In this document: positions 1 through 37,881 of the stretch, in pieces
Layout of the letters: every line of letters starts with the position of its first letter
How positions within the stretch are numbered: the first letter of the stretch is position 1
Source of the DNA: a virus
Virus record (IMG/VR): IMGVR_UViG_3300025846_000008
Coordinates: 1-37,881 of that record
Strand: one strand, 5' to 3'
DNA: 37,881 bases
Translations under genes and position numbers: made by a program
Notes under the pieces: generated by a model
Database searches by the model: none
What the model saw: the letters and a program-made list of their open reading frames with translations, nothing else
Told to the model about the DNA's origin: nothing

Positions 1-56
1 CCCCGAACCGAGCGGCCCGCCGCAGCAAGAGTACCAAGGCTACGGCGAAGTCGACC
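1..56. repeat. Terminal direct repeat, left copy (circular closure)
   Basis: These 56 bases are identical to 37826-37881. The reading frame of the chaperone gene continues across the join without a break, so the repeat is an overlap of a circular assembly or a terminal redundancy rather than two separate loci. The unique circle is 37,825 bp. Confidence 0.97.
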
Positions 57-152
57 CGGCGTCGGGGCTCTACCGGTGGTACGACTTCAGCGAAGACGAC
101 GCCCCCGGCCCCGGCGCCACCTGGCCCGACATCCTCGAGCACTGGGAGCTGA
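1..152 (+). CDS. Tail assembly chaperone gpG-like, C-terminal end (continues from 37465)
   Basis: End of the unshifted chaperone that begins at 37465. In this frame (codons at 57, 60 and so on) the protein continues with a basic Ser/Thr/Lys-rich tail and a Pro-rich stretch, and stops at TGA 150-152. Joined over the circle it is about 170 residues. Siphophage chaperones of this kind coat the tape measure during tail assembly. The low-complexity tail is what the zero frame often looks like after the frameshift point, because the conserved coding potential has moved to the -1 frame. Confidence 0.75.
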   Translation, partial: PNRAARRSKSTKATAKSTRRRGSTGGTTSAKTTPPAPAPPGPTSSSTGS

Positions 153-316
153 TAGAGGCCGACATGCACGAACGCTACGGCATAGACATGAGTGAGCCGG
201 GCCTGCTCGAGCGGCGCCCCAGCCGTTGGCTGCGGGTGCGCATCCTCGGCCTGCTCGGCGTCGATTCGCGGCTACTCGATGCACTGACGAAGCCGCAGGA
301 GGTGAGTAAGCCATGA
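2..316 (+). CDS. Tail assembly chaperone gpT-like extension (-1 frame, gpGT product)
   Basis: The frame beginning at position 2 is open to TGA 314-316. It encodes a plausible folded domain with a Trp-rich, acidic helix (WYDFSEDD, then WPDILEHWELIEADMHERYGID) and a final arginine/leucine-rich helix. It has no convincing start of its own, lies -1 relative to the upstream chaperone frame, and overlaps the tape measure start (ATG 313) by four bases. This is the standard layout of the frameshifted second chaperone of lambda-like tails, fused to the upstream protein by -1 slippage. The fusion would be about 225 residues. The domain is seen directly; the frameshift is inferred. Confidence 0.72.
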   Translation, partial: PEPSGPPQQEYQGYGEVDPASGLYRWYDFSEDDAPGPGATWPDILEHWELIEADMHERYGIDMSEPGLLERRPSRWLRVRILGLLGVDSRLLDALTKPQEVSKP

Positions 317-2655
317 TGACCGTCGGCGAGCTGGTTGCCTACCTCAGGCTCGACGACGGCCAGTTCAACCGCGGTCTCGACCAGGCTCACAGCAAGATCG
401 GCCGCGTCGGTGGCGCGATAGGTACAGCGGTCAAGCGCGGCGCAGTGGTCGCCGGGGTGGCCATCGCTGGCCTCGTCGGCACAACCCTCGTCAAGGGCTT
501 CAAGCGCCTGACTGCCATAGAAGACGCGAGTGCATCGCTGCGGGGGTTGGGGCACAGCGCCGAAGAGGTCACGCTCATCATGGCCAGCGCGCGGGAGGCC
601 GTCCTGGGGACCGCCTTCGGCCTCGACGAAGCCGCCAGTATCGCTGCAAGTTCGGTCGCTTCCGGTATCAAGCCGGGTCAGCAGCTTGAGTCGACCCTGC
701 GGCTGGTGGCCGACGCAGCGACGATCGGCAAGACGTCCCTGGGCGAAATGGGAGCGGTGTTCAACAAGGTCGCCGCATCAAACAAGATGCAGGGCGACGT
801 TATGGCCCAGCTCAACGACACGGGCATCCCGATCCAGCAGTTTCTCGCCAAGTCTTTGGGCGTGACGATCGACAAGGTCTACGAGCTGTCGAAGGCCGGG
901 TCGATCTCCTTCCCAATGTTCGCTAAGGCAATGAAGGAGGGGCTCGGCGGCGCCGCGCTGGCGTCCGGCAACACAACCATTGGCGCATGGAAGAACATGG
1001 TGACCGCGCTGTCGCGCTTCGGCGCCGATGTCCTTTCGGGCATCTTCCCCAGCTTCAAGGTCGCCTTCAACAAGGTCGGCGCCTACCTCGACCAGCTCGG
1101 CAAGAAGTACAGCCCGATATTCAAGGCGTGGGGCGAGAAGGTGTCCGCCGCCTTCAAGACAGGCGGCTTCACGGGCATGTTCAAGGCCATGCTGCCCGCC
1201 GGCGTAGGCGACACCCTCATCACGACCTTCAACGTCATCAAAGACACCACGGTCACCATCGTCAGGGTGATCGGTACTATCGCCGGCGTGTTCGGCAAGC
1301 TGCCCGGCGCGCTGCAGAAGTTCGCCATCGGGGCCGGCGTGCTGGCACTGGCGCTGGGCAAGTTCGGCCTCCTGGGCAGTGCCAAGGGCCTCTTCGGCGG
1401 CCTCCTGGGCAAGGTCGGCGGCGGCGCGGCCACAGAGGTGCCGCTCACGACCGCTGTCGGGCTCAACACGGCGGCCACTGAGGCGAACACGCTGGCGCTG
1501 CTGAAAGGTGGCATTTTGGGCGGCGGCGGCAAGACGGTGGCTACTCCGCTTACGCCGAAGCCGCGAACCTTCTACGTGGACTCAGCAGGAAACACGACCA
1601 CAACCAAGCCCGCTCCCGTAGTCCCGCAAGGGTCACTGGGGCGCCGGGACGTTGGTATGTTCGGTGGCATAGTGGCGTCGATAGCCGTTGCGACCGGGCT
1701 GGGCGTCATTGTGGATGCCTATGACAAATGGAAAGCGTCAGCCGACGAAGCGGCTGCATCCTCGGACACCGCAAGCGCCGCCCTCAAAAGGAACGCCGAC
1801 AAGCTTGGCCCCGAGTTCGTCGCGAAGATGCAGGACGCTATCAACCGCGACACCTACAAGTCGCCGGGAGTCGGAGGTTGGGCAAAATCCTTCGTTGAGG
1901 GGAACTTCGACACCTGGATAAAGCCGCTCTGGGAAGGCCTCCAGGGCCACAAGGTCGGCGAAGAGGAGGGGAAGAAGACCGCGAACGCCTTCGCGGAATC
2001 ATTCAAGGCCGGCATCACTCCCGCCTCGATGAGCCTGCACGGCGCCGGCCTCCTACGGGGCCTCGACCCCGCCATCCTGAAGACGCGCGAGAAGCTTGCT
2101 GTCCTGCGGCAGGAGTTGGCGAAGAAGAACAAGCTCGGCGACACGAACACCGCCTCGACGACGACGGCCATCAAGCGCGTCGAGAAGCATCTTGCGGACC
2201 TGCGCGCCAACGCTGCGAAGCCGGCGCACACCGGGCGCCTCAATACGAGCGGCTGGACCGGCCCGATCAGCGCCGCGATGCAGCGGCTCCTCGAGTTCCG
2301 CGACCTCTCTTCTCAGGGCATCACGCCCGGCAGCGTGAGCCAGCACAAGAGCTGGACGAAGGCGAACGCGGCGCCCGCCCCCGTCTGGCGCGCTCCTGGC
2401 CATTTCGAGGCCGCCGGCGGCGACTTCATGGTGAGCAAGCCCACACTGTTCGTCGCTGGCGAGGCTGGACCAGAGCGTGCCACCTTCACGCCGAAGGGCA
2501 AGGTACCTCCGGGCACCTCTGGCGGCGGCGACGTTCACGTCCACATCGGGCAGCTCGTCGGCACCGACGAACGCGCCGCGCGACAGCTCGCCGGCCAGGT
2601 AGGTCAGATCCTCATGAGCAAGCAGCGCCTCAAGGGGGCGATGAGCCGTGGCTAA
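313..2655 (+). CDS. Tape measure protein
   Basis: A 780-residue tail length determinant that runs through the tail tube and is later ejected. The N-terminal segment (MTVGELVAYLRLDDGQF) is typical of tape measures. Hydrophobic stretches lie near residues 36-57 and again around 310-370 (an Ile/Val-rich run followed by a Gly/Leu-rich run), which may insert in the host membrane. The C-terminal part carries the common motif GGDFMVSKPTLFVAGEAGPE, which is followed by a basic end. The start ATG at 313 overlaps the stop of the chaperone extension, and its position directly after the frameshifted chaperones is diagnostic. By the usual rule of about 0.15 nm per residue the tail would be near 115 nm, which is only an estimate. 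Confidence 0.95.
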   Translation: MMTVGELVAYLRLDDGQFNRGLDQAHSKIGRVGGAIGTAVKRGAVVAGVAIAGLVGTTLVKGFKRLTAIEDASASLRGLGHSAEEVTLIMASAREAVLGTAFGLDEAASIAASSVASGIKPGQQLESTLRLVADAATIGKTSLGEMGAVFNKVAASNKMQGDVMAQLNDTGIPIQQFLAKSLGVTIDKVYELSKAGSISFPMFAKAMKEGLGGAALASGNTTIGAWKNMVTALSRFGADVLSGIFPSFKVAFNKVGAYLDQLGKKYSPIFKAWGEKVSAAFKTGGFTGMFKAMLPAGVGDTLITTFNVIKDTTVTIVRVIGTIAGVFGKLPGALQKFAIGAGVLALALGKFGLLGSAKGLFGGLLGKVGGGAATEVPLTTAVGLNTAATEANTLALLKGGILGGGGKTVATPLTPKPRTFYVDSAGNTTTTKPAPVVPQGSLGRRDVGMFGGIVASIAVATGLGVIVDAYDKWKASADEAAASSDTASAALKRNADKLGPEFVAKMQDAINRDTYKSPGVGGWAKSFVEGNFDTWIKPLWEGLQGHKVGEEEGKKTANAFAESFKAGITPASMSLHGAGLLRGLDPAILKTREKLAVLRQELAKKNKLGDTNTASTTTAIKRVEKHLADLRANAAKPAHTGRLNTSGWTGPISAAMQRLLEFRDLSSQGITPGSVSQHKSWTKANAAPAPVWRAPGHFEAAGGDFMVSKPTLFVAGEAGPERATFTPKGKVPPGTSGGGDVHVHIGQLVGTDERAARQLAGQVGQILMSKQRLKGAMSRG

Positions 2656-3046
2656 CCTGGCGACTGTCGGAGCGTTCCGCTTCGTCGTGACCTCGCTGCG
2701 CATCGGCCCGCGGCCGCGCGCCATCGGCATGAGCGCCAACGCGCTCGCCCAGTATCCGGTTGAGACGACCGACTACATCTCCGGTTACCGGCCGATCGAC
2801 ATCGGCGGGAAGCTCACCGGCATCGAGACGCAGGATGAGTCCGCGGCCGATCACCTGCAGCGCCTGTGGGCGAACCTCGAGACCGAAGTGGCCAAGGACC
2901 GCAACACGCTCGTGCTCGACTTCGGCGGTACGTGGTCTCGCGTCTACACGGTCTACAAGAACGAGCTCGTCGAGATCGTCGTGCCGGCGTCGTGGCAGGT
3001 ACTGCACCGCGTCACCTTCTCGCTGACCCTCCAATGTCTCCCCTAA
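2648..3046 (+). CDS. Putative minor tail protein
   Basis: 132 residues from a GTG that overlaps the tape measure end by eight bases, so the two are probably translationally coupled. The protein mixes beta-type segments with an acidic helix (residues about 60-80) and has no transmembrane segment. Position immediately after the tape measure is where distal tail or minor tail proteins lie in siphophages, but at this size it is shorter than a usual distal tail protein and I do not recognise the family with certainty. Function is inferred from location. Confidence 0.6.
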   Translation: MANLATVGAFRFVVTSLRIGPRPRAIGMSANALAQYPVETTDYISGYRPIDIGGKLTGIETQDESAADHLQRLWANLETEVAKDRNTLVLDFGGTWSRVYTVYKNELVEIVVPASWQVLHRVTFSLTLQCLP

Positions 3047-3055
3047 GGAGCCTCC

Positions 3056-3442
3056 ATGGCCTGCACACAGTACGAAGCCAACTTCCGCTTGAAGGCCGCC
3101 CTGCACGGCACCGCCTACCAAGGCCCGGCCTCCTACTGGGTGGAGCTCGTCTCCGACGCGCCGAGTCGCACGCTGGCCGGCACTCCGTCGGGTCTCGGTC
3201 GTATCCAGCTCGTCTGCGCAACGGGCGTCACGGACAACGGCGACGGCACCGCAGGCAACGCTGCCGTGTGGACCTTCCCGGCGCCGGCGACCGACCTCGA
3301 CGAGTGCTCGTACCTCGAGCTGTGGGACGCCGAGGTTGCCGGCAACCGGCGCTTCTTCGACCTGCTCTCCAGCCCAGTCGCGCCACTGGCCGACCTAGCC
3401 GTGACCGTGCCCATCGGGAACTTCACCTGGATGGAGGTCTGA
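3056..3442 (+). CDS. Small tail fibre-type protein
   Basis: 128 residues, ATG preceded by the strong ribosome site AAGGAG. The pattern of an N-terminal helix (KAALHGTAYQGPASYWVEL), a central segment ending NAAVWTFPAPATDL, and a C-terminal strand pair ending PIGNFTWMEV matches a family of small beta-rich proteins often annotated as phage tail fibre proteins. These occur once or several times between the tape measure and lysis genes. The exact position in the virion cannot be read from the sequence. A short relic resembling its C-terminus follows at 3444-3515. Confidence 0.6.
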   Translation: MACTQYEANFRLKAALHGTAYQGPASYWVELVSDAPSRTLAGTPSGLGRIQLVCATGVTDNGDGTAGNAAVWTFPAPATDLDECSYLELWDAEVAGNRRFFDLLSSPVAPLADLAVTVPIGNFTWMEV

Positions 3443-3443
3443 A

Positions 3444-3515
3444 GTGAACCACCTGACCGCCGATTTGCCGGCCGTGGAGTTTCCCATAGGGAAGCTGCAC
3501 TTCGGGGTGGTGTGA
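3444..3515 (+). CDS. 23-residue mini-ORF resembling the end of the preceding protein
   Basis: GTG at 3444, one base after the preceding stop, with TGA at 3513-3515, one base before the next GTG start. The peptide contains ADLPAVEFPIGKLHFGVV. The preceding protein ends with ADLAVTVPIGNFTWMEV, so both share a DL-x-V-x-x-PIG-x-hydrophobic pattern. It is most simply a remnant of a duplicated tail gene, or a coupling peptide that keeps ribosomes on the message. Expression is not shown. Confidence 0.35.
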   Translation: MNHLTADLPAVEFPIGKLHFGVV

Positions 3516-3516
3516 G

Positions 3517-4863
3517 GTGGCGACGCGCTTCTACCTGCCATCGTCGGGCACATCTCCACTTGACAGCCTCGCCGTCGCGGGCGGATGGGGTGGGGCTGGC
3601 GCGAACTTCCTGCGTCTGCCCACGAGCATCACGAAGTCGGACACGGCTGGAGTGAACCTTATAGGCCGTATCCCCAGCGCCGAAACGTATTCGCTCTGCC
3701 ATGCCCAGTTCATCTCCGCGCCGCTCGCCACTGCGCACGACTTCACTGCCGAGGAGACGGCGAGCATGGTCGTCTCCGTTCAGGAGACTAGTGGCTCCTC
3801 GAACGCATTCCTGGCAGCCGTCGTCCGCGTCGTCAGCGGTGACGGGTCGACCGTGCGCGGGACCATCCTCGACCTGCGCACTGACTCTGGCGGGGTCGAA
3901 TGGACCACCGCCTATCGCACGCGCATCTGGGGCTCGCTGCCACTCGCGGTGGTGAGTGCCTCTGCGGGCGACCGCATTGTCATCGAGCTCGGTGCTTACT
4001 GCTTATTGCCGACCGTTTATACGAGCGACTTGGGGATGACACTTCGCGACGTAGTAGCGACCGCCGACTTCGCTCTCACGTCCAACTTGTCGACCCTCCT
4101 CTGCCCGTGGGTGGAACTCTCGCCAACACTGAGCTTCAGCGGGGGAGAAGTACCACCGGCGGGACCCGCTTTCCGCTCCGTTGCAGCCGTAGTCGGTAAC
4201 ACCAACGTTACAAGCCTCGCCGTGGCGAAGCCCGCTGGTCTTGCCGTGGGCGACCTGATGATCGGCTGGATCGCATACAACGGGGACAGGCCCGGTTACC
4301 CGAACCTTCCCAGTGGGTGGACCGACATCACCACGGTCGGTACCTACGGCTACAGCACGGTGGGACGGGCGTTCTACAAGTACGCGGATGCGGCCGATGT
4401 GGCGGCCTCCACCTTCACCTTCACGATACCTTCGACCGGCGCGTATCCGAGGGCCACCATCATCGCCTTCTCTGGCGCGGTCTACGACACGCACGCGGAC
4501 GCTCAGAACGCGAACGACACGCCGGGGACCACGCTCACGGTCGGCACCGTGACGCCCGCCGAGAGTGACGAGATGTGCGTTCTCCTCTCCTCGTGGTACA
4601 GCAGCTCTTCGGCGACGTGGAGCACGCAGGCGGTCGCGACCGACAACCCGACGTGGACCGAGGACGTAGACACGATGCGGCTTGGCGTGGCTCACGCCGT
4701 CCGCTCGTCCAGTGCCGCAACGGGTAACTGGACAGCGACTCTCTCGGAGCCGCTCACGTGGTGCGGCGTTGCCATCCTGCTCAAGACCGGCGAAACACCG
4801 CCGGCGGGCGGCACCACCCTCCCGCTGATGACCGACCATTACTCCCGCATGAGAAGGGGCTGA
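3517..4863 (+). CDS. Tail structural / fibre protein, two beta-rich domains
   Basis: 448 residues from a GTG start. The N-terminal domain (about 1-205) begins MATRFYLPSSGTSPL, an opening I associate with phage virion proteins of otherwise unknown role. It ends in a core rich in Thr, Ser and Val. After a short Pro/Gly linker (about 208-215) a second beta-sandwich-like domain follows (about 216-425, with WIAYNGDRPGYPNLPSGW and TATLSEPLTWCGVAILLKTG), similar to jelly-roll modules of fibre proteins. The end is a short basic tail. The gene sits in the minor tail cluster. A role in the tail tip or host contact is inferred. Confidence 0.6.
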   Translation: MATRFYLPSSGTSPLDSLAVAGGWGGAGANFLRLPTSITKSDTAGVNLIGRIPSAETYSLCHAQFISAPLATAHDFTAEETASMVVSVQETSGSSNAFLAAVVRVVSGDGSTVRGTILDLRTDSGGVEWTTAYRTRIWGSLPLAVVSASAGDRIVIELGAYCLLPTVYTSDLGMTLRDVVATADFALTSNLSTLLCPWVELSPTLSFSGGEVPPAGPAFRSVAAVVGNTNVTSLAVAKPAGLAVGDLMIGWIAYNGDRPGYPNLPSGWTDITTVGTYGYSTVGRAFYKYADAADVAASTFTFTIPSTGAYPRATIIAFSGAVYDTHADAQNANDTPGTTLTVGTVTPAESDEMCVLLSSWYSSSSATWSTQAVATDNPTWTEDVDTMRLGVAHAVRSSSAATGNWTATLSEPLTWCGVAILLKTGETPPAGGTTLPLMTDHYSRMRRG

Positions 4864-4864
4864 A

Positions 4865-5740
4865 ATGACGCAATGGCTGAAGCAGAACACGGCTACCGAT
4901 AGGAAGATTGGCCCCTTCATCGACGACACGGACGGGAAGACCGCTGAGACGGGTCTGACCACCGCCTACACCCTCATCTATCTCAGCAAGAACGGCGGCG
5001 CGCTCACGGCCAAGCACGAGACCACGGCCATCGCTCACGACGCGCTCGGCTACTACCTGTGCAAGCTCGACGCCACCGATACGAACACGCTGGGCGCGCT
5101 CAAGGTTGCTACCCACGTTGCCGGGCACCTGCCCGTGTGGCATGAGTTCATGGTCGTGCCGGCCAACGTGTGGGACTCGTTCTTCGGAGCCTCCCTGCTC
5201 GTGGTCGACGCTGCGGCAGTCAAGACTGACTCGGCGGCCATCCTCGCCGACACTGGCGAACTCCAGACCGAGTGGGCCAACGGCGGCAGGCTCGACTTGA
5301 TTCTCGACGGAGCCAGTGCTCCGGCAGCGACCACAGTCGCCGATGCCGTCTGGGATGAAGCTCTGAGCGGACACGCGGCCGGCGGCTCGGCTGGTGCTGC
5401 GCTCACGGGTGCCGGTTCCGCCGGTGACCCCTGGACGACCACGCTACCCGGTGCCTATGGCGCTGGCACGGCCGGGGCGGTCATCGGCGGTATCCCGGCA
5501 GTCAAGGCCGATACGGCGGCCATCCTCGCCGGCATGGGCGGAACTACGCCGGAGGCGGCTCTGACGCTGGCCTTGAAGCTCCTACGCAACAAAGTTGTCA
5601 CGGACCCCGCTACCGGCGTGATGACCGTCTACGATGACAACGGCACCGACGTGCTCTACACCGCGAACGTCTACGAGGACGTCGCCGGGACGATGCCCTT
5701 CGACGGCAGCGGCGCCAACAGGCGGGACAGGCTGGCGTAA
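4865..5740 (+). CDS. Tail fibre / baseplate-associated protein
   Basis: 291 residues. The N-terminus (MTQWLKQNTATDRKIGPFID, then TVTY-type strands and PVWHEFMVVPANVWDS at about 90-105) is a conserved module of phage adhesion proteins. It is followed by a helical collagen-like region with repeated AVKTDSAAIL / AVKADTAAIL segments and VADAVWDEALSGH, a motif found repeatedly in fibre shafts. The C-terminal 50 residues carry a DPATGVMTVYDDNGTDVLY strand unit. Two bases separate it from the preceding stop. Receptor contact is inferred from module type and position; the specific ligand cannot be told. Confidence 0.65.
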   Translation: MTQWLKQNTATDRKIGPFIDDTDGKTAETGLTTAYTLIYLSKNGGALTAKHETTAIAHDALGYYLCKLDATDTNTLGALKVATHVAGHLPVWHEFMVVPANVWDSFFGASLLVVDAAAVKTDSAAILADTGELQTEWANGGRLDLILDGASAPAATTVADAVWDEALSGHAAGGSAGAALTGAGSAGDPWTTTLPGAYGAGTAGAVIGGIPAVKADTAAILAGMGGTTPEAALTLALKLLRNKVVTDPATGVMTVYDDNGTDVLYTANVYEDVAGTMPFDGSGANRRDRLA

Positions 5741-6010
5741 GTGAGCACGCTGCTACTCAGGGGGCTGGGCGACACCAGCGACACGCTCGTACTTGGCGGG
5801 CTGGGCGAGGGCGAAGAAGCACCCGTGATCGTGACCGAGCTGTCTTGCGCCATGGTGAACGGCGCCGAGTTTGAGGTCGAGCCGGACCAGCGCGCCGCCA
5901 CGATGACGACCGGATGTGACATGTGGAACGGCGCGCGTCTGCATGCCCGAGCGTTGCGTGAAGGGGTCGTGCTGCCGCCCACCGACGACCTCGGCTGGAC
6001 GGCGCCATGA
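5741..6010 (+). CDS. Small hypothetical tail-region protein
   Basis: 89 residues. The GTG start touches the preceding TAA, and the stop overlaps the ATG of the next gene (ATGA). The N-terminus has Gly/Leu repeats (LLRGLGDTSDTLVLGGLGEG), followed by a short strand-rich part. There are no membrane segments or catalytic motifs. Its position and coupling suggest a structural or assembly role in the tail tip. I do not recognise the family. Confidence 0.5.
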   Translation: MSTLLLRGLGDTSDTLVLGGLGEGEEAPVIVTELSCAMVNGAEFEVEPDQRAATMTTGCDMWNGARLHARALREGVVLPPTDDLGWTAP

Positions 6011-6411
6011 CCGTCACGGCCTCGCCGCTCTGGGACCTCACCGTGGCCATCGCCGGTCAGCGCATCCCGAACGCCACATTCACCTCGTTCACCATCGAGC
6101 TCGACTGCCACGGTGGCTTCGAGTCCTGCGCGATCTCGTTCGCCAGCAAGCGCACGCGCAAGTGGCCGAGCCGTGCACCGATCGTCGTGGCTTATGACGG
6201 CATGCACCCCTTCGAGGGTCACCTGGCGACGCAGCGCCGGTCCGTCGGCACGGAGCTGGGCTGGTCGCTGGAGTTCGTCGGCAACCTCAACGACCTGCGC
6301 GACCACCGGGCATTCCGCCGCGTATACGTGGACTCCAACCTTGATAATTGGCGCAGCGACCAGGGGCCGAACACGGCAGCAAATGTCTTCGAGGTAACGG
6401 CCAGTGAGTAG
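6007..6411 (+). CDS. Tail-tip protein, N-terminal fragment-like
   Basis: 134 residues. It is beta-rich, with DLTVAIAGQRIPNATFTSFT followed by a segment that ends in EFVGNLNDLRDHRAFRRVYVDSNLDNWRSDQGP. In tail-tip proteins that I recall, this kind of domain does not end here. It continues through FEV into a region with a YYPLFDG-type motif and then a long C-terminal part. Exactly such a continuation appears in the gene at 7093. The protein therefore looks like the N-terminal part of an ancestral gene now cut by the gene at 6404. The stop TAG lies inside an eight-base overlap with the next GTG. Confidence 0.6.
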   Translation: MTVTASPLWDLTVAIAGQRIPNATFTSFTIELDCHGGFESCAISFASKRTRKWPSRAPIVVAYDGMHPFEGHLATQRRSVGTELGWSLEFVGNLNDLRDHRAFRRVYVDSNLDNWRSDQGPNTAANVFEVTASE

Positions 6412-7096
6412 GGAAATTCGCATAGGCGCGACAGAGCCCATATCTGACGCCACCGCCTTCGCCGTCTCCCGCGACAGTGCGGGCATCCTCATCGGCGTGC
6501 GCGACAACGCCGCGCCGCAGTTCTCGGTGAGCAGGGACGCGGGCGGGCTGTTGCTGAGTGCGCGGCCGAGTGCGCCGCCGCCGCCGCCGCCGCCGCCGAC
6601 CGCCTACGTCGCTAGCGGTTATGTACTCGGCACGGGCGCCACGGCCGTTTTCAACCTGCAGATACTCTACTGGAACATCTTCCTCAGGACGTTGTGGGGG
6701 AGTGTTGTCACCGCCCCGATCACTACGTCGTTGACCGATTGGCGCAGGATATACGTCACTGCCCCTATCCCGGAAAACGCGGTCTACGTCTCGATGGTGA
6801 TCACTTGCCCCATGGAGTCCCCGGCGGGGGCGTACTGGACGGCCATGCAGATGGAGGGCGGCACGGTGGCAAGTGCCTACAGGGTCGGCGGCGCGAACCT
6901 TGCTCTGAATCCCGAGTTCACGCCGGACCTCTCCTACTGGACTCCGCTCTATGCGGGTGTCTTCTCCCGTGCGACCAGCTTGCCGTCTGCGCCGCTCCCC
7001 GGCGTTACGACGGCGCTTGAGTACGTGTCGGACGGCTGGGATTCGAGTGTGTGGTACGAGGTCACCCACCAAGCTATCGCACTGCCAACATCATGA
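6404..7096 (+). CDS. Inserted tail-tip module with polyproline linker and carbohydrate-binding-like domain
   Basis: 230 residues, GTG start. The N-terminal 60 residues contain two similar segments (ATAFAVSRDSAGILIGVRDN and PQFSVSRDAGGLLLSARPS). Eight consecutive prolines follow, encoded by eight CCG codons at 6575-6598. The rest is beta-rich with AVYVSMVITCPMESPAGAYW and NLALNPEFTPDLSYWTP, a pattern typical of jelly-roll carbohydrate-binding modules in tail proteins. It lies exactly between the two halves of a likely split tail-tip gene and ends in an ATGA overlap with the second half. Ligand binding is inferred. Confidence 0.55.
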   Translation: MSREIRIGATEPISDATAFAVSRDSAGILIGVRDNAAPQFSVSRDAGGLLLSARPSAPPPPPPPPTAYVASGYVLGTGATAVFNLQILYWNIFLRTLWGSVVTAPITTSLTDWRRIYVTAPIPENAVYVSMVITCPMESPAGAYWTAMQMEGGTVASAYRVGGANLALNPEFTPDLSYWTPLYAGVFSRATSLPSAPLPGVTTALEYVSDGWDSSVWYEVTHQAIALPTS

Positions 7097-8223
7097 CCGA
7101 ACCGACGAACACCCCACGTGCCTCCGCCCGTGTCTACTACCCGCTGTTCGACGGTGTCGACCCCGAGGGGCAGGAGCAGCGCATCCGGGCGCTCGACATG
7201 GTGCTGAAGATAGGCGGCAAGAAGGCCGCTCTCGCGACGAATTACCAGGTGAGCATCTACGGCCGCACACACATCGAAACGCCGACCCTCGTCACCATCT
7301 TCCGGCGCGTCGTGGAGCGCGCCGCCGGGGCGGCCTGGGTGACGGTGCCGGTGCGCCGCGAGATCGACCATGCCTCTGTCCACTGCATCGTGCTCAAGCT
7401 AGAAGAGATGGCGACGGGCTTCACCCCGCCGGCCGACCCGACGGCGACCTACACCTATGACGACCAGACGACCACCGCAGACCCGCCGCCGTGGGGCGTG
7501 CGTCTCAAGAGCTACTCCCTCTACGCCTCCGACCTCCTGCGGAACGTCACGGCGCCGCGCGTGCTCGCCCACATCGTCGAGCCCTACTACCCGGACGCCA
7601 CGTTCCCGGCGAGCAGCCTGCAGTTCGACCAGATGGCGTTCGTCGAGCTGCCGCGCGACCGCTGGGACGCCGTCGACGACGTGATCGCGATGATGGGCTG
7701 GGACTACCAGGTGTGGGACGGCAACGAGCTCACGTTCGTCGACCCCGACGACGCGGTCGCGGTGTCCATCCCCAAGGAGCATGCCGGCGTCAAGTGGACG
7801 AACGGCCCCGACGAGTCCGACGCCTTCAACGCGGTGCGCGTGCAGTACACCTCCAAGCGCGGCATGCCGCGCGAGGTCATCCTTCACGGCACGCTCAAGC
7901 TTGGCGGCGACGTGGTGTCCGACACCATCACGGCGCCCGACTCGGTGGTCAGCAAGGCCGGCGCCATGCGCGTCGGCCGCCGCTGGCTGAAGGCACACGG
8001 CCGCGTGCCGAACGTCGGCGATATCACCGTGACCGGTACCGGTCCGTGGGGCGACGCGCTGAAGCTGCGGCCGGACAACAAGCGCGTCGGCAAGGAGAAG
8101 ATCAGCCACGTCACGCTGAACCCGCTCGACTGGAGCGCGACCCTGCAATTCGGCGTCAACGTCGACTCCTATGAGGCGTGGATCGCGCGGCTCGCGGCCG
8201 GCGCACATGCGCGGAAACGATGA
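7093..8223 (+). CDS. Tail-tip / minor tail protein, C-terminal part
   Basis: 376 residues from the ATG at 7093. I chose this start because it forms an ATGA overlap with the preceding stop; an in-frame GTG exists at 7051. The N-terminus ARVYYPLFDGVDPEGQEQRI resumes the domain that breaks off at 6411. Strand-rich repeats follow, with LRNVTAPRVLAHIV, then DDVIAMMGWDYQVWDGNELTF, and a C-terminal domain ending LDWSATLQFGVNVDSYE. The architecture fits a baseplate-hub-like or minor tail protein. It is the last gene of the tail block before the lysis genes. Confidence 0.65.
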   Translation: MTEPTNTPRASARVYYPLFDGVDPEGQEQRIRALDMVLKIGGKKAALATNYQVSIYGRTHIETPTLVTIFRRVVERAAGAAWVTVPVRREIDHASVHCIVLKLEEMATGFTPPADPTATYTYDDQTTTADPPPWGVRLKSYSLYASDLLRNVTAPRVLAHIVEPYYPDATFPASSLQFDQMAFVELPRDRWDAVDDVIAMMGWDYQVWDGNELTFVDPDDAVAVSIPKEHAGVKWTNGPDESDAFNAVRVQYTSKRGMPREVILHGTLKLGGDVVSDTITAPDSVVSKAGAMRVGRRWLKAHGRVPNVGDITVTGTGPWGDALKLRPDNKRVGKEKISHVTLNPLDWSATLQFGVNVDSYEAWIARLAAGAHARKR

Positions 8224-8233
8224 GGAGCCGACG

Positions 8234-8707
8234 ATGACCACGACCTATCTCCCCCTTGCCTCCATCCTCGTGGCCGTCCTGGGTCTGGTTGCTACCTACT
8301 TCGGCTTCGTGGTCAAGGTGCGGGAAGACATCGCGAGCATCAAAAGTACGTGCGTTGGACGCGCCCGCACCACCGACTGTCTGCCGCAGCTACAGGCCGA
8401 TGTGGCGAAGCTGACCGCTAACGACGACGTGTTCTGGCGCGTGCTGGGACCGAGCCTGGGAGGAATCATTCATAGCCCTGTACACATACGCAGAGACCAG
8501 CTCATGGACGAGTGGCTGGCGGCGCCGAAAGGAAAGATTCCCGAGGCCGACCTTCGCGAGCTGCGCGACGAGCTGGAGCAGATGTTGGATGAGGCTGTTG
8601 CCGGAAATAGCGTCAACTTGCAGCTCATTGGAGCGATGTTGCTCGGTCGCCTAGAAGTACAGATCGAGGCTCTGGAGCGGGCCGAATCTCAGAACAAAGG
8701 AGCATAG
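8234..8707 (+). CDS. N-anchored membrane protein with coiled-coil tail
   Basis: 157 residues from the ATG at 8234, chosen because GAGGAG precedes it; longer in-frame starts would run into the tail gene. One transmembrane segment lies at residues about 6-28 (LPLASILVAVLGLVATYFGF). A helical, charged region follows, predicted by eye to form coiled coils near 95-150 (Leu/Glu-rich). The topology recalls phage accessory lysis proteins such as antiholin-like or spanin-like membrane proteins. No lipobox or diagnostic motif is present, so the lysis role rests on its position upstream of a second membrane protein and the endolysin. Confidence 0.55.
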   Translation: MTTTYLPLASILVAVLGLVATYFGFVVKVREDIASIKSTCVGRARTTDCLPQLQADVAKLTANDDVFWRVLGPSLGGIIHSPVHIRRDQLMDEWLAAPKGKIPEADLRELRDELEQMLDEAVAGNSVNLQLIGAMLLGRLEVQIEALERAESQNKGA

Positions 8708-8974
8708 GTGGAACCCCTCACCCTGAACGTCATCATTATCATCATCGCCATCGTGTCGTGCTGGTTTCAGGTGAAGCTCTACCGGGTCGTGCGTTCCCCC
8801 GCGTTCCTTCTCATGGCGCTGGCCATGGCTTACCTCACGGTTTACCGCGTAGTCCAGCCATACGCGCCCTGCATCCTCGACTACGGCGCCATCCTGCCGT
8901 TCTACGCTCTGATCCTCGCGCACACCGTCTACCTCTACCAACTGCTCGCTCGGTTCCTGGTCAAGAGGAAGTGA
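8708..8974 (+). CDS. Three-segment membrane protein, holin candidate
   Basis: 88 residues from a GTG that directly follows the preceding TAG. There are three hydrophobic segments, about residues 5-20 (VIIIIIAIVSCW), 31-48 and 60-80, with a basic C-terminus LVKRK. This size and topology fit a class I holin or a holin partner. The gene sits 200 bases before the endolysin. A second, better holin candidate lies at 11598, so this may be a pinholin-antiholin pair or simply an accessory membrane protein. Confidence 0.5.
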   Translation: MEPLTLNVIIIIIAIVSCWFQVKLYRVVRSPAFLLMALAMAYLTVYRVVQPYAPCILDYGAILPFYALILAHTVYLYQLLARFLVKRK

Positions 8975-8978
8975 CGCC

Positions 8979-9167
8979 GTGCCTGCCGCCCTCATCACCA
9001 TCCTCGCCGCCGCCGCCGAGTCCTGTCCCGAGCTCGCCGCGTGGCGCGCCTGCGACGGCGGTCGCGATGAACGCTGCGCAGCATGCGCCCTGGGCGGACC
9101 GGACCGCTGCGAATCGGTTGTTATCAAGGCACTGGCCCGGCGACTGACCGAGACACAGAAACTCTAG
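8979..9167 (+). CDS. Small cysteine-rich hypothetical protein
   Basis: 62 residues from a GTG four bases after the preceding stop. Five cysteines occur within residues 16-44, including a CAAC pair and spaced Cys at CPEL, ACDGG and DRCES, which could bind a metal. It has no signal peptide. It is encoded between the membrane protein and the endolysin and probably shares their message. No function is recognised. Confidence 0.45.
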   Translation: MPAALITILAAAAESCPELAAWRACDGGRDERCAACALGGPDRCESVVIKALARRLTETQKL

Positions 9168-9175
9168 GAGGCACC

Positions 9176-9922
9176 ATGAGAACGCTCAGAATCACTCATC
9201 CCATGATGCACGGCGAGGACGTGCGCGCCCTGCAGCGCCACTTGCACAAGAACCCCTACGGGGACTTCTACCGATTCAAGGTCGATGGCGGCTACGGCCC
9301 CGTGACTGCGCACCGCGTCGCCGCCGCCAAGTGGCACCTTGGCTACCCGTCGTTTGGGCCGGTCGCCGGCCCGCAGCTCATGGGCCTACTCACTGGCGCG
9401 AAGCCGCTGCCCAAGGCATACCAGACCACCAGGCTAAAGCGACAGCAAGAGAAGCCCAAGCCGCACCCACAGGACACTATGTCGGAGAAGGCTCTGGCCT
9501 GGGCGCTCACCAAGGTCGGCCAGCACGAGACGCCGATGGGCTCAAACCACTGCGTCTTCACTGACGAGTGGGGCCACGGGAACATGGCCTGGTGTGACGT
9601 GTTCGTCAGTCTGGCCTACATCCACGCGGGCAGCACAGCGTTTAGCAAGCACGCGCAGGAGTGGCAGTTCGTCCCGAGCATGCTCCATGCAGCGCGCAAC
9701 CACCAGGACGGCCTGCGCTGCCTGCCCTTCGCCGACCTGCGGCCCGGCGACATCATCGTTCACGGCCCCGGCGCGTACCACACAACCCTTCACGACAGGA
9801 TCGTCAGCGTCGGCAACCGCCTTGAACGGGACGTGGGCGGAAACGAGGGCTGGGGCGGCACGGTCTATCACGACCTGCACGACGCCGGGCTGGCCGATGC
9901 GTTCATTCGCGTGGAGCACTGA
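9176..9922 (+). CDS. Endolysin: peptidoglycan-binding domain plus CHAP amidase/peptidase
   Basis: 248 residues from ATG 9176, preceded by AGGAGG. Residues about 10-72 form a peptidoglycan-binding domain (GEDVRALQRHLHK, DGGYGPVTAHRVAAAKWHLG). After a Lys/Gln/Pro linker, residues 103-248 form a CHAP domain. Its nucleophile is Cys140 in NMAWCDVFVSLAY, with His206 in TLHDRIVSV and Asn223 in GGNEG as likely partners. CHAP enzymes cut amide or peptide bonds in peptidoglycan. There is no signal peptide, so release needs a holin. It is the main lysin of the phage. Confidence 0.9.
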   Translation: MRTLRITHPMMHGEDVRALQRHLHKNPYGDFYRFKVDGGYGPVTAHRVAAAKWHLGYPSFGPVAGPQLMGLLTGAKPLPKAYQTTRLKRQQEKPKPHPQDTMSEKALAWALTKVGQHETPMGSNHCVFTDEWGHGNMAWCDVFVSLAYIHAGSTAFSKHAQEWQFVPSMLHAARNHQDGLRCLPFADLRPGDIIVHGPGAYHTTLHDRIVSVGNRLERDVGGNEGWGGTVYHDLHDAGLADAFIRVEH

Positions 9923-9936
9923 CGCAACCCGAGTCT

Positions 9937-9972
9937 TCCTCCTCCAACAACCCGCCTCGCTAAGGTGCAGGC
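9937..9972 (+). promoter_or_regulatory. Candidate phage promoter P1 (lysis region), leaderless type
   Basis: TCCTCCTCCAACAAC at 9937-9951, nine bases, then a -10-like TAAGGT at 9961-9966, six bases, then ATG at 9973. The 15-base upstream element recurs exactly at 24356, with the same spacing to a TANNNT box, and its core CTCCTCCAAC recurs at 16453. TANNNT followed 6-7 bases later by a start codon is the usual form of actinobacterial leaderless promoters. It would drive the leader peptide, the hairpin and the secreted transglycosylase gene. Confidence 0.55.
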
Positions 9973-9993
9973 ATGGCAGTTCACCCCTGCTAA
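9973..9993 (+). CDS. Six-residue leader peptide MAVHPC
   Basis: ATG six bases after the TAAGGT box, six codons, TAA at 9991-9993. The next base, 9994, is the first base of an 11-bp GC hairpin. A ribosome stopping here would cover the left arm. This is the geometry of a leader peptide that controls an attenuator. It is short enough to be chance, but the promoter spacing supports it. Confidence 0.3.
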   Translation: MAVHPC

Positions 9994-10033
9994 GCCGCGG
10001 CCGGTCGTGACTACCATGCCGGCCGGCCGCGGC
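9994..10033 (+). terminator. GC hairpin, attenuator or terminator
   Basis: GCCGCGGCCGG at 9994-10004 pairs perfectly with CCGGCCGCGGC at 10023-10033, leaving an 18-base loop. There is no U-tract, as is common in high-G+C bacteria. It lies between the endolysin and the secreted transglycosylase, so it could end the tail/endolysin message, control entry into the next gene, or both. Confidence 0.55.
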
Positions 10034-10061
10034 GCTTCTGTAGGCGAGGAAAGGTGAAGGC

Positions 10062-10544
10062 GTGCGACATGCGACTCTCACGATCATCCTGGCTGTTCTA
10101 CTCCCTGGGGCTGTGCTCGCTGCCGGCCCTGCTCTTGCTGGCGCGTCGACTCTGGGCGCCTGCTCGGTCACTCAGGCCAGAGTCCACCTACGCGCCGCTC
10201 ACCGCGCCACTCTCCGAGCTGAACGTCGCGAGAGCGAGGCGCGGCATGTCCTCAGTGCGACTCGCGCGGCCACATCCACTTTCGGAAGTTCTGTGGGACG
10301 CTGGGTTCGATCAGCTCGGCGGGCAGGCTGGCCCTGGGGAGCGATACCCCAGCTCATGTACGTCATTGACCGCGAGTCCGGCGGCGACCCCTGTGCTAAG
10401 AATCCCGCGAGTACGGCCAGCGGCTTACTTCAGTTCCTTGCGTCGTGGTGGTCGGGCCGCTGGAACCCATTCGACGCAGCCGTGAACCTGCGTCACGGCT
10501 ACCGGGCGTGGTGCGAGGTTGGGTGGGCGCCGTGGGCGCTGTGA
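10062..10544 (+). CDS. Secreted transglycosylase/lysozyme-like protein
   Basis: 160 residues from GTG 10062, with a purine-rich ribosome site upstream. Residues 1-27 form a signal peptide (TLTIILAVLLPGAVLAAG). A helical linker follows. The C-terminal domain (about 94-160) has the lysozyme-like fold signature IDRESGGDP, with Glu105 as the candidate catalytic acid, then STASGLLQF and a Trp-rich end with NPFDA. Related domains cut the glycan strands of peptidoglycan. With its own export signal it needs no holin. It could aid lysis or loosen the wall. Overlapping reading in another frame at 10054-10485 is a shadow. Confidence 0.72.
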   Translation: MRHATLTIILAVLLPGAVLAAGPALAGASTLGACSVTQARVHLRAAHRATLRAERRESEARHVLSATRAATSTFGSSVGRWVRSARRAGWPWGAIPQLMYVIDRESGGDPCAKNPASTASGLLQFLASWWSGRWNPFDAAVNLRHGYRAWCEVGWAPWAL

Positions 10545-10717
10545 GCGACACCCACATCTCTGGCCCGGTCATCCTTCCCATCTGCCCCGACTGCGACTCG
10601 CCGCTCGTGTGGCCGCTGGGGGAGTCGGCCCCATTGTGTCTTGACCCGCACCACCGGCATACCTGGTGGTGCTCGACGTGCGAAGAGGCCTTCTCTATGG
10701 GGCCGAAGCGGCCGTGA
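10541..10717 (+). CDS. Small zinc-ribbon-like protein
   Basis: 58 residues from GTG 10541, in a GTGA overlap with the preceding stop. It holds CPDCDS near residue 16 and CSTCEE near 46, with HHRHTWW between them, a plausible four-cysteine zinc ribbon. Its end overlaps the next GTG in the same way, so it is translated together with its neighbours. Its function is unknown; DNA, RNA or protein binding are all possible. Confidence 0.6.
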   Translation: MSDTHISGPVILPICPDCDSPLVWPLGESAPLCLDPHHRHTWWCSTCEEAFSMGPKRP

Positions 10718-11406
10718 ATCCCATTTGCCACATCAAAGCCGCCCCGCGCGTCCCTGGCTGCGAGCTGCAAGGCAAGCGTCCCCACGACTACGGGCCCGGT
10801 CGCATCTGCGCAATCCCCGGCTGCGGCACGACCCTCAGACGCACGCACAAGGGGCCGGTTTGCGACCCCTGTATCTATGAAGCCAAGGCCCGCGCAAGGG
10901 CCACTGCACGCGAGGTGCCGGCACCGCTGGTCCGCGCAACGAAGGAGGAGAAGGTGGCGAAGGAAAGCATGCGCGAGGTCGTGCTCTTGGTGTTTGCGGG
11001 TGACCCGTCGCGGTGCCTGAACGCCGGCGACGTGGTGAAGCTTTCGGGTATCAGCCCGAGCTGCGTCTACAAGAACCTCAGGTCGCTGGTCGCCAGCGGT
11101 GACCTCGTGAAGGACGCACCCGGCGAGTACCACTGGCCGAAGACCGAAGACGCGAAGACGGCGCCGGCCACCTCCCCGGCGCCCGCTCCGGCGTCCATGA
11201 CGGGCGACCCCTTGGGAACGGAGCAACCCGCGAGTCCGGCGCCGGCTCCCGACCCCCCCGGCGATGAGCCGCGGGGGCTGGCGCCGTTCGCGGGCATCGA
11301 CTACGAGCTCCTCGTCATCAGCGAGGTCGTCAGGCGCATCGAGTCCCTGACCGGCCACGAGACGCGCGTCCGCGTCGCTGCGTATGTGGCCTCGAGGTTC
11401 CTGTAA
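10714..11406 (+). CDS. Zinc-ribbon plus winged-helix DNA-binding protein
   Basis: 230 residues from GTG 10714 (GTGA overlap). The N-terminal part has CAIPGCG and CDPC pairs at about residues 31-53, a zinc-ribbon pattern. Residues about 82-145 resemble a winged helix (MREVVLLVFAGDPSRCLNAG, then SGISPSCVYKNLRSLVASGD). A long Pro/Ala linker follows, then a C-terminal helical part (about 195-230). It looks like a transcription regulator lying inside the lysis block. With no classical repressor in the genome, it is one of the few candidates for controlling late or lysogenic expression. Confidence 0.6.
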   Translation: MNPICHIKAAPRVPGCELQGKRPHDYGPGRICAIPGCGTTLRRTHKGPVCDPCIYEAKARARATAREVPAPLVRATKEEKVAKESMREVVLLVFAGDPSRCLNAGDVVKLSGISPSCVYKNLRSLVASGDLVKDAPGEYHWPKTEDAKTAPATSPAPAPASMTGDPLGTEQPASPAPAPDPPGDEPRGLAPFAGIDYELLVISEVVRRIESLTGHETRVRVAAYVASRFL

Positions 11407-11594
11407 TGCCGCGGCTGTGTGGCCGTCGCTGGCTGACCGCCAAAGAATATGCCGAGGCGACCGGGTTAAGCCCCTGGACCGTGCACTGGCAGCTGCGCAC
11501 CGGGCAGTTGCGGGGCCGCGACCTCAACGCCGGGACCGAGAAACATCCGCGCTGGCAAGTACGAGCCAGCGAACTGCGGAAACAGGGGAGGTGA
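11406..11594 (+). CDS. Small helix-turn-helix protein
   Basis: 62 residues. The ATG overlaps the preceding TAA by one base. The sequence WLTAKEYAEATGLSPWTVHW followed by LRTGQLRGRDL and a C-terminal WQVRASEL is a MerR/excisionase-type helix-turn-helix with a short wing. It follows the winged-helix protein and precedes the holin-like gene. A regulatory role is inferred. As an alternative it might act as a recombination directionality factor, but the gene at 11973 fits that better. Confidence 0.55.
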   Translation: MPRLCGRRWLTAKEYAEATGLSPWTVHWQLRTGQLRGRDLNAGTEKHPRWQVRASELRKQGR

Positions 11595-11597
11595 AAA

Positions 11598-11798
11598 GTG
11601 AACACGACTAAGCTGACTGCGGCGCTCATCCGCGCCTTCTGGACGGTGGTCTTCCCGCTCATCGGGGCACTCGTGAACTGGCTCGCCACCGGCGACAACC
11701 TGCACCAGATCGGCGTCGACAACGCGGCGCTCATCCTCGTCATCGGTGGAGTCTTGTACGGGCTCAAGAAGTTCATCTGGCCGAACACGAAGTTCTAG
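11598..11798 (+). CDS. Holin-like membrane protein
   Basis: 66 residues from GTG 11598, preceded by GGGGAGGTG. Two hydrophobic segments, about residues 12-29 (FWTVVFPLIGALVNWLA) and 42-56 (AALILVIGGVLYGL), are joined by GDNLHQIGVDN. A basic C-terminus (KKFIWPNTKF) follows. This size, spacing and GDNL linker closely resemble small actinophage membrane proteins annotated as holins. It would form the hole that releases the CHAP endolysin. It is the last gene before the regulatory gap. Confidence 0.65.
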   Translation: MNTTKLTAALIRAFWTVVFPLIGALVNWLATGDNLHQIGVDNAALILVIGGVLYGLKKFIWPNTKF

Positions 11799-11972
11799 GC
11801 GTCGACCCTGCGGCCCGAGCGCGCGACCGGCCCGGGCCGCGGCGCCTTCCCGAGAAGCGTATCCGCCTCAGGCGACAAGTGGCGCTGGGAGCCTGAGGAG
11901 CATGGCGGCGGACGCCGGGTAGGAGTATCGTATCCACGATGCCCGGGGCAGGGCGGTCAAGATCGGAGGGTC
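11799..11972 (+). promoter_or_regulatory. Regulatory gap between the lysis and early operons
   Basis: 174 bases without a gene, unusually dense in inverted repeats. There is a terminator-like hairpin (11810-11840), an 8-bp inverted repeat CCTCAGGC-17-GCCTGAGG (11866-11898), and a palindrome ATCGT-ATCC-ACGAT (11927-11940) that overlaps a possible -10 box TATCGT (11926-11931). CGTATCC occurs twice, at 11858 and 11929. It ends with GGAGGGTC before the ATG of the excisionase-like gene. This is the likeliest control point for the early genes. Confidence 0.5.
11810..11840 (+). terminator. GC hairpin after the holin-like gene
   Basis: GCGGCCCG at 11810-11817 pairs perfectly with CGGGCCGC at 11833-11840 around a 15-base loop. 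It starts 12 bases after the stop of the holin-like gene, in the right place to end the lysis message. There is no T-run. Confidence 0.5.
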
Positions 11973-12206
11973 ATGAGTCCACGCAGACGCGGACGGCCGC
12001 AGAGGCACGAGTACCTGACGACGACGGAGGCCGCCGCCTGGCTAGCAGAGCGTGGCTACCAGATCGACGCTCGCACCGTCTCCCGCGCCTGCGACCGGGG
12101 CGATATCGCGTGCTGGAAGACTCCGGGTGGCAATCGGCGCATCCTTGTAACCGTCCTTGAAGATTATTTGCGTACAAGGCTAGACATGCCGGACAGCAGG
12201 GTATAG
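11973..12206 (+). CDS. Excisionase-like helix-turn-helix protein
   Basis: 77 residues, ATG preceded by CGGAGGGTC. After a basic N-terminus (MSPRRRGRPQRHEY) comes LTTTEAAAWLAERGYQIDAR, TVSRACDRGDIACWKTPGG and NRRILVTVLEDYL, which is the MerR-like winged helix shared by phage excisionases and small regulators. It lies at the head of the early region, behind a cluster of inverted repeats. It could be the recombination directionality factor for the tyrosine integrase at 22646, or an early regulator that binds the upstream palindrome. The family is clear; the exact role is not. Confidence 0.65.
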   Translation: MSPRRRGRPQRHEYLTTTEAAAWLAERGYQIDARTVSRACDRGDIACWKTPGGNRRILVTVLEDYLRTRLDMPDSRV

Positions 12207-12209
12207 AGT
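12181..12209 (+). promoter_or_regulatory. Candidate sigma-70-type early promoter
   Basis: TAGACA at 12181-12186 (five of six matches to TTGACA), a 17-base spacer, then TAGAGT at 12204-12209 (four of six to TATAAT, with an overlapping TATAGA two bases upstream). The boxes overlap the end of the excisionase-like gene. A start near 12216 would give a leader of about 80 bases before ATG 12295. It is the best host-type promoter in the window and would serve the long early operon. Confidence 0.45.
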
Positions 12210-12294
12210 CTTCAATGTCCACGTAAGTAGTGCACGAATGGAGGTGGAGCACACACACATGACCGTAGGGGTGAACGACCGATAGGAGCAAGAG

Positions 12295-12570
12295 ATGGCC
12301 CGTAAAAGACGGGCCGAGCAGCCGCTGGTACGGCGCCCGGCCCTAGCTGACCCGAAGAATCCTTCAAAACCCCAGGCAGTTGCCGTTGAGAATAACACGA
12401 AAACGGCTCTGCGCAATATCCCAGTCTCGCGCACCACCCGTCGCCGCTGGAATCGCAAGCCCCGCGTTACCACTTCCGACGTCGCCGCCTGGACGTTCTG
12501 CGTCCTCCTCACGGCCGCCGGCCTCATGTCCTTGTGTGTCCTTCTGGCACTTGTCTGGTCGAAGCCATGA
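12295..12570 (+). CDS. Small C-tail-anchored membrane protein
   Basis: 91 residues, ATG preceded by TAGGAGCAAGAG. It has a basic N-terminal two thirds (RKRRAEQ, RTTRRRWNRKPR) and one transmembrane segment at about residues 66-87 (AWTFCVLLTAAGLMSLCVLLALVW) that ends three residues before the C-terminus. It is the first gene after the early promoter. Possible roles include superinfection exclusion or membrane tethering of early proteins. The family is not recognised. Confidence 0.55.
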   Translation: MARKRRAEQPLVRRPALADPKNPSKPQAVAVENNTKTALRNIPVSRTTRRRWNRKPRVTTSDVAAWTFCVLLTAAGLMSLCVLLALVWSKP

Positions 12571-12668
12571 ACCTCCTGGCCTGGACAATCCTGATCCTCA
12601 CGCTCGGCCTCATCGGCATGCTCACGGCGATCGCGCTCCTGGCGCTGCGCGCGGCGGGCATGTCATGA
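12567..12668 (+). CDS. 33-residue membrane peptide
   Basis: ATG 12567 lies in an ATGA overlap with the preceding stop, and TGA 12666-12668 overlaps the next ATG in the same way. Almost the whole peptide is one hydrophobic helix (LLAWTILILTLGLIGMLTAI), ending with Arg. The double overlap with both neighbours argues that it is translated. It may pair with the preceding membrane protein. Confidence 0.55.
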   Translation: MNLLAWTILILTLGLIGMLTAIALLALRAAGMS

Positions 12669-12856
12669 GCGACACCACTCGCAAGCGCCGCGAACTGCTG
12701 CACGCCGGTTACGAAGCCGCCCTCGAGAGTTGGCGCGCATCGTCCGCCGGCGTCTGCCCGGCCTGTCACGACGCCGGCACCATCTGGCACGAAGATGAGC
12801 CGTTGCCGTGCCCGTACTGCCGTCTGGGCGAAGCCCGCAAGGCGGCGTCATCATGA
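12665..12856 (+). CDS. Small zinc-ribbon-like protein
   Basis: 63 residues from ATG 12665 (ATGA overlap). An N-terminal helix is followed by CPACHDAG near residue 31 and CPYC near 49, a clear four-cysteine knuckle pair. It is coupled on both sides by four-base overlaps. It belongs to the run of tiny Cys-pair proteins in the early operon. Function unknown. Confidence 0.6.
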   Translation: MSDTTRKRRELLHAGYEAALESWRASSAGVCPACHDAGTIWHEDEPLPCPYCRLGEARKAASS

Positions 12857-13029
12857 CCGGGCTGTCGCCGTGGCAGGCCGGCATGGAGCTCGGCTGCGCC
12901 GCCTGCGTCTTCGTCACCTCCGACGCCTACAGCGAACCCCGCTGCCAGATCGCAATGGAGCTGGCGCTCTTCGGCGAGACGCTCACGGCCACTGCCTGCC
13001 CGCGCTCGATTCAGGAGCAGGCGGCATGA
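12853..13029 (+). CDS. Small cysteine-containing hypothetical protein
   Basis: 58 residues from ATG 12853 (ATGA overlap). It contains GCAAC near residue 15, and single cysteines in RCQIA and TACPR, spaced as in a small metal-binding fold. No other feature stands out. The next gene starts inside its stop codon. Confidence 0.5.
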   Translation: MTGLSPWQAGMELGCAACVFVTSDAYSEPRCQIAMELALFGETLTATACPRSIQEQAA

Positions 13030-13151
13030 GCGAGCCGACGTGTCCAGCAGTTGACGAGTTCACCTGCGCCGAATGCTCAGGCCACAACCGCTGTGAGGAC
13101 GAGATGAACGCCGGGTTTGGGCAGTACGAGGCTCCGGACGTGGACCGATGA
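13026..13151 (+). CDS. 41-residue cysteine-rich peptide
   Basis: ATG 13026 (ATGA overlap). Four cysteines (TCPAVDEFTCAECSGHNRCED) lie within 18 residues, followed by an acidic end. It is coupled to both neighbours by overlaps. No function is recognised; metal binding is likely. Confidence 0.5.
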   Translation: MSEPTCPAVDEFTCAECSGHNRCEDEMNAGFGQYEAPDVDR

Positions 13152-13432
13152 CCGACCCCGCCTACGCCGAGACCTACCCCCAGTACATGATGCTCGACGC
13201 CGAGCAGGAGCGCGAAGACGAAGCGCAGGCCAACGGCTGGCACTTCGCCCCGCCGTTGCCTCCGAATCCCGAGATGGTCGAGACCTTCCTGCGTCACGCC
13301 AATGAAGACGCCGCGGCCGATGCGGCCTCGGACCGTTACTACCTGACCACTGCCCGCGGCCGCCTGGCCGCCGAGCGCGTCGACGCTGCGGCACGCGCCC
13401 AGCTCGCGCGCACCAAGGAGACTACCCGATGA
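13148..13432 (+). CDS. Hypothetical early protein
   Basis: 94 residues from ATG 13148 (ATGA overlap). Acidic and helical, rich in Ala, Glu and Asp, with DAEQEREDEAQANGWHFAPP in the first half and a C-terminal helix of AARAQLART type. It has no metal motif, unlike its neighbours. Coupled to the recombination accessory protein downstream by ATGA. Role unknown. Confidence 0.55.
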   Translation: MTDPAYAETYPQYMMLDAEQEREDEAQANGWHFAPPLPPNPEMVETFLRHANEDAAADAASDRYYLTTARGRLAAERVDAAARAQLARTKETTR

Positions 13433-14103
13433 CCCCCACCACCACAGCGCTACAGCCCTACGACTTCGAGGCCGCGGCCATCCGCGAGGCTGGCCTTGCG
13501 CTGGCCACGCAGGCCGAGGCTCTCGAGATCACTGACGACGAGACCGACGCCGGCGCCAAGACCGTACTGGCCATCGTGACCAAGGGCCTCCGGCAGGCCA
13601 CGGCCCGGCATGACGAGGTGAAGGCGGAGCCGCTCGCCAAGTGCAACGCGATCGACGCCGCCTTCAATGACGCCTACGCGCCCTTCAAGAGAGCGAAGAC
13701 GCTCATCGGCGCCAAGGTCGGCGTCTACTACGCCGCCCAGAAGGCTATCGAAGAGGCCGCCCGCCGCGAGGCGGAGCGGCTCGAGCGTGAAGCGTTCGTC
13801 GCCCGCGCCAAGGCTGAGGCCGAGGCGGCTGCGGCACAGAAGCGTGGGGAGGAGCCGGCGCCCGCGTCGGAGCCCGTCCCGATCGCCCCGCCGGCGGTTA
13901 TCCCCGTCGCCCAGGCCGTCACCCGCACCGAGGCCGGCACTGTCGGCATGGTCAAGACACGCGGCTTCGTGATCGTCGAGAAATCGCAGATCCCCATCGA
14001 GTACTGGACGCTCGACGTGGCGAAGATCGCCCGTACATACAAGGCCGGCGGCGACGTAGAAGGCTGCGTTGAGGACATCACTTACAGCCCGCGCACGCAC
14101 TGA
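13429..14103 (+). CDS. Coiled-coil recombination accessory protein
   Basis: 224 residues. Residues about 45-125 form a long helical, Ala/Glu/Lys-rich coiled coil (KGLRQATARHDEVKAEPL, EEAARREAERLEREAF). An Ala/Pro linker follows. The C-terminal strand unit contains FVIVEKSQIPIEYWTLDVAK, then AGGDVEGCVE. I recall this IP-x-EYW-x-LD ending from phage proteins encoded beside ssDNA-annealing proteins, and here the next gene is ERF. A role in recombination or replication is inferred; the biochemical activity is not known. Confidence 0.6.
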   Translation: MTPTTTALQPYDFEAAAIREAGLALATQAEALEITDDETDAGAKTVLAIVTKGLRQATARHDEVKAEPLAKCNAIDAAFNDAYAPFKRAKTLIGAKVGVYYAAQKAIEEAARREAERLEREAFVARAKAEAEAAAAQKRGEEPAPASEPVPIAPPAVIPVAQAVTRTEAGTVGMVKTRGFVIVEKSQIPIEYWTLDVAKIARTYKAGGDVEGCVEDITYSPRTH

Positions 14104-14129
14104 CGCGCGGCTCATCGGAGGTACACACC

Positions 14130-15386
14130 ATGACTGAGAACACATCCCCCACGCTCGCCGCGCGGCTCCTGGCCGTGATGGGCGAAGTGGGCTACATCCA
14201 GAAGGAGGGCAAGACGCAGAGCGGCCCGAGCTTCAAGTACGTAAGACATGACGACGTGGTCGCCGCCCTGCGTCCGGCACTCGTCAAACACGGCATCGCT
14301 TTCATGAGCGGCATCGACGAGACGTCCGTTGGCTGTGAGCAGGTCGGCACGACGAAGAGCGGAGCCGCGCGCTACAAGACGACGCTCGTGCTGCGCCTGA
14401 CCTTCGTGAATGCCGACAACCCCGAGGAAGCCTACAGCGTGAGCTTCCCGGGCGAAGGCGTCGATACCGACGACAAGGGCAGCGGTAAGGCACTCTCCTA
14501 CGCGCTCAAGAACGGCTTGCTCAAAATGTTCCTGATCGAGTCGGGAGACGAGGCCGACGTGGAGCAGGCGGGAGCGCCGGCGGTCAATACGGCGGCTCGC
14601 GCCGACGAGCAGCGCGAACAAGCGGCGGCTGCCGAGGTGCAGGGGCGAGTCGAGGCGTTGCGAGATGCAGTGACGCATGACGAGCCCAAGGCGCCCAACG
14701 GCGGAATCACGCGGACGCAGGCCGAGCAGCTCCATGCGGCTATCTGGAGCAAGGGAAGGACGGACGCCGCCGTGCTCACCATCCTCGGCGAAAACGGTGT
14801 CGGAGATGGTAAGCGCTTCGGCAGCATCCCCGCCGACAGGTTCGCATACGTCCTCGCGCAGCTCAGCAAGCTGGCCGACCCGCCGCCTCTGGAGCCGACC
14901 GCTCCGGCCGCTGCACCAGTCCCGGCGGCTGTCTCCGCCGAGGACTTCACGCAGCCTGCCCCGTCCACGCAGGAGCCCGCTGAGGAGGTCGCCGCGCCTG
15001 CGGTGACTCCTACTACCACAGAGCCGGAAACGGCGCCACAGGCAGCTCCTATGGCGCAAGGCGGGGCGAAGGATGACGACGGCTTTGACGTCCTCGACGA
15101 GGCGATCAAGGAGCAGGCCGAGAAGACGGCTGAGCCCGGCAAGGCGAAGCGCAAACCTACGGTGACTCCTCAGCAGATTACCCGACTCGGCGCGCTCTGC
15201 GCCAGCATCGAGGCCAAGGGCGTCGGCGAGCAGGAGTGGCGCACCTACATGGAGACAGAAGAGGGCGTGCGCAGCCGGAAGCTACTCACCAAGGCAGCGG
15301 CCACGCGCATGATCGACCGCTTCAACCGCTGGAGCGTCGACCTGCAGACCGGGGTCGTCGGGGCGACGGAAGGGGCGGCGGCATGA
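14130..15386 (+). CDS. erf: ERF-family single-strand annealing protein
   Basis: 418 residues, ATG preceded by CGGAGG. The N-terminal 150 residues are the ERF domain: AARLLAVMGEVGYIQKEGKT, FKYVRHDDVVAALRPALVKHGIAF, then strands and GSGKALSYALKNGLLKMFLI. ERF proteins anneal complementary single strands and support phage recombination and genome circularisation. A long Ala/Pro/Glu linker (about 150-330) leads to a C-terminal helical domain (TVTPQQITRLGALCASIE through RMIDRF, about 337-400) that may bind partners. The gene is followed by a coupled Cys-rich protein; SSB lies about 2.3 kb downstream in the same operon, consistent with a recombination module. Confidence 0.88.
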   Translation: MTENTSPTLAARLLAVMGEVGYIQKEGKTQSGPSFKYVRHDDVVAALRPALVKHGIAFMSGIDETSVGCEQVGTTKSGAARYKTTLVLRLTFVNADNPEEAYSVSFPGEGVDTDDKGSGKALSYALKNGLLKMFLIESGDEADVEQAGAPAVNTAARADEQREQAAAAEVQGRVEALRDAVTHDEPKAPNGGITRTQAEQLHAAIWSKGRTDAAVLTILGENGVGDGKRFGSIPADRFAYVLAQLSKLADPPPLEPTAPAAAPVPAAVSAEDFTQPAPSTQEPAEEVAAPAVTPTTTEPETAPQAAPMAQGGAKDDDGFDVLDEAIKEQAEKTAEPGKAKRKPTVTPQQITRLGALCASIEAKGVGEQEWRTYMETEEGVRSRKLLTKAAATRMIDRFNRWSVDLQTGVVGATEGAAA

Positions 15387-15676
15387 GCGACGATCCGAGA
15401 TGCGACACAGGCTGTCCGTTTTACGTGAAATGGAACGACATGTGTGGAGTCTGCCGCTGTCAGCCGCCGAAGACTCGGGGCAAGTCGAGTATGGCTCGCT
15501 GGCCGCAGGTGAAGTCGAACGACTACTGCGGCTCCCACCCCGACCGCCAGCCGCGCGGCGAGGGCGCGACGACGACGCTCGTGGGGCGCGAGACGTTCCC
15601 CACGGAAAGCGACATGCGGCGCATCGTCGACGCACTCGAGAAGATGGCCAGCCGCGCGGCAAGGGGGCAGTCATGA
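15383..15676 (+). CDS. Small cysteine-rich protein
   Basis: 97 residues from ATG 15383 (ATGA overlap with erf). Cysteines in CDTGCPFYV, MCGVCRCQPP and DYCGSH give at least six in the first 50 residues. A helical C-terminus follows (MRRIVDALEKMASRAARG). It resembles small phage metal-binding proteins without assigned role. Coupled by ATGA to the Dam-family methyltransferase. Confidence 0.55.
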   Translation: MSDDPRCDTGCPFYVKWNDMCGVCRCQPPKTRGKSSMARWPQVKSNDYCGSHPDRQPRGEGATTTLVGRETFPTESDMRRIVDALEKMASRAARGQS

Positions 15677-16086
15677 CCCCCTACGAAGGCGCGGGAGATG
15701 GAAAGCACTACTGGCTGACGCCGCCGGACGTGCTGGCGGAACTAGACGCCGAGTTCCACTTCGACTTTGACCCGTGCCCCTACCCACGGCCCGATGACTT
15801 CGACGGCCTGGAAGCGGAGTGGGGGCAGTCCAACTACGTCAACCCCCCATTCAAAGGTCCGACCGCTTGGGTTCGCAAGGCCATCGCCGAGAACGCGAAA
15901 GGGAAGCGCGTCGTCTTCGTCTTCCCCATCGACAAATGGATCCACTACCTAGTCGAAGCCGGCGCCGACATCCGCAACCTGAAAGACATCAAGTGGTGCG
16001 CCACGGAAGACGGCGAGCCTGGTAAGGGGACCGGACGCTTCATCGCGGCGTTTGTACTTGAGCCTCCCGAAGAGGTGAAGACATGA
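15673..16086 (+). CDS. Phage Dam-family DNA N6-adenine methyltransferase
   Basis: 137 residues from ATG 15673. It shows the family order: YWLTPPDVLAEL at the N-terminus, FDFDPCPYPRP (about 30-40), SNYVNPPFKG with catalytic NPPF at 57-60, VFVFPIDKWIHYL and GADIRN. Members of this family (PF05869) methylate adenine, often in GATC. It is somewhat shorter than typical members. GATC is formed twelve times in the 11-bp repeat array before the packaging operon. Methylation could also protect phage DNA from host restriction. The specificity cannot be read from the sequence. Confidence 0.85.
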   Translation: MTPYEGAGDGKHYWLTPPDVLAELDAEFHFDFDPCPYPRPDDFDGLEAEWGQSNYVNPPFKGPTAWVRKAIAENAKGKRVVFVFPIDKWIHYLVEAGADIRNLKDIKWCATEDGEPGKGTGRFIAAFVLEPPEEVKT

Positions 16087-16490
16087 TTCCTCTCGCTCCC
16101 CGCCATCAGATCATCGTCGACTTACTCGGCGAGGGCCCCAGGACCATCCGCGAGCTAGCGGTCGCCTGCGGCTATGAGGAGGGCGCCCTCGGCGGCCGCA
16201 ACTACGTGAGCGTCGTGCTCGGACGCCTCGCCAGCCGCGGCTACGGCTTCCACAACTACACGCCGGTCGGCGCGCACCGCGGCGCCTACTACGTACTGAT
16301 GACGCGGCCGCGCGAGGCACCCTTAGATGCGGCCTTACCATGTGCCGCCTGCGGGGCGCATCTAGCGCGTGACCATCGAGAATGGCATCCGGCAGACCGC
16401 TACTGTTCCCCCTGCCAGCGCGGCAGGCTCGATGCTGAACTGGAGATGCTAGCTCCTCCAACGCTGTTCCCGGTTAGCGTGGCCTCATGA
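16083..16490 (+). CDS. Winged-helix plus zinc-ribbon protein
   Basis: 135 residues from ATG 16083 (ATGA overlap). Residues 1-77 look like a winged helix (RHQIIVDLLGEGPRTIREL, GRNYVSVVLGRLASRGYGF). CAACG near residue 87 and CSPC near 113 form a zinc ribbon. It is probably DNA-binding. The candidate promoter P3 sits inside its last 40 bases, so its own end is a promoter for the next genes. Confidence 0.55.
   Translation: MIPLAPRHQIIVDLLGEGPRTIRELAVACGYEEGALGGRNYVSVVLGRLASRGYGFHNYTPVGAHRGAYYVLMTRPREAPLDAALPCAACGAHLARDHREWHPADRYCSPCQRGRLDAELEMLAPPTLFPVSVAS
16453..16486 (+). promoter_or_regulatory. Candidate phage promoter P3 (early operon, internal)
   Basis: CTCCTCCAAC at 16453-16462, 12 bases, TAGCGT at 16475-16480, six bases, then ATG 16487. 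The core, the 12-base gap, the TANNNT form and the 6-base gap to the start codon are all the same as at 9937 and 24356. It would add transcription for the downstream half of the early operon, which includes SSB and the helicase, as a leaderless message. Confidence 0.5.
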
Positions 16491-16729
16491 ACGCCACAGA
16501 CCACTATTTAATACCCGGCCATCGCAACTGGTGGCTGGCGATCAATTCATCTGACCCGGACTTCTTCGGAGACCGCCACGTGGACGTACCCACCGCGCCA
16601 CGTGGGCACCGCCTCTGTGGCCGAGACTCCTACGTCGGAGCCGAAGAGCAGGAGCTTCTGTTCGCCGTTGCCCAGTGGCCCCGCCAAACGGCGGACAGAG
16701 CGTGGTTTTCTCGGAAGGCGAAACCATGA
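16487..16729 (+). CDS. Hypothetical early protein with leaderless start
   Basis: 80 residues. The ATG overlaps the preceding stop (ATGA) and lies six bases after the TAGCGT box of P3, so it can be read both by coupling and as a leaderless message. The sequence includes HYLIPGHRNWWLAINSSDPD and EEQELLFAVAQW. No domain is recognised. Three bases of its end overlap the next start. Confidence 0.55.
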   Translation: MNATDHYLIPGHRNWWLAINSSDPDFFGDRHVDVPTAPRGHRLCGRDSYVGAEEQELLFAVAQWPRQTADRAWFSRKAKP

Positions 16730-17112
16730 CCCCTGCCACGACAGCCAAGCGATTCACCATCCCGCCGGCCACTCGCCACTCCGACGCGCTCACCACCCGC
16801 CGCGCCCTCCTGCGCCTCACGGAGCGCCGGCCGAACACCATCGTGACCACGGCCGACGTCCGCGAGGAGCTCGGCTACAAGGTCGGGCGTGGCGCCATCA
16901 ACAACGCCGCCGTGCGCTTACGGCGCGACGTCGCCATCGAAGGCGTGCCCGGCAGCGGCGGCGGCTACGTGAAGCTCGTGCCGATGCCGACGCTAGGCGT
17001 CGAGCGTTGTGCGAACTGCCGGCACCGCGAACCACTCACGTCGGCCTGCGAGCGCACGCACTGGCCGCACGTCGGGCTCAACTGCGTCTGCTGGGGATGG
17101 GGGGCGCTGTGA
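16726..17112 (+). CDS. Winged-helix plus cysteine-rich protein
   Basis: 128 residues from ATG 16726 (ATGA overlap). Residues about 22-88 suggest a winged helix (TTRRALLRLTERRPNTIV, TADVREELGYKVGRGAIN, then a Gly-rich wing). The C-terminal 35 residues hold CANCRH, ACERTH and NCVCWGW, five cysteines that may bind zinc. The layout is similar to the protein at 16083. A DNA-binding role is inferred. Confidence 0.55.
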   Translation: MTPATTAKRFTIPPATRHSDALTTRRALLRLTERRPNTIVTTADVREELGYKVGRGAINNAAVRLRRDVAIEGVPGSGGGYVKLVPMPTLGVERCANCRHREPLTSACERTHWPHVGLNCVCWGWGAL

Positions 17113-17420
17113 GCCTTGACCACATCGGAGAACTGCCGGAAGTGCGGCGCTACTACGACGACGGCAAACACAACTTCATGCTGCACGGCGCGTGCGGTAT
17201 CAGGTACATCCGCGAGTCCATCGCCGACGCCGCCCTCGCTGCGGTAGACCGGGAGGTGGAGCGGCGGGAGATGTGCGGGAGTTGTCGCCTCTGGAATCCC
17301 CACTCTGACGCCGACGACATGTACGTGTGCTTCTCGCCTGGTGCGACATTTGGACCCACCAAGCCGGGTTGCCCCTGCCGATTCACCCCGTCCCACTGGA
17401 TGGGGAGGGGGACGCCATGA
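17109..17420 (+). CDS. Cysteine-rich hypothetical protein
   Basis: 103 residues from GTG 17109 (GTGA overlap). The N-terminal half is helical and begins DHIGELPEVRRYYDDGKHNF. The second half holds MCGSCRLWNP, VCFSPG and GCPCRFTP, which resembles a compact zinc-binding fold. Function unknown. Coupled on both sides. Confidence 0.55.
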   Translation: MSLDHIGELPEVRRYYDDGKHNFMLHGACGIRYIRESIADAALAAVDREVERREMCGSCRLWNPHSDADDMYVCFSPGATFGPTKPGCPCRFTPSHWMGRGTP

Positions 17421-17659
17421 GCCAATTGATAGCCCGCCTCTCCACCGACGCCGCCGTCCACGAGCTCTGCCGGCGTGACGGCACCTACGTGATACGCACT
17501 TACTGCGCCGACCCGCAGGCCGACCACGAGCTGACGCTACGCGAGGCCGGCGAGTGGGTCGACACCGTGCGCCGCTGCGGCGGCGAAGTCTACGCGCCGC
17601 TCGGCGCATCCCTGAAGATCCCCCCGCGGCAGGACGCCGCCAGCGAAAGGACATCATGA
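17417..17659 (+). CDS. Hypothetical early protein
   Basis: 80 residues from ATG 17417 (ATGA overlap). Contains AAVHELCRRDGTYVIRTYC and LTLREAGEWVDTVRRCGG, a mixed alpha/beta pattern with three cysteines. Its end overlaps the SSB start by four bases, so it is translated directly upstream of SSB. No known domain is recognised. Confidence 0.55.
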   Translation: MSQLIARLSTDAAVHELCRRDGTYVIRTYCADPQADHELTLREAGEWVDTVRRCGGEVYAPLGASLKIPPRQDAASERTS

Positions 17660-18075
17660 TCCAGCTCACCCTGTCAGGTCACCTCTGCGCCGATCCGCGT
17701 ATCAACGAGACCCCGAGCGGCGCCAAGGTGGCCAACCTGCGCGTCGCCGGCAACTACAGCGCCAAGAACGACGACGGCGCTTACGAGAAGCAAGCTCTGT
17801 TCTTCGACGTTGAGCTGTGGCGCAGCGTCGACGCCGTGGCGCAGTACTTCTTCAAGGGTTCCGGCATCGAGGTGGCCGGCGAGCTGCAGGAGCGCCACTG
17901 GACAGACCGGGACGGTAACGCGCACACGAACCTTGTGATCCGCAACGCGCAGTGGTCGTTCCCGCCGAAGAGCGACGGGGCCGGCGGCGGTGAGGCGGCG
18001 CAGCAGAAGGCCGCGGCGCCGGCAGCGGCACCACTCAGCGCCGGGGACTTCGCCGACAACGACATCCCGTTCTGA
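17656..18075 (+). CDS. ssb: Single-stranded DNA-binding protein
   Basis: 139 residues from ATG 17656 (ATGA overlap). Residues 1-112 fit the bacterial SSB OB fold: LTLSGHLCADPRINETPSG, VANLRVAGNYSAKND, FFDVELWRSVDAVAQYFFKG, and a GELQERHWTDRDGN strand pair. An Ala-rich linker leads to the acidic tail DFADNDIPF, the conserved docking peptide for host and phage replication and repair proteins. It coats single strands made by the replication and ERF systems. Confidence 0.93.
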   Translation: MIQLTLSGHLCADPRINETPSGAKVANLRVAGNYSAKNDDGAYEKQALFFDVELWRSVDAVAQYFFKGSGIEVAGELQERHWTDRDGNAHTNLVIRNAQWSFPPKSDGAGGGEAAQQKAAAPAAAPLSAGDFADNDIPF

Positions 18076-18087
18076 GGGGGGTGAATC

Positions 18088-18237
18088 ATGACCTGCCCGA
18101 ACCCCGACTGCCACATCGAGATGGACCCGACCTGGTACGCCGACATTGTGTACAAGGATGTGGAACCGCCGCAGACCTGGCGCTACTGGGAGTGCTGCCG
18201 CTGTCATCAGTTCGTGGTGGGGGAGGTAACGCGATGA
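18088..18237 (+). CDS. 49-residue cysteine-rich protein
   Basis: ATG 18088 follows GGGGGGTGAATC, and TGA 18235-18237 overlaps the next ATG. The peptide has CPNPDCH at the N-terminus and CCRCHQF near residue 37, a zinc-ribbon-like pair of knuckles around a Tyr/Trp-rich middle (TWYADIVYKDVEPPQTWRYW). The overlap and the ribosome site argue it is real. Function unknown. Confidence 0.55.
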   Translation: MTCPNPDCHIEMDPTWYADIVYKDVEPPQTWRYWECCRCHQFVVGEVTR

Positions 18238-18488
18238 AGGACCTGCTCGCCTACCTCGGAGAGAAGCTCATCGACGATGGGTACAGCGGTCTGTGCAGCG
18301 AGGAGTGCGGCTGCGAGGTCGGCGACCTCGCGCCCTGCGGCTGCGAACTGACCGGTTGCGGCCCCGGTTACAAGCACGATTGTGCTGAGTGCCCGCGTGC
18401 CGCCGAAGACAATTGCCCCATGGAAGACGGCGCGACCGGCTCGTGCGTCAGCTCGACGAAGGACTGGCCGGCGGCGGTGACGCCGTGA
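18234..18488 (+). CDS. Highly cysteine-rich protein (10 Cys in 84 residues)
   Basis: From ATG 18234 (ATGA overlap). After an N-terminal helix (KDLLAYLGEKLIDDGYSG) come CSEECGCEVGDLAPCGCELTGCG and further cysteines to a total of ten. It is cytoplasmic by lack of a signal peptide, so a metal cluster is more likely than disulfides. No assigned role is known to me. Confidence 0.55.
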   Translation: MKDLLAYLGEKLIDDGYSGLCSEECGCEVGDLAPCGCELTGCGPGYKHDCAECPRAAEDNCPMEDGATGSCVSSTKDWPAAVTP

Positions 18489-18727
18489 GCAACCTCATCC
18501 TGCCCATCGGCGACATCGCGAACAACTACGACCCGAACCCGATGATTGTGCGGCACGGTCGCGGCCCCGAGGGGAAGACGTGCCGCACCTGCGTCCACGC
18601 CGTCGCCACGTCGCCAACCGGCAACAAGACCTACTGGAAGTGCGATCGCCGCGGCATGAGCCGCAGCACGGCGACCGACCACCGCCTGAAGTGGAACGCC
18701 TGCCGGCTGTACGAGGCGGCCCCGTGA
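18485..18727 (+). CDS. Small zinc-binding-type protein
   Basis: 80 residues from GTG 18485 (GTGA overlap). CRTCVHAVATS near residue 33, KCDRRG near 53 and ACRLYE near 73 form a possible four-cysteine site. Residues 1-25 are strand-like. Coupled on both sides by GTGA. Role unknown. Confidence 0.55.
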   Translation: MSNLILPIGDIANNYDPNPMIVRHGRGPEGKTCRTCVHAVATSPTGNKTYWKCDRRGMSRSTATDHRLKWNACRLYEAAP

Positions 18728-18924
18728 TCGCCCTGGTCATCCTCGCGGGCATGGCCGGCGCCGCCCTCGGCGTCATCCTCGCGGGCATGCTGGCCGGCGC
18801 CGCCCTCGGCGTCATCCTCGCGGGCATGCTGGCCGCCGGGCGCCGGGAGGACGACTGCCGGGCTTGCCGAGGGGACAAGGCGTTCCGGGTGGCCGACGAG
18901 GAGGTGCGTCGTGAGGTTGTGTGA
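18724..18924 (+). CDS. Membrane protein with a duplicated 13-residue hydrophobic repeat
   Basis: 66 residues from GTG 18724 (GTGA overlap). The N-terminal hydrophobic part repeats AGAALGVILAGML twice, with a partial earlier copy, to make a 36-residue Gly/Ala/Leu-rich membrane helix or hairpin. After it come CRACRG and an acidic end. The repeat is almost certainly DNA-level, because two 39-bp copies are identical. It may be a small membrane regulator; function unknown. Confidence 0.5.
   Translation: MIALVILAGMAGAALGVILAGMLAGAALGVILAGMLAAGRREDDCRACRGDKAFRVADEEVRREVV
18754..18831 (+). repeat. Two identical 39-bp tandem repeats inside a membrane-protein gene
   Basis: Copies at 18754-18792 and 18793-18831 are identical, and 18 bases of a further copy precede them. 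The unit is a multiple of three, so changes in copy number would keep the frame and alter the length of the membrane segment. Confidence 0.9.
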
Positions 18925-19726
18925 GGAGATCGGGCTGGAGGAGCTAGGCAGCCCCGTTGTCGTCGACATCCAAAACGTGGCTAACTATGTTGAAGCCGGG
19001 GACAGGGGCAATCTGGTAGACGACCTCAAGAGTTTCCCGGTCATGCCGCCCTGGCCCCGAGCGGCCTTCGAGTTCGCGACGGGCGACCGCGTAAGGCTCT
19101 GTGTGCTTTCACAAGTTCTTTCCCCAGGCAACGCCCTCCCCCTCTTTCCTGAGGACGAGGGGCTCGTTGTTCCAGACGACGGCTTCATGGTCTCTATGGA
19201 CACCTACGCAGATATGGAGCCGGGTGCGATGCGCGCAGGCACATCGATGTTCCACGTTGCGACGGACGGGCTGTTGGCCGACTTTGGTGACGCTGGGGCC
19301 GCAGTCCACACAGTGCACGATCCATCGAAGCACCTCACGAGAGAACAACTTGACGCGATTGTTGGGCTGCTTCGGATAGCGACCTTGCGCGTCTTCTCCG
19401 CGTGTTTGTTCTGTCACTGCAAGAACGTCGCCATCCGCGACCATACGCCCCACATGACCCGCCAGCAGCGCCGCCACAGCCCGCCGGCGATCACATACAA
19501 GGTGCTCGACATTGCCCCCATGACGCGCGTCCTACGCGACGAGGGCGGTATCGAGCACAACGGCCTCAAGAAGGCTCTGCACATCTGCCGCGGGCACTTC
19601 GCCCACTACGGCCCTGACGCCAAGCTCTTCGGCAAGTACGAGGGCTCCTTCTGGCATCCGATGCACACGCGGGGTTCCGCGAAGAATGGCGTCGTCGTGA
19701 AGGACTACAAGGTCAGCCCCCGATGA
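18911..19726 (+). CDS. Conserved phage protein of unknown function
   Basis: 271 residues from GTG 18911, which overlaps the preceding gene by 14 bases. The second half carries ACLFCHCKNVAIRDHTP and the strongly patterned C-terminus LHICRGHFAHYGPDAKLFGK, with FWHPMHTRGSAKNG and KDYKV. I recall this RGHF / LFGK / RG / KDY ending as a recurring phage protein without a characterised activity. The conserved His, Cys and Lys residues look catalytic or metal-binding. It is coupled (ATGA) to the helicase gene, which suggests a role in replication. Confidence 0.6.
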   Translation: MRLCEEIGLEELGSPVVVDIQNVANYVEAGDRGNLVDDLKSFPVMPPWPRAAFEFATGDRVRLCVLSQVLSPGNALPLFPEDEGLVVPDDGFMVSMDTYADMEPGAMRAGTSMFHVATDGLLADFGDAGAAVHTVHDPSKHLTREQLDAIVGLLRIATLRVFSACLFCHCKNVAIRDHTPHMTRQQRRHSPPAITYKVLDIAPMTRVLRDEGGIEHNGLKKALHICRGHFAHYGPDAKLFGKYEGSFWHPMHTRGSAKNGVVVKDYKVSPR

Positions 19727-21153
19727 CCCCCGCTGACGACGAGCTCGCTCAAGCCTTCGACGAGGCCATCGCGGCGGCCCCGCCGGCGGCGCAGGGCAAC
19801 GGCGGCGGCTTTGACCCCATGGAGACAGCGCGCATTATCGCCGCGGCGTCGAAGTCAGTGCCGCCGCTCAAGAAGCAGGATCTCGAGATGGGCCTTGACG
19901 ACTGGGCGGAGCGCCTGGCTGGGCAGACGCCAGAGGCCATCACCCACAGTATCGCCGAGACGATCGACCTCATCACCCCGGTGTGCGACGACGCCGGGGC
20001 CGAGATCAAGGCGGCGCTCACGCGCGCTGGCCTACTGCCGCCGGAGTCGCCCGCGGATCGCATCTACGTCGACTGGTCGACGTTCTGGGACGATGAGGAG
20101 CAGCAGGAGTGGGCATACAAGAACATCCTGGCCCGCGGCCGGGGGCATGCCATCTACGCGGTGCACAAGGGCGGCAAGAGCCTATTGTCGCTGTTCATGG
20201 CCGCTGATATTGCCACATCGGGGGCCGGGATCTCCTGCCTCTATCTCGACTATGAGATGACCGCCAGCGACGTGCGCGAGCGTCTCCGCGACATGGGCTA
20301 CGGCCCGGAGACTGACTTCTCGCACCTGCACTATGCGCTCCTGCCGACCCTGCCGGCGCTCGACACCAAAGAGGGCGGCGTGGCGCTGGCCGCGCTTGTC
20401 GACGGCATCACGGGCAGCGACCCCGGCCGGCACGTCGTGGTCGTCATCGACACGATCAGCCGCGCCGTGTGGGGTGAGGAGAACAGCGCCGACACCTGGC
20501 GCCTCTTCTACGTGCACACCGGCCTACGGCTCAAGCAGCGCGGCGTCACCTGGCTGCGCCTCGATCATGGCGGCAAGGACTCCGCTAAGGGCCAGCGCGG
20601 CAGCAGCGGAAAGGGCGACGACGTCGACGTGGTGTGGAAGCTCACGCCGACGGAGGGCGGCATCACCCTCAAGCGCGAACTATCGCGTATGTCCTGGGTG
20701 CCGGAGACGGTGACCTTATTGATGCAGGACTTCCCGCTCTGCTACCTGCCGGCGGTCTTCGACTGGCCGGAGGGGACGCGGGTCGTGGCGAACATCATGG
20801 ACCGGCTCGAGATTCCGCTGGACGCATCAGTGAGAACGGCAGGAACGAAGCTCCGCGAGATCAACGAAGGACGACGTCACGACGTCGTTTCCGCGGCCCT
20901 CAAATGGCGGCGCGAGCTTGCCCCGGGGCGGCGCTCAGAGGCCGGGGAACACCTTGGGGAACACCCCTCCGATCAGCCCCCGGGACCACTACCTGGAAAC
21001 GACCGGGAACAGTCCTCATTTAGCCTCGGGAACACCTCGGGGAACGGTGGGGAACAGGCGCCCGGAGTGGGTGGGGAACAGTCCCCCCCTATCTATAGGG
21101 GGACAGTTCACCACTCGCACTTTGAGCCAATTGAAATGGACGACATGCCGTGA
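19723..21153 (+). CDS. RecA/RepA-like hexameric helicase or ATPase
   Basis: 476 residues from ATG 19723 (ATGA overlap). A helical N-terminal part is followed by an ATPase core. Walker A is AVHKGGKS (146-153), CLYLDYEM contains the likely catalytic Glu178, and Walker B is VVVVIDT (238-244). GVTWLRLDHGGKDSAKGQRG fits the arginine-finger/motif 3 region of RepA and DnaB-type enzymes. The C-terminal 75 residues are low complexity and coincide with repeated GGGGAACA-type sequences in the DNA. It is probably the phage replicative helicase or initiator. No primase or polymerase is recognised, so the host replisome would be used. Confidence 0.85.
   Translation: MTPADDELAQAFDEAIAAAPPAAQGNGGGFDPMETARIIAAASKSVPPLKKQDLEMGLDDWAERLAGQTPEAITHSIAETIDLITPVCDDAGAEIKAALTRAGLLPPESPADRIYVDWSTFWDDEEQQEWAYKNILARGRGHAIYAVHKGGKSLLSLFMAADIATSGAGISCLYLDYEMTASDVRERLRDMGYGPETDFSHLHYALLPTLPALDTKEGGVALAALVDGITGSDPGRHVVVVIDTISRAVWGEENSADTWRLFYVHTGLRLKQRGVTWLRLDHGGKDSAKGQRGSSGKGDDVDVVWKLTPTEGGITLKRELSRMSWVPETVTLLMQDFPLCYLPAVFDWPEGTRVVANIMDRLEIPLDASVRTAGTKLREINEGRRHDVVSAALKWRRELAPGRRSEAGEHLGEHPSDQPPGPLPGNDREQSSFSLGNTSGNGGEQAPGVGGEQSPPIYRGTVHHSHFEPIEMDDMP
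20944..21081 (+). repeat. Iteron-like array of seven GGGAAC motifs
   Basis: [C/G]GGGAAC followed mostly by AC or AG, at 20944, 20956, 21004, 21027, 21039, 21049 and 21073. Spacings are 12, 48, 23, 12, 10 and 24 bases, close to multiples of about 12. The copies are read in two different codon registers (G-E-H/G-E-Q and G-N-T/G-N-G), so it is the DNA that is conserved, not the peptide. The array sits at the 3' end of the helicase gene and is followed by a hairpin. A candidate replication origin or initiator-binding region. Confidence 0.55.
21081..21104. repeat. Dyad with AT-rich loop next to the iteron array
   Basis: GTCCCCC at 21081-21087 pairs with GGGGGAC at 21098-21104 around CCTATCTATA. 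An AT-rich loop of this kind is unusual in this G+C-rich genome and would suit strand opening. It directly abuts the last GGGGAACAG. Confidence 0.55.
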
Positions 21154-21209
21154 CGTCCAAGCCTTTCGCACCCCCGTTCACGCAACCCACCCCAACGAAA
21201 AGGAGCTGA
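21150..21209 (+). CDS. 19-residue coupling peptide
   Basis: GTG 21150 overlaps the helicase stop (GTGA). The peptide is basic and Pro-rich and ends at TGA 21207-21209, over the AGGAG of the next gene. It would carry ribosomes from the helicase gene to the next start. It may have no function as a protein. Confidence 0.3.
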   Translation: MTSKPFAPPFTQPTPTKRS

Positions 21210-21213
21210 CCAG

Positions 21214-21987
21214 ATGACCACGCAGACCGAGATGTTTCCAAGGACGACCCTCGAGCTGCTCGAGGAGCTCGCCGAGGTCCACCGCGCCGATCGCGACAAG
21301 GCGGTGAAGGCGCTCGAGGCATTGAGTGACGACGAGAAGATCGCCAAGGCTTACCAGAAGGCTTCGGATCGCGTCGGCGCTGCCCACAACCTCGTCGTCG
21401 CCATCGACCAGGCCGCAGAGCGTGAGCGCAAGCGGCTGATCACAAGAGGGCCGGATGTGGCACGCAACGTCATGCAGGAGGCCGCCGATATCGTCAACAG
21501 CGGTGCCCTCGACCCCGACGGTGTCGGCGTGGACCCCACCGTCCCGCCGGCCGTCGACCCGATCACCGGCGAGGTTATGAGCAAGGCGGCTGCCGTGAGC
21601 TGCGACACCTGCGGTAACGACGACTGCAACTTGCGCCAATGCGAAGGCTCTAACCACACGGGCTGCGGTGGCGGCAGTTGGGAACCACGCAAGCCCGAGG
21701 TCATCGCCCTCTACCCCGGCGACGACGACCCCCACGAGACGCCGGTCGGCGACCGCACGCGCTACGGCGAGCTTGTCGCCGACTACTTCACCGTTGCCGG
21801 CCTGAACGTCGGGCACAGCGTCGATGACTGGACGGTCGTCGCCCGGCGCGAACTGACGCAGGACGGTGGCGGATACCGCAACCTGCGCGACGTCATCGCC
21901 CCCGAAGACTACGGCCAGGAGCTGCTCGTGGTGGCACTCGAGCAGGGCAGCGTAGTGGGGGCGCCGGCTGAGAAGGTGGCGTCGTGA
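21214..21987 (+). CDS. Hypothetical replication-region protein
   Basis: 257 residues, ATG preceded by AGGAG. The first 90 residues are helical and charged (LELLEELAEVHRADRDKA, SDRVGAAHNLVVAIDQ). A cysteine cluster follows near 130-150 (CDTCGNDDCNLRQCEG, GCGGG), then a C-terminal alpha/beta part (RYGELVADYFTVAGLNV). It lies between the helicase and the VRR-NUC nuclease. A zinc-binding accessory role is inferred; the family is not recognised. Confidence 0.55.
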   Translation: MTTQTEMFPRTTLELLEELAEVHRADRDKAVKALEALSDDEKIAKAYQKASDRVGAAHNLVVAIDQAAERERKRLITRGPDVARNVMQEAADIVNSGALDPDGVGVDPTVPPAVDPITGEVMSKAAAVSCDTCGNDDCNLRQCEGSNHTGCGGGSWEPRKPEVIALYPGDDDPHETPVGDRTRYGELVADYFTVAGLNVGHSVDDWTVVARRELTQDGGGYRNLRDVIAPEDYGQELLVVALEQGSVVGAPAEKVAS

Positions 21988-22304
21988 GCCGAGATGTCTG
22001 CGATTACGATTCGATGTCCTCGTGCGACCATGAGTGTGATCCGTGCGGGCCGAGCGAGGAGGGAGACGCCGTGAGCGACCTCATCCACGCCATCGAGCGC
22101 GACGGCAGCGAGTGGTATGAGAAACCCGGCGTGGACGCCCGCATCGCCGAGCTGAAGGCCGAGCTAAAGCACCTGCACTCGCGCTGGGATTGGACCGAGT
22201 ACTGGTTCGACAACCTCTATCCGACCGACTGGCAGCGGTGCCAAGCGAGGTATGACGCCACGAAGGTCAGGGCACGCCCTGTGGCCGAGAGGGAAACGAC
22301 GTGA
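21984..22304 (+). CDS. Hypothetical protein with N-terminal cysteine cluster
   Basis: 106 residues from GTG 21984 (GTGA overlap). Four cysteines (CDYDSMSSCDHECDPCG) lie in the first 25 residues. A helical, Trp-rich region follows (IAELKAELKHLHSRWDW, EYWFDNLYPTDW). An internal GTG at 22072, preceded by GAGG, could give a shorter form without the cysteines. Coupled by GTGA to the VRR-NUC gene. Confidence 0.5.
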   Translation: MSRDVCDYDSMSSCDHECDPCGPSEEGDAVSDLIHAIERDGSEWYEKPGVDARIAELKAELKHLHSRWDWTEYWFDNLYPTDWQRCQARYDATKVRARPVAERETT

Positions 22305-22633
22305 GTACCGTCCTCGAGCGCGACCTGGTGTCCGAGATCCGCGTCGTGTCGAAAGCGATGAACGTGCAGCTCGTCGAGATGGGCCAGCGTCGCGCCAAGG
22401 GCTCGGGCTCGACCATCGGCCTGCCGGACCTCGCCGTGAACTGCGCCGGGCGCACGGTGTGGATTGAGACGAAGCGCGTCCACCGGCCTGGCGAGGGGCA
22501 CGGCTGCCTGTCCCTGGGTCAGGAGGCGTTCATCGCCAAGGCCGCCGAGCAAGGGGTTCACGTGTTCATCGTCGACCGCGTCGAGGACTTCATTGGCGTT
22601 GTGAACGGCATGCGCAAGAGCCGGCGTTCGTAG
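22301..22633 (+). CDS. VRR-NUC domain nuclease
   Basis: 110 residues from GTG 22301 (GTGA overlap). The stand-alone VRR-NUC fold is marked by an N-terminal Glu (LERDLVSEI), GLPDLAV at 40-46, the metal-binding WIETKR with Glu56 and Lys58, and SLGQEAFI at 71-78 followed by GVHVFIVD. These small nucleases of the PD-(D/E)XK superfamily are common in phage replication regions, where they may resolve branched DNA. It is the last gene of the early operon before the integrase. Confidence 0.85.
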   Translation: MSTVLERDLVSEIRVVSKAMNVQLVEMGQRRAKGSGSTIGLPDLAVNCAGRTVWIETKRVHRPGEGHGCLSLGQEAFIAKAAEQGVHVFIVDRVEDFIGVVNGMRKSRRS

Positions 22634-22645
22634 TATGCTCGGCAA
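22631..22645 (+). promoter_or_regulatory. Candidate leaderless promoter of the integrase gene
   Basis: TAGTAT at 22631-22636 is a good TANNNT -10 box, nine bases before ATG 22646. There is no ribosome site in front of that ATG. A start at the ATG would fit a leaderless message. No -35 box is seen, and the upstream element of P1-P3 is absent, so it should be regulated differently. Confidence 0.4.
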
Positions 22646-23800
22646 ATGGGGTGGACGTATCGGCTGCCGGACGGACGCTGGAGGGCGTTCGAGTCGGAGG
22701 GTAGTGGAGCAGGCAGGACGCAGGCGAATGCGATTCGCCGGCTCCAGCATGACGCCGTATCTGCGGCCCGCATCCGGCTCACCGACAAGCTCAAGCACCA
22801 CGGCCGTCCGTCTCACTCCGGCGAGACCTTCAAGAAGTTGGTCGCCGACTTCCGCGACCTGCACATGGTTGAGCTCTCGCCGACCACGCAGACCGGCTAC
22901 GAGTCGATCCTGCGCCGCCACCTCGAGCCGTACTTCGGCAAGGACGTCGCCGCCGACATCGACCCGACCGAGGTGCTCAAGTTCAAGGCCGCCAAGCGCC
23001 GCGCCGGCCTCTCGGCGATGACCGTCGAACATCACCTCTCGTGCCTGCGCTCCGTGTTGTCGTTCGGGGTGCGCACCCGGCGCCTCGAGTGGAACGCCGC
23101 CGAGGCTGTGAAGGGTAAGAAGCCGCGGCCCGGGAATCCACGGCGGTCACTCTCGCAAGACGAGGTGAAGAAGCTGCTCGCGGGGGCGCTCGCTCTGCGG
23201 GGCCGCATCCCAAGGCGCAAGGGTGGCGAGCGCGACGACCTCTACGGGCCGGCGCTCGCCGGTCTCTGCGCCGGCCTGCGTCGCGGCGAGGTGCTGGCCC
23301 TCAGGTGGCGCGACATCGACCTGGCGGCCAGCGCTCTCTATGCCCGTCACAACCTCGTGCAGGAGAAGGGCAGGGGGCCGGTGCTCAAGCTGACCAAGGC
23401 GGACGGGGAAGAGGTGCGTCCGGTGCTCTTGCCGGCCGTGGCGGTGGACGCGCTGCGCGCCGAGCGGCTGCGTCAGAAGAAGCGGGCGCTGCGGGAGCGC
23501 GGCTGGAACCCGCAGGGCATCGTCTTCCCTGGCAAGCGCGGCGCCTGGCGCGTCCCCGACACGCTCACGCACCACTTCGCCGACCTGCTCACGGCGCTCG
23601 GTATCGAGGACGCCGACTTTCATACCCTGCGCCACACGCACGCCACCTGGCTGCGCGACGACGGCATTGACCCGCTGACGATCCGCGACCGTCAGGGGCA
23701 TGCCGACGTGAAGACGACGGAGGGCTACCTGCACGCCAAGCTGGCGGTCCAGGAGTCGGCGGCGGCGAGCCTGCAGAAGCGACTTGTGCCGCGCCAGTAG
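22646..23800 (+). CDS. int: Tyrosine integrase
   Basis: 384 residues. Residues 1-55 form an arm-binding-type N-terminal domain (WTYRLPDGRWRAFESEG), 60-160 the core-binding domain (TFKKLVADFRDLHM, LEPYFGKDVAADI), and 168-384 the catalytic domain. Catalytic residues are Arg212 or Arg213 (GLRRGEVLALRW), Lys251, His326 and Arg329 (FHTLRHTH), His352 (GHADVKTTEGYLH) and the nucleophile Tyr361. It joins phage attP and host attB. The attP lies 220 bases downstream and copies a tRNA-Arg end, as usual for this family. The start ATG lacks a ribosome site and may be leaderless. Confidence 0.95.
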   Translation: MGWTYRLPDGRWRAFESEGSGAGRTQANAIRRLQHDAVSAARIRLTDKLKHHGRPSHSGETFKKLVADFRDLHMVELSPTTQTGYESILRRHLEPYFGKDVAADIDPTEVLKFKAAKRRAGLSAMTVEHHLSCLRSVLSFGVRTRRLEWNAAEAVKGKKPRPGNPRRSLSQDEVKKLLAGALALRGRIPRRKGGERDDLYGPALAGLCAGLRRGEVLALRWRDIDLAASALYARHNLVQEKGRGPVLKLTKADGEEVRPVLLPAVAVDALRAERLRQKKRALRERGWNPQGIVFPGKRGAWRVPDTLTHHFADLLTALGIEDADFHTLRHTHATWLRDDGIDPLTIRDRQGHADVKTTEGYLHAKLAVQESAAASLQKRLVPRQ

Positions 23801-23808
23801 GGTATGCT

Positions 23809-23893
23809 GAGACGGCAGAGACGGGGAGGATTTGTACCCTTGCTACGATGAGCAACGCTGTCCTGTCCACGCAGTGCGTCTCTGCACCGTCTC
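23809..23893 (+). terminator. Long inverted repeat after int (terminator, structured RNA or arm region)
   Basis: GAGACGGCAGAGACG at 23809-23823 pairs with CGTCTCTGCACCGTCTC at 23877-23893, a 15-bp stem with a two-base bulge. The 53-base loop holds a second small stem, TTGCT/AGCAA (23840-23855). It begins nine bases after the int stop. It may end the int message or regulate it from downstream. Confidence 0.45.
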
Positions 23894-23957
23894 ACTTCTT
23901 CGCACCCTTCTTCAGGCACGCCGTTGGCCTCTTCGCTCTGAAACGGGTACAGGACCG

Positions 23958-23965
23958 GCTACATC
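23958..23965 (+). repeat. Arm-type repeat GCTACATC (left of core)
   Basis: GCTACATC, preceded by CG. Matching copies occur at 24181 (GCTACATT) and 24192 (GCTACATC) on the other side of the attP core. A weaker relative (GCTACGAT) lies at 23842. Such repeats are candidates for the arm sites bound by the integrase N-terminal domain. Confidence 0.45.
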
Positions 23966-24022
23966 TTCGGCGAGGGCTTCGAGCGGCAACGCGCAGATTG
24001 ATCTCAGGTGCAGGCAAAAAGA

Positions 24023-24072
24023 TGGCGCGCACGGCAGGACTCGAACCTGCGACCTTCGGTTCCGTAGACCGC
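24023..24072 (-). other. attP core: 3' half of a tRNA-Arg(ACG) gene
   Basis: Read on the minus strand, this is the end of a tRNA. It has an anticodon loop CTACGGA with anticodon ACG (24061-24067), anticodon 3' stem ACCGA, variable loop AGGTC, T-arm GCAGG-TTCGAGT-CCTGC (24034-24050), acceptor strand CGTGCGC, discriminator G and encoded CCA (24023-24025). The pairing fails at the outer base of the anticodon stem and no D-arm follows, so it is only the tRNA 3' half. That is the typical attP identity segment of tyrosine integrases, which restores the host tRNA upon insertion. Confidence 0.88.
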
Positions 24073-24136
24073 TGACGGGATACCGCAGCGTCCACACCAC
24101 CCCCGCAGAGAGAGCCTGACTGAGCCCGGCCCGGCA

Positions 24137-24154
24137 GAGAGGCCGGCGCCTCTC
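24137..24154. repeat. Short perfect hairpin in the attP arm
   Basis: GAGAGGC-CGGC-GCCTCTC, a 7-bp stem with a four-base loop, between the attP core and the right arm repeats. It may terminate transcription coming from int or shape the attP complex. Confidence 0.5.
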
Positions 24155-24180
24155 GTCAACGCCCCCGGTGTGCAGAGTCG

Positions 24181-24199
24181 GCTACATTGTTGCTACATC
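24181..24199 (+). repeat. Paired arm-type repeats (right of core)
   Basis: GCTACATT at 24181-24188 and GCTACATC at 24192-24199, starts 11 bases apart and so about one helical turn. Same orientation as the copy at 23958. Candidate P'-arm integrase sites. Confidence 0.45.
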
Positions 24200-24218
24200 T
24201 GCCGGGTCTCATGCCGGG

Positions 24219-24350
24219 TCTCATCAGGATCTCATCAGGATCTCATCAGGATCTCATCAGGATCTCATCAGGATCTCATCAGGATCTCATCAGGATCTCA
24301 TCAGGATCTCATCAGGATCTCATCAGGATCTCATCAGGATCTCATCAGGA
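24219..24350 (+). repeat. Twelve perfect 11-bp tandem repeats (TCTCATCAGGA)
   Basis: Twelve identical units end to end, followed by a degenerate thirteenth (TCTCATCCTCC) that merges into promoter P2. Every junction makes GGATCT, so GATC recurs twelve times at 11-base intervals, close to one per helical turn. Two 12-bp units TGCCGGGTCTCA precede it (24200-24223). The array could bind a cooperative regulator, be a target of the phage Dam-family methyltransferase, or act as an origin or partition site. Copy number may vary between isolates. Confidence 0.97.
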
Positions 24351-24355
24351 TCTCA

Positions 24356-24407
24356 TCCTCCTCCAACAACGCCGGGCGGTAGGCTCGGTGCGTGATAGGC
24401 TGCGAAC
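24356..24407 (+). promoter_or_regulatory. Candidate phage promoter P2 (packaging operon)
   Basis: TCCTCCTCCAACAAC at 24356-24370 is identical to 9937-9951. Nine bases later comes TAGGCT (24380-24385), then six bases and GTG 24392. A second TAGGCT (24396-24401) lies six bases before ATG 24408, giving a second leaderless option. It is directly abutted by the 11-bp array and faces the packaging and head genes. Confidence 0.55.
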
Positions 24408-24620
24408 ATGACCCCGCCGCTGACCGCCACCTTCGGCGCCCGCTTCTTCAATCCCCGCTCGACCTGCGCCGTCTGCGGCCGTGAGTGTGGCGACGACGGT
24501 GAGGTCATCGCGCAGCTCGACCCCAAAGTCGAGTCATCCGCCGAAGGCCTCAGCCTGCTCGTCGACGTCACGCCCGGCGAGAGGCTCGTCGTCTGCCGGG
24601 AGTGCGCCGCCAAGGAGTAG
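24408..24620 (+). CDS. Small zinc-knuckle protein
   Basis: 70 residues. ATG 24408 lies six bases after the second TAGGCT box, with no ribosome site, so a leaderless start is likely. CAVCGREC near residue 19 and CRECAAKE at the C-terminus form a four- or five-cysteine site around a strand-rich middle. It is the first gene after the repeat array and so may be a regulator of the downstream operon. The next reading frame overlaps its second half. Confidence 0.55.
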   Translation: MTPPLTATFGARFFNPRSTCAVCGRECGDDGEVIAQLDPKVESSAEGLSLLVDVTPGERLVVCRECAAKE

Positions 24621-24834
24621 CTGCTCCGAATCACTCGCCGAGCAGTTCCCTCACTTCGACCTCACGATCCTCTCCGTCAAACAGCTCGCCGTCGTCGAGA
24701 TGCGTCTCTGCGGCGGCCTCTCCTTCCGCAAGATCGCCGCCTTCGAAGGCGTCACGCACCAGGCCGTGATATGCCGCTTTGCCTGCGCCGTCGGACGCCT
24801 TGCCGAGGCCGCGGGCTTGCCGACTCGCGCCTAA
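24481..24834 (+). CDS. Sigma-region-4-like helix-turn-helix protein, start uncertain
   Basis: The convincing part is residues about 50-117 (from 24628): a helix LSVKQLAVVEMRLCGG, then LSFRKIAAFEGVTHQAVICR, a helix-turn-helix of the sigma-70 region 4 type. The only in-frame starts are GTG 24481 and 24487, deep inside the preceding gene and with Ser-rich, implausible coding before 24620. Translation may instead use a rare start or a +1 shift from the preceding frame. It may steer RNA polymerase or serve in packaging. The domain is likely real; the exact gene model is not settled. Confidence 0.5.
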   Translation: MSVATTVRSSRSSTPKSSHPPKASACSSTSRPARGSSSAGSAPPRSSCSESLAEQFPHFDLTILSVKQLAVVEMRLCGGLSFRKIAAFEGVTHQAVICRFACAVGRLAEAAGLPTRA

Positions 24835-24874
24835 GTAGAGGGACCTCCCTGCAACCTGGTCACGATGGGACACC

Positions 24875-26269
24875 ATGCCGCCTAAAGGTACACCCGTGAA
24901 AACAAAGCCCCTTGTCGAGATGTGGCCGCTCTCCCGCTGCATCCCCTACGCCTGCAACCCCCGCGTGATCCCGAAGGCGGCGGTAAGCAAGGTCGCGGCC
25001 TCGATACGCGAGTTCGGATTCCAGCAGCCGATCGTAGTCGACGAGGGCGGCGTGATCATCACCGGCCACACCCGGCTGCTGGCGGCCAGGCACTTGGGGC
25101 TCGAGGAAGTGCCCGTGCTCGTCGCACGCGGCCTGACGCCGACGCAGGTCAGAGCCTACCGCGTCGCCGACAACCGGACGGGCCAGGAGGCGACCTGGAA
25201 TAAGGACCTGCTGACCGCCGAGATCGCGGCGCTGCTCGAGGTCGACTTCGATGTGCTGCTGACCGGCCTCGACAGCGCCGAGCTCGAGCGCCTGAGCGCC
25301 GACTGGGCCGACCCCAGGGCGGACGATGCGCTGCCGGCGAAGGCGCCGGCGCGCACGAAGCTGGGCGATCTCTACGCCTTGGGCAAGCACCGAATCCTCT
25401 GCGGCGACGCGACCGACGGCGCCGACGTGGCGCGTCTGCTCGACGGCCGGGGGGTTGACTGCGTGTGGACCGACCCCCCCTACGGCATCGACTACAAGGG
25501 CTCACCGAACCATGCGCCGATTGCCGGTGATGAGAAGGAGCGCGACGAGCTGGTGCGCACCCTGCTTGAGCCCGCCTTCCGGCATGCCGCCGAGCACGCG
25601 GCGCTGAATGCGGCCTTCTACATCTGGCATGCCTCGACGACGTGGGAGGACTTCGCCTTCGCGCTGAAGGCGGCCGGCCTCGAGGAGCGCGGCAACATCG
25701 TCTGGGTGAAGGAGCGGGCGACGCTCAGCAGGTCCGACTATCAATGGCGGCACGAGCTCTGCTTCTACGCCGCCCGCGCCGGCGAGAGCCCGACCTGGTA
25801 CGGCGACCGCACGCAGTCGACGGTCTGGGAAGTCACCTCGGGACGCACGGACGGCATCGCCGCGGTGATTGGCGAGGGCCTGCTGCTCACTGACGGCAAC
25901 GGCCAAGAGCTCTACGTGCGTGAGCGGCCGCCGAAGCGCAAGCTGCGCACGATCCGCCTCGCTGCCGGCGAGAGCGCCAGCCTGCACGCGGACGTCGCCG
26001 ACTCGGACGTCTGGCGCGTCCGCCACGACGAAGCCAAGCCCGACCACCCGACGCAGAAGCCCGTGGCGCTGGTGACCAGGGCGCTCATGAACTCGACCGC
26101 CGCCGGCGACGCTGTCTACGATCCGTTCCTTGGCTCCGGCACGGCGCTGGTCGGCGCCGAGCGCCTTGGCCGGGTCTGCTACGGGATGGAGATCGACCCC
26201 ACCTACTGCGACCTAGCGATCGCGCGCTGGGAGGCCGCGAGCGGAGCCCAGGCGGAGCCTGTGAGCTGA
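24875..26269 (+). CDS. ParB-like plus DNA methyltransferase fusion
   Basis: 464 residues from ATG 24875. An in-frame GTG at 24896, preceded by AAAGG, is an equally good start. Residues about 15-105 are a ParB/Srx-type domain (IPYACNPRVIP, ITGHTRLLAARHLGLEEVPV, AYRVADNRT). Residues about 165-460 are a beta-class amino-methyltransferase with DPPYGIDYKG at 200-209, and PFLGSGTALVGAERLGR as the AdoMet-binding motif in the C-terminal part. Such fusions are common near phage terminase genes, and methylate adenine or cytosine amino groups. It may protect DNA from restriction or mark it for packaging. Confidence 0.88.
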   Translation: MPPKGTPVKTKPLVEMWPLSRCIPYACNPRVIPKAAVSKVAASIREFGFQQPIVVDEGGVIITGHTRLLAARHLGLEEVPVLVARGLTPTQVRAYRVADNRTGQEATWNKDLLTAEIAALLEVDFDVLLTGLDSAELERLSADWADPRADDALPAKAPARTKLGDLYALGKHRILCGDATDGADVARLLDGRGVDCVWTDPPYGIDYKGSPNHAPIAGDEKERDELVRTLLEPAFRHAAEHAALNAAFYIWHASTTWEDFAFALKAAGLEERGNIVWVKERATLSRSDYQWRHELCFYAARAGESPTWYGDRTQSTVWEVTSGRTDGIAAVIGEGLLLTDGNGQELYVRERPPKRKLRTIRLAAGESASLHADVADSDVWRVRHDEAKPDHPTQKPVALVTRALMNSTAAGDAVYDPFLGSGTALVGAERLGRVCYGMEIDPTYCDLAIARWEAASGAQAEPVS

Positions 26270-26270
26270 A

Positions 26271-26960
26271 GTGCCTCCGAGCGCCCCGATAGAAAACGAC
26301 GAAGAGACGTGGGGCGACGTAGAGGACGCGCTCGCCTACGACCCTGATCCGCTCGCAGATGAGGAGTCCGTCTCGCAGGTCGAGATCACGGCGCGCACGC
26401 TCAAGTCGGACCTGAAGCACCGGACGCTGAACGCCATGAAGCGCCAGTTTCTCGCCGACCTGATGCCGAACGTGCCGGCGCCGGGGGAGTGCTGGCACGT
26501 CGTCTCCAACGGCCGCTTCGACTACTGGACGTGGATCCCCGTGATGCTCAGCTACATCGGCAGGGTCGACGAGTTCTACGGGTCCACCTGGGTCTTGAAC
26601 CGCGGCAACGTGCTCGAGCTCTTCGAGCTGATCGACTCCGGCCTGATCGTCAAGACCAGCGTCCTCTCCGGCCTGTTCACCAAGCGTCGCGAGGGCGCCG
26701 TCTATGCGACCCTGCTCCAGGGCATGCGCCGGCGCGGGCAGCGATTCGTTTGCTCGGAGAATCACGCGAAGGTCACGCTGCTGGCGAACTTCGACGCCGG
26801 CACCTACCTGACGATTGAGGGCTCGGCGAACTACACCGCGAATCCCCGCATTGAGCAGAATGTGCTGGTTAACGACGAGGCAATCTACCGCTTCCACCGC
26901 GACTGGATGGAGGAGGTGCTCGAGCATGGCCGCGAGGGAGAAGCCGACCCCGAGAGCTGA
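26271..26960 (+). CDS. Phospholipase-D-like single-HKD protein
   Basis: 229 residues from GTG 26271, two bases after the preceding stop. An acidic N-terminus precedes a mixed alpha/beta domain. The C-terminal part shows ENHAKVTLLANFDAGTYL and GSANYTANPRIEQN. These give His165, Lys167, Asp175, Gly184, Ser185 and Asn187, a looser form of the HxK...D...GSxN motif of the phospholipase D/nuclease superfamily. A second HKD motif is missing, so a dimer would be needed, as in Nuc-type nucleases. It lies just before the terminase genes. A nuclease role in packaging or defence is possible but inferred. Confidence 0.6.
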   Translation: MPPSAPIENDEETWGDVEDALAYDPDPLADEESVSQVEITARTLKSDLKHRTLNAMKRQFLADLMPNVPAPGECWHVVSNGRFDYWTWIPVMLSYIGRVDEFYGSTWVLNRGNVLELFELIDSGLIVKTSVLSGLFTKRREGAVYATLLQGMRRRGQRFVCSENHAKVTLLANFDAGTYLTIEGSANYTANPRIEQNVLVNDEAIYRFHRDWMEEVLEHGREGEADPES

Positions 26961-27342
26961 CAGTCGCCAGATGCAGGAACGCCTCGCCGAAGTGGCTGAC
27001 CTGATCGTGGCCGGCCTCACGCAGCACGAGCTGCACAAGTACATCCGGGACAAGCGAGCGGAATGGGATCTCGAGCGCCGGCAGCGCAGTACGATCATCC
27101 AGCGCGCCCGCAAGGCTGTCGTCGACGCCGGCAAGACGCACTACCCCGAGGAGCTCGGCAAGGCGGTTAGGCGCCTGAACGTGCTCTACCGGCGCTCGTT
27201 TGCGATCAACGACTACAAGACCTGCGCCGCGATCGTGCGCCAGATGGCGGACCTGCTCGGTCTGGCGACGCAGACCTCGAAGTCGGGCGAGGACGCCTCC
27301 GACGTCAGGCGCTACCTCGACGGACTACGGACGGGCTCGTGA
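26926..27342 (+). CDS. terS: Terminase small subunit
   Basis: 138 residues from ATG 26926, chosen because GGAGGAGG lies upstream; it overlaps the preceding gene by 35 bases. It is helical throughout, with a basic N-terminus, a helix-turn-helix-like part (LIVAGLTQHELHKYIRD, about 27-43) and a longer coiled region (RRLNVLYRRSFAINDYKTCA). It precedes the large subunit with a GTGA overlap. Small terminases recognise the packaging site. The identification rests on size, fold type and position. Confidence 0.75.
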   Translation: MAAREKPTPRADSRQMQERLAEVADLIVAGLTQHELHKYIRDKRAEWDLERRQRSTIIQRARKAVVDAGKTHYPEELGKAVRRLNVLYRRSFAINDYKTCAAIVRQMADLLGLATQTSKSGEDASDVRRYLDGLRTGS

Positions 27343-28568
27343 TCCTCAGTCTGACCGATAAGCAACGCGAGGTCTGGGCCGCGATGGCGGGCAGCCGCAT
27401 GACCGTTTGTGACGGCAGCGTGCGCTCGGGCAAGTCGGTCGCGGCGGACGTCGCCTGGCTAGACTTCATCCTCGACGGCCCAGAGGGCAACCTACTGATG
27501 GCCGGCAGGACCGAGCGCACCCTGAAGCGGAACATCGTTGACCCGCTGATTGAGATCCTCGGCAGCAAGCGCTGCCGCTACGTGGGTGGCTCCGGGGAGC
27601 TGTTCATCTGCGGCCGCCGCGTGTACCTGGTCGGCGCCAACGACGAACGCGCCGAGGAGAAGATTCGCGGCCTGACGCTGATCGGCGCCTACGTCGACGA
27701 GCTTAGCACGGTGCCGGAATCCTTCTTCACGATGCTGTTGTCCCGGCTGTCGCTGGATGGCGCGCGCCTGCTGGCGACCACGAACCCGGACAACCCGCTG
27801 CACTGGCTAAACGTGAAGTACCTGCAGCGCGCCGAGGAGCTGTCCCTGGCGCGCTTCCAGTTCCGTCTCCCCGACAACCCCTACCTGCCGACGTCGTTCG
27901 TCGAGAACCTGCGCCGCGAGATCACGGGGCTCTGGGCACGGCGCATGATTGACGGCGAATGGTGCGTCTCCGAGGGCGCAGTCTATGAGATGTGGGACCC
28001 GGTGCGGCACATGGTCGAGCCCGACGAGCTACCGCCGGTGTCGCGCTTGCTGGCGGTGGGCGTCGACTACGGCACCACGGCGCCGACCGCCGGCTTGCTC
28101 ATCGGTATCAGCGCTGAGGAGCGTCCGCGGCTCGTGGTCGTCGACGAATGGGCGCCGCCCTCGCTCACCGACGCCGGCCTCTCCGTCGACTACCGCAAGT
28201 GGATTGCGCCGCGCCAGCCAGAGCGCGTCATCATCGACCCCAGCGCGGCGTCCTTCCACAAGCAGCTCTGGGCCGACGGCGTGCCCGGCGTCGTGCTCGC
28301 CGACAACGCGGTCATCGACGGCATCCGCACCGTCGCCTCGCTGCTGGCCGTGGACCGGCTCGTCATCTCGTCGGCGTGCACGCACCTGCTCACGGAGCTG
28401 CCGTCCTATGCTTGGGACGCCAAGGCGACCGCCAAGGGCCAAGATGCGCCGGTCAAGCAGAACGACCACTTCTGCGACTCGCTCAGGTACGGCGTCGTGA
28501 CCACGCAGAGCCGCTGGCGGCACGAGGTGCCGCTGACAATGCCCATCGAGATCGAGGAGGCCGCATGA
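27339..28568 (+). CDS. terL: Terminase large subunit
   Basis: 409 residues from GTG 27339 (GTGA overlap). The ATPase half has Walker A GSVRSGKS (26-33), Walker B with Asp120-Glu121 (IGAYVDEL), and the coupling motif LATTNPDNP. The C-terminal RNase H-like nuclease shows Asp243 (GVDYGTT), Asp300 (VIIDPSAA) and a last acidic site DHFCDSLRYG. It matches the PBSX-type large terminases and packs the genome into the prohead with ATP, cutting the concatemer. Confidence 0.95.
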   Translation: MILSLTDKQREVWAAMAGSRMTVCDGSVRSGKSVAADVAWLDFILDGPEGNLLMAGRTERTLKRNIVDPLIEILGSKRCRYVGGSGELFICGRRVYLVGANDERAEEKIRGLTLIGAYVDELSTVPESFFTMLLSRLSLDGARLLATTNPDNPLHWLNVKYLQRAEELSLARFQFRLPDNPYLPTSFVENLRREITGLWARRMIDGEWCVSEGAVYEMWDPVRHMVEPDELPPVSRLLAVGVDYGTTAPTAGLLIGISAEERPRLVVVDEWAPPSLTDAGLSVDYRKWIAPRQPERVIIDPSAASFHKQLWADGVPGVVLADNAVIDGIRTVASLLAVDRLVISSACTHLLTELPSYAWDAKATAKGQDAPVKQNDHFCDSLRYGVVTTQSRWRHEVPLTMPIEIEEAA

Positions 28569-30172
28569 GCCTGCCCCAAGGCGGTCCCTGGCCGCCACCC
28601 CCCCACGGCGTAGCACTTGCCCAGCAATCGCTCTGGTCGGCCTGGCTGGTCGGCGATCCCGAAGGCCTCGCGACTGCGTACTACGACGCCGAGGTCGCCG
28701 CTGGCGGCGTGAACCCCTTCGGCGAGCGCCTCTCGCAGTACGCCGGCGGCGTGGTTAACCGCGTGGCGCGCTTCTTTTGGAGCAGGCCATCCGTCAGTGG
28801 GCAGCGCAAAGCCCGGCTGCACGTGCCGCTCGCCGCCGATATCTCCACCGCTTCGAGCGACCTGCTGTTTTCCGAGCCGCCGCAGTTCACAGTCGAGGAG
28901 GACGGCAACGAAGCTGCGGCGCAGCGCATTGACGAAGTGCTCAACGCCGGCGACTTCCACGCATCCCTACTCGAGTCCGCCGAGATCGTGGCGGGGCTGG
29001 GCGGCGGCTGGCTGCGCTTGCTCTGGGACACAGCCCTCGTCGATCACGTGATCGTCGACGCGGTGCCCGCCGACGCCGCCTACGCTGAGTGGCGCCTGGG
29101 CGTCACGCAGCCGACCGCCGTGACCTTCTTCAGCGAGTACCCTGGCAACGGCAAATCGGAGGTGGTCCGGCATCTAGAGCGCCACGAACCCGGCGCTATC
29201 TATCACGGCCTCTACAGCGGCGACGCCAAGCGGCTGGGCCACCCCATGGCGCTGACCGATCACGAATGCACCGGGCCCTACGCCGACCTCGTGAACGCCG
29301 AGGGCGCTATCCTCACCGGCGTCAAGGCAATCACCGCCGCCTACGTGGCGAACATGCGCCCGCAGCGCAGGTGGCGCAAGGTGCCCGAGCTGAGCCGCCT
29401 GGGGCGCAGCGACTATGACGGCTGCGAGTCGATGATGGACGCGCTCGATGAGACCTACACCTCGTGGATGCGTGACGTGCGGCTGGCCAAGGCGCGGCTA
29501 CTCGTGCCGGAGGACATGCTGCAGAACCTCGGCAAGGGGCAGGGCGCGACCTTCGATGTTGACCAGGAAATCTTCGTCGGCCTGAACATCATGCAGGCGA
29601 AGGAGACGCCGCAGGCCATCTCGGCGCAGCAGTTCGCGATCCGGGTCGCCGAGCACCAGCAGACGGCGGACGCGCTCGTTGACCAGATTCTCGACGCCGC
29701 CGGCTACAGTCCCAGCACCTTCGGGCGCGGCAACGAGGGCGTGACAACGGCGACTGAGGTTGTCTCCCGTGAGCGCAAGAGTGCCCGCACGAGGGACAAG
29801 AAGACCCGCTACTGGAGCCAAGCGCTGGAGCCGCTGCTCACCACGTGGCTGGAACTGGACGCCCTCATCTTCAGGACCGGCGCCAAGGGCACGGTCGAGG
29901 TCGAGTGGGCGGACGTGTCGCAGCCCGATCCCGAGGTGCTGGCGCGCACCGCCGAGACGCTCAACCGGGCGGTAGCCGTGTCTGTGGCGACCAAGGTGAA
30001 GATGATCCACCCGGACTGGGACGAAGCCGCCATCGAGGAAGAGGTGGCGCTCGTGCGAGCAGAAGCCGGCACGGCCGTCCCGGACATCGGGGCGCCGCCA
30101 CCGTTCGGCGGCAATGGACAAGGACAACCCGACAACGTGACAGCGGAGGTAGGCAATGGGTTTCCCGAGTAA
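28565..30172 (+). CDS. Portal protein
   Basis: 535 residues from ATG 28565 (ATGA overlap with terL). The early part has GERLSQYAGGVVNRVARFFW and ADISTASSDLLFSEPPQF. The core holds MDALDETYTSWMRDVRLAKAR and a strand LLVPEDML. The C-terminal crown part has GVTTATEVVSRERKSARTRD and a long helix. These are typical of siphophage portals, which form the dodecameric DNA entry ring and the tail joint. Order terL, portal, minor capsid supports it. Confidence 0.92.
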   Translation: MSLPQGGPWPPPPHGVALAQQSLWSAWLVGDPEGLATAYYDAEVAAGGVNPFGERLSQYAGGVVNRVARFFWSRPSVSGQRKARLHVPLAADISTASSDLLFSEPPQFTVEEDGNEAAAQRIDEVLNAGDFHASLLESAEIVAGLGGGWLRLLWDTALVDHVIVDAVPADAAYAEWRLGVTQPTAVTFFSEYPGNGKSEVVRHLERHEPGAIYHGLYSGDAKRLGHPMALTDHECTGPYADLVNAEGAILTGVKAITAAYVANMRPQRRWRKVPELSRLGRSDYDGCESMMDALDETYTSWMRDVRLAKARLLVPEDMLQNLGKGQGATFDVDQEIFVGLNIMQAKETPQAISAQQFAIRVAEHQQTADALVDQILDAAGYSPSTFGRGNEGVTTATEVVSRERKSARTRDKKTRYWSQALEPLLTTWLELDALIFRTGAKGTVEVEWADVSQPDPEVLARTAETLNRAVAVSVATKVKMIHPDWDEAAIEEEVALVRAEAGTAVPDIGAPPPFGGNGQGQPDNVTAEVGNGFPE

Positions 30173-30287
30173 AGGCACGTCGAAAGACAAGAGGTTGAAG
30201 GTCAACAAGCCGGCGGTCGGCAAGAAGGCGCCGACGAAGAAACAGCCCTTCGGCGGCAAGAAGGCGCCGCCGTTCCCGAAGAAGTAG
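30156..30287 (+). CDS. 43-residue very basic peptide
   Basis: ATG 30156, preceded by GGAGGTAGGCA, inside the end of the portal gene; stop TAG 30285-30287. About a third of residues are Lys, with a repeated GGKKAPPF/GKKAP theme and almost no acidic residues. It could bind DNA or the capsid interior. I have seen similar Lys-rich mini-genes between portal and minor capsid genes, but no role is known. Confidence 0.6.
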   Translation: MGFPSKGTSKDKRLKVNKPAVGKKAPTKKQPFGGKKAPPFPKK

Positions 30288-30288
30288 C

Positions 30289-32253
30289 GTGCCCGTCAGC
30301 CCCGCCCAAGCCGAGCACCTCGCCGCCGGCGTCGTCGCCCACTACCAGGACGCCGAGGCGGCGCTGGTGGCGCGCATCGCCCGGAATCTGTCACGCGGAA
30401 TCGATGCGCCCGAGTGGGCGGCCACGAAGCTGGCGCAGATGCAGGAGTACGAGCGGCAGGCGCGGCGGCTGCTCGCCGACCTCGAGAAGAAGGCGGCGAG
30501 CGGCGTCGGCACTGCGATCACGAGTGCGTATGAGCAGGGTGGCATGAGTGCCGTGGCGGACATCGCCAAGCTAGGGGTGACATCGTTTGAAGACCGCATC
30601 GCCGCGCTCGACGTGTTCGTGCAGAACGGCGAATACTACGACCGATTCATAGCCGACGCGGTGAACGATGCCCGGTGGATGGCCAAGGACGGCAGGACGG
30701 CAGAGGCTGAACACTGGCTCACACAAGCAGAGGGTCGTGCGAAGAACTTTCTCGAAGGGACCAAACTCGCCCCTCCTGGCTGGTCTGCGAATGCTGCCGT
30801 TGCCGTCGTCGAACCCCTCGCCGGCCTGCGCGCCATCGAGGCACTGACGCAGGAGACGCTCGGCAACGTGCTGGCGACGCACACCGGCATCCTCAGATCG
30901 ACCATGGACGCCTACCGTAGCGTCATCGCCGAGAGCTCTAGCGGCGTCCTGCTCGGCGACCAGACCCGGCGGCAGGCGGCGCAGGCGGCGCTCAACAGGT
31001 TCGCGCAGAAGGGCATCACGGGGTTCGTTGATTCAGCCGGGCGCGGCTGGTCGATGGAGTCCTACACGGAGATGGCGCTGCGCACCGGCTGCGGGCGCGC
31101 TGCCGTGCAGGGGCACGTCGACCGGCTGACGGCGAACGGGCTGGACCTCGTGATCGTGAGCGACGCGCCGAGAGAGTGCCCGCTGTGCCGGCCGTGGGAG
31201 GGGAAGGTGCTGTCGATCGGCAGCGTGCCGGTCGAGATGCCGGAGGACACGGACGCTGCGTTCCAGGTCGTACCGGAGACGCCGGCGGCAGAGGCGGTGG
31301 TTGAGCCTCCGTCCTTCGTGTCGCCGCTGGATGGGCTCGCCACGAAGCAGCAGATGGCTGAATACGCCCGGCAGAACCTCGGCATAACGCGAGAGCTTGT
31401 CGTCCCGCGGGATGTCGACGCTGACACGTTCCGCACGATACTCAAGGTAGTGGAAGGCGAGATGACGCGCGTTCCGGTCGCAGTGCACACACTGAAGGGC
31501 GCCCGCGCCGCTATCGCCCGAGGCGGTCACGGCTATCTGGAAATCAACTGGAAATCGTTTGCAAGTATGACAACAGAAGCGTGGCCGAGAATCGAATCTG
31601 TCGCGGATAGAATCGAGAATCTGGCGAAGAGCAGAGCCTACGTCATCAACAACGTGCGCACCGAGATCGCGCCCCGGTTTGGTGTTACCGCTGAGGAGTT
31701 CTCTACGTGGCAGGCCAGCAAGGGATTTGACGGAGCGCTCTCGGAACTACTCAAAGTGGGTCTGGTGCGCAAGCCGGTGCCGTCCGGCCAGGGGATTCTC
31801 GCGAGTCACGTGCGTCTGGCCAGGAAGGATCTGAAAAGCATCGACGATGCGATCCAGGATGCGTTACAAGCGAAGGGCGGGACTGCTGGGACCGTTCTCC
31901 CGTTCCATGTGGAACAGTGGATGCAGAGGCTCGGCAATCCGCCCGGTATCTCCGACCCGCGAGTGGCGCGAATCTGGGGCACGGTCACTCACGAGATGGG
32001 GCATAACCGATACTACGAGAACCTAGGCGAGGGCGAGAGACGAGAGTACAAGCTGCTATTCGACCGAGCGAAGAAGCGTGGCGATGGAGTCTACCCGTCC
32101 CAGTATGGGGAGGCGGGCTCCAGATCGAAGAGGTGGGATCCGTCCGTTGAGCACTACGCCGAGACGCACGTGGCCTGGCGCATGTGGAAACTTACCGGAG
32201 ACGCACGGTGGCGCGACCTAATCGCCGACTGGGCGCTTCCGTTCATGAGGTGA
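30289..32253 (+). CDS. Minor capsid (MuF-type) protein with C-terminal metallopeptidase-like domain
   Basis: 654 residues from GTG 30289. Residues 1 to about 310 match the start of a phage minor capsid protein 2: long helices, then MALRTGCGRAAVQGHVDRL and ECPLCRPWEGKVLSI (Cys297, Cys300). In family members as I recall them the chain then goes on to a conserved NCRH segment. Here it runs into an unrelated part. Residues about 350-654 include THEMGHNRYY, an HExxH-type zinc motif (His568, Glu569, His572), with EHYAE (621-625) as a possible third ligand. The NCRH part is in a separate gene at 32431. The inserted part is less G+C-rich (31561-31620 is 29/60). Toxin or processing activity is inferred. 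Confidence 0.75.
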   Translation: MPVSPAQAEHLAAGVVAHYQDAEAALVARIARNLSRGIDAPEWAATKLAQMQEYERQARRLLADLEKKAASGVGTAITSAYEQGGMSAVADIAKLGVTSFEDRIAALDVFVQNGEYYDRFIADAVNDARWMAKDGRTAEAEHWLTQAEGRAKNFLEGTKLAPPGWSANAAVAVVEPLAGLRAIEALTQETLGNVLATHTGILRSTMDAYRSVIAESSSGVLLGDQTRRQAAQAALNRFAQKGITGFVDSAGRGWSMESYTEMALRTGCGRAAVQGHVDRLTANGLDLVIVSDAPRECPLCRPWEGKVLSIGSVPVEMPEDTDAAFQVVPETPAAEAVVEPPSFVSPLDGLATKQQMAEYARQNLGITRELVVPRDVDADTFRTILKVVEGEMTRVPVAVHTLKGARAAIARGGHGYLEINWKSFASMTTEAWPRIESVADRIENLAKSRAYVINNVRTEIAPRFGVTAEEFSTWQASKGFDGALSELLKVGLVRKPVPSGQGILASHVRLARKDLKSIDDAIQDALQAKGGTAGTVLPFHVEQWMQRLGNPPGISDPRVARIWGTVTHEMGHNRYYENLGEGERREYKLLFDRAKKRGDGVYPSQYGEAGSRSKRWDPSVEHYAETHVAWRMWKLTGDARWRDLIADWALPFMR

Positions 32254-32257
32254 CAAC

Positions 32258-32434
32258 GTGACTCAGCTCTGGACATGCCCGACCTGCTCACGCTACATCG
32301 GCATCAGCCGTGACGACGTAATGGTCTGCCTCGCCTTCCCCGACGGCATCCCCGATGACATCCTCGGCGGCGAAGTCGACCACACGCAGCCGCACGACGG
32401 CGACCACGGCATCCAGTACGAGCCCCGTCCGTGA
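32258..32434 (+). CDS. 58-residue companion of the metallopeptidase module
   Basis: GTG 32258, four bases after the stop of the metallopeptidase gene, and a GTGA overlap with the next gene. CPTCSRYIG and MVCLAFPDGIPDDILGGEVD with DHTQPHDGDHGIQYEP form a compact, acidic protein that probably binds zinc. I recall this FPDGIP-x-x-I and GD-x-GI-x-x-EP pattern from small genes close to phage minor capsid and toxin genes. It could be an immunity partner, or a cofactor of the module. That is inference. Confidence 0.55.
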   Translation: MTQLWTCPTCSRYIGISRDDVMVCLAFPDGIPDDILGGEVDHTQPHDGDHGIQYEPRP

Positions 32435-32757
32435 CCGCCTACCCCACCCTCGACGAAGCCAAGGCCGCCGGCCTCATGCACTGCAACTGCCGCCACAGCG
32501 TCGGCGCCTACCAGGAGGGCATCACGCGCCCCATGGGCGACGTCGCCGACCCGCAGGGCTACGCCGACACCACGAAGCTCCGCTACCTCGAGCGTCAGAC
32601 CCGCGCCGCCAAGCGCGTGCAGGCCGCGGCCATGGATGACGCAGCGGCGCAAGCAGCCGGCGTGCGGGTGCGGGCCTACCAGGCCAAGATACGGGCCCAC
32701 GTCGCATCCACGACGGCCAAGAGACAGCCCGTGCGCGAGCGCCTGGGCGCCCTGTGA
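32431..32757 (+). CDS. Minor capsid protein, detached C-terminal part
   Basis: 108 residues from GTG 32431 (GTGA overlap). YPTLDEAKAAGLMHCNCRHS, then VGAYQEGITRPMGDVADPQG and a long helix with TKLRYLERQTRAAKRVQAAA, are the segment that in intact minor capsid protein 2 follows directly after the CPLC-x-x-W-x-GK-V part. Here that part ends near 31220. The two pieces probably assemble together, or this part survives alone. It is expressed by translational coupling. Confidence 0.7.
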   Translation: MTAYPTLDEAKAAGLMHCNCRHSVGAYQEGITRPMGDVADPQGYADTTKLRYLERQTRAAKRVQAAAMDDAAAQAAGVRVRAYQAKIRAHVASTTAKRQPVRERLGAL

Positions 32758-32849
32758 AAGTGCACGCGCCTCGCCTTGCCGCTTTGCGTAAGGGTGAGAG
32801 GTACACGTCGGCCTGACGCCGGCCCCGAGTAGCCCAGGAGGCTATCGCC
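32758..32849 (+). promoter_or_regulatory. Short intergenic region before the scaffold gene
   Basis: 92 bases. TAAGGG at 32789 lies 20 bases after the start of CCTCGCCT (32769), a poor match to the P1-P3 motif. It ends with AGGAGGCTATCGCC before ATG 32850, a strong ribosome site. A weak candidate promoter for the capsid genes at best. Confidence 0.25.
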
Positions 32850-33509
32850 ATGACAGACGAAGAGAAGACCGCTGCCGAAACCAAGGCCGCTGAGGATGCT
32901 GCCGCGAAGGCCACATCTGACCAGGCTGTCGTAGCTGCAGCCGGCGCTGGAAGTGCCGCCGCTGCCGTCGCGCCTGACGACGTGGCCAGCCTGCCCAAGT
33001 GGGTGCAGGAAAAGCTCGCGAAGGCGGACAAGCTGAACGGCGACGACGCAGGCTACCGCGTCAAGCTGCGCGAGACAGAGGAGAAGCACAAGGCGACGCT
33101 CGATGCGTTCGCCAAGGCCCTGGGGCTCACCCCAGAGGACGATCCCGCCAAGGCCGCCCAGACGGCAGCCGACGAGCGTGATGCTGCTCGCCTCGAAAAC
33201 AAAAAGACGCAGGTTGAGAACGCTGTCCTGCGCGCCGCCAGCAAGAACGGCGCCGACCCCGAGTCCTTGACGGACTCACGTTCGTTCATGCGCCAGCTCG
33301 AGGCCATCGACCCGGCGGCGGACGACTTCGCCACGCAGGTCGAGACGGCTATCAAGGCGGCCGTCGAGGCGAACCCCTCGCTGAAGACCGTCCCCGCCGC
33401 GCCGGCCCGCTCAGGCGGCCACGTGGGTGGCGCCGCGCCCACCGGCAAGCAGTCCGACGATCCGCAGCAGCGTTCTCGCGACTACTACGCGGCGCAAGCC
33501 GACAAGTAA
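32850..33509 (+). CDS. Scaffolding protein
   Basis: 219 residues, ATG preceded by AGGAGG. Ala/Glu/Lys-rich and almost entirely helical. An acidic low-complexity N-terminus (1-55) precedes a coiled-coil (about 60-150, with ETEEKHKATLDAFAKALG and ADERDAARLENKKTQVEN), and a C-terminal tail with SGGHVGGAAPTGKQ. This composition, plus its position between the minor and major capsid genes, is typical of scaffolds that direct prohead assembly and then leave. No protease motif is seen here. Confidence 0.85.
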   Translation: MTDEEKTAAETKAAEDAAAKATSDQAVVAAAGAGSAAAAVAPDDVASLPKWVQEKLAKADKLNGDDAGYRVKLRETEEKHKATLDAFAKALGLTPEDDPAKAAQTAADERDAARLENKKTQVENAVLRAASKNGADPESLTDSRSFMRQLEAIDPAADDFATQVETAIKAAVEANPSLKTVPAAPARSGGHVGGAAPTGKQSDDPQQRSRDYYAAQADK

Positions 33510-33516
33510 ATCAGCC

Positions 33517-33535
33517 CCCCGGCCTGGCGCCGGGG
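33517..33535 (+). terminator. GC hairpin between scaffold and capsid genes
   Basis: CCCCGGC-CTGGC-GCCGGGG, a perfect 7-bp stem, eight bases after the scaffold stop. A second stem, GTCTCG/CGAGAC (33559-33583), lies just before the capsid ribosome site AGGAG. They may protect the capsid message or lower read-through from scaffold. Confidence 0.45.
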
Positions 33536-33594
33536 TGACGTGAGGCCTGGCGCTTCTCGTCTCGGAATCGAAATCATCGAGACAGGAGTACGCA

Positions 33595-34551
33595 ATGGCA
33601 CTGACCCTGGCGGAAGCCAACAAGCTCACCGAGAACCCGATCGTCCCCGGCATCGTCGAGACGTTCGTCAAGGAGAGCCCGGTCATCGACCGCATCCCCT
33701 TCAAGGACATCGCCGGCAACGCCTACCGCTACAACGAGGAACTGGCCCTGCCGGGCGTCGAGTTCCGCGCCGTGAACGCCGCCTATGCGGAGTCGACCGG
33801 CACCGTGAACCCCAAGACGGAGTCCATCGTCATCCTCGGCGGCGACGCCGACGTGGACACCTTCCTCGTCAAGACCGGCGGCAACCTCGCCGACCTGCGC
33901 ACCACGCAGAACAACATGAAGGCCAAGGCCGCGGCCTACAAGTTCGACGACACGTTCATCAACGGCGACACCGCCGCCGACGCGAACAGCTTCGACGGCC
34001 TCAAGAAGCGTCTCACCGGTGCTCAGGTCATCGCCGCCGCGACCAACGGCCTGGCCGTCCTTGGCGCCGACGACAACGCCCGCCACACGTTCTTCGACCA
34101 GCTCGACGCGCTCATCGCCGCGGTGCTCGGCATCAACGCCAGCAACGGCGCGCTGTACATGAACGCGGCCGTCAAGGCGAAGATCGCCTCTTCGGCTCGG
34201 CGCCTGACCACCTACGACCAGACGGTTGACAGCTTCGGCCGCCATATCCAGCAGTACAACGGCATCCCTCTGCTCGACATCGGTAACAAGGCCGACGGCA
34301 CGCTCGTCATCCCGCAGACCGAGACGCAGAACACGTCCGGCGCCATCTGCTCCTCGATCTACGCCGTCAAGTTCGGCAGCGGAGAGGACGACGGCAGCGT
34401 CACCGGCCTGCAGAACGGCACCCTCGACGTCCGCGACCTCGGCGAGCTCGACACCAAGCCGTGCTTCCGGACCCGTCTCGAGTGGTTCGTTGGGCTCGGC
34501 GTGTTCCACGGCCGGGCGGCTGCTCGCCTCACCGGCGTCCTGGCTTCCTAA
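33595..34551 (+). CDS. Major capsid protein
   Basis: 318 residues, ATG preceded by ACAGGAGTACGCA. The N-terminus (ALTLAEANKLTENPIVPG) and VESFVKESPVIDR-like part are followed by the strand-rich HK97 fold: YRYNEELALPGVEFRAVN, the spine region with NNMKAKAAAYKFDDTFINGD, NGALYMNAAVKAKI, and the end DTKPCFRTRLEWFVGLGVFH with a final RLTGV strand. It follows scaffold and is itself followed by a strong hairpin. It builds the icosahedral shell. Confidence 0.93.
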   Translation: MALTLAEANKLTENPIVPGIVETFVKESPVIDRIPFKDIAGNAYRYNEELALPGVEFRAVNAAYAESTGTVNPKTESIVILGGDADVDTFLVKTGGNLADLRTTQNNMKAKAAAYKFDDTFINGDTAADANSFDGLKKRLTGAQVIAAATNGLAVLGADDNARHTFFDQLDALIAAVLGINASNGALYMNAAVKAKIASSARRLTTYDQTVDSFGRHIQQYNGIPLLDIGNKADGTLVIPQTETQNTSGAICSSIYAVKFGSGEDDGSVTGLQNGTLDVRDLGELDTKPCFRTRLEWFVGLGVFHGRAAARLTGVLAS

Positions 34552-34556
34552 GCACG

Positions 34557-34598
34557 CTGGTCCCCAAGGCTGCGACTGGTGCGCGCCTTGGGGACCAG
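34557..34598 (+). terminator. Strong 14-bp hairpin after the major capsid gene
   Basis: TGGTCCCCAAGGC at 34558-34570 pairs perfectly with GCCTTGGGGACCA at 34585-34597, extended by one more C-G pair. The loop has 14 bases, and a pyrimidine-rich run follows. It is the strongest terminator-like structure in the window and probably limits or protects the very abundant capsid message. Confidence 0.75.
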
Positions 34599-34626
34599 TC
34601 CCTCCCCTTCTCTGACTGGAGTCGCC

Positions 34627-34965
34627 ATGAGTGACAAGACCGACAAGACCGAGCCCGTCGAAGGCGTCGCGTCGAAGGCCCAAAACGACAAGCTGAAGCA
34701 CAGCGAGGGCGGGGTCACGACCCGCGACGATGCCCTCGACTTGGGCGTCCCGATGCTGCAGGGCGACCCTTCGGAACCGCAGGGTCCCGAGGACGCCTTG
34801 GGCGAGGGTCCCAAGCGCGGGGACTACCGCGACCGCATCGGCGGGTCTGGCTACCAGCCTCACAGCGGCGAGAAGCCGCAGCGCCCGAACGCTGATGACA
34901 TCGGCGAAGCCAAGGGCCTCAAGGGCGGCGTAGAAACAGCCGCGTCCAAGCCCGAGAAGGACTGA
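34627..34965 (+). CDS. Hydrophilic hypothetical virion-region protein
   Basis: 112 residues from ATG 34627, chosen because CTGGAG precedes it and because an earlier in-frame start would lie in the hairpin. It is very hydrophilic, rich in Asp, Glu, Lys and Gly, and probably disordered (DKTDKTEPVEGVASKAQNDK at the start). Position after the capsid gene suggests a capsid decoration or head-completion role. No family is recognised. Confidence 0.55.
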   Translation: MSDKTDKTEPVEGVASKAQNDKLKHSEGGVTTRDDALDLGVPMLQGDPSEPQGPEDALGEGPKRGDYRDRIGGSGYQPHSGEKPQRPNADDIGEAKGLKGGVETAASKPEKD

Positions 34966-34973
34966 CCGCGGCG

Positions 34974-35201
34974 ATGACTGACAAGACCGAGCCGTTCGCC
35001 ACCGGCGGAATAGTCAAGGGGCCGATACTCACCAAGCTTGGTGACATCAGCGAGGTCGTGATTCCCAACGCGCCCAAGCCCAAAAAGAAGGCTGCGGCGC
35101 GCACCGAGCGTTACCCGTTCACGAAGCCCGACGGCGAGGTCGTGACCATCGAACACGACCTTGAGACCGGCACGACCAAGATCGTCGGTAAGGCGGCCTG
35201 A
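34974..35201 (+). CDS. Small basic hypothetical protein
   Basis: 75 residues from ATG 34974, eight bases after the preceding stop. FATGGIVKGPILTKLGDISE recalls the GGIV-x-x-PT motif at the ends of tape measures and minor tail proteins. A basic middle (PKPKKKAAARTERYPF) precedes a C-terminal strand pair (DGEVVTIEHDLETGTTKIVG). Its role in the head-tail region is unknown. Confidence 0.55.
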   Translation: MTDKTEPFATGGIVKGPILTKLGDISEVVIPNAPKPKKKAAARTERYPFTKPDGEVVTIEHDLETGTTKIVGKAA

Positions 35202-35203
35202 CC

Positions 35204-35572
35204 ATGACCGCCTACGCCACCAGCGCCGAGTACGCCACGTTTGCTGGCGGCACGACCCCCGACGACCTCCCCCGCCTTATCGACCGGGCGGGGGAGGTCG
35301 TTGACGACTTCACCCGCACGGCCGTCTACGAACACGACTCCGATGGCCTGCCCACGGGCGCCATCGAGATCGCCGCCTTCCGGGACGCCGCTTGTGCGCA
35401 GGTCGAGTTCTGGCTGGCCGGCGACGAAGAGGACGACGTGCTGGGGCCGCTATCGGACCTGACCATCGGCAACGTCAAGGCGGGGTTTGCTTCCCCTCTG
35501 GTGCTAGCGCCTCGTGCAGGCCGCATCCTGCGGGCGGCCTTTCTCTACCGTGGCGACCCGGTGACGCTGTGA
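35204..35572 (+). CDS. Head-tail connector (adaptor)
   Basis: 122 residues. The helical pattern YATSAEYATFAGGTTPDDLP, RLIDRAGEVVDDFTRTAVY, and FRDAACAQVEFWLAGDEED with a C-terminal LAPRAGRILRAAFL fits HK97 gp6-like adaptor proteins, which bind under the portal. It is the first of a connector series here. Two bases separate it from the preceding gene. Confidence 0.75.
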   Translation: MTAYATSAEYATFAGGTTPDDLPRLIDRAGEVVDDFTRTAVYEHDSDGLPTGAIEIAAFRDAACAQVEFWLAGDEEDDVLGPLSDLTIGNVKAGFASPLVLAPRAGRILRAAFLYRGDPVTL

Positions 35573-35811
35573 AGAAGGCGCCATGGTGGCTTGAAGTGTC
35601 AGCGCCACGGAATGACTGCGGCGAGATCGTTGTGGACGTAAAGATTCGGCGTCTTGCGCAGCCGTATCTGCTCATGCGCGAGGGCCTGAAGATGGTCGCG
35701 CAGTTCCCGTGGCGAGACCGGCCGAAGGCCCTTTGCGTCGTGCTTCGCACCGCTGCCACCGCGCAGATGCACTCGTTCGTCGTCAACTTCACCAAGGGCG
35801 GCGTCGCATGA
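35569..35811 (+). CDS. Hypothetical head-tail region protein
   Basis: 80 residues from GTG 35569 (GTGA overlap). Beta-rich (WWLEVSAPRNDCGEIVVDVK, HSFVVNFTKGG) with a short helix in the middle. It overlaps the next gene by four bases. Its place between adaptor and stopper genes suggests a structural or assembly role; the family is not recognised. Confidence 0.5.
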   Translation: MKKAPWWLEVSAPRNDCGEIVVDVKIRRLAQPYLLMREGLKMVAQFPWRDRPKALCVVLRTAATAQMHSFVVNFTKGGVA

Positions 35812-36119
35812 AGATTCGGCGGTCAATGCTCAAGGACACGGTCACCGTCGAGACCTACGCCGGCGACGGCTCCTACGGTCCCGTCTACGCCGAACCCGTC
35901 GTCGTGCCTTGCAACGTGCAGATGAAGCGTCGCCTCGTGAGGACCGCAAGCGGCGACGAAGCTGTGGACATGCCGGTGCTGACCGTCCACCCCGACGACG
36001 TGTCCATGTTCACGCCCGAGACGCGCCTTACGATAGCGGGCCGCGCCAGCACCGTGCTGTCCGTCGCGCCTGAGACGTTTCGCGGGCGCATGAGTCACGC
36101 CGAGGTGAGCGGCTCATGA
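35808..36119 (+). CDS. Head-closure (stopper) protein
   Basis: 103 residues from ATG 35808 (ATGA overlap). Beta-barrel pattern with RRSMLKDTVTVETYAGDG at the start, the middle PCNVQMKRRLVRTASGDE, and the end MFTPETRLTIAGRASTVLSV. These fit small stopper proteins that plug the portal after packaging. Identification is by pattern and gene order. Confidence 0.65.
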   Translation: MKIRRSMLKDTVTVETYAGDGSYGPVYAEPVVVPCNVQMKRRLVRTASGDEAVDMPVLTVHPDDVSMFTPETRLTIAGRASTVLSVAPETFRGRMSHAEVSGS

Positions 36120-36466
36120 CCCTGCACCTCAAATGGTACGGCCCCAAGGTCAAGGACTCCGAGCGCAAGGGCGCGGCGCGGGGGCTCTATTTCGGCGCCG
36201 AGCACGTCGGCGAAGAGTCGGACCGCGTCATTCCGCTCGAAGAGGGCACGCTGGAGCGCTCCAAGGCCGTCAGCGTCGACGAGGGTGCGCTACAGGCCGC
36301 CGTCTCGTATGACACGCCTTACGCGGTCATCCAGCATGAGGATCTGACCTTTCACCACGACGCTGGTCGCCAAGCCAAGTACCTCGAGACGCCAATCAAC
36401 GATGCCGGCGTGAAGCGTAAGGTTGAAGACCTCATCGCCCGCGAGATCAAGGCGGCGCTCGGATGA
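36116..36466 (+). CDS. HK97 gp10-like minor head-tail protein
   Basis: 116 residues from ATG 36116 (ATGA overlap). The order of an N-terminal helix, GLYFGAEHVGEESDRVIPLEEGTLERS, a strand pair ending YDTPYAVIQHEDLTFHHDAG and KYLETPIND with a last helix is the typical gp10-like fold found between stopper and tail terminator genes. Coupled downstream by ATGA. Confidence 0.82.
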   Translation: MTLHLKWYGPKVKDSERKGAARGLYFGAEHVGEESDRVIPLEEGTLERSKAVSVDEGALQAAVSYDTPYAVIQHEDLTFHHDAGRQAKYLETPINDAGVKRKVEDLIAREIKAALG

Positions 36467-36918
36467 CCCTCGCCGCCGGATTCCAGAGCAACCTGCTCAC
36501 CGGCCTCGCCGTCCACCTTGCGGCGAACGGCCTCGGCGCAACCTGGAACACGTCCGGCGCTTACACCGCGCTGCAGACGGGACTCGTGCTCGGCAGCATC
36601 CCGCAGTCGCCAGACCGGATCATCACGCTCACCGTGTACGACTCCGACGACGACCCAGCGCTGTCGGATTCGGCGGTGCGCGTGCAAGTTCGCTGCCGCG
36701 CCGAGGGCGGCGACAAGCGCAAGGTCGACGACCTCGACGATGCCATCTTCAACCTGCTGCAGAACAAGCTCGACGTCACGCTCTCAACGGGTGTCACGGT
36801 CGGGCAGATTCACCGCGTGTCAGGACCGGCCAGCCTCGGGCAAGACGGAAACTCGAGATGGTCCACCTCATCCAACTACTCCGTCGCGGCCCATCGGCCG
36901 TCAGCAAACCGCACGTAA
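36463..36918 (+). CDS. Tail terminator protein
   Basis: 151 residues from ATG 36463 (ATGA overlap). FQSNLLTGLAVHLAANGLGA, a strand block with RIITLTVYDSDDDPALSDSA and VRVQVRCRAEGG, then VDDLDDAIFNLLQNKLDVT and a C-terminal strand, match minor capsid/tail terminator proteins that cap the finished tail tube for joining to the head. The final basic tail (about 130-151) is a little longer than usual. Confidence 0.78.
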   Translation: MTLAAGFQSNLLTGLAVHLAANGLGATWNTSGAYTALQTGLVLGSIPQSPDRIITLTVYDSDDDPALSDSAVRVQVRCRAEGGDKRKVDDLDDAIFNLLQNKLDVTLSTGVTVGQIHRVSGPASLGQDGNSRWSTSSNYSVAAHRPSANRT

Positions 36919-36930
36919 AGGAGCGCGACC

Positions 36931-37449
36931 ATGCCAGTAGCAGCAAGAGTACCCCTCGGCGCCAGCACGTTCGTTCACAAGTGGTGGGTGCAAGTGAACG
37001 ACACAGAAGGTGTGGGCGGCGGTACGTTCGAACTCCCCGAATGGGTCGACATCCTCGGGACAAACGACTTCGTTTTCGCCATTGAGCCCTCGACCGAGGA
37101 CGACGGCGACTTCGACAGCCCCGGCTGGGGCTCCGAAACCACCACGAGCCGCAAATGGAAGGCCGATACAACCCTGCTTCGCAAGACCAAGGAAAACGAC
37201 CCAACCGCCTATGACGACGGGCAGGAGATCTGCCGTGACGCCGGCTTCGAGCTCGGCGCCCTCAACCGCGTCGACGCGCGCATCTTCGAGATGACCGAAG
37301 GCGGCCCCAAGGTCGAGGCCTACCGCGGCTTCGCCTCTGTGCAGTGGGCTCCCGCGGGCGGCGACAACAAGGCTATCGACAAGGTGAAGCTGACCCTCAG
37401 CGGCAGCGGTCTGCTCTCGAAGATCACGCATCCCGCAGCCACCGTCTAA
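36931..37449 (+). CDS. Major tail protein
   Basis: 172 residues, ATG preceded by AAAGGAGCGACC. It is beta-rich with an N-terminal arm, then TFVHKWWVQVNDTEGVGG, WGSETTTSRKWKADTTLLRK, the segment DARIFEMTEGGPKVEAYRGF and VKLTLSGSGLLSKIT as the final strand. These are the features of tube subunits that polymerise into the flexible siphophage tail. It lies just before the chaperone genes, as expected. Confidence 0.85.
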   Translation: MPVAARVPLGASTFVHKWWVQVNDTEGVGGGTFELPEWVDILGTNDFVFAIEPSTEDDGDFDSPGWGSETTTSRKWKADTTLLRKTKENDPTAYDDGQEICRDAGFELGALNRVDARIFEMTEGGPKVEAYRGFASVQWAPAGGDNKAIDKVKLTLSGSGLLSKITHPAATV

Positions 37450-37464
37450 GCCGGGAGGCAGACA

Positions 37465-37881
37465 ATGGCCTTCCGTGATTTGGACGAGTTCCTGACCGTC
37501 AAGCCACTGGTGCTGCCTATCGGGGGGAAGCAGTACGCCTTCCCCGGCGACGTGTCCGGCGAGTCGTGGCTGCTGCTGGAGATCGTCGGTCAGACGATGC
37601 GCTTCGGCGGCGACGTCGACGCAGTGGCGTTCACGAGCGAACAAGAGACCGCGCTCAAGGCCGAGATGTTCGGCGCGACGCGGGACGAGATGATTGCCGA
37701 CGACTGCAGTGGCGCGCAGCTCGACGCCGTCTTCCAGACGCTCCTGTCCTACCACCTCAGCGACCGCAACCTCGAGGTCGCCGAGGCCGTCTGGAACGCG
37801 CAGGGGCAACCCCCGGAAGTGCCGGCCCCGAACCGAGCGGCCCGCCGCAGCAAGAGTACCAAGGCTACGGCGAAGTCGACC
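37465..37881 (+). CDS. Tail assembly chaperone gpG-like, N-terminal part (continues at position 57)
   Basis: 139 codons to the window edge, ATG preceded by CCGGGAGGCAGACA. MAFRDLDEFLTVKPLVLPIG and a helical part (SGESWLLLEIVGQTMRFGG, AVFQTLLSYHLSDRNLEVAE) are typical. After about residue 115 the zero frame turns basic (RAARRSKSTKATAKS) while the -1 frame becomes plausible protein, which marks the slippage zone at about 37800-37830. The zero-frame product ends at 152. The chaperones help fold and coat the tape measure. Confidence 0.85.
   Translation, partial: MAFRDLDEFLTVKPLVLPIGGKQYAFPGDVSGESWLLLEIVGQTMRFGGDVDAVAFTSEQETALKAEMFGATRDEMIADDCSGAQLDAVFQTLLSYHLSDRNLEVAEAVWNAQGQPPEVPAPNRAARRSKSTKATAKST
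37800..37830 (+). promoter_or_regulatory. Probable -1 frameshift zone of the tail chaperone
   Basis: The switch must occur near here. The best slip site is the C5 run at 37810-37814 (zero-frame codons CCC-CCG, -1 reading ACC-CCC). The A-site re-pairs well and the P-site poorly. A second option is GCC-CCG at 37825. Neither is a textbook heptamer. Confidence 0.4.
37826..37881. repeat. Terminal direct repeat, right copy (circular closure)
   Basis: Exact copy of positions 1-56. It lies inside the tail assembly chaperone gene. Joining the two ends restores both that gene and its -1 frame extension. Confidence 0.97.

Follow-up and report, generated by a model that had tools for sequence, protein, structure and literature searches.

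Gene layout of the locus

The window, that is, the whole DNA stretch analyzed, is an IMG/VR virus record of 37,881 bases. Its putative hub locus lies downstream of the tape measure gene, toward the end of the tail operon, and consists of three genes (hereafter A, B, and C) that overlap at both joints, as the initial annotation had described. The coordinates of these genes and of their parts are listed in Table 1. The Shine-Dalgarno-like motif ahead of B was also found in the relatives L002 and L005 to L008. Compared to L002, A was 85% identical (dN/dS of 0.25), B was 62% identical (0.49), and C was 86% identical (0.34). All three are thus preserved under purifying selection and represent real genes rather than chance open reading frames (ORFs). 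The YYPLFDG segment said to open C is indeed present near its start, but it occupies residues 15 to 21 and not the first positions.

Table 1. Features of the putative hub locus and of the upstream tail genes in the window
Feature	Positions	Strand	Remarks
Tape measure gene	313-2655		Upstream of A; PF20155 (3.6e-17) and several PHROG tape-measure matches
Gp80 fibre match	3056-3442		Among smaller upstream tail genes; PF23140 (3.8e-11)
N-terminal beta-repeat segment of A protein	5741-6010	+	89 aa; an ORF of its own in the window lineage
A	6007-6411	+	134 aa; ends with NWRSDQGPNTAANVFEVTASE and the stop
A, residues 1-99	6007-6303	+	Presumed first hub barrel; co-varies with the C hub part; breakpoint at residue 99
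A tail, residues 100-134 and stop	6304-6411	+	Presumed first part of inserted domain
GAGGT, Shine-Dalgarno-like	6391-6395	+	8 nt before B start; doubles as E-V codons of conserved FEV
A/B start/stop overlap GTGAGTAG	6404-6411	+	8 nt; read from sequence
B	6404-7096	+	230 aa; PPPPPPPP is residues 58-65
B N-terminal tag and two-copy repeat module FAVSRDSAGILIGVRDNAAPQFSVSRDAGGLLLSA	6404-6574	+	Common to B proteins of other loci
Polyproline linker	6575-6598	+	8 Pro
B presumed jelly-roll domain	6599-7093	+	C-half about 6599-6892, N-half about 6893-7093
B/C start/stop overlap ATGA	7093-7096	+	4 nt; read from sequence
C	7093-8223	+	376 aa; begins with MTEPTNTPRASARVYYPLFDG
C head, residues 1-147	7093-7533	+	Beta-rich, presumed inserted; seven strands in model; breakpoints at residues 138-154
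C hub part, residues 148-376 and stop	7534-8223	+	gp27/gp44/gpJ-type by Foldseek and by profile matches in relatives

Conservation of the split among relatives

Scanning IMG/VR with profiles and patterns yielded 15 distinct loci with readable A and C (the window, L002, L005, L006, L007, L008, L021, L023, L024, L040, L042, L045, L048, L053, and L067), while a few contigs outside this set carried A or upstream genes only. A was located upstream of C in all 15 loci, at identities to the window down to 27% for A and 32% for C. Unlike a gp27/Tal-type hub, which is a single polypeptide chain, A and C were different ORFs in every one of these loci, with one to five ORFs between them. Most loci harbor a single ORF in this gap; the largest slot seen, with about five consecutive ORFs, was that of L021 (positions 5423 to 8455). 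The term "interrupted" used in the initial annotation implies a recent event. Since this split is common to 15 of 15 diverse loci, it is no recent interruption.

The overlaps at both joints, and the fact that A and C are in the same reading frame in the window, would be compatible with one polypeptide still being made, programmed frameshifts joining A, B, and C. However, the frame change from A to B is not conserved: the A/B joint is an 8-nt overlap in 5 of the 15 loci, corresponding to a +1 shift, and a 4-nt overlap (RTGA) in the other 10, corresponding to a -1 shift. The B/C joint consists of an overlap or of a short gap of at most 30 nt, the latter value being reached in L005 (for L048, the start of C is not certain); several of these joints are gaps, and the junction sequences are unlike each other. 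Because the direction of the shift differs between relatives, we rejected programmed frameshifting, which we regard as highly improbable.

We also considered that the split might reflect decay or a sequencing error, the hub gene being degraded or misassembled. Indeed, a published survey that encountered a hub gene present as two coding sequences in one plasmid prophage judged it to be probably non-functional, unless a sequencing error was the cause (PMC8026635), and an additional split in the window, between A and the ORF preceding it, stems from a small indel. Against this stand the presence of the A|B|C split in 15 diverse loci, the start codons at the joints, the purifying selection described above, and a second assembled contig, identical over 12,690 bases, in which the window junctions are the same. 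This explanation is hardly credible, and a split hub gene alone is no sign of a dead phage.

The additional split affects the N-terminal beta-repeat segment of the A protein. This segment and A form one ORF in L002, L005 to L008, L012, L019, L021, L023, L024, L045, and L048. At the joint, the window reads GCGCCATGACCGTCACGG where L012 reads GCGCCGGATGCCACGG, a net change of +2 nt that creates ATGA. This case illustrates how a gene can be divided such that start and stop overlap, and the A|B|C split may have arisen in a similar manner.

Similarity of C to tail hubs and the place of A

Hub proteins are central to the phage tail and normally consist of one chain. The C protein of the window had no significant profile match of its own, but C of L021 was over the PF13550 cutoff (3e-5), and other relatives weakly matched YQBQ, phrog_177, and phrog_52. 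The matching zone in these proteins covers residues 144 to 340 approximately. The phrog_177 matches start at C residues 143 to 149, that is, at profile positions 174 to 182 of 623, indicating that C lacks an N-terminal stretch of the hub; similarly, the YQBQ (PF24032) match starts at about position 123 of 294.

A structure model of C built from a 14-sequence alignment reached a mean pLDDT of 69 and a pTM of 0.43 (a model from two sequences only, with a pLDDT of 32, was useless). Comparing this model to the PDB with Foldseek returned 30 chains at E values of 0.001 or below. Tail hubs ranked at the top, comprising lambda gpJ (1.6e-9), the T1 tip (2.9e-9), the MuSo2 43-kDa protein, and Mu gp44, along with VgrG and injection-system spikes. 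Given the low TM-scores to these hubs (0.24 to 0.32 of the query) and the pTM of the model, the hub assignment rests on local similarity and the placement of domains is unreliable. The weak profile matches and the Foldseek results together predict that C is a gp27/gp44/gpJ-type tail hub devoid of its N-terminal stretch. For A, there was no convincing match in Pfam, PHROGs, or PDB sequences.

To relate A to C, we correlated the identity matrices of their sub-segments across 14 loci. A residues 1 to 100 co-varied with C residues 148 to the end (r = 0.927), and A residues 101 to 134 co-varied with C residues 1 to 147 (r = 0.850). The cross pairs between A and C gave r values of 0.562 and 0.555, and the two segments of C gave 0.623 with each other. 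In line with these segments, A of the window and A of L005 to L008 are about 31 to 32% identical before residue 99 and 88 to 94% identical after it, while C is 77 to 80% identical before residues 138 to 154 and 39 to 41% identical after them. The A breakpoint fell at residue 99 in four of four comparisons and the C breakpoints fell between residues 138 and 154 (permutation p <= 0.001). These sharp breakpoints indicate that an inner block, made of the A tail, B, and the C head, was transferred from one hub backbone to another.

The co-variation of hub with hub and of insert with insert fits a protein split inside an inserted domain and lends indirect support to this idea. It is, however, no proof of a joint fold, since the A tail, B, and the C head adjoin, and the exchange of one such contiguous DNA block would also produce the pattern. 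From its position, its invariable pairing with C, and this co-variation, we infer that A corresponds to the missing barrel of the hub.

Alternatively, A and C may never have been one chain. C would then represent a complete, shortened hub whose N-terminal beta domain is its own, A would be an independent tail protein of Dit-like or collar type, and B would be found between them by ordinary tail-operon order. This would be in agreement with the lack of a hub profile match for A, with the outcome of the homologue searches reported below, and with the Foldseek alignments of C, which span most of some hubs (e.g., 389 columns versus the 325-residue Mu gp44 chain). On the other hand, the matches to C begin well past the first positions of the hub profiles, the start of A correlates with the hub part of C more closely than the C head does, and the breakpoints in A and C are sharp. 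We consider this alternative unlikely, but serious enough to be kept in mind.

No single-chain A+C homologue was detected by sequence in tblastn searches of phage records with A and C, in two pattern scans of GTDB contigs, or among IMG/VR contigs. Similarly, none was found in profile searches, run without a positive control, of 396 Actinomycetota genomes (C and A profiles) and of 396 genomes of a second phylum, that of G002 (C profile). The full-length homologue expected to join the two proteins was therefore not recovered by sequence in these phage-record, genome, and IMG/VR collections, and neither was any related protein whose A segment continues into YYPLFDG. The initial annotation had taken the lack of a single chain covering both pieces as speaking against its reading, and at the sequence level, within these collections, this lack is what we found.

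Several candidates were discarded. A tblastn match in Streptomyces phage phiRKBJ001 corresponded to an "oxidoreductase" in the replication region and was taken as chance. The GTDB pattern scans gave five matches, of which only L059, a membrane protein harboring a chance motif, also matched locally. An actinobacterial hub-like protein (L078) matched the C profile (0.0022), but hhalign gave no signal for A. Searches of 149 genomes with YQBQ and PHROG 177 returned too few proteins to build a single-chain profile.

The variable B slot and a proposed two-chain hub

The repeat module of B can be found at either end of the protein, being C-terminal in L006 and L008, and the other B contents vary between loci. 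L006 carries a glycine-rich domain (PF21722, 9.3e-10), L005 and L023 gave BNR/sortilin-like propeller matches, and the domains of other loci are unassigned. L019 and L023 have a propeller start in common (78% over 152 columns). B of the window matched no Pfam family at E values up to 1 and no CBM profile. Of the polyproline and jelly roll initially ascribed to it, the eight prolines are present, but the jelly roll is without Pfam support.

We presume a jelly-roll character from a swapped-half match to the L008 domain, itself CBM-like by eye. The N-half of the window domain scored 81 against the L008 N-half and 27 against the L008 C-half, while the C-half scored 57 against the L008 C-half and 30 against the N-half, and none of 2,000 shuffles reached 57. 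Because the halves match in swapped order, the B domain of the window and L002 appears to be circularly permuted relative to that of L008. Rather than a one-off carbohydrate binder, B is one occupant of a variable slot. Its position, its variability, and the types of domains found there point to a receptor-binding protein.

We hypothesize that the locus encodes a two-chain tail hub (Tal/gp27-like) with a nested, exchangeable receptor-binding gene, which we consider the probable explanation. A would supply the first hub barrel and the beginning of an inserted beta domain, and C would supply the remainder of both this domain and the hub, the two chains presumably deriving from the fission of one. 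Coupled translation at the overlapping or nearly touching genes would lead to A, B, and C being made together, possibly in the equal amounts proposed initially. A and C would then fold into a single, probably trimeric hub, to which B would be attached nearby through its two-repeat module while contacting the host surface. More tentatively, the essential hub of this clade of uncultured phages may be permanently split within the inserted domain, the gap serving as a docking site for exchangeable receptor-binding genes. The conserved flanks would guide the recombination of entire recognition cassettes, and the halves would reassemble around or with any binder; we hold this broader scenario to be possible rather than probable.

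The proposed hub shares features with three known systems. The weak matches of C in relatives and the C model liken it to the gp27/gp44/gpJ-type hub (Tal; PHROG 177, YQBQ PF24032, Phage-tail_3 PF13550), but here two ORFs are involved, with one or more other genes between them, and the hub part follows a beta domain of about 150 residues. Extra beta domains on a tail-tip core are also known from the evolved Tal and Dit proteins of siphophages of Gram-positive bacteria. In evolved Tal, described as single proteins, CBMs lie within the gp27-like N-terminal domain (PMC7291167), and in evolved Dit of siphophages, domains are inserted in Dit (PMC8540738). These additions are described as belonging to one chain, whereas the presumed inserted domain is here divided over two genes, with separate genes in the gap. 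Finally, like modular receptor-binding proteins with interchangeable heads, B combines a conserved anchoring module with swapped domains. Unlike in these proteins, the module can occupy either terminus, and the gene is flanked by two hub genes.

A literature search of partial coverage turned up no description of a conserved two-gene hub harboring nested genes. If our explanation is true, a stably split hub with nested binding genes would represent a natural split-protein assembly in the virion, and it would suggest a route for exchanging host-recognition parts without breaking the core.

Further variable regions were observed upstream of the locus. Positions 3517 to 4863 represent a second variable slot, in which the domains differ between relatives and the C-terminal tag MTDHYSRMRRG is the same in L008 and L012. 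The gene at positions 4865 to 5740 is another mosaic tail gene, its first 127 residues being 91 to 93% identical in L008 and L012 and its middle being different. Elsewhere in the window, a 384-amino-acid ORF (positions 22646 to 23800) resembles a tyrosine integrase by eye, which suggests a temperate phage.
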